A DNA stretch of 64,000 nucleotides from NCBI GenBank assembly GCA_947630185.1, contig CANRGT010000010.1, positions 1 to 64,000 of the forward strand. The letters are read 5' to 3'. Made by a program: the position numbers and the translations under genes. The notes under the pieces were generated by a model. That model made no database searches, was not told the origin of the DNA, and was given only the letters and a program-made list of their open reading frames with translations. Source of the DNA: an uncultured Clostridia bacterium. Lineage in GTDB: Bacteria; Bacillota; Clostridia; TANB77; CAG-508. Shown here piece after piece: positions 1 to 64,000 of this stretch; the stretch's first letter is position 1; each line of letters opens with the position of its first letter.

Positions 1-187
1 AATAAATTTTTAAGATTTCAAATTTAATTTTTTGATTAAATATAGAAAAATAAATCTTTTTAAATCTAAAATAAGTTTAAATTAGTTTTAAAGAAACTTA
101 AATATATAATAAAATATTAAAAATAAATATTTTATTGCACAACTGCAATTTATATTATTAAATCATAAAAATGACTAAATCGCAAGG

Positions 188-207
188 AAAATCGTTCGAC
201 GATTTTT
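188..207. terminator. Short perfect stem-loop followed by T-run
   Basis: aaaatcg-ttcga-cgatttttt. Confidence 0.4.
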
Positions 208-226
208 TACATTTTTTGACAATAGG

Positions 227-270
227 AAAAAAGCTACTCAAAAATTTTTTTCTTCTAAGTAGCTTTTTTA
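227..270 (-). terminator. Terminator hairpin downstream of pilin-Hint gene
   Basis: aaaaaagctact ... aagtagctttttt inverted repeat with A/T tails on both sides. Confidence 0.6.
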
Positions 271-313
271 TATTTTCCACACTTTATATTTTCCACACAT
301 TTATTTGAAAACA

Positions 314-1387
314 TTATTTAATTGAATTTTGTACTAAGGTTCCGTTTGCAAAGTAATTATCTATTACTTTTCCATCTTTTGATACTATTGCAAAGTCATA
401 ACAGTCTTCTTTTCCTTTATATTCTTCAATGCTTGCTAATACTTTCCATCCATCTTCTGTTTTTACTTTGTCTCCTACTTTTGGAACTTCATAACCATTT
501 CTTCTTGTTAATGACCTCCAACCTTCTGTCGTATATATTGGATGATAATCTGTTGCTTCTAAATAGCTTCCGTCTTCAAATGTATATTTTACAAAATTCG
601 TTGCATTTTTATGGATATATACTTTCGATACTGTACCTTCTTCTACTTGTCCTGTTTCAAAATTATAATATGCTATTGTATCGCCATCTGACATATCTTT
701 TGCTAAAGTTATATTTTCAAATTTATCATTAAGTATTTCTGTGTCTCCTTTTACACATTCAGCTCCCTTATAATAAAATAATATACCATACTCGCATTTC
801 TCTCTTATCTCATCATTACAATCAACCCATGGTAACTCAGCACTATTCTCAATTTCATCATATAAATCGTGAATTATGTCTATAAGTTTACACTCCCCTC
901 CATAATATAGCCAAGCTTCTCCCGGTGCACCTGCCTTACCCGTCAAATAGTCACTGTCAACCGAAACCGCATTTGGTTTCTTCCACGTACAACTACTACC
1001 CAATTCATTTATATCGCAAGGTTTTTGATAGATTCCTGAGTCAGGATTTTTTTCAATGAATTCTTTCCATGTTGTTCCTTCTTCAGTTTCAAACGTTTTA
1101 ACAATTTCATTATCATATTTTATTGAAAAGCTAATCATTTTTACTGGTGGATGCATAAAATCGTTTAATTCATCTTCTAAATCTCCTATACTAGATATGT
1201 CATTTTTTACTGCTTCATTTGTCTTTTCTCCTGCTTCTTGGGCTAACTCTAATATTCCATTATCTCCAAACACAACTGTTATACTTACTGATGCTAAAAT
1301 CAAAAGCACTACAATTGTTACTACTAATGCAATAAGGGTAATTCCTCTTTGTTTTTTAGTTTTTAATTTTTTCTTTTTGCTTTCCAT
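314..1387 (-). CDS. Prepilin-like protein (type IV pilin N-terminal methylation signal) with C-terminal Hint/intein-like domain
   Basis: KKQRG|ITLIALVVTIVVLLILASVSI class III signal; C211-VKGDTEIL, TDYH (279-282), NGTLVQN354-S355 Hint motifs. Confidence 0.8.
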   Translation of the reverse strand: MESKKKKLKTKKQRGITLIALVVTIVVLLILASVSITVVFGDNGILELAQEAGEKTNEAVKNDISSIGDLEDELNDFMHPPVKMISFSIKYDNEIVKTFETEEGTTWKEFIEKNPDSGIYQKPCDINELGSSCTWKKPNAVSVDSDYLTGKAGAPGEAWLYYGGECKLIDIIHDLYDEIENSAELPWVDCNDEIREKCEYGILFYYKGAECVKGDTEILNDKFENITLAKDMSDGDTIAYYNFETGQVEEGTVSKVYIHKNATNFVKYTFEDGSYLEATDYHPIYTTEGWRSLTRRNGYEVPKVGDKVKTEDGWKVLASIEEYKGKEDCYDFAIVSKDGKVIDNYFANGTLVQNSIK

Positions 1388-1559
1388 AATTTCTTTATTT
1401 TCTTCCTCCTTTGAATCATATAAATTAAATCATATTGTTAATTTGTAACTGCTTGTTCGATTATATAGTAACTTTTTTATATTGTCAACTCTGTAGAGTT
1501 AAGTTTTAAAAAAATATTTTGCTATACTTATATTGTAAATTAAGTTATGGAGATTAAAT

Positions 1560-1802
1560 ATGTTTTTAAAAGAAGCTATTGAATTAAGAATTCGTGATTT
1601 ATGTAATGAGAAAGGTATAACAATAAATAGATTAAGTACTATGTGTGGTATTACCCAATCTACTCTTGCTAATTGGAAAATAAGACCAAAAACAAATATA
1701 TCCACAGTTACTTTGCTTAGAATTTGTAGAGGTTTAAATATTACTTTAGAAGATTTTTTTGATAGCCCACTATTTGAAAATAATGAATTTGAGGACGAAT
1801 AA
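1560..1802 (+). CDS. XRE-family helix-turn-helix regulator
   Basis: INRLSTMCGITQSTLANW...TVTLLRICRGLNITLEDFF HTH_3 pattern. Confidence 0.8.
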   Translation: MFLKEAIELRIRDLCNEKGITINRLSTMCGITQSTLANWKIRPKTNISTVTLLRICRGLNITLEDFFDSPLFENNEFEDE

Positions 1803-1839
1803 AAAAAGCAATTACTTTGTATTTAAGTAATTGTTTTTT
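1803..1839. terminator. Rho-independent terminator
   Basis: aaaaagcaattactt...aagtaattgttttttc. Confidence 0.6.
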
Positions 1840-2011
1840 CAATTTTCTCTTGCACCTCTTGACACTTCCCCCATAAGCTTGTAAAATAATATTACTTATA
1901 ATATGTAAATAATACTATATTTTAAGGTGCTTTAATAAATTTTATATTTTATAATAAATTTAGTATGAAAGGAGCATATAATCTGCCCTAAAAGCAGGTT
2001 ATACAAGAAAA

Positions 2012-2959
2012 ATGAAAAAAATATCAATTATCGTACCATGTTATAATGAACAAGAAGCAATTCCATTCTTTCATGAAGAAATATCAAAAGTAGCTGATAG
2101 TATGAAGGAAAAAGCTGAATTTGAGCTTATTTTTGTAAATGATGGATCTAAAGATGAAACACTTAAAGTTCTAAGAGAATATAGTAAGAAAGATGCAAGA
2201 ACAAATTATATTTCTTTTGCTAGAAACTTTGGTAAAGAAGCTGCAATGCTTGCTGGTTTAAAAGAAGCAACTGGCGATTATGTTGCTATAATGGATGCAG
2301 ACCTTCAAGACCCACCTTCACTTTTACCTGAAATGTTTGATACATTAGAAGCTGGCGAATATGATTGCGTTGGAACAAGACGTGTTACAAGAAAAGGTGA
2401 ACCTAAAATTCGTTCTTGGTTTGCTAAATTATTTTATAAAATTATGAATAAAATTTCAGATACAAATTTAGTAGATGGTGCTAGAGATTTTAGATTAATG
2501 ACTAGACAAATGGTTGATGCAATTTTAGAGATGAGCGAATATAACCGTTTTTCAAAAGGAATTTTTGGATTTGTTGGTTTCAATATTAAATGGCTTGAAT
2601 ATGAAAATATTGAAAGAGTTGCAGGTCAAACAAAATGGTCATTTTGGAAACTATTTTGGTATGCCTTAGATGGATTTACTGCATTTTCTACAATGCCACT
2701 AATTATTTCTGCTATTATAGGAATTTTATTTGGTGTAGTTGCATTTATTCTTTTAGTAATTGGTCTTGTACTAACATTTACAGGCTCAGGAACAGTATGG
2801 CTTTATATTACAGCTCTTATATTCTTTGTTTCAGCAGTACAACTTGTATGTTTTGGTATTATGGGAGAATATTTAGCAAAAGCATATTTAGAGGTTAAAC
2901 ATAGACCTGTTTATATTGTAAAAGAACGTAACGAAGATTTTAAAAAAGTTAATGGCTAA
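2012..2959 (+). CDS. Glycosyltransferase family 2 (bactoprenol glycosyltransferase/GtrB-like)
   Basis: IIVPCYNEQEAIPFF, DADLQDPP, two C-terminal TM helices. Confidence 0.9.
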   Translation: MKKISIIVPCYNEQEAIPFFHEEISKVADSMKEKAEFELIFVNDGSKDETLKVLREYSKKDARTNYISFARNFGKEAAMLAGLKEATGDYVAIMDADLQDPPSLLPEMFDTLEAGEYDCVGTRRVTRKGEPKIRSWFAKLFYKIMNKISDTNLVDGARDFRLMTRQMVDAILEMSEYNRFSKGIFGFVGFNIKWLEYENIERVAGQTKWSFWKLFWYALDGFTAFSTMPLIISAIIGILFGVVAFILLVIGLVLTFTGSGTVWLYITALIFFVSAVQLVCFGIMGEYLAKAYLEVKHRPVYIVKERNEDFKKVNG

Positions 2960-3046
2960 TTTCAAAAATTAATCAAATAAAAACTTTAATGATAAGATTA
3001 AACTTATTTTAATTAAGCAAATTTAATAAAAGGATGTGTTTTAAAA

Positions 3047-4258
3047 ATGGCAAATGTATATGATACTTTAATGGAAAGAGGTTACATAGAACAAGTAACT
3101 CATGAAGAATTAAGGGATTTATTAGGAAAAGAAAAAGTTCCATTTTATATTGGTTTTGACCCTACTGCTGATAGCTTACATATTGGTCACTTTATTTCTT
3201 TAATGGTTGCATCACATATGCAAAAAGCAGGTCATAAGCCTATTTTATTAATTGGTGGTGGTACTGCTACTATTGGCGACCCTTCTGGTAAAACAGATAT
3301 GAGAAGAATGATGTCTCGTGAAGAAATTAACCACAATGTAGAATGTTTTAAAAAGCAAATGTCTAAATTTTTAAGTTTTGAAGGTGAGAATGCTGCTATT
3401 ATTGTTAATAATGCAGATTGGCTTTTAAACTTAAATTTCATTGAGTTTATGCGTGACATTGGTTCCCTATTCTCTGTTAATAAGATGCTTACCGCTGAAT
3501 GTTATAAACAAAGAATGGAACGCGGTTTAACATTTTTTGAACTTGGTTATATGTTAATGCAATCATATGACTTTTTAAAGTTATATGAAGAATATGGTTG
3601 TAAGTTAGAGTTAGGTGGAAATGACCAATGGTCTAATATTTTAGGTGGTGTTGATTTAATTCGTAGAATTGGCCACTCTGATTCTTTTGGTTTAACATTT
3701 AAACTTCTAACCACTAGAGAAGGTAAAAAAATGGGTAAAACTGAAAAAGGTGCTTTATGGTTAGACCCAGAGAAAACTTCACCTTATGAATTTTATCAAT
3801 ATTGGAGAAATATTGCAGATGAAGATGTAAAAACAGTTCTATCTTTAATTACATTTTTACCTATGGAAGAAATTAATGAACTTTGCTCTTACAAAGATGA
3901 AAGAATAAATGAAGCTAAGAAAAGAGCTGCTTTTGAAATAACAAAACTAATTCATGGCGAAGAAGAAGCTATAAAAGCTGAAGAAGCTTCTAATGCTTTA
4001 TTTGGTGGAAGTGGAAATTTAGATAATATGCCTACTACTAAAGTAGATAATGTAAATATGCCTATTTTAGATGCAATGATTTTAGTTGGCTTTGCTCCTT
4101 CAAAAGGTCAAGCTAGAACTTTAATTATGCAAGGTGGTATTACTTTAAATGATGAAAGAATTGCTGACACAAACTATGTTTTATCAGATAAAGATTTTAG
4201 TGAAGGCTATGCTATTTTAAAGAAAGGTAAAAAAGTATTCCATAAATTAGAAAAATAG
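3047..4258 (+). CDS. tyrS: Tyrosyl-tRNA synthetase
   Basis: [25 protein letters not shown] (KMSKS-like), C-terminal S4 domain. Confidence 0.97.
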
Positions 4259-4337
4259 TTTGAACTTTTCTAAAAATTTTTTATTACTATTTTGCTAATA
4301 AGAAAAAGTTATTATAAAAACGAAAGGTAAAAATAAA

Positions 4338-4769
4338 ATGTTTAAAAAAATTGTAGATTTATATAAAAAATATGAAGAAGTTATAATGTACTTAATATTT
4401 GGAGTTCTAACTACTGTAGTAAATTTTGTAGTTTATTTCATAGCAATTCGTATATTAGGTGATAGTGACTTATCTAAAACTATATCTAATGCTCTTGCAT
4501 GGTTCTTTTCAGTTTTATTTGCTTTCTTTACTAATAAAATTTTTGTTTTCAAGCATAAATCTGAAAACGCAAAAGATTTTATTTTAGAAGCTCTCAAATT
4601 TTATGGATGTAGAGCATTTTCTGGAATATTAGATATTGGACTATTTGCTTTACTTGTAAGTGTATTCCATTTTAATGATGTAATTGTTAAAATATTTACG
4701 CAAATACTTGTAATTGTTCTAAATTATATTTTTAGTAAATTAATTATTTTCAAAAATAAAAAAGGATAG
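4338..4769 (+). CDS. GtrA-like membrane protein
   Basis: Four-TM pattern, YLIFGVLTTVVNFVVYF and FAFFTNKIFVFK motifs. Confidence 0.85.
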   Translation: MFKKIVDLYKKYEEVIMYLIFGVLTTVVNFVVYFIAIRILGDSDLSKTISNALAWFFSVLFAFFTNKIFVFKHKSENAKDFILEALKFYGCRAFSGILDIGLFALLVSVFHFNDVIVKIFTQILVIVLNYIFSKLIIFKNKKG

Positions 4770-4790
4770 TAAATATCCTTTTTTATTTTT
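4753..4790. terminator. Bidirectional terminator between convergent genes
   Basis: aaaaataaaaaaggata-gtaaa-tatccttttttattttt. Confidence 0.7.
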
Positions 4791-4820
4791 GAAACAAAAT
4801 GTTTTTTAATAGAAATCCAT

Positions 4821-5561
4821 CTATTTTTCTAAAGAATTTTCATATACATTAACAGCTTCTTGAATATCTCCATCAAATGTAACTACTCCCTTTTCCATTA
4901 CCATTCCTCTCTTACAAAATTCTTTTGCAACCCCTGTGGCATGAGTAACAAAAAGTAGAGTAACATTTTCATTACTTACAATTTCATTTACTTTTTTTAT
5001 ACATTTACGTTTAAATTCTTCGTCTCCTACACTTAAAGCTTCATCTACAATTAAAATTTCAGGTTTTATATTTACATTTATTGAAAAGCCGAGTCTTGCT
5101 TTCATTCCACTAGAATATGTTCTAACAGGTTGATCTATATATTCCCCTAACTCTGCAAAATCAATAATATCATTTTCTACTTCTCTTATTTCGCTATCAT
5201 TTAAGCCTAATAATTGACCTTTTAAATATATATTTTCTTTTCCTGTAAATTCCGGATCAAATCCAGAAGTAAGCTCTAATAAAGCACTTACACGTCCATT
5301 TACATCTATTTGTCCACTTGTTGGAAAGCATACTCCTGTAATCATTTTTAGAATTGTTGATTTTCCTGCACCATTTCTTCCAAATAGTGCCACAGTCTCT
5401 CCTTTTTTTATTTCAAAAGAAACATCATTAACTGCCCTTTTCTCTTTATATTTGATTTTCTTACAAAAAGTATATAACAACCTTTTTTTATCATTTTTAA
5501 ATAATTTATAAATTTTAGTCACATGATCAAACTTTATGACAATACTCTTTTGACCTTCCAC
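4821..5561 (-). CDS. Polysaccharide/teichoic acid ABC transporter ATP-binding protein (TagH/RfbB-like)
   Basis: GRNGAGKST Walker A, YSSGMKARLGFSI signature, LIVDEALSVGDE. Confidence 0.92.
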   Translation of the reverse strand: MEGQKSIVIKFDHVTKIYKLFKNDKKRLLYTFCKKIKYKEKRAVNDVSFEIKKGETVALFGRNGAGKSTILKMITGVCFPTSGQIDVNGRVSALLELTSGFDPEFTGKENIYLKGQLLGLNDSEIREVENDIIDFAELGEYIDQPVRTYSSGMKARLGFSINVNIKPEILIVDEALSVGDEEFKRKCIKKVNEIVSNENVTLLFVTHATGVAKEFCKRGMVMEKGVVTFDGDIQEAVNVYENSLEK

Positions 5562-5573
5562 TTCTATTCTCCT

Positions 5574-6386
5574 TTAATTTAATACATCAGGAACTTCTTT
5601 TCTTAATTTTTTATATGTCCAAACTGCAAGTACAAGCATAATAATTGTAATGATTATAAAGTATAGTAGCCTTTTAGGTTGTTCCCAAAACCAAACATTA
5701 TTAATTAGGCAATTTCTAAATCCTGTTGTTAAATATGTAACTGGATTTAGCGCTAATAATTTTTTAAGCCATACAATATTTATTGTATCTGGATTCCATA
5801 AGATTCCAGATAGCCAAAATACAGCTGTGACCATTGACTTTACTAGGTTTGAAAAATCTTTGCTCATGGTAGATAATAATGAAGCAAATAAACTCCAAAT
5901 TGTAAAGAAAACAAACATAAGTAGCATATAAAATGGCATTTGAATTATATATATTGTTGGCATATATCCCATAAAAACAAAAATAAGTATAACAATTACC
6001 ATTAAAATTAAATGAATGATAAGTTTTGATATACTAACGAAAGTCGGAATTGTAGAAACAGGAAACTTCATTTTTGTTACTAAATAACTGTATTTTCTAA
6101 TAGTATCAGTTCCTGAAGTTAGCATATCGCTCATATAAAACCATGGCATCACTCCTGCAATAAGCCATAAGAAGAAAGGATAATCGTTTACATCTTTCCC
6201 TGCTCTTAAACCTACAGTAAATGCAAACCAATAAACAAAAATTGTAACTGCAGGCTTAATAACTGCCCATGCCCATCCAAGCGCAGCTCCTCTATATGTT
6301 TTTACTAGATCCGCTTTTGCTAACTTAAAAATTTGATGAATATATGATATATGGTCTTTTATTATTTCTTTAAAAGCTTTTATCAC
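5574..6386 (-). CDS. ABC-2 type polysaccharide export permease (TagG-like)
   Basis: Six TM pattern, LGWAWAVIKPAVTIFVYW, adjacent to the ATPase. Confidence 0.9.
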   Translation of the reverse strand: MIKAFKEIIKDHISYIHQIFKLAKADLVKTYRGAALGWAWAVIKPAVTIFVYWFAFTVGLRAGKDVNDYPFFLWLIAGVMPWFYMSDMLTSGTDTIRKYSYLVTKMKFPVSTIPTFVSISKLIIHLILMVIVILIFVFMGYMPTIYIIQMPFYMLLMFVFFTIWSLFASLLSTMSKDFSNLVKSMVTAVFWLSGILWNPDTINIVWLKKLLALNPVTYLTTGFRNCLINNVWFWEQPKRLLYFIIITIIMLVLAVWTYKKLRKEVPDVLN

Positions 6387-6464
6387 CTTTACGTCCCCCT
6401 ATTTTGTTTCATGTAAAATTGCTGATTAATAATTTTTCCTTCTTATTTCTTAATTATTTCTTTT

Positions 6465-6572
6465 TTCTTAATTATTATTTTATCTTTCCTGTTTTTTAAT
6501 TATTGTTTTGTCTTTCTTGTTTAATTATCGTTTTGTCTTTCTTGTTTAATTATCGTTTTGTCTTTCTTGTTT
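6465..6572. repeat. Tandem ~25-nt repeat overlapping the 3' end of tagD
   Basis: ttgtttaattatcgttttgtctttc repeated with decay towards lower coordinates. Confidence 0.75.
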
Positions 6573-7001
6573 TGTTGTAGGTAATTGGTCTAACCCATTT
6601 CTAGGTTCTTGTAATCCAAGTTCTCTTTTTATTTTTGTAGTTGATATTCCCTCTGTTCTGTCCAAATAAACTACTTCGCAGTAATCCTTTAAATAATCAA
6701 ATCTATCACTTCCAGCCCAATCGCTTCCCATTACAACTATATCTACATCATATTTTTGAACATCAGCTATTTTTTGTTCCCATTTTTCTTCTGGAATGAC
6801 TAAATCTACATATCTAATTGCTTCTAGCATTTTTTTACGTGTTTCATAATTATGATAAGCTTTTTTTCCTTTTATCTCATTAAACTCATCTGTTGAAAGT
6901 GCAACAATTAAATAATCTCCTAATGCTTTTGCTCTTTGTAATAATCTAATATGTCCATAGTGTAATAAATCATAAGTTCCATATGTTAAAACTCTCTTCA
7001 T
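6546..7001 (-). CDS. tagD: Glycerol-3-phosphate cytidylyltransferase
   Basis: TYGTYDLLHYGHIRLLQRAK, GSDW, EGISTTKIK. Confidence 0.93.
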   Translation of the reverse strand: MKRVLTYGTYDLLHYGHIRLLQRAKALGDYLIVALSTDEFNEIKGKKAYHNYETRKKMLEAIRYVDLVIPEEKWEQKIADVQKYDVDIVVMGSDWAGSDRFDYLKDYCEVVYLDRTEGISTTKIKRELGLQEPRNGLDQLPTTKQERQNDN

Positions 7002-7098
7002 ATTATTTTTTGTATGATATATTTAAATGTATCATACTTTCCCTCCTCTTTTTAATATTTTAACTTTAAATCTTCTTATTTTTTATACTGTAATCCGT

Positions 7099-8346
7099 TT
7101 ATAATTTAATTATTTCCTCTACTACCCTCTGAGTAGCTTGTCCGTCATCTAAGTAGTTATATTTTTCATTAAACTTTTTGTATTTATCATTATACTCAAA
7201 ATTATTTGTTTCCTTTATAGCTTCAACTAAATCCGCTTCTGTTTTTGTTATTTTTCCAGGTAACTCTTCTAAATCTATGTAAAATCCTCTTAAATCATCT
7301 TTATACTTTTCAAAGTCATACATATAAAATAACATTGGTCTTTTTAAATTAGCATAATCGAAAAATACACTTGAATAATCTGTAACTAGTATATCACTAA
7401 TTATATATAGCTCATTTATATCATCTACTTCTGAAACATTATATATGAAGCCTTTATACTTGTCAAATTCAAAAGAATTAGCTACTAAATAATGTGCTCT
7501 AAATAGCAAAACATATTCTTGTTCTAAATTCTTTTGTAAAATATCAAAATCTACTTCTGTTTTATATGTATATCCTATTCCAGCTTGATGCTGATCATCT
7601 CTCCAAGTAGGTGCGTATAAAATTACTTTTTTATCATCTGGTATATTTAATTCTTGCTTAATTCTTTTAACATCATCTTCTTTAAAATTATATAAAAAAT
7701 CGTTTCGTGGATATCCTTTTTCTAATACTTTATTTGTCATATTAGTTTTTTCTAAATTCCATGCAGATATAAATTTTTCACTTGCAAACTTTGATGGAGA
7801 TATTATATATTTAAATTTCTTTGCATCAACTTTATATTTCTTATGAATTTCTTCTTCAGAATTCATTGCATTATGTGTGCCTTTTAAATCATAACCTAAT
7901 TTTTTTAAAGGTGTTCCATGCCAGCATTGTACAAAAACTTGATTTTTCTTTGGATATTGATGATCTCCTGCTCTATAATTAAAAATCCAATATTTTGCTT
8001 TTTTCAAACACTCTTCAAATTCCTTTGAATTACTTTTAACTACCTTAGTATTTTTATTATTCTCTAAATACTTATATTTTTCAGGATCTTTAAATGCCCA
8101 AATATATTTATAATCATCATATTCATTATGCTCCTGCATATATTTATATATAGCCTTAGGAGTGTCTGAATACGCTTTTCCATTAAAAGTATGAAATATA
8201 ATTAGATTATTATCTACTTTTTTACCTATTCCTCTTAATTTGAATCTTATGTATCTATATATATTTAATAAATATCTTAATATTTTTCTAAAAAACACAT
8301 TCTCCTTTGATATCTCAACTATTTTAGTTTTTATTTCTTTCTTCAT
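7099..8346 (-). CDS. CDP-glycerol glycerophosphotransferase family protein
   Basis: WHGTPLKKLGYD, YPRNDFL, YAPTWRDD, VTDYSSVFFDYA. Confidence 0.93.
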   Translation of the reverse strand: MKKEIKTKIVEISKENVFFRKILRYLLNIYRYIRFKLRGIGKKVDNNLIIFHTFNGKAYSDTPKAIYKYMQEHNEYDDYKYIWAFKDPEKYKYLENNKNTKVVKSNSKEFEECLKKAKYWIFNYRAGDHQYPKKNQVFVQCWHGTPLKKLGYDLKGTHNAMNSEEEIHKKYKVDAKKFKYIISPSKFASEKFISAWNLEKTNMTNKVLEKGYPRNDFLYNFKEDDVKRIKQELNIPDDKKVILYAPTWRDDQHQAGIGYTYKTEVDFDILQKNLEQEYVLLFRAHYLVANSFEFDKYKGFIYNVSEVDDINELYIISDILVTDYSSVFFDYANLKRPMLFYMYDFEKYKDDLRGFYIDLEELPGKITKTEADLVEAIKETNNFEYNDKYKKFNEKYNYLDDGQATQRVVEEIIKL

Positions 8347-8426
8347 TTATTCTCCATTCTCCGCTAATTTTTGAAAAAATTATTTTGAATACTGCGATTA
8401 TTTTATATATTTTATTATATATGTTT

Positions 8427-9560
8427 TTATTTATTTTTAATTAAGCCTAACACATAATCAGTAATTCTTTCTGTATTATTTGTATCTGCTGTTTCTACAT
8501 ATTTTTCTTTAAAACTTTTCATATTCTCATATTCGTAATCATTATTTTCAATAGCATATTTGATATCTTTAATTTCAGAAAAAGTACTTTGTGGCATTTC
8601 TTCTTTTAAATTTATATTAAGTCCTCTATTTTCATTATATTCTTTTATATCATATAGATAAAAGAATAATTTCTTTTCTAATACTGCCACTTCAAATGCA
8701 ACTGCAGAATAATCTGTTATAACATAATCTGCTATTTTTATTAAATCTTGAGTTTCATATTTAGAATCTATTAAGTATTTGCTGTCTACTGCTTCCTTGT
8801 CTAATGGATGTGGTCTAATAATCAATTTATATTTATCATTATTACTAAACTCTTTTATTATTTCTTCATATGGAATTTTGTTGCCTTTTCTAAATGTTGG
8901 AACATATAATATTTTACACTTTTCTTTTAAATCTGGATATTGGTTATACAATTCTTCTTGCTTTTTTTCTATATCTTTTCCTAATAAATAGTCAATTCTA
9001 GGCATACCTAATGTCAATATTTTATCTTTTTCTATTCCAAATGCTTCTGAATAAAATTCCTTAGTTGCATTACTTGTGCAAATTACATTAGTATAATTTT
9101 TATGCATTTGCATTATTTTTGCAGTATTATAATTACTTCCTTCATTCTTATTTAAAATTTGATATCCAAATTTCTTAATTGCACCCATAGAATGCCATAT
9201 TTGAATTATCTTTAGTTCTTTCTTATGTTTAAGTGCACTAATTTGTATATTGTATCCATCTATTATACATACTGAGGATGTAGCTATATGATATAACGTT
9301 TTTAGCATATAAAAACAATAACCAAACTTTTTCAAAAGTCCTTTTGGTATTTTTCTACATAGTACAACAATTGATATGTTTTCATCTTTTTCTTCCAACT
9401 TTTCTTTTATAAGTTGAAAATCAAGACTTATAGTATTAGACTGCCTACTTAACATTGTAATTTTATTTTTCTTTGTAGGAAAAAACTTTATAAAGAAATA
9501 TATAAATTTTAATATATACTTTGATATATATAATATACAATTTAAAACAAATTTTTTCAT
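8427..9560 (-). CDS. CDP-glycerol glycerophosphotransferase family protein
   Basis: WHSMGAIKKFGYQ, YVPTFRKGN, ITDYSAVAFEVA. Confidence 0.92.
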   Translation of the reverse strand: MKKFVLNCILYISKYILKFIYFFIKFFPTKKNKITMLSRQSNTISLDFQLIKEKLEEKDENISIVVLCRKIPKGLLKKFGYCFYMLKTLYHIATSSVCIIDGYNIQISALKHKKELKIIQIWHSMGAIKKFGYQILNKNEGSNYNTAKIMQMHKNYTNVICTSNATKEFYSEAFGIEKDKILTLGMPRIDYLLGKDIEKKQEELYNQYPDLKEKCKILYVPTFRKGNKIPYEEIIKEFSNNDKYKLIIRPHPLDKEAVDSKYLIDSKYETQDLIKIADYVITDYSAVAFEVAVLEKKLFFYLYDIKEYNENRGLNINLKEEMPQSTFSEIKDIKYAIENNDYEYENMKSFKEKYVETADTNNTERITDYVLGLIKNK

Positions 9561-9677
9561 TTTACTTCCTTTATTTTAAGTATCCTGTTTAATTTTATCA
9601 TTAAATACCCTTTGTTGCAAGTTTTTTGTTATTTTATTTATGTATAAATTTATCTATTCTGGAAATACTTTTCTTAG

Positions 9678-9863
9678 GTGGTGATATTTATGACTAGTAA
9701 AGAACTTTTATATGTTGAAGATGCTTTAGGACATGAAACTTTTATGAAAACATCTTGTCAAACAGCTTCTACACAATTAAAAGATGTAACTCTAGCAAGT
9801 TACGTAGCACAATTAGAACAAAAACATAATGAATTATTAAACAGTTTTCTAAACTTATTATAA
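9678..9863 (+). CDS. Small CotF/spore-coat-like protein (probable start at the internal ATG, 9690)
   Basis: Helical, paired with the following coat-like ORF; aggtggtg SD upstream. Confidence 0.5.
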   Translation: MVIFMTSKELLYVEDALGHETFMKTSCQTASTQLKDVTLASYVAQLEQKHNELLNSFLNLL

Positions 9864-9951
9864 CAACATAATTACACTGACTTTAAAGTGTATCATTTAT
9901 TAATGATAAGACATTTATAATTTTATTAAATTAAGAAAGGACGGATTTTAT

Positions 9952-10197
9952 ATGGAAGATAAAGATATTATGGAAAAAGAGCTTCTTATGATAAAAGGAG
10001 TATGTGATTTATATCTTCATGGTTCAATTGAATCTACTACTGCAGAAGTTCATACTGCTTTTAAAGATGCTTTAAATACTTCTCTTGATATTCAAAACAA
10101 AATTTACAACTTAATGGCTGAAAAAGGATGGTATAAAACTGAAAATGCAGAACAACAAAAAATTAATCAGTTAGAGCAAAAATTTGCTAATCAGTAG
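9952..10197 (+). CDS. CotF-like spore coat protein
   Basis: LYLHGSIESTTAEVHTAFKDALNTSLDIQNKIYNLMAEKGWY resembles CotF C-terminal pattern. Confidence 0.7.
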   Translation: MEDKDIMEKELLMIKGVCDLYLHGSIESTTAEVHTAFKDALNTSLDIQNKIYNLMAEKGWYKTENAEQQKINQLEQKFANQ

Positions 10198-10290
10198 TTA
10201 AATATTAATAAATATTAAATAATATGTACTATATATTATTTAATATGTACTATAATTAATATTCTATAGTTGCTATTGATTTAATTATTA

Positions 10291-10330
10291 TAAACCCACT
10301 AATAGAATTAGATTTATTAGTGGGTTTTAT
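10291..10330 (+). terminator. Rho-independent terminator
   Basis: aacccactaat...attagtgggttttat. Confidence 0.75.
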
Positions 10331-10475
10331 CTTTTTATTCTCACTATTTTTTAGTAGCATTAATTTTTATTTTTAAATATTGTCAATTTTCTATTTTTCT
10401 TTACATTTTTTTCTTTACAAAATATATAACTTAATATAAAATATGCTTAGGATTTTATAAGATGAAAGGAAAACT

Positions 10476-10919
10476 ATGTATCAATTTATTTCTAAAAGTG
10501 AACAAGACACAATTGATTTTGCAAGTAAATTAGCAGAAAAGTTAAAGCCAAAAGACATAATTGTTTTATCTGGTGAACTTGGTAGTGGAAAAACCAAATT
10601 TGTTCAAGGCATTTTAAAACATTTTGGTTTAGAAGAAGAAATCTCTAGCCCTACTTTTACTATTGTTAATGAATATGTAACACCTGATTTTCCTATTTAT
10701 CACTTTGACGTTTATCGTTTAGCTGATATAGATGAGTTTTATGCAATGGGTGGAGAAGAATATTTTGAAAATGGTATTTGCCTTATTGAATGGGGCGAAA
10801 TGATTGAAGAAATTTTGCCACCTAACTATCTTAAAGTTACATTTAGTAAAGACGATAATGATGAAAATTATAGAAAACTAACTATTGAAACTTTTGGAAA
10901 TTGTGCTTTGGAATTTTAA
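10476..10919 (+). CDS. tsaE: tRNA threonylcarbamoyladenosine biosynthesis ATPase TsaE
   Basis: LSGELGSGKTKFVQGI, SSPTFTIVNEY, HFDVYRL. Confidence 0.95.
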   Translation: MYQFISKSEQDTIDFASKLAEKLKPKDIIVLSGELGSGKTKFVQGILKHFGLEEEISSPTFTIVNEYVTPDFPIYHFDVYRLADIDEFYAMGGEEYFENGICLIEWGEMIEEILPPNYLKVTFSKDDNDENYRKLTIETFGNCALEF

Positions 10920-10984
10920 TTAGTAAATTATACATTTAATAACATTAAATACAAAAAATTCAAAACTGAAAGGACTCCTTTAAC

Positions 10985-11797
10985 ATGAAAATTTTATCAA
11001 TTGATACTTCATCTTCAACCGCTTCAGTATCTATATTAGAAGATGAAAATATTTTAATTGAATTAAATAATTGTGATGAGAAAACTCATTCACAAAAACT
11101 AATGCCTATGATTGATGAGGCTTTTAAAAAAGCTCATCTTACTTTAAATGATATAAATTTAATAGCTTGTGGCTTAGGTCCAGGCTCTTTTACCGGTGTC
11201 CGTATTGGAATTGCAACAGCAAAAGCTTTTATTGATAGCAAACATATTCCTGCTGTCGGTGTTTCCTCTTTAGAATGTCTAGCACATAATATTCAAAAAG
11301 AAGGATATATTTGCTCTCTTATAGACGCAAAGCATGATAATGTTTATGCAGGATTTTTTAATATTTCATATAAAGATGGATCTTTGCAAACTATTAAAAG
11401 TAATTATGCATTTTTAGATTTAAAAGATAACAATGGTAATTTAACAGCTAATAGCTTAGTTACATTTATAAAAAACAGTTTCTCGGATGCAGACTCTACT
11501 TCTAATACTTATAAAACATCTAATATTTCAATAGATGAAAATAACAATTTAACAAACTGCCCTATCTATTTTGTTGGAGATGCTGCAAATTTATATGAAG
11601 ATTTGCTAAAAAATTTAAACATCAATGGTTGTAAAAACATAATAGCTTCAAAGGAAATAGCAGTTTGTTCTAGTATAACTATTGCAAAAGTTGGCTATAC
11701 TAAGTATAAAAATGGAGATTTTGGAGATTCTACTATACTTTCTCCCCTTTATTTAAGGAAATCTCAAGCCGAACTTGCATTAGATATTAACAAATAA
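10985..11797 (+). CDS. tsaB: tRNA threonylcarbamoyladenosine biosynthesis protein TsaB
   Basis: ILSIDTSSSTASVSI, GLGPGSFTGVRIGIATAKA. Confidence 0.94.
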   Translation: MKILSIDTSSSTASVSILEDENILIELNNCDEKTHSQKLMPMIDEAFKKAHLTLNDINLIACGLGPGSFTGVRIGIATAKAFIDSKHIPAVGVSSLECLAHNIQKEGYICSLIDAKHDNVYAGFFNISYKDGSLQTIKSNYAFLDLKDNNGNLTANSLVTFIKNSFSDADSTSNTYKTSNISIDENNNLTNCPIYFVGDAANLYEDLLKNLNINGCKNIIASKEIAVCSSITIAKVGYTKYKNGDFGDSTILSPLYLRKSQAELALDINK

Positions 11798-11890
11798 TTA
11801 GTTAAAACTGCACTAAATTATAAAATTTAAAAGTACATTAATTGCATTAATATATATTACCTTAAACCATACTACACGAAAGGATTAAAT

Positions 11891-12371
11891 ATGCAAAATA
11901 CAAATATTTCTAACATAGAAATTAATAATATAGAAATTTCTAAAATGGAGCTTGATGATTTAAAGCAAATAGAAAATTGTTTGTCAGAAGATTTTGATGA
12001 TTTTTGGTCCGCTTCTATTTTGAAGCAAGAGTTAGAAAATAAGCAAAATGTAAATTCATATTATTTTGTAGCTAAAGAGCAAGATGAAATAGTTGGATTT
12101 ACTGGAATAATATTTATTTTAGATGAAGTTTCTATTTTAAACATTGTTGTTAGAAAAGATAAAAGAAAATGCGGAATTGGCTCTTTACTTTTAAATTATA
12201 TTATTTCCTTTTCTAAACAAAAAAATGCAAAATCTATCACATTAGAAGTAAATGAAAATAACTTGCCTGCTATTCGGCCTTTATAAAAAACATAATTTCA
12301 CTCAAGTAGGATTAAGAAAAAAGTATTATAATAATACTGATAATGCAATCCTTATGACACTGATAATTTAA
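11891..12371 (+). pseudogene. rimI: RimI-type N-acetyltransferase with an apparent 1-nt frameshift near 12272-12280
   Basis: ORF 11891-12286 ends ...NENNLPAIRPL*; shifted frame continues LYKKHNFTQVGLRKKYYNNTDNAILMTLII* to 12371. Confidence 0.75.
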
Positions 12372-12543
12372 ATATTTTAAAAATATAATTTTTTCAAATT
12401 TATAGGTAATAATAACCATAATTAAAAGCTTATATTGCTTTTATATTAAAAAATATATAACTTATACATAATCTAAAATCTAAAGAAAAAAATGTAGAAA
12501 TCTAAAGATTTACTCATTTATAGATACAAGGAGGAAAAATAAA

Positions 12544-14934
12544 ATGAAGAAAACAAATGAACTTAGTTACAAAGATTTAAAAATGGTATGCTCACCAAAT
12601 AACTTTGATTTTGAATCTACTGAAGAGCTTGACCCTATCGACACAGGAATTGGTCAAGATAGAGGTATTAAAGCTTTAGAGTTCGGTTTAAATGTAGATG
12701 TTCGAGGTTATAACTTATATATTGAAGGTCCTAGTGGCGTTGGTAAAACAATGTATACTAAGAACTTCTTAAATACAATTTCTAAAAAGAAAAAAGTTCC
12801 TTCTGACTGGTGCTATATCTACAATTTTGATAATCCTAATGAGCCAGTTGCTGTATCTTTACCTAGTGGTGGTGGTAAAGTTTTTCAAGAAATGATGGAC
12901 CACTTTATAGATGATGTTAAGATAGATATTAAATCTACCTTTAATAACGAAGAATTTGAAAAAGAAAGAGCTCATATCAAGCAAGAATTTGAAGATAAAC
13001 GTAATAATTTATTAGAAAAATTAAATGAGAAATCTGCTAATTATGGCTTTCAGGTTAAAGCATCTCAAACTGGTATTTATATGATGCCTGTATTAGACGG
13101 CAAAGCCTTGCCAGAAGAAGAATTTAACAAATTAGATGAAAATGTAAAAAAAGAATATGAAGAAAAATCTGTAATTGTTCAACAGCATATTATGGATGCC
13201 ATTGGCGAAATTAAAGCTATTGATAGAGAAGCTAATAAAAAAATTGAAGAATGGCAATCAAATGTCGCTTTACTTACAGTAAATACTCATATCAATTACA
13301 TTAAATCTAAATATAAAAGAAATAAAAAAATAAACCACTTCCTAGACAGTATTAAAAAAGATATATTAAGAAATATTTCTCACTTTATTTCAGAAGATAA
13401 AAATGCAGTAAATAACCCTCAAGCTCAGTCAAAGCCAGAACTATTTCAGCCATGGCTCAATTATCGTGTTAATCTATTTGTTGATAATAGTGAATTAGAA
13501 GGTGCTCCTGTTATTATGGACTCTAACTATTCTTATCACAATATTTTTGGAAAACTAGAATATGAAAATTATTATGGCGCTTTGAAAACTGATTTTACAA
13601 TGTTAAAACCGGGATTACTTCATAAAGCAAATGGTGGTTATATTATCTTCCAAGCAACAGATTTATTAACAAATGGTGTATGTTATGAAGCTTTGAAAAA
13701 AGCTTTAAGAACTAAAGAATTAGGAATTGAAAATACAACAGACCCTCGCTCTTCTATGGTTATGATTTCTTTAAAGCCTGAACCTATTCCTTTGAATTTA
13801 AAGGTTATAATAATTGGTGAAGAAAACATTTATCAATCTTTACTTGCAATGGACAATGATTTTAGAAAATTATTTAAAATAAAAGTAGAATTTGAAGATG
13901 ATGCACCATTAACAGACGAAAATATGCAAAAATTAGCTAGATTTATATCTGCTTATTGCGCACAAGAGGAGCTTCCTCATTTAGATAAAGAGGCTGTGGC
14001 TAAAATGATAGAATACGCATCTAAACTTGCAAATAACCAAGAAAAACTTTCTACTCGATTCAATGATATAACTCAAATAATTGGCGAAGCTGCTACATGG
14101 GCAAAAATGGGACATTCTAAAATAGTAACTGCTGAATATGTTGATAAAGCTTTAAAAGAACGATTAAACAGAGTAAAAAAATATGATGCTCGTTATATGG
14201 AAATGATTAAAGATAACACTTTACTTATTGATACTTCTGGCTTTGTAACTGGTCAAATTAATGGTCTTACTATTATGAGCCTTGGTGATTTTTCATTTGG
14301 CAAGCCTGTTAAAATTACTGCAAATACTTATACTGGTAAAAGTGGAATTATAAATATTGAGCGTGAAGTTGAGCTTTCTGGTTCTTCTCACTCTAAAGGT
14401 ATTCTTATACTAAGTGGTTACTTAGGCGAAATGTTTGCACAAGACATTCCCCTTTCCCTTACTGCTAGTATTTGTTTTGAGCAATTATATAATGGTGTTG
14501 ATGGAGATAGTGCTTCTAGTACAGAATTATATGCTATTTTATCTAGTCTATCTAATATACCTATCAATCAATCACTTGCAGTTACTGGATCTGTAAATCA
14601 AAAAGGCGAAATTCAGCCAATTGGTGGTGTTAATGATAAAATTGAAGGCTTTTTCCAAATATGCAAAATGCGTGGTTTAGATGGCAGTCATGGTGTTATT
14701 ATTCCTAAACAAAATGTTCATAACTTAAATCTTTCTGATGAAGTTATTGATGCTGTTAAGAAAGGAAACTTCCATATTTATGCTATTTCTACTATTGAAG
14801 AAGGAATCGAATTATTAACTGGCGTCCCTGCTGGAAAAAGAGATTCTAATGGACGTTTCCCTGCCGGAACTATAAACTACCTAGCTTATGAAAAGTTAAA
14901 GAAATATGCTGAGGTTAGTAGAAATAATCGTTAG
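12544..14934 (+). CDS. Lon-family (LonB-like) ATP-dependent protease
   Basis: GPSGVGKT Walker A, GDSASSTELYAILSSLSNIPINQSLAVTGSVNQKGEIQPIGGVNDKIEGFF S16 catalytic region. Confidence 0.93.
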   Translation: MKKTNELSYKDLKMVCSPNNFDFESTEELDPIDTGIGQDRGIKALEFGLNVDVRGYNLYIEGPSGVGKTMYTKNFLNTISKKKKVPSDWCYIYNFDNPNEPVAVSLPSGGGKVFQEMMDHFIDDVKIDIKSTFNNEEFEKERAHIKQEFEDKRNNLLEKLNEKSANYGFQVKASQTGIYMMPVLDGKALPEEEFNKLDENVKKEYEEKSVIVQQHIMDAIGEIKAIDREANKKIEEWQSNVALLTVNTHINYIKSKYKRNKKINHFLDSIKKDILRNISHFISEDKNAVNNPQAQSKPELFQPWLNYRVNLFVDNSELEGAPVIMDSNYSYHNIFGKLEYENYYGALKTDFTMLKPGLLHKANGGYIIFQATDLLTNGVCYEALKKALRTKELGIENTTDPRSSMVMISLKPEPIPLNLKVIIIGEENIYQSLLAMDNDFRKLFKIKVEFEDDAPLTDENMQKLARFISAYCAQEELPHLDKEAVAKMIEYASKLANNQEKLSTRFNDITQIIGEAATWAKMGHSKIVTAEYVDKALKERLNRVKKYDARYMEMIKDNTLLIDTSGFVTGQINGLTIMSLGDFSFGKPVKITANTYTGKSGIINIEREVELSGSSHSKGILILSGYLGEMFAQDIPLSLTASICFEQLYNGVDGDSASSTELYAILSSLSNIPINQSLAVTGSVNQKGEIQPIGGVNDKIEGFFQICKMRGLDGSHGVIIPKQNVHNLNLSDEVIDAVKKGNFHIYAISTIEEGIELLTGVPAGKRDSNGRFPAGTINYLAYEKLKKYAEVSRNNR

Positions 14935-14945
14935 TTAAAAAAGTA

Positions 14946-14970
14946 AGAGAGCTCGAAATTCGGGCTCTCT
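14946..14970 (+). terminator. Terminator hairpin of the Lon-family gene
   Basis: agagagctcga-aat-tcgggctctct. Confidence 0.6.
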
Positions 14971-15194
14971 ACTCGTTTAAATTTCATAATCCATGCTACT
15001 TTTATTCCTATGTGTATTACCTCTTGAATAAATTGATTACTAATATTTTCATCAAATAAAAAACTGGCAACTAATTATTTCTAACTAGCTGCCTCCCATA
15101 GCAATTAACTGGAACTTTCGTTCCTCCCACAGCAATCTTAATTGATTACTTTTATAATACTATGATACTATATTTTACTCATTAAGTCAATGTT

Positions 15195-15926
15195 TTATTC
15201 AAAAAATTCAGCCACTATTTTTTCATTTATTTTATTTAAGTATTTTCCATCAATTTTACCTATAGTACCATTAAAATTTAGTCTTAATATACTTACTTTT
15301 TTCATTCTTGTTATATTTGCCCATCTAGTTATATTTTTAAATCGATAAATATTATCTATCTGTACTATTTCATTAATTCTACTTTTCTTTTCTTTAAGTT
15401 CTGCAAGTGTTATTTTTTTATTATTATAGTCTTGCTCTAATTTTATATATTCTTTTGGTTTTTTAGAAGATATAGGCAAAACAAATAATTCACTATCGAA
15501 ATTCTTTAATATAATTGCTGGATGCATTCCTCCAAATTCATTTCCTATATTAAAACCAAAATCTATCCATACAACATTTCCTCTTTTTAGTAATATTTTT
15601 TTTACTAATAACATTGTATCTTCTTTAGAAATGTCTGTATTATTAAATATATAGTTATTATTTTTTAAAATATAATTATTATTAATTATATTTCTTAATT
15701 GTGCAGTTAGTCTCTCATAATTATACTCATCAATTCTATAATTTGTTAATGTATATTTTACTATATTTCTATAGATATAATTTTTATCATTTTCATTTAA
15801 TACTTTTTCCGTTTTATCTTTAATCCATGTGAAATATAGCTTACCTCTTTTTATATCATTTTCTGTATTTAAAGATTTTCTAAATTTTCGTAATTTTTTA
15901 AGACAATTTATATAAGTTTCTTTCAT
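15195..15926 (-). CDS. PemK/MazF-family toxin-like protein with ~110-aa N-terminal extension
   Basis: RGNVVWIDFGFNIGNEFGGMHPAIILKNFDSELFVLPISSKKP. Confidence 0.75.
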   Translation of the reverse strand: MKETYINCLKKLRKFRKSLNTENDIKRGKLYFTWIKDKTEKVLNENDKNYIYRNIVKYTLTNYRIDEYNYERLTAQLRNIINNNYILKNNNYIFNNTDISKEDTMLLVKKILLKRGNVVWIDFGFNIGNEFGGMHPAIILKNFDSELFVLPISSKKPKEYIKLEQDYNNKKITLAELKEKKSRINEIVQIDNIYRFKNITRWANITRMKKVSILRLNFNGTIGKIDGKYLNKINEKIVAEFFE

Positions 15927-16043
15927 GAAATCACACTCCTTAAACTTATTTGCATCTATAGTATATCAAACTTTTGTTCTTATTTCAATAGATTTTATAT
16001 GATTTTTAAAATTTATATATATTTTTTATTCCAAAAAAAAAAT

Positions 16044-16068
16044 AGAGAGCTCGAAATTCATGCTTTCT
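16044..16068. repeat. Partial second copy of the terminator-like sequence at 14946-14970
   Basis: agagagctcgaaattc identical over 16 nt, then diverged. Confidence 0.65.
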
Positions 16069-16070
16069 AC

Positions 16071-16184
16071 TTATCTTGTTCGATGTGGTTCATAAATGGA
16101 ACCACATCTTATTATCGTATATATTAATTTTTTTATATCTTCATTTGATAATTCATTTTGAATTGTTAAATTATTTTCTTCCAT
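16071..16184 (-). CDS. Small 37-aa ORF, unknown function
   Basis: MEENNLTIQNELSNEDIKKLIYTIIRCGSIYEPHRTR; aaaaggatgtg SD-like sequence upstream. Confidence 0.45.
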   Translation of the reverse strand: MEENNLTIQNELSNEDIKKLIYTIIRCGSIYEPHRTR

Positions 16185-16429
16185 AAATTCACATCCTTTT
16201 CATTTGTATACATTTTAAAACATTTGTTTGTATATGTCAATGGTTTTATGGAAATTTCTATTTTTTATATGCTGTCCTCTTTCATTTTTATTTAAGGTGA
16301 AATTTTTGCACCTTAAAGATTTATATTCTTCATTTGTTAATTGAAAACAAAATTATTGCAAATACAATTATTATGTGTTATAATAACTTATGTAAACTTT
16401 TAATTCTAATACAGAAAGGTTGATAAAAA

Positions 16430-17188
16430 ATGATTAAGCATTTTATGCGAAAAACAATTTTAAAAGGTACTGACCAAGAAACACAGGATATGTTTCTTCG
16501 GTTAAACTATCGGAAATACATAATCAAATTATTATGTTTTATGATATGGGTAGTTATACTTTGGCTCCCAGCGATTCCTGTATTAATAATTGATTTATGT
16601 GAAGAGATAGAATTCGCCTTAAGGACACAACTATTTATTGTTATATCGCTCGTATTTGTACTTATGATGATTTTCTTTTATGAAGCTTTATTTGTATGTA
16701 CAAATCTTATTGCTGAAAAAGTATATTTTTTGGTATGCACAATGAAGGGTAAAGCCTTATCACGAAAGGACTTTAAAACAATAAAGAATAAAGATCCAAA
16801 ATTATATGAATTTGTTTCAAGTTCTAAATGTTTTGGTTACTGTTACTCAATCTGTTTTTACATTCTCAAAACTCTAAAAAAGGGTTGCATAGAATTTATT
16901 GCAGTAAAGAAATCTTCTATTGAAAAAGATGATGAAGATGATGATGGAAGGAATCTCACAGTACATGTTCTTTATGTTAATAACGGATGGGCATTTGATA
17001 CCTATAGTCAAAGACAATATCCTATTGAAGAGCTTCATCAAGTTTTCAAAGCAATAATTTATAAGTCCTTTAATTATGATGAGATTGAAAATAAATCTTA
17101 TGATGATTTTAGGTCAGAGAATGTTCAGCAATTAGCAGAATGGTGTAATATTAATGATTGTTCACAGACTTGGCAAGAAATAGCTTGA
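16430..17188 (+). CDS. Hypothetical membrane protein
   Basis: Two N-proximal TM segments; agaaaggttgat SD; family not recognised. Confidence 0.7.
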   Translation: MIKHFMRKTILKGTDQETQDMFLRLNYRKYIIKLLCFMIWVVILWLPAIPVLIIDLCEEIEFALRTQLFIVISLVFVLMMIFFYEALFVCTNLIAEKVYFLVCTMKGKALSRKDFKTIKNKDPKLYEFVSSSKCFGYCYSICFYILKTLKKGCIEFIAVKKSSIEKDDEDDDGRNLTVHVLYVNNGWAFDTYSQRQYPIEELHQVFKAIIYKSFNYDEIENKSYDDFRSENVQQLAEWCNINDCSQTWQEIA

Positions 17189-17194
17189 AAATTT

Positions 17195-17230
17195 CACGAG
17201 TAATTGCTAAATTGCAATTACTCGTGTTTT
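17195..17230 (+). terminator. Rho-independent terminator
   Basis: cacgagtaattgc-taaat-tgcaattactcgtgttttttc. Confidence 0.8.
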
Positions 17231-17240
17231 TTCTTTTTAT

Positions 17241-17281
17241 AAAAAAACTTACGAAACTTATAAAGGCTCGTAAGTTTTTTT
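17241..17281 (-). terminator. Terminator of the rplS operon
   Basis: aaaaaaacttacga...tcgtaagttttttt. Confidence 0.75.
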
Positions 17282-17299
17282 AGTTTTATTCTGTTAGTT

Positions 17300-18010
17300 T
17301 TATTCAGCTTTCTTATCGTCTACTGGTTCTTCTTTAACATCTTCAACTTTTTCTTCTTTTACAGTATCAACAGTTTCTTGAACAGTTGGTTTTTCTATTT
17401 CAACTGCTGGTGCTTCTTCTGGAGCAGATTCAGTTTTTGGTTCTTCTACTTTTGCTTCTTCCTTAACTTCTTCAGTTGCAACTTCTGCTTTAGGAGCTTC
17501 TTCTGCTACTTTTTCTTCTTTAACAGGTTCTTCAGCTACTTCTTCTACAACTGGTGCCTCAGCAACTGCTTCAGCTGTTTCAGTAACTTCTTCAACTGGA
17601 GCTTCTTCTACTGCTGGTTCTTCTGCTAAATCTTCTTTAATTGTAAGTTCTTCATTTTCAATTCTAGCTAATACATTTTCTCTAGTCTTAGCAGCTTTAC
17701 CAACTCTATCTCTTAAATAGAATAGTTTTGCTCTTCTTGCTTTACCAACTCTTACAACTTCTACTTTTTCTACTAATGGTGAATGTACTAAAAATGTTTT
17801 TTCAACACCTACACCATAAGAAATTTTTCTTACTGTAAAAGTTTCGTTAACTCCTCCGTTTTGTTTTTTAATAATAATTCCTTCAAAAACTTGAATTCTT
17901 TCTCTATTACCTTCTTTAATTTTTTGATGTACTCTAACAGTATCACCAATTTTTAAATTAGGTATCTTGTTTTTTAATTGTTCGTGTTCAATTGATTTTA
18001 TGATATCCAT
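17300..18010 (-). CDS. rplS: 50S ribosomal protein L19 with long acidic C-terminal extension
   Basis: L19 core [34 protein letters not shown]...[22 protein letters not shown], then ~120 aa of E/A/P/V-rich sequence. Confidence 0.95.
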
Positions 18011-18108
18011 ATCTTGAATATCCTCCTTTCATAATTTTTTTTTTTAATCACGCTTTAATTTTTAAAATGTTTTTACATAATTTTAATGTTCACACATTTT
18101 TATTCTTT

Positions 18109-18774
18109 TTATTTTAATAAATCTGGTCTTTTCTTTTTTGTTATTTCAATGGACTTTTCTTCTCTCCATTTTTTTATATTTTCATGATGTCCAGATAGTA
18201 AAACTTCTGGTACACTTTTTCCGTGAAATACCTCTGGTCTTGTGTATTGTGGGTATTCCAAAAGGTTATTTGTAAAAGATTCTTCTTTTGTTGAGTCTTC
18301 TTTTAAAACACCTTCTACATATCTACTTACAGAATCTATAAGCACCATTGCTGGAAGCTCTCCACCTGTTAACACATAATCACCTATCGATATTTCTTCA
18401 TCTACTATTTCATCTAATACTCTTTGGTCTATTCCTTCATAATGTCCACATAATAAAATGATGTGTTCTTGTTTAGAAAGTTCTACAACTTTTTTCTGGT
18501 TTAATACTTTTCCTTGTGGAGATAAATAAATAACTTTGGCTTTTTCCTTATCTAAAATAGAATTATAGGCATCATATACAACATCTGGCATCATTACCAT
18601 TCCTGCCCCTCCACCATAAGGTGTGTCATCTACTTTTTTATGCTTGTCTTTGGAAAAATCTCTTATATTTATTAAATTTATTTCCAATAACTCTTTTTCA
18701 GTAGCTCTGCCAATAATACTTTGTTTTACTGGCTCAAACATTTCTGGGAAAAGAGTTAATATATCAAACTTCAT
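18109..18774 (-). CDS. trmD: tRNA (guanine-N1)-methyltransferase
   Basis: [39 protein letters not shown]. Confidence 0.97.
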
Positions 18775-18795
18775 TATATTTTCCCTTCTAAATTT

Positions 18796-19305
18796 TTAAA
18801 CTAATCCTTTTAATAAATGAACAACTATTTTCTCGTTTTCTATATCAACTTGTTTGATAACTTCTTTTGTTGCTGGCAATAAAATTTGTTTGCCAAGTGA
18901 ATCTTTTACTACATAAATGTCGTTTGCTCCTGAGTTATAAATATCATCTACATTTCCAAGTAATATACCTTCTTCTGTATAGACAGGTAAGCCAATTAAA
19001 TCTGCTATGAAATAAGTACCTTCTGGAAGCTTTCTTGCATCTTTTCTTGCTATTTTTAAGTAAGAGCCTCTATACTTTTCTGCTTCTTCTATTGTATCAA
19101 TTCCTTTTAACTTCAATAGAACTTGATTTTTACTGTACTTTGCTTCTTCTACTTCAATTTCTATTAGCTTTCCATCTTTTTCTAAAAGAAGTTTTTTTAA
19201 AGTTTCAAATTGTGATATATCATCTGTAAATGGATTTACTTTTACCATTCCTTTTATTCCAAAATGATTTACAATTTGACCAATTTCAAAATATTCTTGT
19301 TTCAT
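18796..19305 (-). CDS. rimM: 16S rRNA processing protein RimM
   Basis: FEIGQIVNHFGIKGMVKVNPFTD; position before trmD. Confidence 0.95.
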   Translation of the reverse strand: MKQEYFEIGQIVNHFGIKGMVKVNPFTDDISQFETLKKLLLEKDGKLIEIEVEEAKYSKNQVLLKLKGIDTIEEAEKYRGSYLKIARKDARKLPEGTYFIADLIGLPVYTEEGILLGNVDDIYNSGANDIYVVKDSLGKQILLPATKEVIKQVDIENEKIVVHLLKGLV

Positions 19306-19315
19306 GTATTTTCCT

Positions 19316-19546
19316 CTAATCTAAAAACTCAACAACTACTCTTTTATGTTCTTTAGAAGCTAAGGATTTCATAATTGTACGAATTGATTTTGCAACTCTA
19401 CCTTGTTTTCCAATTACTCTACCCATGTCACCATCTGCTACTTTTACTTCAAAAGTAATTTGGTGTTCATCTTCTTTAGATGTAATTGTTACATCATTTT
19501 TGTTTTCTACTAGATTTAAGATAATAGTTTCTAAAATTTCTTTCAT
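19316..19546 (-). CDS. khpA: KH-domain RNA-binding protein KhpA
   Basis: DMGRVIGKQGRVAKSIRTIMKS KH motif. Confidence 0.93.
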   Translation of the reverse strand: MKEILETIILNLVENKNDVTITSKEDEHQITFEVKVADGDMGRVIGKQGRVAKSIRTIMKSLASKEHKRVVVEFLD

Positions 19547-19625
19547 CTTTTTACCTTTCTAATAGTACTTAAATAATCTTTACTTAATTATTTAATACTT
19601 TATCACATTTGTTTTAAGAGTTTTA

Positions 19626-19865
19626 TTATTTTTTATTTACTCTTTCTACTAATGATTTTACAGAATCTGTTGGTTTTGCACCGTTTTTTACCCATGTAGC
19701 GAATTTTTCATTGTCAATTACGATTGTTGAAGGTTCTGTCATTGGATCATAAGAACCAATTTTTTCAATGATTTTTCCATCTCTTGCTCTTCTAGAATCT
19801 GCAACTACTATGTGATAGAATGGAGCTTTTTTAGCACCTTGTCTTTGTAATCTAATTTTTACCAT
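19626..19865 (-). CDS. rpsP: 30S ribosomal protein S16
   Basis: [30 protein letters not shown]. Confidence 0.98.
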
Positions 19866-20026
19866 AATTTCACCCCCTGAATTTTTTAAGTTGGCTTAAA
19901 GTTGAAATAAATCTAACTTTTCAGCTTATTTATATAAAATTAAAAAATTAAAATCTTGATTAAACATTTAATACTTTAATTATTAGCTTTGAATATATGC
20001 TAAATAATTGTATTATATTTGTAAAT

Positions 20027-21382
20027 TTATTTTAACAAACCTTTAAGGTCTTTTGAATCTAAGCTATTCATTAGCTTTTTCATACCACCTTTATTGTTTT
20101 GCATTTGCTTCATCATTTTCTGAGTCATTTCAAAGGATTTCATAAACTTATTAATTTCTTGTACAGTTGTACCACTTCCTTTAGCAATACGAACTCGTCT
20201 GTTGCCATTTAATATACGAGGATTTTTTCTTTCCTCTTTTGTCATAGAGCAAATCATTGCTTCTATTCTAACAAATTCTTTATCGTCAACTTTAACATCT
20301 TTTAACTGGTTCATTCCCGGTATCATTTTTAATATAGAAGAAAAAGAACCCATTTTTTTTATTTGTTTTAATTGTGCTAAATAATCATCTAAGTCCAATT
20401 CTTTCTTCTTATTTAACTGTTTTTCTAATTTTTCTGCTTCTTCTAAATCAAATGTTTCTTCTGCTTTTTCGATAATTGATAATACATCACCCATACCTAG
20501 AATTCTTTGTGCCATTCTTTCTGGATAAAATACTTCAATATCACTTAGCTTTTCACCAGTTGCTGCAAACTTTATTGGTCTTCCAGTTACTTTTTTAACA
20601 GATAAAGCTGCGCCACCACGAGTGTCGCCATCTAATTTGGTAAGTACAACGCCGTCAATTCCTAAATTTTCATTAAAAGATTTTGCAACATTTACAGCAT
20701 CTTGACCTGTCATGCTATCTACAACTAATAATATTTCATGTGGTTTCACATCTCTTTTAATATTTTTTAGTTCTTGCATTAACTCTTCATCAATATGCAA
20801 ACGACCTGCAGTATCTAGAATTACAACATCATTTAATTTGCTCATTGCTACTGACATTGCTTGTTTTGCAATATGTACAACATCTTTTGATTGTTCATTG
20901 CTAAATACTGGAATGTTAAGCTGTGCGCCTACTACTTGTAATTGCTTAATTGCTGCTGGCCTATATATGTCACAAGCTACTAATAATGGCTTTTTACCTT
21001 GTTTTCTAAGAAGATTAGCAATTTTACCTGCTGTTGTAGTTTTTCCTGAACCTTGCAAACCTACTAACATAATAACTGTTGGAGGGTTTGGTGTAAAGTT
21101 TATTTTACTTTCTGTTCCACCTAAAAGCTCTACTAGCTCGTCTTTTACAACTTTTACAACTTGTTGGCCCGGTGTTAATGATTTTAAAACATCTTGACCT
21201 AAAGCTTTTTCCTGAACCTGAGCTATAAATTCTTTTACTATTAAATAGTTAACATCTGCTTCTAGTAAAGCAAGTTTTACTTCTCTTAACATATCTTTTA
21301 AATCAGATTCTGTAATTCTTGCTTTTCCTCTTAATCTTCTTGTAATATCTTGGAGTTTTGAACTTAAACCTTCAAAAGCCAT
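20027..21382 (-). CDS. ffh: Signal recognition particle protein Ffh
   Basis: GLQGSGKTTTAGKIA, DTAGRLHIDEELM, TKLDGDTRGGAALS, M domain. Confidence 0.98.
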   Translation of the reverse strand: MAFEGLSSKLQDITRRLRGKARITESDLKDMLREVKLALLEADVNYLIVKEFIAQVQEKALGQDVLKSLTPGQQVVKVVKDELVELLGGTESKINFTPNPPTVIMLVGLQGSGKTTTAGKIANLLRKQGKKPLLVACDIYRPAAIKQLQVVGAQLNIPVFSNEQSKDVVHIAKQAMSVAMSKLNDVVILDTAGRLHIDEELMQELKNIKRDVKPHEILLVVDSMTGQDAVNVAKSFNENLGIDGVVLTKLDGDTRGGAALSVKKVTGRPIKFAATGEKLSDIEVFYPERMAQRILGMGDVLSIIEKAEETFDLEEAEKLEKQLNKKKELDLDDYLAQLKQIKKMGSFSSILKMIPGMNQLKDVKVDDKEFVRIEAMICSMTKEERKNPRILNGNRRVRIAKGSGTTVQEINKFMKSFEMTQKMMKQMQNNKGGMKKLMNSLDSKDLKGLLK

Positions 21383-21522
21383 TTAAGCACCTCTTTTTCT
21401 CTTAAGATTAGTCCTTGTACCTATAATAATTATTGTAGCAATTTTTGTATATATGTTAGTTCGTATATTACTATTTATATTGCTTCATTAAAATTTCAAG
21501 TATAGGACCATGATTTGATTTT

Positions 21523-21927
21523 TTAAGCTAAACAACTTAGTTCTTGGCATACATGTTCTAAAATTTTTGCAATCTTTTTGTCAGAAGATGTATCTTCTAT
21601 TTTGCTTAATTCTTGCAAAATTTGTTGAAGTTGTTTATCTTGTTTTAATGTTCTTTCCATAAATGCTAGCTTTTCTTCTAATTCGAAAAGTTTACTCTCT
21701 CCCTTCTTGATAATATCTCTTACTGCTTGCCTTGTAATATTATTATTCTCAGCAATTTCAGAAAGTGATAAATCATTGTTGTAATAGTCGTTTATAAATT
21801 CATATTGCTTTTTTGTTAGCATTTTTCCATATATTTGGCATAGCATACTAACTTGTATATTTTTTTCCAACTTTTCATCACTCCCTACTTTTAGTAAGTA
21901 ATATTTTGCACAAAAAAATATTAGCAT
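21523..21927 (-). CDS. ylxM: YlxM-like sigma-70 region 4-type DNA-binding protein
   Basis: YEFINDYYNNDLSLSEIAENNNITRQAVRDIIKKGESKL; upstream of ffh. Confidence 0.88.
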   Translation of the reverse strand: MLIFFCAKYYLLKVGSDEKLEKNIQVSMLCQIYGKMLTKKQYEFINDYYNNDLSLSEIAENNNITRQAVRDIIKKGESKLFELEEKLAFMERTLKQDKQLQQILQELSKIEDTSSDKKIAKILEHVCQELSCLA

Positions 21928-22055
21928 TTTTGTAATGCTAATATACTTTACACTATTTTTTCTGATTTGTCAAGTGTTTTAGTGATTTTTTTTGATTTTT
22001 TATTTACATATTTTTGTTATTTTTTAAATTTTTTTATTATTTTTTCAAAAACCTC

Positions 22056-22084
22056 TTGACAACACGAACAAGTTTTTGTATACT
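22056..22084 (+). promoter_or_regulatory. Consensus SigA-type promoter
   Basis: TTGACA-17 nt-TATACT upstream of the 22136 CDS. Confidence 0.7.
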
Positions 22085-22135
22085 ATGTACGAACATTGAT
22101 TTGGTAAACATTTATTTTGTTAGGAGGTATTATAC

Positions 22136-22720
22136 ATGAATATATTAAGAAGCAATAGTGCAGTAGCATTTCAAACTATAGTTGGAGGAAGAAAAGTATT
22201 TAACTTTGAAAAAGAATTAAAAAGGAAAACTAGTATAGCAACAGCTAAAAATACAATTTATATTTTAGGCAAGCTATATCAAGTTTATTTCTTTTATTCA
22301 AATACAAAAGTTCCTTCTATTTATTTAGAGAATCATCATATAGTTGTAATTCTTCCTAATAAATATAAGAAAATGGATGTTAATCTTATTTTAAATACTT
22401 TGACGGAAAAATTCTATGATAAAATAGCAGAGCAAGAAATAGAAAGAGCCATGGAAAAGGTAAGATTAATGGTTGGCTTTGCACCAGAAGATTTTGAAAT
22501 AAAAAGAATAAAAAATATGGCTATTTCTTCATGCAATGCTACTAAAAAAGAAATTACTTTTAGCCCCGATATTGTAAAATACGATAGAAATGCTATTGAA
22601 TATATTGTTCTACATGAATTTTGTCATTTAAAATATAAAATCCATGCAAAAGGTTTTTGGCAAATGATAAAAAAATATATGCCAAATTATGAAATTTATA
22701 AAAATGTATATTCTGTTTAG
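22136..22720 (+). CDS. YgjP-like (M48/DUF45) metal-dependent hydrolase
   Basis: YIVLHEFCHLKYKIHAKGFWQMIKKYMPNYE. Confidence 0.85.
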   Translation: MNILRSNSAVAFQTIVGGRKVFNFEKELKRKTSIATAKNTIYILGKLYQVYFFYSNTKVPSIYLENHHIVVILPNKYKKMDVNLILNTLTEKFYDKIAEQEIERAMEKVRLMVGFAPEDFEIKRIKNMAISSCNATKKEITFSPDIVKYDRNAIEYIVLHEFCHLKYKIHAKGFWQMIKKYMPNYEIYKNVYSV

Positions 22721-22797
22721 TTATTAATAATATTGGTTAGTAATTAAATAAATATAGGCTTTATAATTAGATATAATTTTTCCGAAATAATAGATAA

Positions 22798-22842
22798 TGA
22801 GCTTTCCAAAGCATATTTTAAGAAAGCTCATTTGTTTTAAAA
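22798..22842. terminator. Terminator hairpin
   Basis: atgagctttc...gaaagctcat + T-run. Confidence 0.65.
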
Positions 22843-22892
22843 ATTTTTTATACTTACATATTTAAAACTATAATTAATATATTTTTAAGTTA

Positions 22893-23384
22893 TTATTTTA
22901 TTCTCTCATAATTTACAAATTCATAATCGTATGGATTTTGCTCATCTGTTATGCCTTTTTCTCTTGATACAACCTTCCATTCGTCTTTATTAATTTCAGG
23001 GAATGTAACATCACCATCAAATTCTTGATTTATATGTGTAATATATAACTTATCTGCATAAGGCATTAGTAATCTATAAATAGTTGCTCCACCTATTACA
23101 AAGTTTTCTTCTTCGTCATCTGCATATTTTTTAACCATACTAACATCTTCTAATACTTCTACGTTTTCATTTTCAATATTTAGTTCCATGTCATTGCATA
23201 ATATAACATGCTTTCTATTTGGTAATACTCTACCTAACGATTCAAAGGTTTTTCTTCCCATAATTATTGTATGACCTGATGTTATTTCTTTAAAATGTTT
23301 TAAATCTGCTGGTATATGCCAAATTAGTTTATTATCTTTTCCTATAACATTATTTTTAGCTACTGCTACAATTATACTTAACAT
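22893..23384 (-). CDS. folA: Dihydrofolate reductase
   Basis: MLSIIVAVAKNNVIGKDNKLIWHIPADLKHFKEIT, MGRKTFESLG. Confidence 0.97.
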   Translation of the reverse strand: MLSIIVAVAKNNVIGKDNKLIWHIPADLKHFKEITSGHTIIMGRKTFESLGRVLPNRKHVILCNDMELNIENENVEVLEDVSMVKKYADDEEENFVIGGATIYRLLMPYADKLYITHINQEFDGDVTFPEINKDEWKVVSREKGITDEQNPYDYEFVNYERIK

Positions 23385-23465
23385 ACATATTCTCCTTATA
23401 AATATACTTTTTCATGCATATGCCTTCATTTTCGTATATATATTTTATATATCATTGCGTATATT

Positions 23466-24299
23466 CTATACTGCAACTGGCATATCTATTTTTCCTAAGT
23501 GTTCATAATTTTCTAATTTTATATCATCTGGTGTAAAAGCATAAAAGTCTTTTATCTCTGGATTTATCCAAAGTTTTGGTGCTGGAAGTGCTTTATCTCT
23601 TCTTGATAATTGCTCCTTCATACCTTCTATTTGATTTTCATATATATGTGCATTGCTAATGCATACTGTTAAAAGCCCTGGTTTATAGCCTGTTACTTGT
23701 GCAAGTAAATGTACCAATACTGCATATTGTACAACATTAAATGGATTTCCAAGTGGTAGATCGTTTGAACGTATTGTAAGCATACAATTTAATTTTCCTG
23801 CTGTTACATCCCAGCAACTATTAAATACGCATGGATAAAGTGAACCTGTATTAAGATAAGGAATTTGCCATAAGTTGATTATCATTCTTCTATTTTGAGG
23901 ATTTGTTTTTAGTTGCTCTATTAAAGTATCTATTTGATGAAATTCTTTTACTACCCAACCATAAGCAGTTCCAATGGTTCCATCCTCCATTTCCCATTCA
24001 TCCCAAATGTGAACATTTTGTGCTTTTAATTCTTCAACACTATTAGATTGCTTTTGAAATATCCATAATAATTCTTTTACTGCTGTTTTGAAGGCTACGA
24101 ATTTTGTTGTTAGTATTGGAAATTCTTCTTCCAAATTAAATTGCATAATTTGGTGTGGTAATTTATATGTAGCAATTCCTGTTCTATTTTGGTCATAATA
24201 ACCTTCTTTTAGTATTTTATCAACCATGTCCAAATAAATATCATCAAACTTACTCATATATTTTTCTCCTTTTTCTTTTTTCTTCACATAATATATCAA
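23466..24299 (-). CDS. thyA: Thymidylate synthase (start probably at the internal ATG, 24257)
   Basis: [40 protein letters not shown]. Confidence 0.96.
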
Positions 24300-24434
24300 A
24301 AGCTGACAAAAAATGCAATAAAATTCAATTATTAAGTTTTATTTTTTAATTTAAAGTTGACTTCAATGTTTCAAAAAGAGCGGAAAATTTGTACTTTTCT
24401 TGTAGATGAAGCTTATCGTGGAAAACACTTAGAT

Positions 24435-24776
24435 TTATATCTTTCCAATTCTTATTCCAATTACACCATATTGTTTTTGTTTTTCTGGTGTATAAAACTC
24501 TTCTAATACTTCTAATAACTCTTGTTTGGTCATTGATTTATCAGCCATCATTTCGATATCAAAATCTTTAAATAAATCTACAAATGTATTGTATCTCAAT
24601 AATCCTATAACTTTTACCTTCATTGTTGTTATAAGCTCTGGTTCTTTTTGAAAAATTATAGTATCTCCTATATTAATTTTTTGTCTTTTTTCATCATATA
24701 GCCTTAATTCTATTCTTTTTGTTCCATTATTAATATAGTCAAAATATTTAGGTTGTAATTTTAATATATGTTCCAT
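24435..24776 (-). CDS. ASCH/PUA-fold domain protein
   Basis: HILKLQPKYFDYINNGTKRIELRLYDEKRQKINIGDTIIF. Confidence 0.8.
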   Translation of the reverse strand: MEHILKLQPKYFDYINNGTKRIELRLYDEKRQKINIGDTIIFQKEPELITTMKVKVIGLLRYNTFVDLFKDFDIEMMADKSMTKQELLEVLEEFYTPEKQKQYGVIGIRIGKI

Positions 24777-24853
24777 TTTTATTTACCTCCATACGATATG
24801 CTAACATATATTTTTCTTTTTTAAATATTAATATTAGTAATTTTCACTATATT

Positions 24854-25736
24854 CTAGTCCCAATTTGGAACATACTCTTCTTCATGCTCTCCTAATTCTT
24901 GTATGTATCCATTTTTAAGATCTAGTGTATATAAAAAGTTTTCAATTTCTTTATATTCTTTCTTATTTAATTTTCTATTTAAAAGTGTATCTTCTTTTGC
25001 CTTATTAGTAGGAAAATATTGTGCCATAATGCTAACATATATTTCTTCATCTATATTTTCTTTAATCCATTTTAAGATATGCTTGCTGTTTTGAATATGA
25101 TTTGGCAAAACTAAATGTCTTATTATAACACCTTTTTGTATTATGCCATCATCATTAAATATAGGTTTTCCTACTTGTTTTATCATTTCTTCTATGGCTT
25201 TTGTTACTACTTCAAAATAATTATTTACTTTAGAATATTTTTCAGAAAGTTCATTTGAATAATATTTTAAATCTGGTAAATATATATCAATATACCCTTC
25301 TAGTTCTTTCAAAGTTTGTATGCTTTCATATCCATTTGTGTTATAAATAACTGGAATATTTAAGCCATTCTTTTTTGCTATTTTTAATGCATCCAATATT
25401 TGCTTTGCATACATTGTAGGTGTTACTAAGTTTATATTATTAACCTTCTTTTCTTGCTGGCTTAAAAATATTTGTGCCAATTCTTCTATAGTTATTTCTT
25501 TTCCTTTGTCTCCTTGACTTATTTCATAATTCTGGCAATATATACAGCCCAAATTACAGTTACTAAAAAATATAGTACCTGAACCATTTTTTCCACTTAT
25601 ACAAGGTTCCTCATAATAATGGGTTGAAGCTAATGCTATTTTTATTTTATCATCACATTTGCACCAACCGTTTTTCACCTAAAGTTCTATTTACGCCACA
25701 ATTTCTAGGACATATATCACATTTTTCTAAATTCAT
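24854..25736 (-). pseudogene. Radical SAM protein, PflX/COG1313-like, with apparent 1-nt frameshift near 25664-25676
   Basis: Upstream frame MNLEKCDICPRNCGVNRTLGEK then shift into GWCKCDDKIKIALAS...CISGKNGSGTIFFSNCNLGCIYCQNY. Confidence 0.75.
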
Positions 25737-25965
25737 TTTCTATTTCTCGTTTTTTTGTTTATCTTATCAGTTGTATAGTTAATATTCAAGAATTTTTGGA
25801 ATTATTTTTAGATTTTAAAAATAAGTTTGATTTAAAATTTTAAAAATTAAATTTAAATAATGATTTTTAAATTAATATTAATTAAGAGAACATTTAATAA
25901 TAATTTTTTATTATAATTTACTCAAATAATTTTGAGTATCATGGAATATATGTAGAATATAAATT

Positions 25966-26226
25966 TCACCGTATTGTATTTACTTCATAGATTACATTAT
26001 AATTAAATATGTGCATCCTTCGTATATTTCTTACTTTATCTCCATAATTTTTTATTCTCATATATTTTTCAGGAAAATAACTTAAATTTGAAATATTGTT
26101 TAATATCGTTTTTACTAATTTATTTGCAACATTAGTTTCTTTTAAGTAATCTTTAATATAAAAATAAATATTTTTTAAATCTTTGTATGCTTTAGGAGAC
26201 CAAATAATTTTATATTTATAAATCAA
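25966..26226 (-). CDS. RelE/ParE-family toxin
   Basis: YKIIWSPKAYKDLKNIYFYIKDYLKE...VRNIRRMHIFNYNVIYEV. Confidence 0.85.
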   Translation of the reverse strand: MIYKYKIIWSPKAYKDLKNIYFYIKDYLKETNVANKLVKTILNNISNLSYFPEKYMRIKNYGDKVRNIRRMHIFNYNVIYEVNTIR

Positions 26227-26599
26227 TATTATACTTCTCCTCCATTTCTGCTACTATATTTTCCATAGGAATTCCTTTTCCATCTTCAATTTCTTTTATA
26301 GCTTCATCAATTTTATTAAAGAAATCTTTTTGAAACTCCTGTAATGTAGCATAGTGCTTATCAAAATATTTAGCTACAAGTTTATCAATTCTCTCTTCTT
26401 CTGTTTCTTTACAATTCTTTTGTAATTTTTCATATGCTTCATCGCTTAAAATAACTAAATCATTTACACCATTTCTAGTTATATACATTGGTTCTTTTGT
26501 TTGGTGGCAAATTTTTGAAATTTCATTATAATTATTTCTTAAATCAGCACATGGCCTAATTAGTGACATATTAAGCACCTCCTTATTCATTATGTACAA
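26216..26599 (-). CDS. Phd/YefM-family antitoxin (start likely at the internal ATG before SLIRPCADLRNNY)
   Basis: SLIRPCADLRNNYNEISKICHQTKEPMYITRNGVNDLVILSDEAYEKL; overlaps the toxin gene. Confidence 0.87.
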   Translation of the reverse strand: MYIMNKEVLNMSLIRPCADLRNNYNEISKICHQTKEPMYITRNGVNDLVILSDEAYEKLQKNCKETEEERIDKLVAKYFDKHYATLQEFQKDFFNKIDEAIKEIEDGKGIPMENIVAEMEEKYNIDL

Positions 26600-26779
26600 A
26601 TAATATCATAATTATGATATATTTACAAGTTTTTTTAAAATTTTTCATAAAAAGTAAGAAATAATATTTCACTTTATCATTTTATTCAAAACATAATCAA
26701 GCCTTTATTTTTAAGGTCATGCACTTTATTTTTTAGATAGCATATAATTTTTATATATCAAGTTTGGAGGTATATATAT

Positions 26780-27481
26780 ATGTTTGCACTTTCTTTCTCC
26801 GGTCTTTTAGCCTTTTTAAATTCAGCTGTATTTTTAGTTGGTTATATTTCTAATAATTCATTATTTCCTGAGCCTTTAAGTAGTGAAGAAGAAACTAAAT
26901 ATTTAGAGCTTTTAAAGAATGGAGATGAAGAAGCTAGAAATATTTTAATAGAGCGAAATTTAAGGTTAGTTGCCCATGTTTGTAAAAAGTATTCTACTAC
27001 AAAAGTCGAACAAGACGACCTTATTTCTATTGGAACAATTGGCTTAATTAAGGGAATAAATAGCTTTGATAATAAAAAAGGTGTTAGACTCTCTACATAT
27101 ATTTCTCGTTGTATTGATAATGAGATTTTAATGTTTTTGAGAAGTACTAAAAAACTTGGTGCTGAAGTGTATTTAGAAGACCCTATTGGCAAAGATAAAG
27201 ATGATAATACTGTTACTTTACAAGAAGTTTTAGAGAACAATGATAAAAATATAGATGATGCTGTTGATTTAAAACTAAAAGTAAAACAACTTTATGAAAA
27301 AATGAAAGAAGTTTTAAAGGCAAGAGAAAAAACTATTTTGGAATTAAGGTTTGGGCTTGGTGGTAAAAAGCCTTTAACTCAAAATGAAATTGCAAGTAGT
27401 ATGGGAATTTCTCGTTCATATGTTTCAAGAATTGAAACAAAGGCCATTAATAAACTGGCAAAAGAAATGCGAAATGAGTAA
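26780..27481 (+). CDS. sigK: RNA polymerase sporulation sigma factor SigK (uninterrupted)
   Basis: FLVGYISNNSLFPEPLSSEEE..., IERNLRLVAHVCKKY, DDLISIGTIGLIKGI, region 4 HTH. Confidence 0.94.
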   Translation: MFALSFSGLLAFLNSAVFLVGYISNNSLFPEPLSSEEETKYLELLKNGDEEARNILIERNLRLVAHVCKKYSTTKVEQDDLISIGTIGLIKGINSFDNKKGVRLSTYISRCIDNEILMFLRSTKKLGAEVYLEDPIGKDKDDNTVTLQEVLENNDKNIDDAVDLKLKVKQLYEKMKEVLKAREKTILELRFGLGGKKPLTQNEIASSMGISRSYVSRIETKAINKLAKEMRNE

Positions 27482-27499
27482 TGAGTAATATTTTATTTT

Positions 27500-27646
27500 A
27501 AATAAGAATACAAATTTTGTGAAGTTCCGCGTAGCGTTCAAACGTAGCTACTTTAGTAGCGAAGTGCGCTTGGAGCAGCCGACGTATTATTTTTTAAAAG
27601 GATGGCTGCGACAACAAGGAACAAACAAAATTTATATTCTTATTTT
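27500..27646. repeat. Structured repeat element copy 1 (candidate ncRNA or hairpin element)
   Basis: ~20-bp outer stem, gttcc/ggaac, gctac-ttta-gtagc, gcagcc/ggctgc; shares agcgaagtgcgcttggagca with 54695-54836. Confidence 0.75.
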
Positions 27647-27685
27647 ATATTTTAAATTTTCTTTTATATTAGTAAATTTATAAAA

Positions 27686-29413
27686 CTATAATGTCTCTAA
27701 TATCTTCTTCATTTCCTCTTGCCTTTTAACTTTTTTAGTAGTAGTTTTTATTAGTTCTTCAGAAGTTAAAAGCATTTTTTGTATGTGTTTGTATTTTGGG
27801 AAGGTTGTATTTAACTCTTTTATCTTATCCCAAATTATTTTATATAAATCATCTTCACTGCTATCTGGATATTTTTCCTTTGCTTCCTCTACATTGTATA
27901 CGATTTTTACAGCAATTCTAATGTCTGATTTATCTCTTTTATCTGGCACACCAAATACCATACATTCTTCTACTAATTCTATTCTATTTACTAAAGTTTC
28001 AAGCTCTTCTGGGAATACTTTTTTTCCATTCTTTAGAACTATCATGTTTTTATTTCTACCTGTAATATGTAGAATTCCTTTTTTGTCAAAGTATCCTAAG
28101 TCACCTGTATAGAACCATCCATCTTTTAATACTTCAGCAGTTAATTCTGGCATTTCATAATATCCAAGCATTACATTAGGTCCTTTAACTTTTATTTCTC
28201 CAATTTCATTTTCATCTGGATTGTCAATTTCAATTGTGTCATTTATCATCGGAACACCAACTGAACCAGATGCCATTGCTTTATCATTTTCTGCTGCAAT
28301 AACTGGTGCTGTTTCGCTTAATCCATAGCCTTGCACTGTTTTAATTCCCAAATCATTAAATCCTTTTGCAATTTTTGCATCTGCTGGTGCACCACCAGAA
28401 ATAACAAATCTTAATTCTCCACCTAATGCATCTATTACTTGCTTAAATATCTTTCTTCTTATATCAATATGTAATTTTAGTAAAAAGTTGCTTATTACTG
28501 TAGCTACTTTAATAAGTTTGGTTTTACCTTGTTTATCAATTTCCTTCATTATTGTTTTATATATTGCTTCTATTAAAACTGGAACACCTACGAATAAGCT
28601 TACTTTGTATTCATTTAAGTTTTGTTTAATATATCTTAAACCATCTGGGAATGCATTTTTTACGCCACTTGCAAGCATCATAACAATACATGTTGAACCA
28701 AATATATGGTGGAATGGTAAAAATGCTATATTTGTATCTGTTTCTCTAATATCTTCTACACATTGCATAGCATAAATATTTGATGCCACATTTTTTTGTG
28801 ATAGCATTACTGCTTTTGACTTTGATGTTGTTCCTGATGTGAATAGTAAAATGCTCATTGCGTTATCATCTATTTTTGCATTTAAGAAATCTTTTTGTCC
28901 TTCTGCTAATAATTTTTCTCCTTCTTGCATAAGCTCTTTTACTGATTTATAACCAAAGTTGTTTTCACTCATACAGATATATTCTTTTATTGATGTATTT
29001 CCTTTTTCTTTAATTTCATTTATTTGGTCTGTTAATTTTTCATCGAATACAATGCAATCTGCTTTGCTTCTAACTATAGAACTTTCTAGTTCATCATATT
29101 GTAAGTCTTTATCAAGTGGTACTGAAACACTGCCACCTAATAAATTTGCTAAGTGTGTAAGTACCCACTCATAGCGATTTTTTCCTATTATAGCAACTCT
29201 TTTGCCTTTTAAGCCTATGCTATATAAAGCTGTTCCTAGTTTGTTAATGTCTTCTAATAATCCTTCATATGTTATATTTTCATAAGTTACTTCACTTCCG
29301 TTTTTGTGTTTTATAACGAAAGCTATTTTTTCATTATATTTTTCTGAAATGTGGTAAACTAATTCCTTTATGTTGTTAAATTCTGTGGCTTCAAAAATTT
29401 TTATTCTTTCCAT
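27686..29413 (-). CDS. Long-chain fatty acid--CoA ligase (AMP-dependent synthetase)
   Basis: LLFTSGTTSKSKAVMLS, GYGLSETAPVIA, GWFYTGDLGYFDKKG. Confidence 0.93.
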   Translation of the reverse strand: MERIKIFEATEFNNIKELVYHISEKYNEKIAFVIKHKNGSEVTYENITYEGLLEDINKLGTALYSIGLKGKRVAIIGKNRYEWVLTHLANLLGGSVSVPLDKDLQYDELESSIVRSKADCIVFDEKLTDQINEIKEKGNTSIKEYICMSENNFGYKSVKELMQEGEKLLAEGQKDFLNAKIDDNAMSILLFTSGTTSKSKAVMLSQKNVASNIYAMQCVEDIRETDTNIAFLPFHHIFGSTCIVMMLASGVKNAFPDGLRYIKQNLNEYKVSLFVGVPVLIEAIYKTIMKEIDKQGKTKLIKVATVISNFLLKLHIDIRRKIFKQVIDALGGELRFVISGGAPADAKIAKGFNDLGIKTVQGYGLSETAPVIAAENDKAMASGSVGVPMINDTIEIDNPDENEIGEIKVKGPNVMLGYYEMPELTAEVLKDGWFYTGDLGYFDKKGILHITGRNKNMIVLKNGKKVFPEELETLVNRIELVEECMVFGVPDKRDKSDIRIAVKIVYNVEEAKEKYPDSSEDDLYKIIWDKIKELNTTFPKYKHIQKMLLTSEELIKTTTKKVKRQEEMKKILETL

Positions 29414-29686
29414 AAATAAGGCATTCTCCTTTAAAATTAATTTATTTTTGCTTTTTTCTTTAATAAACTATTTGCTCATTTTACTACTTTTTTAGTAATT
29501 TTACTTGTTTTGCAACTTTCTTTTTAGCAAGTTTATTATATCATATCATAAAAAATAGAAAAAGTCTTTAAACTGACTTATTAGTTTAAAGATTTTTTAT
29601 TAGTTTAAAGATTTTTTTAAGTAGCAATTGCAAATATAGATTTAAACAAAATATTAATCTCTTTTTGTAATTTTATTAGTATACAT

Positions 29687-30316
29687 TTATATCATAATTT
29701 TACATTCTATTTCTGGAAGAAGTAATTTTGAAAATTTAATTCCATCTTTTTTTGTTCCAACAATACTTCCATAATGAGTTGGAATAGCTATTTTAGGTTT
29801 TATATAATTTATAAGTTGTGCTGCTTCTTCAAAATCCATAGTATAAGTTCCACCTACTGGCACTAATGCTACATCGCATTTTACATTTTTATTTTCTTCT
29901 GTTATGTCTGTATCTCCTGAAATGTAATAACATACCCCATTTATATTTACTAAATATCCTACCCAACCATTTTCTTTTGGATGAAATTTTTTATTTGTAT
30001 TATAAGCTGGAATTGTTGATATCTCTATTTCATCAATTTTATAATTTTTAAAAGGTTCTACTTCTATAATATTATTTAAATTAAATCCTAATTCTAAAGT
30101 TTCTCTTTTTATTTCCTTTGGAATAAAAATTATAGTATTTTCTTTTTTAACTTTTTCTATATCTTCTTCTGAATAGTGATCATAATGTGAATGTGTTATC
30201 ATAATTATATCTGCATCATTATAATTTTCTTTAATTCTAAAAGGATCTATATAAATTATTTTTTGTGACTTTATTAAAATACTACTATGACACAAAACTT
30301 GTATATTATCTAACAT
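29687..30316 (-). CDS. MBL-fold metal-dependent hydrolase
   Basis: ITHSHYDHYSEEDIEKV, YISGDTD, IPTHYGSI. Confidence 0.88.
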   Translation of the reverse strand: MLDNIQVLCHSSILIKSQKIIYIDPFRIKENYNDADIIMITHSHYDHYSEEDIEKVKKENTIIFIPKEIKRETLELGFNLNNIIEVEPFKNYKIDEIEISTIPAYNTNKKFHPKENGWVGYLVNINGVCYYISGDTDITEENKNVKCDVALVPVGGTYTMDFEEAAQLINYIKPKIAIPTHYGSIVGTKKDGIKFSKLLLPEIECKIMI

Positions 30317-30592
30317 TCTTTTTTCCTCCTAAATATATTCTAATATAACTTTACAATTCTATCAATAAAAATATTAAAAATATTTTTATCTGTTTGGCAA
30401 TGAAATAAATTTAAAAATATTTTTATGACATGGAATACTTTTTAATTCAAAAAATATAATAAAACTATAGAAATTCGTGATGTAAATATTAATGTATAAA
30501 TTGCAAAATTATATTACAAATTCTAATAAAAAAATTGACGAATTTTGTAGATTGTGATATTATGTAAAAAAATAAAAAGGAGGTAAATTTAT

Positions 30593-30997
30593 ATGTACGG
30601 CAGTTCAAGTATTTATTCTTCAGCAGCAGTTGGAAACGCTGTTTGGCTAATTGTTTCTTTAATTATAGCAGTTGTAGGAGGAATTTTAATATACTTCCTA
30701 TTCCTAAGCAGAAAAAATGAAGGAAAATTCACAGGATTTGTTGCTTGGCTATATGATGTTCTATCATTTAAGAAAATGTTTTTAGAGACATTACTAAAAA
30801 TTACATATTTAGTACTTGCTATCTATATTACATTATCTTCTTTTGCAATGATAGGATCTAACTTCATTGGTTTCTTAGTAACATTATTGGTAGGAAATCT
30901 TGTAGTAAGAATTATTTATGAATTTTCACTAATTTTACTAATAATCTGCAGAAACACAACTGAAATAGCTAGAAATACTAAGAAAAAAGATGAATAA
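30593..30997 (+). CDS. Hypothetical membrane protein
   Basis: aggaggtaa SD; three hydrophobic segments. Confidence 0.7.
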   Translation: MYGSSSIYSSAAVGNAVWLIVSLIIAVVGGILIYFLFLSRKNEGKFTGFVAWLYDVLSFKKMFLETLLKITYLVLAIYITLSSFAMIGSNFIGFLVTLLVGNLVVRIIYEFSLILLIICRNTTEIARNTKKKDE

Positions 30998-31023
30998 AAA
31001 ATTGTAATAACTTAAAAATTACA

Positions 31024-31056
31024 AAAAGCCTCTGGTTACCAGAGACTTTTATTTTT
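31024..31056 (+). terminator. Rho-independent terminator
   Basis: aaaagcctctggttaccagagacttttattttttc. Confidence 0.75.
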
Positions 31057-31096
31057 TCATAATCTTCTTTGCTTGTTTTAAAATCTTTACTTAGGT

Positions 31097-31172
31097 TGGA
31101 GCTACTGGGCAGAATCGAACTGCCGACCTACAGGTTACGAATCTGTTGCTCTACCAACTGAGCTACAGTAGC
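31097..31172 (-). tRNA. tRNA-Thr (anticodon CGU), CCA encoded
   Basis: Reverse complement GCTACTGTAGCTCAGTTGGTAGAGCAACAGATTCGTAACCTGTAGGTCGGCAGTTCGATTCTGCCCAGTAGCTCCA; cloverleaf assigned by eye, loop TTCGTAA. Confidence 0.93.
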
Positions 31173-31242
31173 ATATAAATTCTCGCAAATAAATTTACGA
31201 GAATTTTTTGCTTTTTTAATATGAAATATTATAATTATACTT

Positions 31243-32847
31243 TTAATTAGAATGTTTACCTTTTCTATTTCTTGCTGGTTCTTTCTTATATTCAATTTCT
31301 TCTATTTCGTCATTTTCTAATGTGTTTTCTTTTTCTTCATCAATTTGGTTATCATCTATTTCTTCTATTCTTTGATATTCTAATCTTTTATTTCCTTTAT
31401 TTTTCTTTTTATTATCTACTACATCTATATCTTCTTTCTCATTTTTATTTTTGGCTTTAGATACAATAAATACAATTACTGCAATTATTATTGCAACTAC
31501 TATAACAATAGCACATATTACATAAAACATTATTTCATTAACAACTGGTTCAGATGCTTCTTCTGGTACTGTAACTTTTATTTGATATGCTACTGTTTCT
31601 TTTCCATCTGCTGAAGTAACAATTACTGTAACTAAATTTTCTCCTGCCACAAATCCTTCATTACCTATAATTTCTACTTTAGCATTCTCTTTATTTGGAG
31701 TAGCTGTAATTGTCAAACTAGTAACTGGTAAACTTAAATTTAGTTCATATGATAACAAATCTGGATTAAAACCATCTTCAAAATTTACTCCCAAAATTTC
31801 TAGTTTTGATAATTTTAAATTCTCATCACTATTTGTAATAACTTCCTCTTCTAATTTTTTTACTGTAATTGTATATATTTTTGAGGTTCCATCTTTTGAA
31901 GTTACAGTGATTTTAACTATATTTTCTCCTTCTTTTAAATTTTCATTTCCTTCTATTTTAACAGTAGAATTTTCACTTTCAGCAGTTGCCTTAATATCCA
32001 AGCTCGTAACACTATCTGATACCATAGCTTCATAGAAACAAGTTTCTTTGTCAAATGATGGTGATAGTGTAACTCCACTCACTTTCAAAGAAGATAAATT
32101 ATTGTTTTTAGAATCATCTTCTGGTTTAGTAGTGGTTATATAATTGCTTGCTATATATTTAGTTTGCCCATTATATGTTACTCTATACCATACATAGTTA
32201 TTTACTTTTTTTGTAGATGTTGCTGATAAGGTTAATTCTGTTCCTTTGGCAATACGTGTAGCCTTACTGTTAGTTGACCAACTATCACGTAAATTCACTT
32301 CATCTGTGGTATATACCTTTCCGTTTGCATTTTTAAAATCTGGGGTTTCTTCTGGCTTATTATCTTCTCCTGTTTTTGTAGGTGTTGCAGTTGGAGCTTT
32401 TGTTGGAGTGGAAGTTGGAGTTGGCGTTGGTTCTGATGTTGGAGTTGGTGTTGGTTGTTCTTTTTCTTTTACTGTAATAGTAATAGTTTTATTTACACGT
32501 GTTCCCTCAAGTTCATCATTTTCATCTATTATAGTTCCTGTTAAAGTAAAGTTATATGTTCCTGCTTTTGTTGGAGTGAATGAAACTGATTCTGATATAC
32601 TTTTATTAGTTGCAGAACTGTTTGGCAATTCTACAATTGATTTTTTCTCTATTCCGTCTCCCTGTATATATAAATCCCAACTTGCTGCTGTACCAGTTAC
32701 TTTAATAGTTACTGTTGTTCCTACAGTTACAGTACTGTTTGGGCTTGCATCAAAAGATACTGTTGCTGCTTTTACTTTTACGGAAAATGTTATACAAAAT
32801 ATAAAAAATAATATTAGTAAAAAACCTATCTTTTTATTAGTTTTCAT
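31243..32847 (-). CDS. Surface protein: Ig-like domain, PT-rich linker, SH3 domain, two cadherin-like beta-sandwich repeats, C-terminal TM anchor
   Basis: PTPTSEPTPTPTSTPTKAPTATPTK; VNLRDSWSTNSKATRIAKGTELTL; LSSLKVSGVTLSPSFDKETCFYEA; TM then lysine-rich tail. Confidence 0.8.
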   Translation of the reverse strand: MKTNKKIGFLLILFFIFCITFSVKVKAATVSFDASPNSTVTVGTTVTIKVTGTAASWDLYIQGDGIEKKSIVELPNSSATNKSISESVSFTPTKAGTYNFTLTGTIIDENDELEGTRVNKTITITVKEKEQPTPTPTSEPTPTPTSTPTKAPTATPTKTGEDNKPEETPDFKNANGKVYTTDEVNLRDSWSTNSKATRIAKGTELTLSATSTKKVNNYVWYRVTYNGQTKYIASNYITTTKPEDDSKNNNLSSLKVSGVTLSPSFDKETCFYEAMVSDSVTSLDIKATAESENSTVKIEGNENLKEGENIVKITVTSKDGTSKIYTITVKKLEEEVITNSDENLKLSKLEILGVNFEDGFNPDLLSYELNLSLPVTSLTITATPNKENAKVEIIGNEGFVAGENLVTVIVTSADGKETVAYQIKVTVPEEASEPVVNEIMFYVICAIVIVVAIIIAVIVFIVSKAKNKNEKEDIDVVDNKKKNKGNKRLEYQRIEEIDDNQIDEEKENTLENDEIEEIEYKKEPARNRKGKHSN

Positions 32848-32887
32848 ATGATTTTATCTCCTCTATATTTCATCTATATTTTTACTT

Positions 32888-34954
32888 TTATATTCCTATT
32901 TTAGTTTTACCAAGTAAATGTCTTTGTATTGCTAATAAATCCGCTGCATCTATATTTCCATTTTTAGTAGTATCTGCTGCTAATAAAAATGCTTCCTTTA
33001 ATTCTACTTTACCAAGTAAATGTCTTTGTATTGCTAATAAGTCTGCTGCATCCATAATACCATTTCCAGTTGTATCTCCAAGTACAACAACTGTATAACT
33101 ATTTTCATTATAAGTAACTGTCCATCCTGTTGCTAAATTTCCTTCTGTTTTCTCATTTTTATCTGCATCTTGAATTGTAACCCCTGAAAGTTTTTCTTTT
33201 AATTCTTCTACTGCCATCTCAGGTTTACAAATCAAATTATTTTCAACCATTTTATAACCAATTTCTTGTGTTGTTGGTGGTTTTTCTTGTCCTTGACCAT
33301 CAACACCATCACCTATATTATCATTATTTTCATCACTTGGATTTTGTTCACTACTTGAACCTGGCACTTTTGGTTTACTTTCTGTGTATGGCTCCATAAA
33401 TCCTGTTCCTACATAACCATATGTACCATCTGCTAGTTTTACTCTATACCATGCTTCACCATCTACACTAGGATATTTCCCTTTTTCAACTACTGTTATA
33501 ATTTGGCCTGGTGGAAGTTGTTCTATTACTGTAGTACCACCCTCTGTTCCAGGTCCATTTCTAAAATTAGTCCATGCTGTTACAATATATTTTTCATTTG
33601 TGTTGCTTTGAATAGAAATTTGCTCTAAAAATTCTCTTGAAATATATCCTTTAGTACCATCTTTTAGAACAACTTTATCCCAGTATCTTCCGTTTTCATC
33701 CTTATTTTTATCTAATTCTATTCTTAGAATTTTGGTACCTTTGTTTAAAGTAGTAATTACAGGGTAATTGGTTCCTTTTCCTTTTCTTACTATTACATCA
33801 TCTAAAGTTATTTGTACATCTTGTGTTACTATCTGTTCCATTCCTGGAATTGAAGCTCTTTGTTCTGGCATATTATTATATACTGGAATTTTAAATTTAA
33901 TCTTAGTCGTTTCATTAATTAATCCCATTTCTTTATATGCTTTACGAATTCCTTCTCCTTCTGATCTTGAACCTGATACATTAGTCATATATTGCCAGCA
34001 ATATAGTCCTGCATCTGGTACTACATCAAATTTTTCTAGGTACAATGTATCTTGCCCACAAGACATATATTCATTTACAATAAGTGCCGCACCTCCATAA
34101 ATTGATTTTTCTGGGTCGGTCCATCCTTGTTCTTTCGCATGCATTAAGCCTTTTTCTATGACTCCAGCTTCAGTATTTCCGAATGCCTTTACATTGAAAT
34201 AATTATATAATCCTTTATATCCTGGGTATGTTCCTGTTATCATCTTAGATCCATTACCTGTTCCTTGCTCTTGACGAATTTTAGACGCTAAATGATATGG
34301 ACTAACATTATACTTTTTTCCAGCCTCCATTATGACATCAATATATGTTTTATTCATAGTTTTTTGATTTCCATCTGCATCATAATATTTAATATTTCCT
34401 TGCATATAGTTACAGTCCGACAAAATAATTGCTACTCCTTCAGCTGTTTGCGCATTTTCATCAAATGTTAACTTTTCAAATTGAAAAATATAATCTTCAT
34501 TTAAAGAATTTCTAGGGTCCATATAATAAGCTACTGCTGAAGATGAAGCGCAAACCCAAGCTCCTCCATCAACTTTCTTTTGGCAATAGCACTTCCAGCT
34601 ACTATCCCATCCTTTTGGTACAACATTTATTCCATGTGTTCCTATTGATTCTGCTGTAATTACATCAGCCCAATTTAAATTTGTTTCTAAGATTTCAAAC
34701 TCCCAGTTTGGATGTACTGCTTGAAGCTCTTTTATCAATTCTTCATAACCTGGGTAATTTTTGAATTTTTCATCATAGCTTGCCTTAGCATCCTTTTGCA
34801 TTAATACTAATAATAAAACAGATAATAATAAAATAATTGATAGAAAACTAATAATTTTATTTATATTAAAAATGTTTTTCGGCAACATTTTTTCCTCCTC
34901 GTTTGTAACAAATTTCAACAAAGTTAGTATATCATTGTTGTATTTTTCCGTCAA
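32888..34954 (-). CDS. Secreted N-acetylglucosaminidase-like protein with SH3 domains and C-terminal dockerin type I domain
   Basis: SPYHLASKIRQEQGTGNGSKMITGTYPGYKGLYNYFNVKAFG; two SH3b; GDTTGNGIMDAADLLAIQRHLLGK...ADTTKNGNIDAADLLAIQRHLLGK. Confidence 0.88.
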   Translation of the reverse strand: MTEKYNNDILTLLKFVTNEEEKMLPKNIFNINKIISFLSIILLLSVLLLVLMQKDAKASYDEKFKNYPGYEELIKELQAVHPNWEFEILETNLNWADVITAESIGTHGINVVPKGWDSSWKCYCQKKVDGGAWVCASSSAVAYYMDPRNSLNEDYIFQFEKLTFDENAQTAEGVAIILSDCNYMQGNIKYYDADGNQKTMNKTYIDVIMEAGKKYNVSPYHLASKIRQEQGTGNGSKMITGTYPGYKGLYNYFNVKAFGNTEAGVIEKGLMHAKEQGWTDPEKSIYGGAALIVNEYMSCGQDTLYLEKFDVVPDAGLYCWQYMTNVSGSRSEGEGIRKAYKEMGLINETTKIKFKIPVYNNMPEQRASIPGMEQIVTQDVQITLDDVIVRKGKGTNYPVITTLNKGTKILRIELDKNKDENGRYWDKVVLKDGTKGYISREFLEQISIQSNTNEKYIVTAWTNFRNGPGTEGGTTVIEQLPPGQIITVVEKGKYPSVDGEAWYRVKLADGTYGYVGTGFMEPYTESKPKVPGSSSEQNPSDENNDNIGDGVDGQGQEKPPTTQEIGYKMVENNLICKPEMAVEELKEKLSGVTIQDADKNEKTEGNLATGWTVTYNENSYTVVVLGDTTGNGIMDAADLLAIQRHLLGKVELKEAFLLAADTTKNGNIDAADLLAIQRHLLGKTKIGI

Positions 34955-35232
34955 TTAAAATCGAAAAAAATATGAATTTATTTTAAAAATTCACATTAAG
35001 TTCACATTAATTTAAATTCTTTATCGTATATTAAAAATTGTTATATTATAAACTGTTTGCAAACCTTAAAATCTATGTTACAATATTATAGGTAATAATA
35101 CAAAACAATTTTTATCTTGAAATAAAAAATTTTGTCACATAACATTTAAAAGTTTATTTTAAATTTTAAAATTTATTTTAGACATGTAGTATTATAGTAA
35201 ATATTTTTAAAATATATATAAATAGAAAGGAT

Positions 35233-37752
35233 TTGATTTTACATATGCCAAAAGTAGAACTTCTATCCCCTGTTGGTGATTTTGAATGTTTAAAAGCTGC
35301 TGTGCAAAATGGTGCGGACAGTGTTTATTTTGGTGCAGAAGATTTTAATGCAAGAGTATTTGCAAATAACTTCACAATAGATGATATAGAAAAAGTAATT
35401 AATTACTGTAAAATTAGAAATGTAAAAACTAATTTAACTTTAAATACTTTACTTAAAAATTCTGAATTTGATAAAGCTTTTGAAGTTGCCAAAAAGGCTT
35501 ATGAAGCTGGCATTGATGCAATAATTGTTCAAGACCTTGGACTTGCTAAATTTTTGATTAAAAATTTTCCAGACCTTCCTATTCATGCAAGTACTCAAAT
35601 GACTGCTCATAATTTGCAAGGTGTTTTAGAACTAGAAAAGCTTGGTTTTAAAAGAGTTGTTCTTGCAAGAGAACTTTCTATTGAAGAAATTGAATATATT
35701 TGCGCTCACACTAATGTTCAAATTGAAACTTTTATTCATGGTGCCTTATGTATTTGCTATTCTGGGCAATGCTTGTTTTCAAGCTCTGTTGGTGGGCGCT
35801 CTGCAAACCGTGGTAAATGTGCGGGTCCTTGTAGATTACCTTATGAGCTTTTATGTGTAAGTAATAAAAACTCTAATAACTCTCAAATAAATATTACAAA
35901 TAACGAAAAAATTGAAAATAATTTAACTGAAAAAACTACCACTTTAGAAAAAGGCTATTTACTTAGTCCTAAAGATTTATGTGGAATTGCATATATTCCT
36001 CGCTTAATTAATGCTGGCATAAAATGTTTAAAAATTGAAGGTCGTATGAAAAGCCCTGAATATGTTGCAACTGTTACTCGTATTTATCGTAAATATATTG
36101 ACATGGTTTTAAATGAAGAAGAATTTATAATAGATGAAAAAGATGTAAATGCTTTAATGCAGGTATTTAATAGAGGTGGATTTTCAAGTGGACATTTAGA
36201 TGGCTCTAAACCTAATAGAAATCTTGTATTTCCTGAAAAGCCTAATAATGTTGGAATATATTTAGGTACTATTAGCCATTATAATTCAAATAAAGGTCAT
36301 ATCACTTTAAAACTTGAAGAAAATTTACAAATTGGTGATTCCATTGCTGTAAGTAAAGAATCTTCTACATATTTTGTTTCAGAGCTAATGAAGAAAAATA
36401 CCAATTTAAAAAATGCTAAACCTAATGATGAAGTAACTATTGGTAGAATGAAAGGTCATATTGCAGTTGGAGATAAAGTTTATAAAATTTCTAGTAAAAC
36501 TTTATCTGATCTTGCTAGAGCCTCTTATGAAAACGTTGAGAATAAAAAAATTCCTTTGAATTGTATTGTTACAATAAAAAAAGATGAACCTATTAAAATG
36601 GAAGTTTCTACTTCTAAAGAAACTAAAAGTAGTTCACCTTATAAAAATATATGTATAACGGAAATCTCAGATACTATTCCAATAGGTGCTTTGAAAACCC
36701 CTATTAGTGTAGAGCGAGTTGTAAAGCAAATTTCAAAAACAAATAATACACCATACACTTTTGAAAATATTACTGTTCTTTTAGATGATGGACTTTATGT
36801 TCCTAGTATTAGTACACTAAATGAATTAAGGCGAAAGGCTTTAGAAAATTTAGAAAATGAAATTATAAAGAGAATTAAGAGAACTGCTCCTAAAGTTTCT
36901 TTTGATAAAACTGAAACTATTACGTATATTCCTAATAAGTCTAATCCTAATGTTTCTTTATCTCTAAGACATTTATTTGCAGATTACGATTACACTAAGC
37001 TTCATAAAGATAAAATTAGTAAAATCTACTTAGCATTAAAACTATTTGTAAATAAAGAATATGAAGATATTATTCAATATCTTTCTGAAAACTATGATAT
37101 ATACATTTATATGCCAAGTATTATTAAGGCAAATTATAAAAATATTATTTTAAGTTCATTAGATAATATTACAAAGAAATTTAATATTAAAGGTTTTGTT
37201 ATATCTAACTTGGCTGATTTTAACTTTTTGGAAAGATATAAAAATGACTATGATTTTGTTGGGAATTATTCTTTAAATGTTTTTAATAACCACACTATGG
37301 AGGAATACAAAAATCTAGGTTTAAATAAGGTTACTCTATCTAGGGAATTAACATTTGAGGGAATTAAAGAAATTTTAGAAACATCTGATATTGATTCTGA
37401 ACTAATTGTGTATGGCAATTTACCTATTATGGCAACAAATTACTGTTTTGTTGGTAAAACTAATGCTTGCTACCCAGATTGCAAAGAAAGTTGTATGAAA
37501 AATACATATTATTTAAAAGATAGACTTGGTTTTACTTTTAGGATTATTCCAGACAATCTTCAAACTGTTACACTTATATGTAATAGTAAAACTCTTTCCA
37601 TCCCAACTAAAGATTTGCCTATTACTTCTGTTAGAGTTGATATGATTGATGAAACTATTGATGAAATGAATGAAGTTATTGATTGTGTTTATGATAGAGG
37701 CAAATTAGAGGGCAAACAGTATACTAATGGTAATTTATATAGGGAAGTTTAA
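35233..37752 (+). CDS. Peptidase U32 family protein (start likely at the ATG at 35245)
   Basis: VELLSPVGDFECLKAAVQNGADSVYFG, SGQCLFSSSVGGRSANRGKCAGPCRLPYEL. Confidence 0.93.
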   Translation: MILHMPKVELLSPVGDFECLKAAVQNGADSVYFGAEDFNARVFANNFTIDDIEKVINYCKIRNVKTNLTLNTLLKNSEFDKAFEVAKKAYEAGIDAIIVQDLGLAKFLIKNFPDLPIHASTQMTAHNLQGVLELEKLGFKRVVLARELSIEEIEYICAHTNVQIETFIHGALCICYSGQCLFSSSVGGRSANRGKCAGPCRLPYELLCVSNKNSNNSQINITNNEKIENNLTEKTTTLEKGYLLSPKDLCGIAYIPRLINAGIKCLKIEGRMKSPEYVATVTRIYRKYIDMVLNEEEFIIDEKDVNALMQVFNRGGFSSGHLDGSKPNRNLVFPEKPNNVGIYLGTISHYNSNKGHITLKLEENLQIGDSIAVSKESSTYFVSELMKKNTNLKNAKPNDEVTIGRMKGHIAVGDKVYKISSKTLSDLARASYENVENKKIPLNCIVTIKKDEPIKMEVSTSKETKSSSPYKNICITEISDTIPIGALKTPISVERVVKQISKTNNTPYTFENITVLLDDGLYVPSISTLNELRRKALENLENEIIKRIKRTAPKVSFDKTETITYIPNKSNPNVSLSLRHLFADYDYTKLHKDKISKIYLALKLFVNKEYEDIIQYLSENYDIYIYMPSIIKANYKNIILSSLDNITKKFNIKGFVISNLADFNFLERYKNDYDFVGNYSLNVFNNHTMEEYKNLGLNKVTLSRELTFEGIKEILETSDIDSELIVYGNLPIMATNYCFVGKTNACYPDCKESCMKNTYYLKDRLGFTFRIIPDNLQTVTLICNSKTLSIPTKDLPITSVRVDMIDETIDEMNEVIDCVYDRGKLEGKQYTNGNLYREV

Positions 37753-37755
37753 TTT

Positions 37756-37795
37756 TTAAAGCAGTAGAATATAAAATCTACTGCTTTAATTTTTA
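37756..37795. terminator. Rho-independent terminator
   Basis: aaagcagtagaatataaaatctactgcttt. Confidence 0.75.
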
Positions 37796-37796
37796 A

Positions 37797-38105
37797 TTAA
37801 ACTCTTGCTGTAAGCTTAATTAGTAGCTCCTTATTATCGTCCTCTGCAGCCTTATTTCTTCGTATCATTCCACATTTTTGGCAACGATACACAATCACAT
37901 AGCCCTTTTTACTACTTAACTCTACTTTAATTGGCTCTAGCATTCCGTGGCATGTTTCTTCTCTATCTCCTGGATTTATATCTACATGCTTTGAATATAA
38001 ACAATTATTACAATGGTTACGAGAGGTATAGCCTAGTGGCGATACCTCTTTTCCACAATGTTCACATATAAAACTTTCATCTACCTTTGTAAATTTTCTT
38101 CCCAT
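37797..38105 (-). CDS. RNHCP-domain zinc-ribbon protein
   Basis: FICEHCGKEV...SRNHCNNCLYSKHVDINPGDR. Confidence 0.85.
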   Translation of the reverse strand: MGRKFTKVDESFICEHCGKEVSPLGYTSRNHCNNCLYSKHVDINPGDREETCHGMLEPIKVELSSKKGYVIVYRCQKCGMIRRNKAAEDDNKELLIKLTARV

Positions 38106-38224
38106 TACGTTCTTTCTTTCTATTATATTTTTTTCTTCTTTTATATTTTAATTTTTTATTTTTCTCATTATGTTTTATAATTTTTATATTTTAACTATTC
38201 TTACTTTGCAATTCATTATTCAGC

Positions 38225-40837
38225 TTATTTTATTTTTTCCTTCATATTAACTAAAGTATTTAGAGCCTCTATTGGTGTTAGCTCATTTAAATTTACCTTG
38301 TCTAATTCATGTGCTATTTCTGCTAATTTATAATTATATAAATCAAGTTGTCCTGCTGCTACTTTTTTGTTTTCCTTTTCTTGTGCCTTATCTCCTAAAA
38401 TGCTTTTTCTCTCTAATGATTTTAAAATCTCATTTGCCCTTTTTGTAACAACTTGTGGCACACCTGCAAGTTTTGCTACATGAACACCATAGCTTTCATC
38501 TGTTCCACCTGCAACTATTTTTCTTAAAAAGATAACATCTTCTCCCTTTTCTCTTACTGCAATAGAGTAGTTTTTAACACCTTCTAATTTTTCTTCTAGA
38601 GAAATTAGCTCGTGATAGTGTGTTGCAAATAGAGTTTTAGCACCACATTTTTCTTTATCTGATATGTATTCTGCAACTGCCCATGCTATTGATAGTCCAT
38701 CATAAGTAGAGGTTCCTCTACCTATTTCATCTAAAATAACTAAACTATTGCTTGTAGCTTCTTTTAGTATGTCTGCTACTTCCATCATTTCTACCATAAA
38801 TGTACTTTGCCCCATACTTAAATCATCAGATGCACCAACCCTAGTAAATATTTTATCTACAACACCTATTTTTGCATAAGATGCTGGTACGAAACTTCCT
38901 ATTTGTGCCATTAGCACTATTAAGGCTACCTGCCTCATATATGTAGATTTACCTGCCATATTAGGTCCTGTAATAATTGCTAGTCTGTTATCTCCTTTGT
39001 CTAAGTATGTGTCATTTTCAACAAAACTTCCGCTTGGCAGAATCTTTTCAATAACAGGATGACGACCATCTTTTATATCTATACTTCCACTATTATCTAC
39101 TATTGGCATTACATAGTTCATCTCATCTGCTACTGTTGCTAAAGATGTAAGTACATCTAAAGTAGCTATAACACTTGCTGATTTCTGAACTCTTATAATT
39201 TGTTTTTCTATTTTATCTCTAATTTCACAAAAAGCATTGTATTCTAGGTTAACTACCTTTTCTTCTGCTCCTAATATTTCGTTTTCTACTTTTTTAAGTT
39301 CTTCTGTTACATATCTTTCACAGTTTGCCAAAGTTTGTTTACGAATATACCTTTCTGGTACCATGCTCAAATTAGATTTTGTCACTTCTATAAAGTAGCC
39401 AAATACTTTATTAAATCCAACTTTTAAGCCTTTTATTCCTGTTGCTTCTTTTTCTTTGTTTTCTATTTCTAAAACCCAAGTTTTTCCTTCTGTTGTTGCC
39501 TTTTTCAAATGGTCTATTTCATCATCATATCCAAGCTTAATTACTCCACCTTCTTTTACAGTAATTGGTGGCTCATCTACAATAGATTCTTCTATTATTT
39601 GATAAACATCTTCTAACACATCTAAATCTTCATATAGTTCTTTTAGAAGTGGTGATTTTGCTCTTGATAAAGTTTGCTTTACATCTGGAAGTTGTTTTGC
39701 AGAGTTTTTCAAAGAAATTAAATCTCTTGCATTTGCACTTCCATAAGAAATTTTACCTGCTAATCTTTCAATGTCATAAACTTTTTTTAAACTATCTACA
39801 ACATCTCCACGTAGTATAAAGTCCTCTTTTAATTCTTTAACCGCTTCTAATCTTTCATTTATACGAAATACATCTACTAATGGGTCATTTAGCCATCTTC
39901 TTAAAAGCCTTCCTCCCATAGATGTAGAAGTTTTATCTAGTACCCATAATAAAGTTCCCTTTTTGCTTTTATCTCTTAGCTTTTCTGTTATCTCTAAGTT
40001 TCTTCTTGCATTTATATCTAAATTCATATAATGTGCTGTATGGTATAAACTAATTTTGTTGATGTATTCCAAATTGTTTTTCTGTGTTTCTCTTAAATAG
40101 CATAATAAACCATTACTTGCGCATACACAAAGAACTTGCTCGTCTATATTTTCTACTTTCTTTTCGTTTTCATCTACAATTTCATATTTTTCTTTGAAGC
40201 TTTCTATATCACCTTCAAAATGCTCTTCACCTAGCATAGAAATATATAAAGGGAAACGTTCTCTTATTTTGCTAATTTCTTGAACAGAATCGTACATAAT
40301 TTGATTAACAACAATTTCAGCAGGAGAATATCTTGAAATTTCATCCATTAAAGTCATAAAATTGTTTTCTTCTTTAATTTGCGTAGTTTTAAAATCTCCT
40401 GTTGTTAAATCGCAAACAGACAAACCATAATAAATGCCATTTTTATAAATTGACATTATATAATTATTTTTCTTTTCTTCTAATAAGTTAGATTCCATAA
40501 CTGTTCCAGGTGTTACCACACGAATAACATCTCTTTTTACAATTCCTTTTGCAAACTTTGGATCTTCTAACTGCTCGCAAATTGCAACTTTATACCCTTT
40601 TTCAATTAACTTCGCTATATATGTTTCTGCTGCATGGAAAGGAATTCCACACATTGGTGCTCTTTCCTCTTGTCCACAGTCCTTTCCTGTTAAAGTTAGC
40701 TCTAACTCTCTTGATGTAGTAATTGCATCATCAAAAAACATTTCATAAAAATCGCCTAAACGATAAAATAAAATGCAATCTTTATATTCCTCTTTTGTTT
40801 GTAAATAATGTTGCATCATAGGTGAAAACTCTGCCAT
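38225..40837 (-). CDS. mutS: DNA mismatch repair protein MutS
   Basis: SPMMQHYLQTKEEYKDCILFYRLGDFYEMF; GPNMAGKSTYMRQVALI; LDEIGRGTSTYDGLSIAWA. Confidence 0.98.
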   Translation of the reverse strand: MAEFSPMMQHYLQTKEEYKDCILFYRLGDFYEMFFDDAITTSRELELTLTGKDCGQEERAPMCGIPFHAAETYIAKLIEKGYKVAICEQLEDPKFAKGIVKRDVIRVVTPGTVMESNLLEEKKNNYIMSIYKNGIYYGLSVCDLTTGDFKTTQIKEENNFMTLMDEISRYSPAEIVVNQIMYDSVQEISKIRERFPLYISMLGEEHFEGDIESFKEKYEIVDENEKKVENIDEQVLCVCASNGLLCYLRETQKNNLEYINKISLYHTAHYMNLDINARRNLEITEKLRDKSKKGTLLWVLDKTSTSMGGRLLRRWLNDPLVDVFRINERLEAVKELKEDFILRGDVVDSLKKVYDIERLAGKISYGSANARDLISLKNSAKQLPDVKQTLSRAKSPLLKELYEDLDVLEDVYQIIEESIVDEPPITVKEGGVIKLGYDDEIDHLKKATTEGKTWVLEIENKEKEATGIKGLKVGFNKVFGYFIEVTKSNLSMVPERYIRKQTLANCERYVTEELKKVENEILGAEEKVVNLEYNAFCEIRDKIEKQIIRVQKSASVIATLDVLTSLATVADEMNYVMPIVDNSGSIDIKDGRHPVIEKILPSGSFVENDTYLDKGDNRLAIITGPNMAGKSTYMRQVALIVLMAQIGSFVPASYAKIGVVDKIFTRVGASDDLSMGQSTFMVEMMEVADILKEATSNSLVILDEIGRGTSTYDGLSIAWAVAEYISDKEKCGAKTLFATHYHELISLEEKLEGVKNYSIAVREKGEDVIFLRKIVAGGTDESYGVHVAKLAGVPQVVTKRANEILKSLERKSILGDKAQEKENKKVAAGQLDLYNYKLAEIAHELDKVNLNELTPIEALNTLVNMKEKIK

Positions 40838-40896
40838 GTTTTATACTCCTTCTAAATTACATTTCTTATATCTAACCTGTCACTTTATCTCTTTTT

Positions 40897-42306
40897 TTAT
40901 TTGGATATAGTTCCTTCCAAATACCACATATGGTCAGCAATAATTTTAATTGGAATAAGCTTTCCAATTAACTCATCACTACCATTTAGCACTACTACTT
41001 TGTTAGAATCTGTTCTTCCTGTTAGCATATTATCATTGTTTTTGCTTTTCCCTTCTATTAGAACATTTTGAATAGTTCCTATATATTCTTTATTCCTTAT
41101 TTCAATTTGACTTTCTACTAATTGTTTTAATCTGTCAAAGCGTTTATGTTTTATTTCTTCTGGAATCTGATTTTCCATTTTGTCTCCCGGTGTTCCTACT
41201 CTTCTAGAATAAATAAACATATACACTTGCTCAAATCCTACTTTCTTTACTACATCTAAAGTATCTTCAAAGTCCTCTTCTGTTTCTCCTGGAAAGCCTA
41301 CTATAATATCTGTTGAAAAAGTAACATTTGGAATTTTTGCTTTCATTTTATCTACTAATGCTAAATATTGCTCTTTTGTATATTTTCTATTCATTACTTT
41401 TAAAATATTGGTACTACCTGATTGAAGCGGTAAGTGTACTAATTTGCAAACTTTATCGCAATCACGAATTGCTTCAATTACATCGTCTGTAAAATCTTTT
41501 GGATGTGGTGAAATAAAACGTATTCTTTCTATTCCGTCTATTTTATTTATTGCCCTTAGTAATGTTGCGAAAGAATTTACACCTTCATATTTTTCAATTT
41601 CAATATTATTTTCTCTTTCTACTCTTAAATATGAATTAACATTTTGACCAAGTAATGTAATTTCTTTATATCCACTTTTAGCTAAGCTTCTAACTTCTTC
41701 TAAAATTTCTTTTGGCATTCTACTTCTTTCCCTACCACGCACATAAGGAACAATGCAATAACTACAAAAGTTATTACAACCATTCATAATAGTTACAGAA
41801 GCTTTAATATTGTCATCTCTTTTTATTGGCAAGCCCTCAATAACTTCGCCATCTATATCTAAAATATCTTCTATTCTTTTTTTGCTTGTTATAATTTTGT
41901 ATAAATCTTCTGGGAATTTATGAAGTGTGTGCGTACCAAATACGATATCAAAAAATGGATAGCTTTCTTTTAGCTTTTCTACAATATGTTTTTCTTGCAT
42001 CATACAGCCACCGATTGCTATAATTGTGCCTTTTTCTTCTTTGTATTTTTTAACCTCACCTAATTTTCCAAATAGCTTATCCTCGGCATTTTCACGAACA
42101 CAACAAGTATTAAATACAATTAAATCTGCATCTCCTAAATTTTCTGTTTTTGAATAATTCATTTGCTCAATCATGCCACATAATTTTTCTGAATCGTTTT
42201 CATTTAACTGGCAGCCCATTGTTAAGATATAATATTTTAAATTTTTACCTTCATTTATTTTTGCTACTTTTTTAATATCTTCTAATTTAGTTTGTATTTT
42301 TGTCAC
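40897..42306 (-). CDS. miaB: tRNA-2-methylthio-N6-dimethylallyladenosine synthase
   Basis: YILTMGCQLNENDSEKL, NGCNNFCSYCIVPYVRGRERSR. Confidence 0.97.
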   Translation of the reverse strand: MTKIQTKLEDIKKVAKINEGKNLKYYILTMGCQLNENDSEKLCGMIEQMNYSKTENLGDADLIVFNTCCVRENAEDKLFGKLGEVKKYKEEKGTIIAIGGCMMQEKHIVEKLKESYPFFDIVFGTHTLHKFPEDLYKIITSKKRIEDILDIDGEVIEGLPIKRDDNIKASVTIMNGCNNFCSYCIVPYVRGRERSRMPKEILEEVRSLAKSGYKEITLLGQNVNSYLRVERENNIEIEKYEGVNSFATLLRAINKIDGIERIRFISPHPKDFTDDVIEAIRDCDKVCKLVHLPLQSGSTNILKVMNRKYTKEQYLALVDKMKAKIPNVTFSTDIIVGFPGETEEDFEDTLDVVKKVGFEQVYMFIYSRRVGTPGDKMENQIPEEIKHKRFDRLKQLVESQIEIRNKEYIGTIQNVLIEGKSKNNDNMLTGRTDSNKVVVLNGSDELIGKLIPIKIIADHMWYLEGTISK

Positions 42307-42543
42307 AATTATTCCTCCAATTTTGCTAAATGTTTTTTATTAAGCCTTATGCCTATTTTATACATTTCATGTAAAAGCAAGTAACATATTTCTTCTTATC
42401 GCAAATAGTATAACATATTTTTATTTAAAGGTAAAATATTTTTTGCTATTTTCGTAAAAAAACATTTTCCATTTTCGTTAAAAAATATTGAATTGATTTT
42501 TTCATATAAAAAATTTTTTCAACTTGAAAAAAAGCAAAAAAAA

Positions 42544-42569
42544 TTAGTGTAAAATCATTTTCACACCAA
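42544..42569 (-). terminator. rpmE terminator
   Basis: ttagtgtaaaat-c-attttcacaccaa. Confidence 0.6.
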
Positions 42570-42581
42570 CTTTTTATTTTC

Positions 42582-42782
42582 TTATTGAATTCCATATTTC
42601 TTTTTGAATTTGTCTGCTCTACCACCAGTTGTTTCTCTTTTTAAGTTTCCTGTCCAAAATGGATGACATTTTGAGCATACATCAACTTTCATATCTGGTT
42701 TTGTAGAATTTGTTTTCATTACATTTCCACAAGCACATGTAATAGTTGCTTCTGTATAATTTGGATGTAAACCTTCTTTCAT
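42582..42782 (-). CDS. rpmE: 50S ribosomal protein L31
   Basis: [46 protein letters not shown]. Confidence 0.98.
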
Positions 42783-42932
42783 TTTGTATTCACCTCTCCT
42801 TAATTTATTTCATAAACACTATTGTTTATTTTAACACAGTTTTATTTTATTTTCAAGTGTTTTCTTTTCTATTTATAATTATTTTATTATTTACCTTTTA
42901 TTTTGAATTATAAATAATTAGATTTTATATTC

Positions 42933-43091
42933 TTATTTGTTATTCTTTTCTTGTTGTTCTAGAGTATATCTGGCTGATGCTTCAACTTCTTCTTTCATTG
43001 AAGCTTTATGTACAAGTTTATTTATAACATTAAATAAGCATGCAATAATTAAAATTAACAACAATACTTTTTTCCAAAGTTTTGCTACCAT
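42933..43091 (-). CDS. Small single-TM protein, 52 aa
   Basis: MVAKLWKKVLLLILIIACLFNVINKLVHKASMKEEVEASARYTLEQQEKNNK; aggagatatg upstream. Confidence 0.5.
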   Translation of the reverse strand: MVAKLWKKVLLLILIIACLFNVINKLVHKASMKEEVEASARYTLEQQEKNNK

Positions 43092-43340
43092 TTTTCATAT
43101 CTCCTATAAAATATATTATATTATTATTATAACTTTGATTTTGCAAAATGTCAACGGTCTAATACTACCGTTTTTTCATTTTTTGACAGAATTTCATTTA
43201 ATTTGTTATTTTCTGTCATTTCTTACAATAAATCAAAAATTGCAGTTTATTTTCATTTTATATATTTAATCTTTGAGAATTCTAACCATTTTTTGAAAAA
43301 ATAAATTTTATATTTTAATTTTTTTTGCAAATAATAATAA

Positions 43341-44042
43341 TTGAAAATTCAATTTGATGGGAGGAACGTATGGTTATTTAAGTTATTAAATATATCATAC
43401 AAAAAATCTATGAAAAATTATGTTAAATGGATTATTGCATTGATTGCTATTACTCTTATTGGCTTAGCCATTTATTATTTCTTCTCATTAAAAAACAATA
43501 ACAATTCTAATTATAGTTCTGATGCTCAAAGACTTTCTGCTGAAGAAAACATCCAAAATCAAGATACTAATATTATGCCCCAAGAAAAAGAAATAAGTAA
43601 TTTTTCTACAAAAATTCTTATTGATGATGATAACAGAGATACCAATTTAAAGCTAACTGCTTCTAAAATAAATGGAACTGTTATCAATCCTAATGAAACT
43701 TTTTCTTTTAATGAAATTGCTGGAAACCCCACTCCTGATAAAGGTTATGAAAAAGCTGGCATATTTGTAAATGGTAAAAAGGAAAAAGGCTATGGTGGTG
43801 GAAACTGCCAAGTAAGCACTACTATTTATGATGCAGTTTTAAAAGTAGAAGGTCTAGAAGTAACTGAAAGGCATGAACATGGAAAAGAAGTTGGATATGT
43901 TAAGCAAGGAAAAGACGCAACAGTTGTTTACGATGAACTAGACTTAAAATTTAAAAACAATTTAGAAAATGCAATTAAGTTATATGTTGATGTCACAGAA
44001 GAAAAAATAAATGTTAAAATTATGGAGCTAATAAATAGCTAA
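43341..44042 (+). CDS. VanW-like family protein (start codon uncertain)
   Basis: FSFNEIAGNPTPDKGYEKAGIFVNGKKEKGYGGGNCQVSTTIYDA. Confidence 0.9.
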   Translation: MKIQFDGRNVWLFKLLNISYKKSMKNYVKWIIALIAITLIGLAIYYFFSLKNNNNSNYSSDAQRLSAEENIQNQDTNIMPQEKEISNFSTKILIDDDNRDTNLKLTASKINGTVINPNETFSFNEIAGNPTPDKGYEKAGIFVNGKKEKGYGGGNCQVSTTIYDAVLKVEGLEVTERHEHGKEVGYVKQGKDATVVYDELDLKFKNNLENAIKLYVDVTEEKINVKIMELINS

Positions 44043-44072
44043 TCTATCAAAAATTGGTCTAAAATTGAGCTT

Positions 44073-44106
44073 CCATAAATAAGATTTAATAACATCTTAT
44101 TTATGG
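44073..44106 (+). promoter_or_regulatory. 13-bp perfect hairpin abutting the Shine-Dalgarno of the downstream D-Ala-D-Ala carboxypeptidase gene
   Basis: ccataaataagat-ttaataac-atcttatttatgg, then aggtttttATG. Confidence 0.7.
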
Positions 44107-45515
44107 AGGTTTTTATGTTGAAAAAATCCACTTTTATGCTTGAAAAATATTCTTTAATGTTAAAAAAATATAATTTCATGTTTAAAAAGCTTAGTTTTAT
44201 GCCTAAAACCAATAATATTTTTCTAAAAAATAATAAAATAATAACTATAATGCTTTTATTTTTACTTATATTTTCTCCAATTATATATGCCCAAGATAGT
44301 GTTTATGTGTGGTCTTCCGAATCATCAGAATTAAAAACAAATAATGAGGTTTCATCTTCGATTGACATTAAATCTTCTACTTCATCAAATAATGAAGCAA
44401 AATTACCTAATAATTCTGTTCAAACATCCACAAACCCTACTGATTTAAGCTTAGAGTCTGGCGGTGCTGTTTTAATTGAGCAAAACTCTGGAAAAGTTTT
44501 ATACGACCATAATATGCACGAGCAATTAAGGCCTGCAAGTGTAACAAAAGTAATGACAATCTTACTTATAATGGAGGCTATCGATTCTGGCACTATATCA
44601 TATACTGATAAAATTCCTTGCTCTGAAAATGCAGCTAGTATGGGTGGCTCACAAATTTGGTTAGATGTAAGAGAAGAATTAACTGTTGATGAAATGTTAA
44701 AAGCAATTTGTGTAGTTTCAGCCAATGATTGTACTGTTGCAATGGCAGAATACTTGGCAGGCTCAGAAGAAGCTTTTGTTCAAAAAATGAACGAAAAGGC
44801 AAAAAAGCTTGGTATGAATGATACTACATTTAAAAATTGCCATGGTATTGATGAAGATGGTCATGTAACTTCTCCTTATGATATTGCTTTAATGTCCCGA
44901 GAGCTTTTGACTAAACACCCTGATATTACTAAATATACTACTATTTGGATGGATTCTTTAAGAGATGGAAAATCTGAATTAGTAAATACTAATAAATTAA
45001 TTCGTAATTATAAAGGTGCAACTGGACTAAAAACTGGATCTACATCTGTTGCTCTATATAATTTATCTGCTAGTGCTACTCGTGATGACTTATCCTTAAT
45101 TGCTGTTATAATGAAAGCTCCAAGCACCAAAGTTCGTTTTGCAGAGGCTCAGAAATTATTAGATTATGGATTTAATCACTATGAATATAAAAAGCTTGCT
45201 AGCAAAGGTGAAACTGTAAAATCTATCATTGTTAATAAAGGTATAGAGCCTACAGTAAATGGAATTTTGGAAACTGATAGTGGTGTTTTAATTGAAAAAG
45301 GTCAAACCAAAGATATAGAACAAATTGTAGAACTTCCTGATATTATTTCTAGTCCTATTACTAAAGGAGATATTCTTGGAAATATTACATACACTTTGAA
45401 TGGAGAAGAAATTGGAAAAGTAAATGTTATAGCAGAGAATTCTATTGAAAGGATTGGCTTAGTTTCAATGATTGAGTATGTTTATTTAAAGTGGTTCACG
45501 TTATTTAGAGTCTAA
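44103..45515 (+). CDS. dacF: D-alanyl-D-alanine carboxypeptidase (DacF-like); likely start at 44115
   Basis: LRPASVTKVMTILLIMEAI (SxxK), SANDC (SxN), KTGST (KTG). Confidence 0.93.
   Translation: MEVFMLKKSTFMLEKYSLMLKKYNFMFKKLSFMPKTNNIFLKNNKIITIMLLFLLIFSPIIYAQDSVYVWSSESSELKTNNEVSSSIDIKSSTSSNNEAKLPNNSVQTSTNPTDLSLESGGAVLIEQNSGKVLYDHNMHEQLRPASVTKVMTILLIMEAIDSGTISYTDKIPCSENAASMGGSQIWLDVREELTVDEMLKAICVVSANDCTVAMAEYLAGSEEAFVQKMNEKAKKLGMNDTTFKNCHGIDEDGHVTSPYDIALMSRELLTKHPDITKYTTIWMDSLRDGKSELVNTNKLIRNYKGATGLKTGSTSVALYNLSASATRDDLSLIAVIMKAPSTKVRFAEAQKLLDYGFNHYEYKKLASKGETVKSIIVNKGIEPTVNGILETDSGVLIEKGQTKDIEQIVELPDIISSPITKGDILGNITYTLNGEEIGKVNVIAENSIERIGLVSMIEYVYLKWFTLFRV
44115..44219 (+). repeat. Five degenerate 21-nt in-frame repeats, each starting with ATG
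   Basis: ATGTTGAAAAAATCCACTTTT / ATGCTTGAAAAATATTCTTTA / ATGTTAAAAAAATATAATTTC / ATGTTTAAAAAGCTTAGTTTT / ATGCCTAAAACC... Confidence 0.85.
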
Positions 45516-45776
45516 CTGCTTTAAAATCTAAATAAAACAAAACATATTTTAAAACATAATATTTAAAATATATAGGTATTACGGAAAACAAATATAAAGA
45601 AAATAAGTATTAAGAGTACAAATATTTGAGATCTAAATATAATAAAATTAAAAGAAGTATAATTAAAGTTTAAATAAAGCTTTTTATACTTCTTTTTAGT
45701 TCCTTTTAGTTCTATTTAGTTTTATTTAGTTCTATTTCAGATTTTATTATTTAACTTCTCTAAAATATTTTATAAT

Positions 45777-46214
45777 CTATTTTACTTCTTGCTTTTCTTT
45801 TAATAAATCTCTTATCTCTTCTAGTAAAACAGTATTTGGCTCTTTTACTGGTGCAGGAGCTGGAGCTCCTTCTTTTTTAGTAAACTTCTTCATAAGTTTT
45901 ACAATAAAGAATATACAAACAGCTATAATCAAAAAGTCTATTACATTTTGCAAAAAGTTTCCATAGGTTATTGTTGCTTCACCTATTTTAATATTTAGGT
46001 TTGAAAAATCTATTCCTCCAATTATTACACCAATTATTGGCATTAATATATCATCTACTATTGATGATACTATTTTTCCAAATGCTGAACCTATAATTAC
46101 ACCAACTGCTAAATCCATAGCATTTCCTTTAGCTATAAACTTTTTAAACTCTGAAAATGTTTTGCTACCTTTTTTTAATATTTCTTCCTTCTTTTCTTCA
46201 ATATTTTTGTCCAT
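45777..46214 (-). CDS. mscL: Large-conductance mechanosensitive channel
   Basis: [40 protein letters not shown]. Confidence 0.97.
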
Positions 46215-46325
46215 TTTATTTTTCTCCTTTTTTAGTTTTTAATATTATATCACTTTTTTTCAGTTAATGGTAGCTTTTTATGTAAATTATATATTCTTTT
46301 AGTTAGTATTTCTAAAAATTTAAAA

Positions 46326-46586
46326 CTATTTTTCTTTTACATCAGCTATATTAGACAATTTTTCTAAGCATTTGTCACAAACCATTTTATCTTTGTATTC
46401 ATATAAGTTTTTATTATTACCACAGAATATGCAATTTGGCTCATATTTTTTTAATATAATATTAGAACCATCTACATATATCTCTAATTCGCTTTTTTCT
46501 GTAATTCCAAATTTGTTTCTTAATTCCATTGGTAAGACTATTCTTCCTAGCTCATCTAATCTTCTAACTATTCCTATGCTTTTCAT
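46326..46586 (-). CDS. AbrB-family transition-state regulator with C-terminal Cys4 motif
   Basis: SIGIVRRLDELGRIVLPMELRNKFGI; CIFCGNNKNLYEYKDKMVCDKC. Confidence 0.92.
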   Translation of the reverse strand: MKSIGIVRRLDELGRIVLPMELRNKFGITEKSELEIYVDGSNIILKKYEPNCIFCGNNKNLYEYKDKMVCDKCLEKLSNIADVKEK

Positions 46587-46879
46587 AAATACCTCTCCTT
46601 TCTAACTTTTACACATATCTTGGATAGTTTTATTAATGCTTTTATCATATAACTCTATACTACCTTTTTCGACATAATTTTATATAATTATTATATTGTG
46701 AATTTATAAAAAAATCAACCCCTAAAGTAGTTAAATTATATTATAATATGTATGTAATATTAGATAGTTAGGATTAAAGTTATTTACTATGTAATTATAA
46801 TAAATTAAAGAAATATAAATAATGCTAAAAAAATACCTTAAATGTTTATTTTCTATCATTTAAGGTACTTACTTTTAAT

Positions 46880-47224
46880 TTAAAAGTTTACGGCATTATA
46901 TATTGCAATGTTTATGAGTTTGAAAATAGATAAGCCATACTTTTCTTTCATTTTTTCTAGCTCTTTATATGAACTTTCTCTTATAAGAAAGTTATGAGGT
47001 TCTGTTGTTTCATTAGCTGGTCTTGGATAAATTGTTACTTTTTGATTATCGATTAAGCCCATAATCGAGACATTAACCATCTTATTTACAGATGCTTCAT
47101 AATGTTTTGATAGTTCTGCTAACTTTTCATATAATGATGAATCTACAATTATTCTCCTTCTAACTCCATTATCTTTCTTTAATAAATATTGTTCAAATAT
47201 GTTACTCATAAATTTCACCTCCAC
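46880..47224 (-). CDS. Possible tandem ribbon-helix-helix protein
   Basis: Two similar halves: RRIIVDSSLYEKLAELSKHYEASVNKMVNVSIMGLI and HNFLIRESSYKELEKMKEKYGLSIFKLINIAIYNAV. Confidence 0.55.
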   Translation of the reverse strand: MEVKFMSNIFEQYLLKKDNGVRRRIIVDSSLYEKLAELSKHYEASVNKMVNVSIMGLIDNQKVTIYPRPANETTEPHNFLIRESSYKELEKMKEKYGLSIFKLINIAIYNAVNF

Positions 47225-47536
47225 ATATTACATCTCTTTTTATCCTCTATTTATTAAGATATTTGTTTTGTGGAAAAAGTTGCAAAAAATGTATATTTTT
47301 TTATTTTTTTGTAGAATATTGTAGTTAAAAGTAATTTTTTGATTATTTATAGTATATTTTTGTAGTTTATAGTGCTTTTTTGTTAATTCTCAGTAAAGTT
47401 TTTTATCTTAAGGTAAAATTTATGGCATTTTTTGGCAAAATCTTGAAAAATATTCCATTTTATGTTAATATGTACATATCGAGTTTATAACTCTAAAATC
47501 TTATTTAAAGGCATTCTTTGCTTTTAATTTAAGATA

Positions 47537-48077
47537 ATACAAGGTCAGAGAAAAAAATAATTACAACTAGGAGGAAAGCATTATGAAAAAAACTCTGCGG
47601 AAAATTCTCACATTCGTTTTGGTGTTTGTAATGACTCTCAGTCTTACTAACATCGGCTATGCTGCAAGTGATACCGAGTATATGCCACTTGCAGGAACTG
47701 AAACATTGTATAAGGGTGGAGGTTTGCTCGGAAGCTTCACTCTTGCAGGTACCAACCTTACCCCAATAAAAACAATGGGAGATTCAGGAAAGCTTCGTGT
47801 ATATGGAACAGCATATTCAGATAATGGTGGTAAGCCCTGGCATATAAAGGTCCAACTTATCGACTACCAAACTGGTGGGGTTTTAAATGAAACTGTTTCT
47901 ATATATCCTGAAGATAGTGGTCAGGTATTTTCAGTTTCTCTAGATGTCGTTAAAGGTCAAAGGCTGCAAATCTATATGTATTATGTCGAATTACCTTCCA
48001 CTTATGCACATATAGATCTTTGTTATGATCTAAGATAAAATGACAATGTCAAAAATTTCTCTATTCTGACCTTGTAT
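47537..48077. mobile_element. Candidate cassette: 13-bp perfect inverted repeats flanking one gene
   Basis: atacaaggtcaga (47537-47549) and reverse complement tctgaccttgtat (48065-48077). Confidence 0.5.
47583..48038 (+). CDS. Secreted protein of unknown function
   Basis: Signal peptide MKKTLRKILTFVLVFVMTLSLTNIGYAA; aggaggaaagc SD; visibly higher GC than neighbours. Confidence 0.75.
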   Translation: MKKTLRKILTFVLVFVMTLSLTNIGYAASDTEYMPLAGTETLYKGGGLLGSFTLAGTNLTPIKTMGDSGKLRVYGTAYSDNGGKPWHIKVQLIDYQTGGVLNETVSIYPEDSGQVFSVSLDVVKGQRLQIYMYYVELPSTYAHIDLCYDLR

Positions 48078-48117
48078 AAAAAAGAGCGTTTTTTGAACGC
48101 TCTTTAATTTTTTAATT
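48078..48117. terminator. Rho-independent terminator
   Basis: aaaaaagagcgtt-ttttg-aacgctctttaattttt. Confidence 0.75.
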
Positions 48118-49305
48118 TAATAACTCGATATTATATTCTTCATCTTCATAAATAAAATGTAATGTTATTTTATTAGTACAATCATAAATTGTCATATCTA
48201 ATATATTAAAATATACTATGTTTTTTTGATTTTCTAAATATGTTATTTTTTCATTATCATTAAATCCATCTGTTGTACCAAATATAATTCCATTCTCATT
48301 TTCTATATAAACGTCTTTAAATTTTTTATATAATTCTCCAATTTTGCTTGTTATTTGTTGATATGAATCATTTTTATCATTTTTCATGTTATTTTTAGCT
48401 AACATTTCGATTTCATCTAATTTCTCTATTGAATTTTTATCAACAATTTCTTTCGTTTTTAATTCTAATTTTAAATTTGTACCAGTTGCATATGTTTCTA
48501 GTTCTAAACTAATAATATCTTTTTCATTATTATTTTTACAATGATATGTAATCTTTTCCCTATTATAAAATTTATCTTCTATTTTTTGTTTTATTTGCCA
48601 TATTCCTTTAACTACTGTTTCATTATTTAAAATTATATTTTCTGCATAAATAACTATTTTCTTACTTTTTGGATAACTTTGTTCATTAGATGTTAAATTA
48701 TATATCAAATCTAATTGTTTATTTTGTATATTTCTTACTTCTGTGCTTATTGCTGGATTAACATATTTTTTATCAAATTCTTCTGCATTCATGTATAAGT
48801 CATTGTTTTTTATAAAATTATTTAAGACATCTTTACCTCTAGTATAAAATAAAACTCTATTTTCTTCATCCAAGATAACCATTTTTTCAAATCGTAATGT
48901 TTTTATATCTTCCGGCTTCAATTTTGATTCATCATCAAACTTAACATTAAAACTAATACCTATATTATGATCATCTATAAGCATATTATTAATTTTAACA
49001 GAAACGCCGTTTGATTCTTGGTAAGTCTCTAATCCATCCATTATATAATTATTATTAATTGCCGTTTCAAAGCCTTTTCTATTATTAAACACATTTTGAA
49101 TTATGGAGTAACCTGCATAAACAAAGCCAGATAATAAAGCTAAAGTGCAACAAATTGTTGCTATCATTTTGTAGAGATAATTGTTTTTTAGTTTCTTGTC
49201 ATTAGTATATAATGCATTTTTAATTGCAATTTTGTATTCTTCAGGTTCACAAATTTTGCTTTTAATTACTTTTGCAATTTCTTTTTCTAAATCATCATTA
49301 TTCAT
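48112..49305 (-). CDS. DUF4179-type anti-sigma factor
   Basis: Downstream of and overlapping the ECF sigma gene; single TM after the N-terminal domain. Confidence 0.75.
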   Translation of the reverse strand: MNNDDLEKEIAKVIKSKICEPEEYKIAIKNALYTNDKKLKNNYLYKMIATICCTLALLSGFVYAGYSIIQNVFNNRKGFETAINNNYIMDGLETYQESNGVSVKINNMLIDDHNIGISFNVKFDDESKLKPEDIKTLRFEKMVILDEENRVLFYTRGKDVLNNFIKNNDLYMNAEEFDKKYVNPAISTEVRNIQNKQLDLIYNLTSNEQSYPKSKKIVIYAENIILNNETVVKGIWQIKQKIEDKFYNREKITYHCKNNNEKDIISLELETYATGTNLKLELKTKEIVDKNSIEKLDEIEMLAKNNMKNDKNDSYQQITSKIGELYKKFKDVYIENENGIIFGTTDGFNDNEKITYLENQKNIVYFNILDMTIYDCTNKITLHFIYEDEEYNIELLN

Positions 49306-49834
49306 GCTCCTTTATCCCTCCTTTATAATTCATTTTTATATTTTCTCTTGCTCTTGAAAGTTTACTTTTAACTGTATTTTCATTCATCTTTAATAGCTTA
49401 CTTATTTCCTTAATAGTATAATTTTCATTATAGAACAAAATTATAATCATTTTTTCTTCGTAGCTTAAGTTTCTAATCATTTCATTGAAGGCTAAAGTAT
49501 TTTCAATTGTATCAATATCATTATTTCCAACTATATAAGCAGCAGATTCATCAAAATCTTCATATACCTCATTTTCTTTTTTCTTCTTTTTGTATTTCTT
49601 ATTACAATTATTGATAAGTATTTTAATTATCCAAGACTTAAACTTTAAAGGATCTTTTAGTTGCTTTATATTACTATATGCTTCTATCATTGTTTCCTGT
49701 ATTACATCTTGTATATCTTCTTCTATTGATAATCTTGCTTTTGCAATTTTGTACAAGTCATTTCTTATCTCTAGAATTAGCTCAGTGAAAGCTTCTTTAT
49801 CTCCTTTCTTTGCTTTTAAAACTAATTCTTCCAA
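49298..49834 (-). CDS. ECF-type RNA polymerase sigma factor
   Basis: DIQDVIQETMIEAYSNIKQLKDPLKFKSWIIKILINNC; ENYTIKEISKLLKMNENTVKSKLSRARENIK. Confidence 0.93.
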   Translation of the reverse strand: MEELVLKAKKGDKEAFTELILEIRNDLYKIAKARLSIEEDIQDVIQETMIEAYSNIKQLKDPLKFKSWIIKILINNCNKKYKKKKKENEVYEDFDESAAYIVGNNDIDTIENTLAFNEMIRNLSYEEKMIIILFYNENYTIKEISKLLKMNENTVKSKLSRARENIKMNYKGGIKEHE

Positions 49835-50316
49835 ATAAACTCATCTCCTTATAAATATATCTATTACTTCCATTTTGTAGAATACTGCTATATACCAAGA
49901 AATAAATATATAATCCTACATTCAAATTATACATTGTTTTTATATTTTATACAACTTTTTATTTTATATAAAATTTTAATTAGGAAGATTAATTAGTTTT
50001 ATTTTTTCAATTTTTAAAATGGATTATATAACTTTTGCATAAGTATTAGATTTTATACAATAAAAATTATTTCAAAATACAATTTTTACTCATTAGTTAA
50101 TTAGAAATTTTAAATAAATTCCACAATTAAAATTTTGCTCACGTTATTGTGGATGATTGAATTAAATAAAAAATATGAATTAATTTTTTTCAATTTAAAC
50201 TATATATAGTTTACTATCTTAAGATTATATTGTCAAGCATAATTGGAAAATTTTTCTATTTTTCTATTTTTTTCCATATCGCAATATGTCTTTTTTTACT
50301 TATAAGACAATAATAA

Positions 50317-50375
50317 AAAATTCCTTTTAAAGTATACACTTTTTTATTAGTTTTTACTTTAAAAGGAATTTTCAA
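50317..50375. terminator. Long AT-rich inverted repeat
   Basis: aattccttttaaagta...tactttaaaaggaatt. Confidence 0.5.
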
Positions 50376-50454
50376 AAATATTCTAATCCTGTTAAATATT
50401 TGTTTATTAATATTTAGAATAATAATTTGCTCATAAAAATTTTATTATATATAT

Positions 50455-51108
50455 TTATTCGTCATAATCTTCTTGCTCTAAATCCTCTGTTTCATCATAT
50501 TCATAATCATATTCTTGGGTTTCTGGTCTTAGAATTTTAGTACGTTTTGGTCTTGCTTTTGTTATAATACTATTATATGCTTCATTATCTTCTTGCATAT
50601 TTTCTAATGTTTCTTTAACTTCTTTTCTTATTTTTTCTTTGCTTCTTTGCTCTTCTTTTCGTTCTTCTTTCTTTTCTTCTTTTTTGTTTTGCATTGTTTT
50701 ATTAATCATCGCATTTGCTTTTTCTATTAAGTCTGGTACATAATCTAATAGTTTATCAATAGAAGAGCAATGCTCCACAGGTAATAATTTCACATTGTTT
50801 TGTTGTACTACTAAAAATGCTACTGGAGATATTGATACTCCTGCTCCACTACCTCCTCCAAAGGGTAGCCTATATTGAATTGCTTCTTCTTTTTCCTTTT
50901 TAGTGTATTCATCAATTGTTTCTCCTTTGAATTCACTTCCACCTGCTGCAAATCCAAATCCAACTTTTGAAATTGGAATAATTACAATGTTATTTGTTGT
51001 TTCAATTGGTTCTCCTATAATAGTATTTACATCTATCATATCTTGAATACTATTCATAGCTGTAACCATAAGATTTTCTATTGGATGCTGTTCGTTCATT
51101 TTTATCAC
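50455..51108 (-). CDS. ytfJ: Sporulation protein YtfJ (GerW family)
   Basis: HPIENLMVTAMNSIQDMIDVNTIIGEPIETTNNIVIIPISKVGFGFAAGGSEF; LPFGGGSGAGVSISPVAFLVV. Confidence 0.93.
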   Translation of the reverse strand: MIKMNEQHPIENLMVTAMNSIQDMIDVNTIIGEPIETTNNIVIIPISKVGFGFAAGGSEFKGETIDEYTKKEKEEAIQYRLPFGGGSGAGVSISPVAFLVVQQNNVKLLPVEHCSSIDKLLDYVPDLIEKANAMINKTMQNKKEEKKEERKEEQRSKEKIRKEVKETLENMQEDNEAYNSIITKARPKRTKILRPETQEYDYEYDETEDLEQEDYDE

Positions 51109-51736
51109 TTCTTCCTTTCTTTGAAAAGATATATATTACGTTAATAATATGTACCATTTTTAACTGAATTATACAATTTAAGTTAATTTTGTATAAATTT
51201 TTATTTTGGAATATGGGAATAATATTATATTTATATTTACTGCTTGATAAATCTAATTTTCTCATCATATTGATGTTTCTAATATTTGCATACTTAAATT
51301 TATCTTTCTTTTCTATTATGTGTGGTAAAATTATTGAAATTGCTGAAGCTATACTTGCTACAATAAATGAAGTAATTATTGGACTTTCTAATCCTAATTC
51401 TAAATTTAAATCTAAATTAGTAAGTTCTGGTACTAATTTTTTTAATACTTTAATATCTTCTAATTTAAAATCTTTCTCCAACTTCTTAAAATCTATTTTT
51501 ACAAATGGTTTTTCTAATATTTTCTTTACTTTTTCTTCAGTCAAAGATATTTTTATCCACTTAATGTACTTAAAAGCTTTTAGTGAAATTTCAATTTTAT
51601 AATGTGCCTTTTGTTTTTCTGGAATATTACTTACAAAAAGCTCTTTTATATTTATTACTAATGATGAATTAATTATTAAAAATGCTAGGAGTAAAATTAA
51701 AATTAGTACTGCTAAAAAAATAAAAACTAATACCAT
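51050..51736 (-). CDS. DUF2953 (YtfI-like) membrane-associated protein
   Basis: N-terminal TM, overlaps the start of ytfJ. Confidence 0.8.
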   Translation of the reverse strand: MVLVFIFLAVLILILLLAFLIINSSLVINIKELFVSNIPEKQKAHYKIEISLKAFKYIKWIKISLTEEKVKKILEKPFVKIDFKKLEKDFKLEDIKVLKKLVPELTNLDLNLELGLESPIITSFIVASIASAISIILPHIIEKKDKFKYANIRNINMMRKLDLSSSKYKYNIIPIFQNKNLYKINLNCIIQLKMVHIINVIYIFSKKGRSDKNERTASNRKSYGYSYE

Positions 51737-51948
51737 AATAACCCCCTTTGCTTTAAACTTTTGCCTTTAGCTTTTTAAGCTTTTATTTAGGCTTTTGTTT
51801 TGTAAAGTTATTTTTATATTAGTTTTACCATTTTATTGAAATTTTAAACATATTTTAATTTTTATTTTTGAGCTTGCTAATTTTTAACTATTTTTACTTT
51901 CTATTTGAAGTTTTAATATTTTCGAAAGTTTAACCTTTTCTTTTATAA

Positions 51949-52704
51949 TTATTGCCCTCTTTTTATTTTTTCTACGGTAATGTCCCCAAATAGTTTTTCT
52001 TGGCTTGTTGTTACTTTGCTTCTTCTAGATAATTCCAAAAGTCCTGTAAATGCAGTAACTACTTCTTGATTATTGCACTTTTTAAGTGAAAATAGCTTAT
52101 TAAATATAAATTTCTTTTTACGAATTAGCTCTTTAAACATTACCTTTACTTTGCTTTCTACTGTATATGTATCTACTATTGCTATTTTCTCAATATTTTT
52201 TGCATTTTCATTTATCTTTTCTTCATTTGCTATTACTATGTTCTTGTATGCCTCTATAATTTGCTCTTTCGTATAAGTTGGTTGTAACTTTTGTTTTTGA
52301 AGTTCTATAACTTCTGGATTCTTAAATACTTTGTTTTCATTTTTTTCTAACATATCTTTGAATACTTTTGTAATTTCTTTATACTTCTTATACTCTATAA
52401 TTCTTCTTAATAATTCTTCCTCTGTCAATTCTTTTTCGTCTTCAACTTCATTAGGTAAAAGGTTTTTAGATTTTAAGTATAGCAAAGTAGAAGCCATTAC
52501 TAAAAACTCACTTGCTATTTCTAAGTTTAACTCTTCCATAGCATTTAAATAGCTTATATATTGATCTGCTATATCACTTATTTTTATATCATAAATATCC
52601 ATTTTATTTTTGTCTATTAAGTGACATAGTAAATCTAATGGTCCTTCAAAATTATCTATTTTTACATTATATTTGTTTGTTTCTAATGTTAGTATGTTTG
52701 GCAT
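51949..52704 (-). CDS. scpA: Segregation and condensation protein A
   Basis: [42 protein letters not shown]. Confidence 0.96.
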
Positions 52705-52797
52705 ACGTATTTTATTTCCTCCGTTATTTACTAAAAGTTACCTTATACTTTTTATTTTTAACTTATAAACTTATTAAATTATTGTTTATATTTTTTA

Positions 52798-53412
52798 CTA
52801 TTCGTCTACATTTTCAAATGCAAGTTTAATGTTTTCTTGTTTATAGCCCTTTTTATACAAAAAGTTCTCTATTTCTTCATCTTCCATTTGGTGCCTTTTC
52901 TTAATTATTATTTTTTTAGCACAAGCTATCTCATATTCTTCTAACTGTTCTTGATGGTTAGAAAAATACGTATCTATTGTATCACTGTCAATTCCTTTTG
53001 CATATAATTTCATTCTTATTTCTTTCATTGAAAGTGTTTTTATTGCTAAAAATTCATTTACTGCTCTTTCAATATAATTTGCATCACTGATGTAGCCATT
53101 ATCTATTAAATTTTGTATTATATCTTCTAATAAATTTTCATCCATCATTGAAGAAAATTTTTGCCTTACTTCTTGCTCAGTTCTTTTTTTATATAAAACA
53201 TATCTTAGTACTTTAGTTTTGGCTACATCAAATTCTTTTAGCTTTTTATATTTCTCTGTATTATACTTCTCTGTATTTGCTTTTTGATTTGATGTTTTTC
53301 TTTCTTCTAATTCTATATTTATTTGTTGATTCCTCTGATTTTTTGATGATTCACCTATTTTATCAAAATTAGATATTCCATGTTCTTTCATGAAATCTTC
53401 AAGGTTTTTCAT
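52798..53412 (-). CDS. recX: Regulatory protein RecX
   Basis: LRYVLYKKRTEQEVRQKFS; DNGYISDANYIERAV; adjacent to recA. Confidence 0.9.
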   Translation of the reverse strand: MKNLEDFMKEHGISNFDKIGESSKNQRNQQINIELEERKTSNQKANTEKYNTEKYKKLKEFDVAKTKVLRYVLYKKRTEQEVRQKFSSMMDENLLEDIIQNLIDNGYISDANYIERAVNEFLAIKTLSMKEIRMKLYAKGIDSDTIDTYFSNHQEQLEEYEIACAKKIIIKKRHQMEDEEIENFLYKKGYKQENIKLAFENVDE

Positions 53413-53520
53413 TTCAAGAATTACTCCCTTATTTTAAAGTTCTTCCACTCATTTTTCAAAGCTTTTATTCTTCTGTTTTTGCTTTTTAGTTCTAGCTTTT
53501 TATTCTTGTAGTTCTAGTTT

Positions 53521-54582
53521 TTAGTCCTCTGGCTCTGTTTCTTGTTCTGGATCTATTTCTTCATCATCGCCTAAACTTTTTTCAAAAGCTGCTTCATAGT
53601 TATCTCTGATTTTCTTTTCTACTTCTTCTAATATTTTAGGATTTTCTAATAAATATGCTTTTGCATTTTCTCTACCTTGTCCAATTCTTTCGCCATTATA
53701 GTTAAACCATGAACCACTTTTTTCTATAATATTTAAATTAACTGCTATATCTAATATATTTCCTTCTTTTGATACACCTTTTCCATAAATAATATCAAAT
53801 TCTGCTTCTCTAAATGGTGGTGCAACTTTATTTTTTACTACTTTTACTCTTGTACGGTTTCCTATAACTTCGCCGTCTTGTTTAATGCTTTCTATTCTTC
53901 TAATGTCTAGTCTAACAGATGCATAGAATTTTAATGCTCTACCACCTGGTGTTGTTTCTGGGTTACCAAACATAACTCCAACTTTTTCTCTTAATTGGTT
54001 TATGAATACTATAACACATTTAGATTTATTTATTACACCTGCTAGTTTTCTTAAAGCTTGTGACATTAATCTTGCTTGTAAACCAACATGACTATCTCCC
54101 ATATCTCCATCAATTTCTGCTTTTGGTACTAATGCTGCAACAGAGTCTACAACTATAATATCTAAAGCACCACTTCTAACTAAAGCTTCTGCTATTTCTA
54201 ATGCTTGCTCACCTGTATCTGGTTGAGATACTATTAAATTATCAATATCTACACCTAAGTGTTTTGCATATACTGGGTCTAAAGCATGCTCTGCATCTAT
54301 AAATGCTGCTTCTCCACCCATTTTTTGTGCTTCTGCAATCATATGAAGTGCTATTGTTGTTTTTCCAGATGATTCTGGACCAAATACTTCTATTATTCTT
54401 CCTCTAGGAATACCACCTATTCCTAAAGCTATATCTAAACTTAATGCTCCTGTAGGAATTGCTTCTACATTCATTGCTGTAAAATCTCCTAATTTCATTA
54501 CAGAACCTTTTCCAAATTGTTTTTCAATTTGACCTAGTGCTGCTTCTAATGCTTTCATTTTTTCTGGATTTTCATTATTCAT
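53521..54582 (-). CDS. recA: Recombinase A
   Basis: [49 protein letters not shown]. Confidence 0.99.
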
Positions 54583-54603
54583 TATTTTCTCCTCCTATTA
54601 ATT

Positions 54604-54651
54604 CAAAACGTATGTTTGTATTTATTATATACTAATAAAATTAATTGTCAA
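54604..54651 (-). promoter_or_regulatory. recA promoter with LexA-box-like sequence
   Basis: Minus strand TTGACA-16 nt-TATAAT then CAAACATACGTTTTG. Confidence 0.55.
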
Positions 54652-54694
54652 GACTTTTTAAAAAAATTTTTTTATTTAATTTTATTTAATTTAA

Positions 54695-54836
54695 ATTGAA
54701 AAATATTATAGTTTGTAGCACCGCTTAAGCAGTTCAAGCGAAGCGTAAGCGAAGTGCGCTTGGAGCAACCTTCTTATAATTTATTTATATTAAAGGTTGC
54801 GACAGCAAGGTGCAAAAACTATAGTATTTTTCAATA
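54695..54836. repeat. Structured repeat element copy 2 (candidate ncRNA or hairpin element)
   Basis: Outer stem attgaaaaatattatagttt/aaactatagtatttttcaat, gcacc/ggtgc, gcaacc/ggttgc; same core as 27500-27646. Confidence 0.75.
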
Positions 54837-54897
54837 TTGAATTATAAATATTATTGTTTATTTTATCAAACCACTTTTGAAAAAACAATACCAAAAT

Positions 54898-56469
54898 TTA
54901 AGTTTGCATATACCACTCATGAAGTTTGTAATATATGCTATAATTATTTACTAACACTTCACCTCTAAAATTATTTGAATATGCAATTAAATTTTTATTA
55001 CGATATAATCCTATATATGGTATATCTTCATTATATATTTCTAATATTCTTAAATACTTTTGCTTCATTAACTCTTCTGATTTAATGTTTTTTAATTCTT
55101 CTAATATAATATTTATTTCTTCATTATTATAATTTGCCAAATTGTCTTTTCCAAAGAATTGAGTTAAATCCGGTGAAAATGAACTATATATTCCTGTTAA
55201 CAAAATTTCATAATTATGGTTTTCTAAATAATTTTTATATTGTGCTTCAGATATTTCTTCTACTATTAAATTAATTCCTGTTTCTTGTAATTCTTTTGCT
55301 ATTTCTTTTGCAACTTCTAACCTCTTAGCATCATTTCTATTTACTGATAATTTTATATTTAAATTTTCTATTCTTCCATCTATTTTCTTTTGCCAGCTTT
55401 CGTTTTCATAACTCCATCCCGCCTCATCTAATACTTTCTTTGCCTTTTCTATATTGTGTTCATATTTTAAATTTTCTACACCACTCAATAAATAATTACT
55501 CTCCTCTAAAGGAAAATAAGCAGTATATGCTTTTTCTTCTAAAATAGAATTAACTATTTTTTCTTGCTGTACAGTTAAAGCTATTGCTTCCCTCACTTCT
55601 TTATTTTTTAAGATATTATTTTCTAAATTAATTGATAGATAATCATACTCTCTACCTGAATAACCTACTTTTCCATAACCGATACTTCCAATATATTCTT
55701 CCACATTTTCATTTTCCGTATTAATTAGATCAATATTCCCTTCTTTAAATGCATTGTATACTTCTCCCATTGTATTATATAAGCCTATTGTAATTGTATT
55801 TGTATTTATAGATGTTGAATTATTATCTCTAAAATTATTATTTAATTCAAGTTCTATTTTTTCTTCTGCTATATCCTTAACCTTGTATCTTCCTGTGCCA
55901 ATAGGATAATTTTCATTTTGAGTAACACATAATATTGGGAATATTAAGTTATATTCAAAAAAAGGAATTTCTTGTTTCAATTCTAGTCTTAAAGTAAGTC
56001 CATCTATTACTTCTACTTTTTCGATATCTTTTACGTTTTCATAATATGCACTATTGGGATTTTCCTTTAATTCGTTTATAGAAAAGTCAACATCTTTTGC
56101 AGATAAACTTGTCCCATCAGACCATAATACATCTTCTTTCAATTTAATAATATATGTTTTATTTTCTATTTTTGAAACTTCTTGTGCTAAACAATTTTCA
56201 ATATGATAATCATTCGTTAAGCTCAAAAGAGGTTCAAAAATTAGCTGATCTATATAGAGAATATCTCTATTTTTTGTAATGTATGGATTTATTGAATCAT
56301 ATTCTGAAATGCCTAATCTTAAATTTGTACTTACACTTACTGTTTGATATGTTATTTCAGAACCTGCAGTTTCTCCTTTGGAATAATTTTGAATTAAGAA
56401 GTATATTACACCTGATATAATTAGTAAAACAAAAATAGTTATCAAAATTTCTAATTTATCTTTTCTCAT
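54898..56469 (-). CDS. ABC transporter substrate-binding protein, family 5 (peptide)
   Basis: LKEDVLWSDGTSLSAKDVDFSINELK; WSYENESWQKKIDGR. Confidence 0.9.
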   Translation of the reverse strand: MRKDKLEILITIFVLLIISGVIYFLIQNYSKGETAGSEITYQTVSVSTNLRLGISEYDSINPYITKNRDILYIDQLIFEPLLSLTNDYHIENCLAQEVSKIENKTYIIKLKEDVLWSDGTSLSAKDVDFSINELKENPNSAYYENVKDIEKVEVIDGLTLRLELKQEIPFFEYNLIFPILCVTQNENYPIGTGRYKVKDIAEEKIELELNNNFRDNNSTSINTNTITIGLYNTMGEVYNAFKEGNIDLINTENENVEEYIGSIGYGKVGYSGREYDYLSINLENNILKNKEVREAIALTVQQEKIVNSILEEKAYTAYFPLEESNYLLSGVENLKYEHNIEKAKKVLDEAGWSYENESWQKKIDGRIENLNIKLSVNRNDAKRLEVAKEIAKELQETGINLIVEEISEAQYKNYLENHNYEILLTGIYSSFSPDLTQFFGKDNLANYNNEEINIILEELKNIKSEELMKQKYLRILEIYNEDIPYIGLYRNKNLIAYSNNFRGEVLVNNYSIYYKLHEWYMQT

Positions 56470-56724
56470 GTGCTTTTTTTTATAAAATAGTTTTATTTAA
56501 CACCTCTCCCTTCTCTTAACACTATGTAAAGCTCTTTTAAATAACTTTTACAAAGTAATATTTAATTATTTATATTGTTTTCACTTTTTATTTTGTTATA
56601 CTTATTTTGATAAATAAAATAATACTATATAAAATAAACTAGGAGCACAAAAATAGATTTATTTTCTATTTTTATGCCCCCTATATTAACTTTTTTCTAA
56701 ACTAATTTCAAACTATTTTTTATT

Positions 56725-56825
56725 TTGCTACTATCTTTTATTATAGCTTTTTTACTTTGTACTATCTTTTATGGTAGCATTTTTACTTTGCACTACCCTT
56801 TATAGTAGCATTTTTTCTTTTGCCA
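56725..56825. repeat. Three tandem ~32-nt hairpin repeats 3' of spoVS
   Basis: actatcttttattatagcttttttactttgt / actatcttttatggtagcatttttactttgc / actaccctttatagtagcattttttctttt. Confidence 0.8.
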
Positions 56826-56842
56826 TTATATTTATTGTACTT

Positions 56843-57106
56843 CTATTTTCTACTTTCTACTATTAGTTTAATTCCGGTTCTGTCTTCGCCTTCTACCTCT
56901 ACTTCTGCAAAGGCTGGTATACATACCAAATCTACTCCTGCTGGTGCTACAAAGCCTCTTGCTATTGCAATAGCCTTTACTGCTTGGTTTAGTGCTCCTG
57001 CTCCGATTGCTTGCATTTCTGCCTTATTAGATTCCTTTACCAAACCAGCTATTGCTCCTGCTACTGAATTTGGATTTGATTTTGATGAGATTTTTAAAAC
57101 TTCCAT
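56843..57106 (-). CDS. spoVS: Stage V sporulation protein S
   Basis: MEVLKISSKSNPNSVAGAIAGLVKESNKAEMQAIGAGALNQAVKAIAIARGFVAPAGVDL. Confidence 0.98.
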   Translation of the reverse strand: MEVLKISSKSNPNSVAGAIAGLVKESNKAEMQAIGAGALNQAVKAIAIARGFVAPAGVDLVCIPAFAEVEVEGEDRTGIKLIVESRK

Positions 57107-57245
57107 TTTTGCCTCCTATAATTTATTTTTTTGTTCAAGAACATTTATAGTTATAATATATTTTTTAAAATTTGTCTACTATTTTTTGGAAAAAAGTGGA
57201 AGTTTTTATCGAGCTTTTTTTACATTTTTTGTCATTTATTTTCAT

Positions 57246-58019
57246 TTATTTCAAATATATTCTTTCTATTTTCTCTACCTTACAATTTTCGTCATTTATT
57301 TCAAACATACAACCATTAAATATACATTCACCTTCTGCTAATTTATATCTTTCTGGAAGTGATGTCAAAAATCTTTTTATAGATGCCTCTACTTCCATGC
57401 CAATTATTGATTTTTTTGGACCTGTCATTCCTAAATCTGTAATATATCCCATTCCATTTTCAGTAATTTCTTCATCTGCTGTTTGAACATGTGTATGTGT
57501 TCCCACTAATACCGTTACTTTTCCATCTAAAAAATACTTCATAGCGATTTTTTCTGCAGTTGCTTCCGCGTGGAAATCTACTAATATTATATCAACATCA
57601 TTTTTAATTTTTTCAATTAATTCTTCTATTACTGTAAATGGATTTTCAGATAATACACTCATATCTGTTCTACCAATTAAGTTTATAACTGCAATTTTCT
57701 TATTGTTGCACTCATATATGCCATATCCTTTTCCCGGCACACCTTTTGAATAATTTGCTGGTCTTATTAGCTTTGGATGGTCTATAAATGTAAATATGTC
57801 TTTTTTGGCCCAAGTATGATTTCCCATTGTTACAGAATCTACTGGTAATTTTAATATGTCATTCCAGTTCTTTAAACCAATTCCCATACCTTGAGATACA
57901 TTTTCAGCGTTTACTATAACAAAATCTATCTTTAATTCTTCTTTTAATTTTGGTAATACTTGCTTTAATTTGTCTAAGCCATTTTCTCCCACAAGGTCGC
58001 CTACTGCTAGTATTTTCAT
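57246..58019 (-). CDS. ymdB: YmdB-family metallophosphoesterase
   Basis: MKILAVGDLVGENG; NAENVSQGMGI; VTMGNHTWAKKDI; DFHAEATAEKIAMKYFLDG. Confidence 0.93.
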   Translation of the reverse strand: MKILAVGDLVGENGLDKLKQVLPKLKEELKIDFVIVNAENVSQGMGIGLKNWNDILKLPVDSVTMGNHTWAKKDIFTFIDHPKLIRPANYSKGVPGKGYGIYECNNKKIAVINLIGRTDMSVLSENPFTVIEELIEKIKNDVDIILVDFHAEATAEKIAMKYFLDGKVTVLVGTHTHVQTADEEITENGMGYITDLGMTGPKKSIIGMEVEASIKRFLTSLPERYKLAEGECIFNGCMFEINDENCKVEKIERIYLK

Positions 58020-58158
58020 ATTAAAATCATTCCTTTCTTGCCTTTAACTTAAATTACTATTTTCTTTTATTCTAATTTACTGTTTTTTAAATGTCAACAT
58101 TTTATTTATTTTTTCTATTTAAATATGTGACTATAAAATAAGAAAAATGATAAAATAT

Positions 58159-58186
58159 AATCGCCTACTATTTAGTAAGCGACTAT
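58159..58186 (-). terminator. Short hairpin downstream of the 58202 gene
   Basis: tcgcctac-tattta-gtaagcga. Confidence 0.4.
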
Positions 58187-58201
58187 TAACTTTATATGAA
58201 A

Positions 58202-58690
58202 TTATTCTTCAAGTGTCCAAATTTCTGTGTCAGTAACACACTCATCTCCTCTAGAAGATGTAAATGTTAATGCAAATCCATTCTGTTGTAAAAGCTTTTC
58301 TATTTCTGTATGGCATTCATAAACATTAAAAAGTCTTTTATCTAAAATCTTTTTATTTTCTTTTTCCAATTTATCTGCTTGATTTGAAAGATTATATGCC
58401 TCAGAAAGCATTTCTTTTTCTTTCTTATTATACCAAAAACGATAAAAAGGTTTAGATAACTTTATCTGTTCATAAAGAGCCTCACTTTTGTCACGCAGAT
58501 TTTGAATTTTGGCTTTTTGTTCTTCATAAAGAGAATTGTAGGTATAATATCTTTTAGATTTAATATTGTCCCATTTTCTCTTCATTTCTTCTGCACGAAA
58601 TCCATAAAACTCTACATCGCAAAACTCAATAGCAATCCAATTGTAAGGTACATAATCCCGATGAGTGACTTTTGCAGTAGTTTTCTTCAT
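58202..58690 (-). CDS. Hypothetical protein, coiled-coil centre
   Basis: Good ORF with aggag SD-like region; family not recognised. Confidence 0.65.
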   Translation of the reverse strand: MKKTTAKVTHRDYVPYNWIAIEFCDVEFYGFRAEEMKRKWDNIKSKRYYTYNSLYEEQKAKIQNLRDKSEALYEQIKLSKPFYRFWYNKKEKEMLSEAYNLSNQADKLEKENKKILDKRLFNVYECHTEIEKLLQQNGFALTFTSSRGDECVTDTEIWTLEE

Positions 58691-58908
58691 TATTATTTTT
58701 CTCCTTTAAAAAGTATTATTTCATATAAAGTTTCCAAGATTTGAACAGCTAAATTATATCACTTTTTTATGTTTATTACAATAACTATATAAAATTCTTT
58801 AATAAATGTTACGATTATATAAGTTTTATTTCTTTATCATCATAAAATAAATAGAACTTCTTGCACTTTATGTAAGTATATGTTAGAATATATGCATAAG
58901 TTAGTTGG

Positions 58909-58964
58909 TGTCCCCAATATTCTATATGTTCGGGGGCAATACCTCCGAATAATTTTAAGGAGGT
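58909..58964 (+). promoter_or_regulatory. Candidate cis-regulatory leader with alternative stems including SD sequestration
   Basis: tgtcccc/gggggca; ttcggggg/cctccgaa; acctcc/ggaggt(SD). Confidence 0.5.
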
Positions 58965-58969
58965 AACTT

Positions 58970-59263
58970 ATGTATTATTCTGCTGTAACAAGATGTCCAA
59001 GCTGTGGTTCTTTGAAAACTCATAAATTTCTTTCTGAGTTAGGATTTTTAGAAGCTGAAAATAGAACTACAAAGTGCGATTGTTGTGGATTTACATATAC
59101 AATTCGTAACAATTGTAGTGAATTTTTTGCTTCTCCTCCAGATTCGCCACAGCCCAAATCACCTTTCAAAAAGTATCTATCTGAGTTTTCTAACGAAGAA
59201 CTTATAGATGAACTTACGAAGCGTGGATACAAAGTTAAAAAGTGGAAATGTAAAAAAGAGTAA
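58970..59263 (+). CDS. Small zinc-ribbon protein
   Basis: CPSCGSLKTHKF...TKCDCCGFTY; aaggaggtaactt SD. Confidence 0.7.
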   Translation: MYYSAVTRCPSCGSLKTHKFLSELGFLEAENRTTKCDCCGFTYTIRNNCSEFFASPPDSPQPKSPFKKYLSEFSNEELIDELTKRGYKVKKWKCKKE

Positions 59264-59270
59264 GATTTTC

Positions 59271-61787
59271 TTACTCTTTTTTATTCTGATTTTTTACTTT
59301 ATATTCATGTAAATTTATTTTAATAATTTTATTTGTATATTCATCTACAACATAATTTAAGTTAAATTCTTCTTGAAGAGTTTTTTCTAGTTTTAAACTA
59401 TCCAAATCTACTGCTACCTCATCTGATAAGTCCATTCCTGAAGGCAAAGTTTGATTAAAGTTATCAAAAAATATGATATTTGAGTAATATAAAATTTTAG
59501 TATCTTCTGGTAAAGTTATTTTATATAAATATAATTCTTCTACATCTAATTTTAGTTGCTCTTCTACCGCATTTGCTTCGCTTAAATGAAATATTTGTAA
59601 ATTGTCTAGTTCTATTTCTTTTTTGCTTGCTAAATAAATATTAGTTTCATATGGTGATTTAATTTTGCAAAATGCTTCTTTTATTAGCTTCAAATAATTT
59701 CTCAAATTATCTATATATATGCTTTCTTCTGTTTGAGGAGTTATGCTAAGTACATTATACTTGTCTTTTTCTACCTCCCTATGTTTTTGATTGTTTATCA
59801 TTTTTATTTTTGTTTTATCTTCTGACATTCCACCAAAAATGTCAAAGTCTTTTGATTTAATTAAATCTATATCATTTTCATATGATTTTTTTAAGTTATC
59901 TAGCTCGGTTTTAATTTTTTCTTCCTGCTCTTTATTTAGCTCATTACTCTTAGTATGATTTAATATTTGAATAGATTGAAGCACTTGCTTCATTGCGAAA
60001 ATGCTATCTGTTTCGTTTTTAGAAAGCTTTCTTTTTTGAATTTCATCTACTTGTTTTCCTAAGTCTTCAAAATCTTCTTCATAATCAAAGGTTTTGCCTA
60101 TCTTTTCTTTGTTTTGCTCTTCTTGTTCTTCTCCTTCATTTAAGCTAGGTAATTCATCTTTATTAGTAAATCTCCAGAATTCAAAAATACTTTTTTTATG
60201 AAGTTCAATTTCATTTAAATAAGTATTTGCATTCTTTATTTTTCTTTCTAAATTGATTTTTTTAAGTTCTTGAGCCTTAACATCAGATTTTAAGTCTTTT
60301 ACTAGTTTTCTTCTTCCGTCTAATTTTGTACATATTTCAATTAAGTCCTCTATTGTATATGGACCATTATTTTGATTTAAAAGTTCTTGTTTTAATTCAG
60401 CTTCATTTGATAACTTGCTTACATCTTTGTTATTATCTTCTTCGCTTACTTTCTGGGCTTTTAATTTTGCTTCCATATCTTCTGCTTGCTTTTTAGCAGA
60501 TTTTTGCATACGTTTTTTATTTGCATCTTTAAAATCTTTTTTTCTATTAGAAAAATAATACTTAACTTTTCCTATAAAACTTTTTTTACACTCTAAGAAT
60601 GTAGAAATTTGCCTTTCTCTATTTAAGTATTCTTGTGTTTGTTCTTGTACTTCTTCTTTTAAAACTTTTAATTTTTCTTGTTCTTCTGTAATCTTTTTAT
60701 CTTCTAATCCTATTAATAATCGTTTTTTGCTCATTTCATTTTGAATGAAGTATATTAGATTAGAATAGGTAATTATGCTCTCAGCTTGTTTAAATTCTTT
60801 TTCATTAATATCTTGTGATTGTTCTTCTTTATCATCTTCTACATTACGCTCATCTTTTTTATTATCGTTTATTTTAAGTTCTTTTTTATTATTTGTTTTT
60901 AACACATCTTTTAGTAGAAAATTAAGCTCTCCATTTTCGCTGATTTCTGCTTTAAATTTATAATCTTCTGGAAGCCCCGTTGCTATAATAAATAAGGCTT
61001 TTATGAGCTTATATAATTCTAATGCTTCATCTTTATTTTCTAAAGATATAACATATGTGCTTTCTAGCTTTTCATATACTTTTGTTTCACCTACTATTTT
61101 TAAAGTCATATTTTTTCTTAAATCATATACTTCAAAAATATTAGGCCACTGTTTTGTAAAGTACCATAAATAATTTTCTAAATCTGCTATCTGGCTTTTT
61201 AAAAGATATTCACCTGAATATTCTTGGTGACTTATAGGAACAAATACGTATTCTTTTCTTCTTGTTTTTTGAGCTTCTATTTGCTTTTTTAGTATATAAA
61301 ATAAAGCAGAATTGTTATATTCATTAGTTGGTACTAACATGAAATATTTATTTGAAATATCTGAATAATAAATTTGCCATATATAATTGTTTGCATATTT
61401 TACTTCATATGGAATTTGTTTTTTTAATTTTTCTTGTTCTTTTTCTAAAGCCCTTATTTCTTCTATTTCTGTGTTACTTAACATACTAAGAAATGTATTA
61501 TGTCTTTCTATATTTTCTTTGCTTTTTGAATCTAAATAATTTGAAATATGTGATGATAATTTATATTTTTCATTTAAATTTGTTAATCTATCTGTTGGAG
61601 TAAGTAGTATATCAATATCTGTAACATCTACATATTGATATACTTTATAGCCCATGTCATCATATGATTTTAAAGGTCTGAAAGAAAAAGGAGTAAATTC
61701 CTTTAAAAATTTAGGTATTTTCTCCAAATTCAAACCTATATAATCTAGCTTTTCTTTTAATTTATCTTCTGCAATTTCTTTAGGCAT
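59271..61787 (-). CDS. Large coiled-coil protein of unknown function
   Basis: 838-aa ORF with multiple K/E-rich heptad regions; no recognised domain. Confidence 0.75.
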   Translation of the reverse strand: MPKEIAEDKLKEKLDYIGLNLEKIPKFLKEFTPFSFRPLKSYDDMGYKVYQYVDVTDIDILLTPTDRLTNLNEKYKLSSHISNYLDSKSKENIERHNTFLSMLSNTEIEEIRALEKEQEKLKKQIPYEVKYANNYIWQIYYSDISNKYFMLVPTNEYNNSALFYILKKQIEAQKTRRKEYVFVPISHQEYSGEYLLKSQIADLENYLWYFTKQWPNIFEVYDLRKNMTLKIVGETKVYEKLESTYVISLENKDEALELYKLIKALFIIATGLPEDYKFKAEISENGELNFLLKDVLKTNNKKELKINDNKKDERNVEDDKEEQSQDINEKEFKQAESIITYSNLIYFIQNEMSKKRLLIGLEDKKITEEQEKLKVLKEEVQEQTQEYLNRERQISTFLECKKSFIGKVKYYFSNRKKDFKDANKKRMQKSAKKQAEDMEAKLKAQKVSEEDNNKDVSKLSNEAELKQELLNQNNGPYTIEDLIEICTKLDGRRKLVKDLKSDVKAQELKKINLERKIKNANTYLNEIELHKKSIFEFWRFTNKDELPSLNEGEEQEEQNKEKIGKTFDYEEDFEDLGKQVDEIQKRKLSKNETDSIFAMKQVLQSIQILNHTKSNELNKEQEEKIKTELDNLKKSYENDIDLIKSKDFDIFGGMSEDKTKIKMINNQKHREVEKDKYNVLSITPQTEESIYIDNLRNYLKLIKEAFCKIKSPYETNIYLASKKEIELDNLQIFHLSEANAVEEQLKLDVEELYLYKITLPEDTKILYYSNIIFFDNFNQTLPSGMDLSDEVAVDLDSLKLEKTLQEEFNLNYVVDEYTNKIIKINLHEYKVKNQNKKE

Positions 61788-61887
61788 TATTTTCCTCCCA
61801 TACGAACTTACACCATAAGTACCTCAAAGTAAACTTAGTACTTTTAAATGTACTTTTAAATGAATTTTGAAAGCGAAATTGGGCTCA

Positions 61888-63321
61888 CTATACTTTTAAA
61901 ACTCCACCAATAGTTTTGTTTAATTTAGTATGCTTGTGTCCTGCTAAAATTGATGCTCCACCTGCAATTACAACAATATCTCCTTCTGTAATGTAGCCTT
62001 CGTCTTTTGCTTTTTGTATTCCGTCATCTATCATTTCATCAATGCTCTCTTTTGGATCTACTAAAATTGTATAAGTATTCCATACTAATGATAATTGTCT
62101 TTCTATTTCTTTGTTTGCTGTTATTACATATATTGGGCATTCTGGCATAAAGCCTGCTATCATTTTAGCTGTTCTTCCCGTGTCTGTATATGCAAATATT
62201 GCTTTTGCATTTAAGTCCATTGCTGTTGAGCATGTAGAATAATTTAAGTTACATTCATAATCTTCTACTGTGCAATCTCTTTCCATCTTTTTAAATCTAT
62301 TCCAATATCTAATAGAGCCTTCTATTGCTTCACATATTCTAACCATTGTTTTTACACATTCTATTGGATACTCTCCCATTGCAGATTCTCCTGATAGCAT
62401 GATACAGCTTGCCATATCATAAACAGCATTTGCAACATCACTAACCTCTGCTCTTGTTGGTCTAGGGTTGTGAATCATTGATTCTAGCATTTGTGTTGCA
62501 ATTACAACTGGCTTTCCTGCTTTATTACATTTTTTTATAAATTCTTTTTGCCTAATTGGAACTTCTTCCATAGGAATTTCTACACCTAAATCTCCTCTTG
62601 CAACCATTATTCCGTCTGATACTTCTAGAATGCTATCAAAATTATCAATTCCTTGTCTATTTTCAATTTTAGAAATAATTTTAATATGTGTTCCGTTATT
62701 CTCTTCTAAAACTTTTCTAATATTTAATACATCTTGTGCACTTCTAACAAATGATGCAGCTATATAGTCAAAACCTGCTTTAATACCAAATATAATGTCT
62801 TCTATATCTTTTTCAGTTGGGCTTGGCAAGTTTATTATTTTGCCTGGAATGTTAATACTTTTAGTATTTGTTAATTCTCCACCATTTATTACTTTACAAA
62901 CAATATTTGTTCCTTCTATTCTTAAAACTTCTATTCTAATAAGTCCGTCATTTATTAATATATTAGTTCCAGGTGTTACTTCATTATATAAATTTTTATA
63001 CGTAATAGATACTTTTTCTTTATTTCCTAAACTGTCATCATTTACTAATGTAAAGATGTCTCCTTCATTTAGCTCTATTCTACCTTCTTCAAATTTACCA
63101 ATTCTAATTTCTGGTCCTTTTGTGTCTAATAGTAGGGCTACTGATTTACCTACATTTTCTCTTGCTTTTTTTACATTTTCAATTCTTTCTTCTTGGTCTT
63201 GATAATTTCCATGTGAAAAGTTTATTCTAGCAACATCCATTCCTGCTAAAATTAAATCTTCCAATACTTTTACATCATCAACAGCTGGACCTAATGTACA
63301 AATGATTTTGGTTTTTTTCAT
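61888..63321 (-). CDS. pyk: Pyruvate kinase
   Basis: KTKIICTLGPAVDD, ARINFSHG, MVARGDLGVEIP, ATQMLESMIHNPRPTRAEVSDVANA. Confidence 0.98.
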   Translation of the reverse strand: MKKTKIICTLGPAVDDVKVLEDLILAGMDVARINFSHGNYQDQEERIENVKKARENVGKSVALLLDTKGPEIRIGKFEEGRIELNEGDIFTLVNDDSLGNKEKVSITYKNLYNEVTPGTNILINDGLIRIEVLRIEGTNIVCKVINGGELTNTKSINIPGKIINLPSPTEKDIEDIIFGIKAGFDYIAASFVRSAQDVLNIRKVLEENNGTHIKIISKIENRQGIDNFDSILEVSDGIMVARGDLGVEIPMEEVPIRQKEFIKKCNKAGKPVVIATQMLESMIHNPRPTRAEVSDVANAVYDMASCIMLSGESAMGEYPIECVKTMVRICEAIEGSIRYWNRFKKMERDCTVEDYECNLNYSTCSTAMDLNAKAIFAYTDTGRTAKMIAGFMPECPIYVITANKEIERQLSLVWNTYTILVDPKESIDEMIDDGIQKAKDEGYITEGDIVVIAGGASILAGHKHTKLNKTIGGVLKV

Positions 63322-63472
63322 TATAATTCCATTCCTTTCTGCTTTAACTTTTGTTAAAGCACAACTCTGTATTTTAAAATGTTATTCCAAATTCAATATA
63401 TTCTATTACTCTAAATATTTATATTTGCAAGTTTTATTTCGTTTTTTATTTTATATTTTTATTATATAAATT

Positions 63473-63997
63473 CTATTTTGTAATCCACTTTACTAAATTT
63501 AAGTTTTCAGAATCTAATAGCATTTCATGTTTTGGCATTACTCTAAATGTATAACCATAGTTTCCTCCATTTACTAAATTTACTTTTGCTTTATAAGTAT
63601 AAGTTCTATTTTCTTCGTCTTTTTCTTCTAATTCCATTGGAATAATAGTAATATCGTCTACTACTCCATTTTCATCTATTTTGCCATAATATACTTGTGC
63701 TTCAATATTTTCTTCTTTAATATTTGGTAATTTAACTTTGCATTTTACTTCTATATTATTACCAGCATCAATCGTAATATTATCTATATTATGCTCTTGC
63801 GAAATTTCTATTTGATCCCATTCATTATATAATGCTTCTTTCCATTCATTATATCTTGCTACTTTTTCTAAATCAGTATAATATTTATTATATAGATTGC
63901 ATAATGGCATATAAAGTTTATCTACATAGTCTGTAAGCATTCTTGATGTACTAAATCTGCCACCAGTAGACATGATAGATTCCTTCATATATTGCAT
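63473..63997 (-). CDS. Alpha-glucan phosphorylase-type protein, C-terminal part (truncated by window edge)
   Basis: FSTSRMLTDYVDKLYMPLCNLY...NYGYTFRVMPKHEMLLDSENLNLVKWI. Confidence 0.75.
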   Translation of the reverse strand: MQYMKESIMSTGGRFSTSRMLTDYVDKLYMPLCNLYNKYYTDLEKVARYNEWKEALYNEWDQIEISQEHNIDNITIDAGNNIEVKCKVKLPNIKEENIEAQVYYGKIDENGVVDDITIIPMELEEKDEENRTYTYKAKVNLVNGGNYGYTFRVMPKHEMLLDSENLNLVKWITK

Positions 63998-64000
63998 CCA

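Follow-up and report, generated by a model that had tools for sequence, protein, structure and literature searches.

A previously unnamed hairpin repeat family of gut Clostridia with private arms, a conserved core and covariation that looks largely DNA-level in origin

The window, that is, the whole stretch of 64,000 nucleotides analysed here, belongs to the genome of an uncultured Clostridia bacterium (G000, the reference for site comparisons) and contains two intergenic elements (Table 1). Copy 1 is located between a sigma-factor gene (26780-27481, + strand) and a convergent AMP-ligase/fadD-like gene (27686-29413, - strand), and copy 2 upstream of recA (53521-54582, - strand) and after a solute-binding-protein-like gene (54898-56469, - strand), being placed between recA and the preceding gene in transcription order; the names of all these neighbours were read from translations only. 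A first-pass annotation had described the two stretches as sharing an identical core inside covarying stems, and this description was accurate. The exact 20-mer AGCGAAGTGCGCTTGGAGCA is present at 27558-27577 and 54748-54767 and nowhere else in the window (shuffles expect 0), the stem variants GTTCC/GGAAC versus GCACC/GGTGC and GCAGCC/GGCTGC versus GCAACC/GGTTGC are both present and preserve pairing, and the outer stems, of 19-20 bp, are unrelated to each other and still paired. Single-strand folding, compared with shuffles, gave z-scores of -5.0 to -7.9 for both copies, on either strand and as DNA or RNA.

Table 1. Features of the two copies of the hairpin repeat in the window.
Feature	Position	Strand	Basis or remark
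Copy 1, whole hairpin repeat	27500..27645	+	Covariance model R1, 111.3 bits, E 2.3e-25; folding
Copy 1, left outer arm AAATAAGAATACAAATTTTG	27500..27519	+	Pairs with 27626-27645, one C/A mismatch
Copy 1, P1 5' side GTTCC	27524..27528	+	Sequence, folding
Copy 1, P2 region	27529..27574	+	GCGTAGCG mini-hairpin, GCTAC-TTTA-GTAGC hairpin, conserved GAAGTGCGCTTGGA
Copy 1, P3 hairpin GCAGCC...GGCTGC, loop variable	27575..27609	+	Pair table
Copy 1, conserved joint GACAACAA	27610..27617	+	Alignment
Copy 1, P1 3' side GGAAC	27618..27622	+	Sequence, folding
Copy 1, right outer arm CAAAATTTATATTCTTATTT	27626..27645	+	Sequence, folding
Copy 2, whole hairpin repeat	54696..54834	+	Covariance model R1, 123.7 bits, E 9.9e-29; folding
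Copy 2, left outer arm TTGAAAAATATTATAGTTT	54696..54714	+	One T/G wobble with 54816-54834
Copy 2, P1 5' side GCACC	54718..54722	+	Pair table
Copy 2, P2 region	54723..54764	+	Mini-hairpins GC-TTAA-GC and GC-GTAA-GC
Copy 2, P3 hairpin GCAACC...GGTTGC	54765..54800	+	Pair table
Copy 2, conserved joint GACAGCAA	54801..54808	+	Alignment
Copy 2, P1 3' side GGTGC	54809..54813	+	Pair table
Copy 2, right outer arm AAACTATAGTATTTTTCAA	54816..54834	+	Sequence, folding

Matches to the 20-mer with at most two mismatches revealed at least 29 copies in G000, so that the two copies of the window are a sample of a repeat family. Its members have ~100-190 bases and are located between genes, only one of 82 placed copies being within an ORF and nearly all being intergenic. 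The consensus obtained from 52 copies (alignment A1) is formed by outer arms, P1, a P2 region, P3 and the joint GACARCAAG: P1 has 5 bp (GCACC/GGTGC and variants), the P2 region starts with GCG(T/C)AGCG or GCTTAAGC and ends with GAAGTGCG(C/T/A)TTGGA, and P3 (GCAACC...GGTTGC) encloses a loop of 2 to ~60 nt. The inverted arms are A+T-rich, 18-35 bp long and private to each copy. We also observed, in L016 of the window's genome, two copies that overlap or are adjacent, and similar close pairs in L108, L156, L209 and L215.

A covariance-model search (model R1) detected the repeat, with a patchy distribution, in 117 of 295 genomes from its own taxonomic family (22 of 39 genera), and 398 genomes from the rest of the phylum gave no match; the matches listed from an order-wide sample likewise all fell within that taxonomic family. 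Within the window's genus the copy number ranges from 0 (G055, G096, G111 and others) to at least 29, these counts being lower bounds since 11 places were scored per genome; no match was obtained in the same-genus genomes G055, G096, G111, G118, G123, G103 and G107 with filters whose stricter settings can miss weak copies. The named records with the repeat are uncultured Clostridia MAGs, many of them with 'Lapin' isolate names, which we take to denote rabbit gut. As the annotation had supposed, this is not a named Rfam family: nothing reached the gathering thresholds, and the plant-miRNA hairpins seen at relaxed thresholds were discarded, their scores being far below threshold. Searches of phages and plasmids with blastn returned nothing beyond a 21-base chance match, and a viral contig match (L060) was likewise set aside as a chance match in a GC-rich phage. 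The hairpin repeat is a previously unnamed family confined to one family of gut Clostridia.

The structure and covariation first noticed in two copies were borne out in 52. Over 33 named pairs, 91.4% of the cells are paired, against 75.4% in column shuffles and 34-39% in slid versions, and 279 doubly changed cells were observed versus 88.0 in the shuffles, with 23 pairs having changes on both sides. Such values would be expected of a functional structured RNA, either trans-acting or a UTR element, dispersed by chance and with covariation produced by selection for pairing. The same reading is favoured by the wobbles of P2 (33 G-U vs 3 A-C, the G-U cells mostly in one column/pair), which are compatible with a core whose + strand folds, either as RNA or as single-stranded DNA, and by C(GNA)G/C(GNNA)G mini-hairpins, of which 139 distinct cores contain 412 on the + strand and 15 on the - strand (shuffled mean 23), counts that come from related copies and are not independent. 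In single-stranded DNA, loops of the GNA type have unusual stability, as do those of the GNRA type in RNA. In G000 and G121, whose sites are shared, 26 of the 32 copies located between co-directional genes are antisense to them, but this bias is not consistent in other genomes; a strong orientation bias relative to flanking genes in a redundant set (40:9) was also rejected, as it is not consistent outside the window's genus.

The outer stem behaves differently from what a selected RNA helix would predict. On the folding strand of such a helix, G-U would be expected to exceed A-C, but the outer 18 pairs of 84 copies comprise 1438 Watson-Crick pairs, 15 G-U and 11 A-C, without strand preference, and this near-equality points to a DNA-level process; the corresponding G-U and A-C counts are 9 and 3 in P1, and 1 and 4 in P3. 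In five genomes, the two arms of one copy pair at 0.91-0.99. Between copies within a genome, the likeness of the arms is 0.65-0.67 in four genomes and 0.84 in G157 (random A+T-rich arms, 0.52), and that of the cores 0.82-0.96 and 0.98, respectively; these values, too, point to a DNA-level process in the arms. At two sites, orthologous copies in close relatives have arm changes that are coupled, and this again points to a DNA-level process; among them are GC to TA and AT to TA, transversions that cannot pass via G-U. Several arm changes between orthologs are one-sided, and the coupling seen over short divergence is documented by few events. We conclude that the outer-stem covariation is genuine, yet poor evidence for RNA function, and that the covariation looks largely DNA-level in origin. 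Considering also that several same-genus genomes gave no match, that Rfam holds no such family and that, as described below, the interior occurs in both orientations, we find a functional structured RNA improbable.

Comparison of sites between species showed how the element changes in place. Of the G000 sites, 17 could be aligned with an ortholog from G077 or G121, and at 7 of these the interior is inverted while the flanks are collinear, these inversions being seen between species, not inside one population, and read from MAG assemblies; an additional inverted site was observed between G077 and G121. At the copy 1 site the interior has the opposite orientation in both G077 and G121, and the agreement of two assemblies argues against a simple assembly error. 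An inverton, i.e., an invertible switch whose arms are acted upon by a site-specific recombinase, would account for these inversions and for the near-perfect inverted arms, but the arms differ at nearly every copy, leaving no obvious single recombinase site shared, and we regard this as highly unlikely. Template switching at inverted repeats reportedly leads to homogenised arms as well as to inverted spacers (PMC8604942), and was inferred to create compensatory changes in RNA stems (PMC8794818); by analogy with these published signatures, we infer template switching to be the cause of the arm coupling and of the inversions, an explanation that requires no RNA function.

Other site changes were observed. 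The copy 2 site has, in G121, the same arms and flanks with a different P2 top and P3, and the element is absent from it in G115, G117, G096 and G103; in G113 that place, upstream of recA (L185, ~2000-2290), is occupied by an unrelated hairpin element with arms TGCATAGTA and TAGTTTTT. Several G000 copies have orthologs in G121 that are partly deleted, with one arm retained, and L011/L226 look like a half-element exchange. Also in G121, a third palindromic repeat with AAGACAATGGGACGGGGTTTTTGTCTTA ends (L250, 12028-12186) replaces the element at the L001 site, and at L248 (16477, - strand) the P2 domain is swapped for unrelated sequence, the joint and P3 being kept. In the window's genome, L004, L010 and L025 read GCGTGGGCAAGG, and two of these sites have GCGACAACAAGG in the relatives compared, a pattern that would point to conversion among copies within the lineage.

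Empty sites in relatives, another check proposed at first pass, yielded one clean case, the remaining bare sites being deletion remnants or too diverged. At the L140 site, G077 has a copy, and G000 and G121 have a bare compact junction, GGGTA|GGTGATATATATG, in which the upstream stop codon runs directly into the ribosome-binding site of the next gene; no element match was found there in several other genus members that have the two genes close together. In this filled/bare pair the inserted sequence has 146-147 bp and the target duplication is at most 1 bp. The site is a probable gain of a copy in G077; its loss by one deletion in an ancestor shared by G000 and G121 would be less economical. 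G120 was dropped as the ancestral bare site for this gain, since its downstream gene does not directly follow, the bare G121 sites at several G000 copies, considered as insertion targets, proved to be deletion remnants, and for L327 and L200 the search produced no bare ortholog of use.

A MITE of the classical type depends on a resident insertion sequence, whose transposase recognises its terminal inverted repeats. Such an element would also be short, A+T-rich, multi-copy, intergenic, non-coding and bounded by terminal inverted repeats. In the hairpin repeat, however, conservation between copies is lowest at the ends and highest in the centre, the reverse of transposase-bound ends, and the duplication does not exceed 1 bp at the one clean site, which make a MITE very unlikely. 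Regarding a possible mover, the RAYT/Y1 transposase (PF01797) was rejected, as it shows no correlation with the repeat and is absent from the copy-rich genomes G000, G077, G187 and G174; a search for copies with an ORF between the core halves retrieved structural variants only.

Some copies are themselves located inside palindromes. In G157, three lie between inverted copies of the REP-like sequence TGAACTTTGGGGACGTTCCTTAAAGTTCA and others inside longer terminator-like palindromes, and one G186 copy is enclosed by a long palindrome that precedes an rpsJ-like gene. These arrangements could result from insertion into hairpin loops or from growth of the palindrome around the element. The G157 copies may also be taken in favour of a mobile element of a new class, whose folded single-strand core alone would be recognised and which would enter existing hairpins (terminators, REP-like palindromes) at their centre or build its own palindromic arms when it arrives, giving every copy private perfect arms; we consider this improbable. 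The palindrome TGAACTTTGGGGACGTTCCTTAAAGTTCA has ~170 matches in G157 (e.g., L358, L376 and L382), often as inverted pairs ~86 bp apart, and is essentially absent from 19 other genomes searched (one mismatched match). G186 has two rpsJ-like loci on different contigs, which suggests that this MAG may be contaminated.

The reading that we prefer, with a probability of about 0.7, is that both stretches are copies of one non-autonomous, mobile-like hairpin repeat family, with template-switched arms and a core kept for spread. The unit would spread to intergenic sites by a trans-acting activity, a step for which the L140 site provides one gain. Replication template switching across the hairpin would copy one arm onto the other, so that both arms change together, and would sometimes flip or truncate the interior, as the observed arm coupling and inversions suggest. 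The core would be retained because spread requires it, most plausibly in the form of a folded single strand. From the initial proposal of a structured RNA or a hairpin-recognised mobile element, the mobile half is the better supported, by the number of copies, their patchy distribution, a clean gain, the inversions and deletions and the swapped cores, the RNA half being conjectural. The lack of a target duplication above 1 bp at the clean site, the failure of the split-core search to point to an autonomous partner, the failure of PF01797 to track the repeat, the reading of the inversions from MAG assemblies, the one-sided arm changes and the G-U excess of P2 count against our preferred reading, and a residual case for folding of the + strand persists in the core, in the P2 wobbles and the one-strand mini-hairpins. 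The family provides a natural case in which textbook covariation, commonly regarded as proof of a functional RNA, appears to arise largely from DNA replication across a hairpin, and is a warning for covariation-based RNA discovery. The tens of copies per genome and the availability of close relatives make arm correction by template switching and spacer inversion measurable in evolution, and the question is raised of what spreads an element with non-conserved ends.

Template-switch hot spots at quasipalindromes show the same arm homogenisation and spacer inversion (PMC8604942, PMC8794818, PMC7202029), but they are a mutational process and not an element, and the cited yeast spacer inversions have 2-5 bp, whereas the spacers here have ~100 bp. 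Among repeat families, the bcr1-bcr18 repeats of the Bacillus cereus group are, in the portions of the literature consulted (PMC6542083, PMC3446304), also lineage-restricted, with tens of copies (bcr1 mean of 39 per strain), 100-400 bp and mobile features; bcr1-3 are described there as MITE-like, and some members have conserved secondary structure and are found in transcripts. The likeness is drawn from descriptions; bcr mobility is tied in those portions to a TTTAT motif, and the same portions report neither private arms nor frequent in-place inversion. BOX, RUP and SPRITE of Streptococcus pneumoniae are likewise short dispersed repeats with terminal repeats pairing in a tight fold, and their consensus structures were obtained with RNAalifold (PMC3049150); BOX and RUP have terminal repeats and target-site duplications (PMC3049150), in contrast to the copy-specific ends and the duplication of at most 1 bp observed here. 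REP/BIME/REPIN elements (REP classes: PMC3733652), moved by RAYT (PF01797) transposases, are also dispersed hairpins with plausible single-strand recognition, although the hairpin repeat is a much longer branched unit and PF01797 is lacking in the four copy-rich genomes mentioned above. By analogy, we would read the hairpin repeat as similar in kind to bcr1, BOX/RUP and REPINs, with a conserved core.
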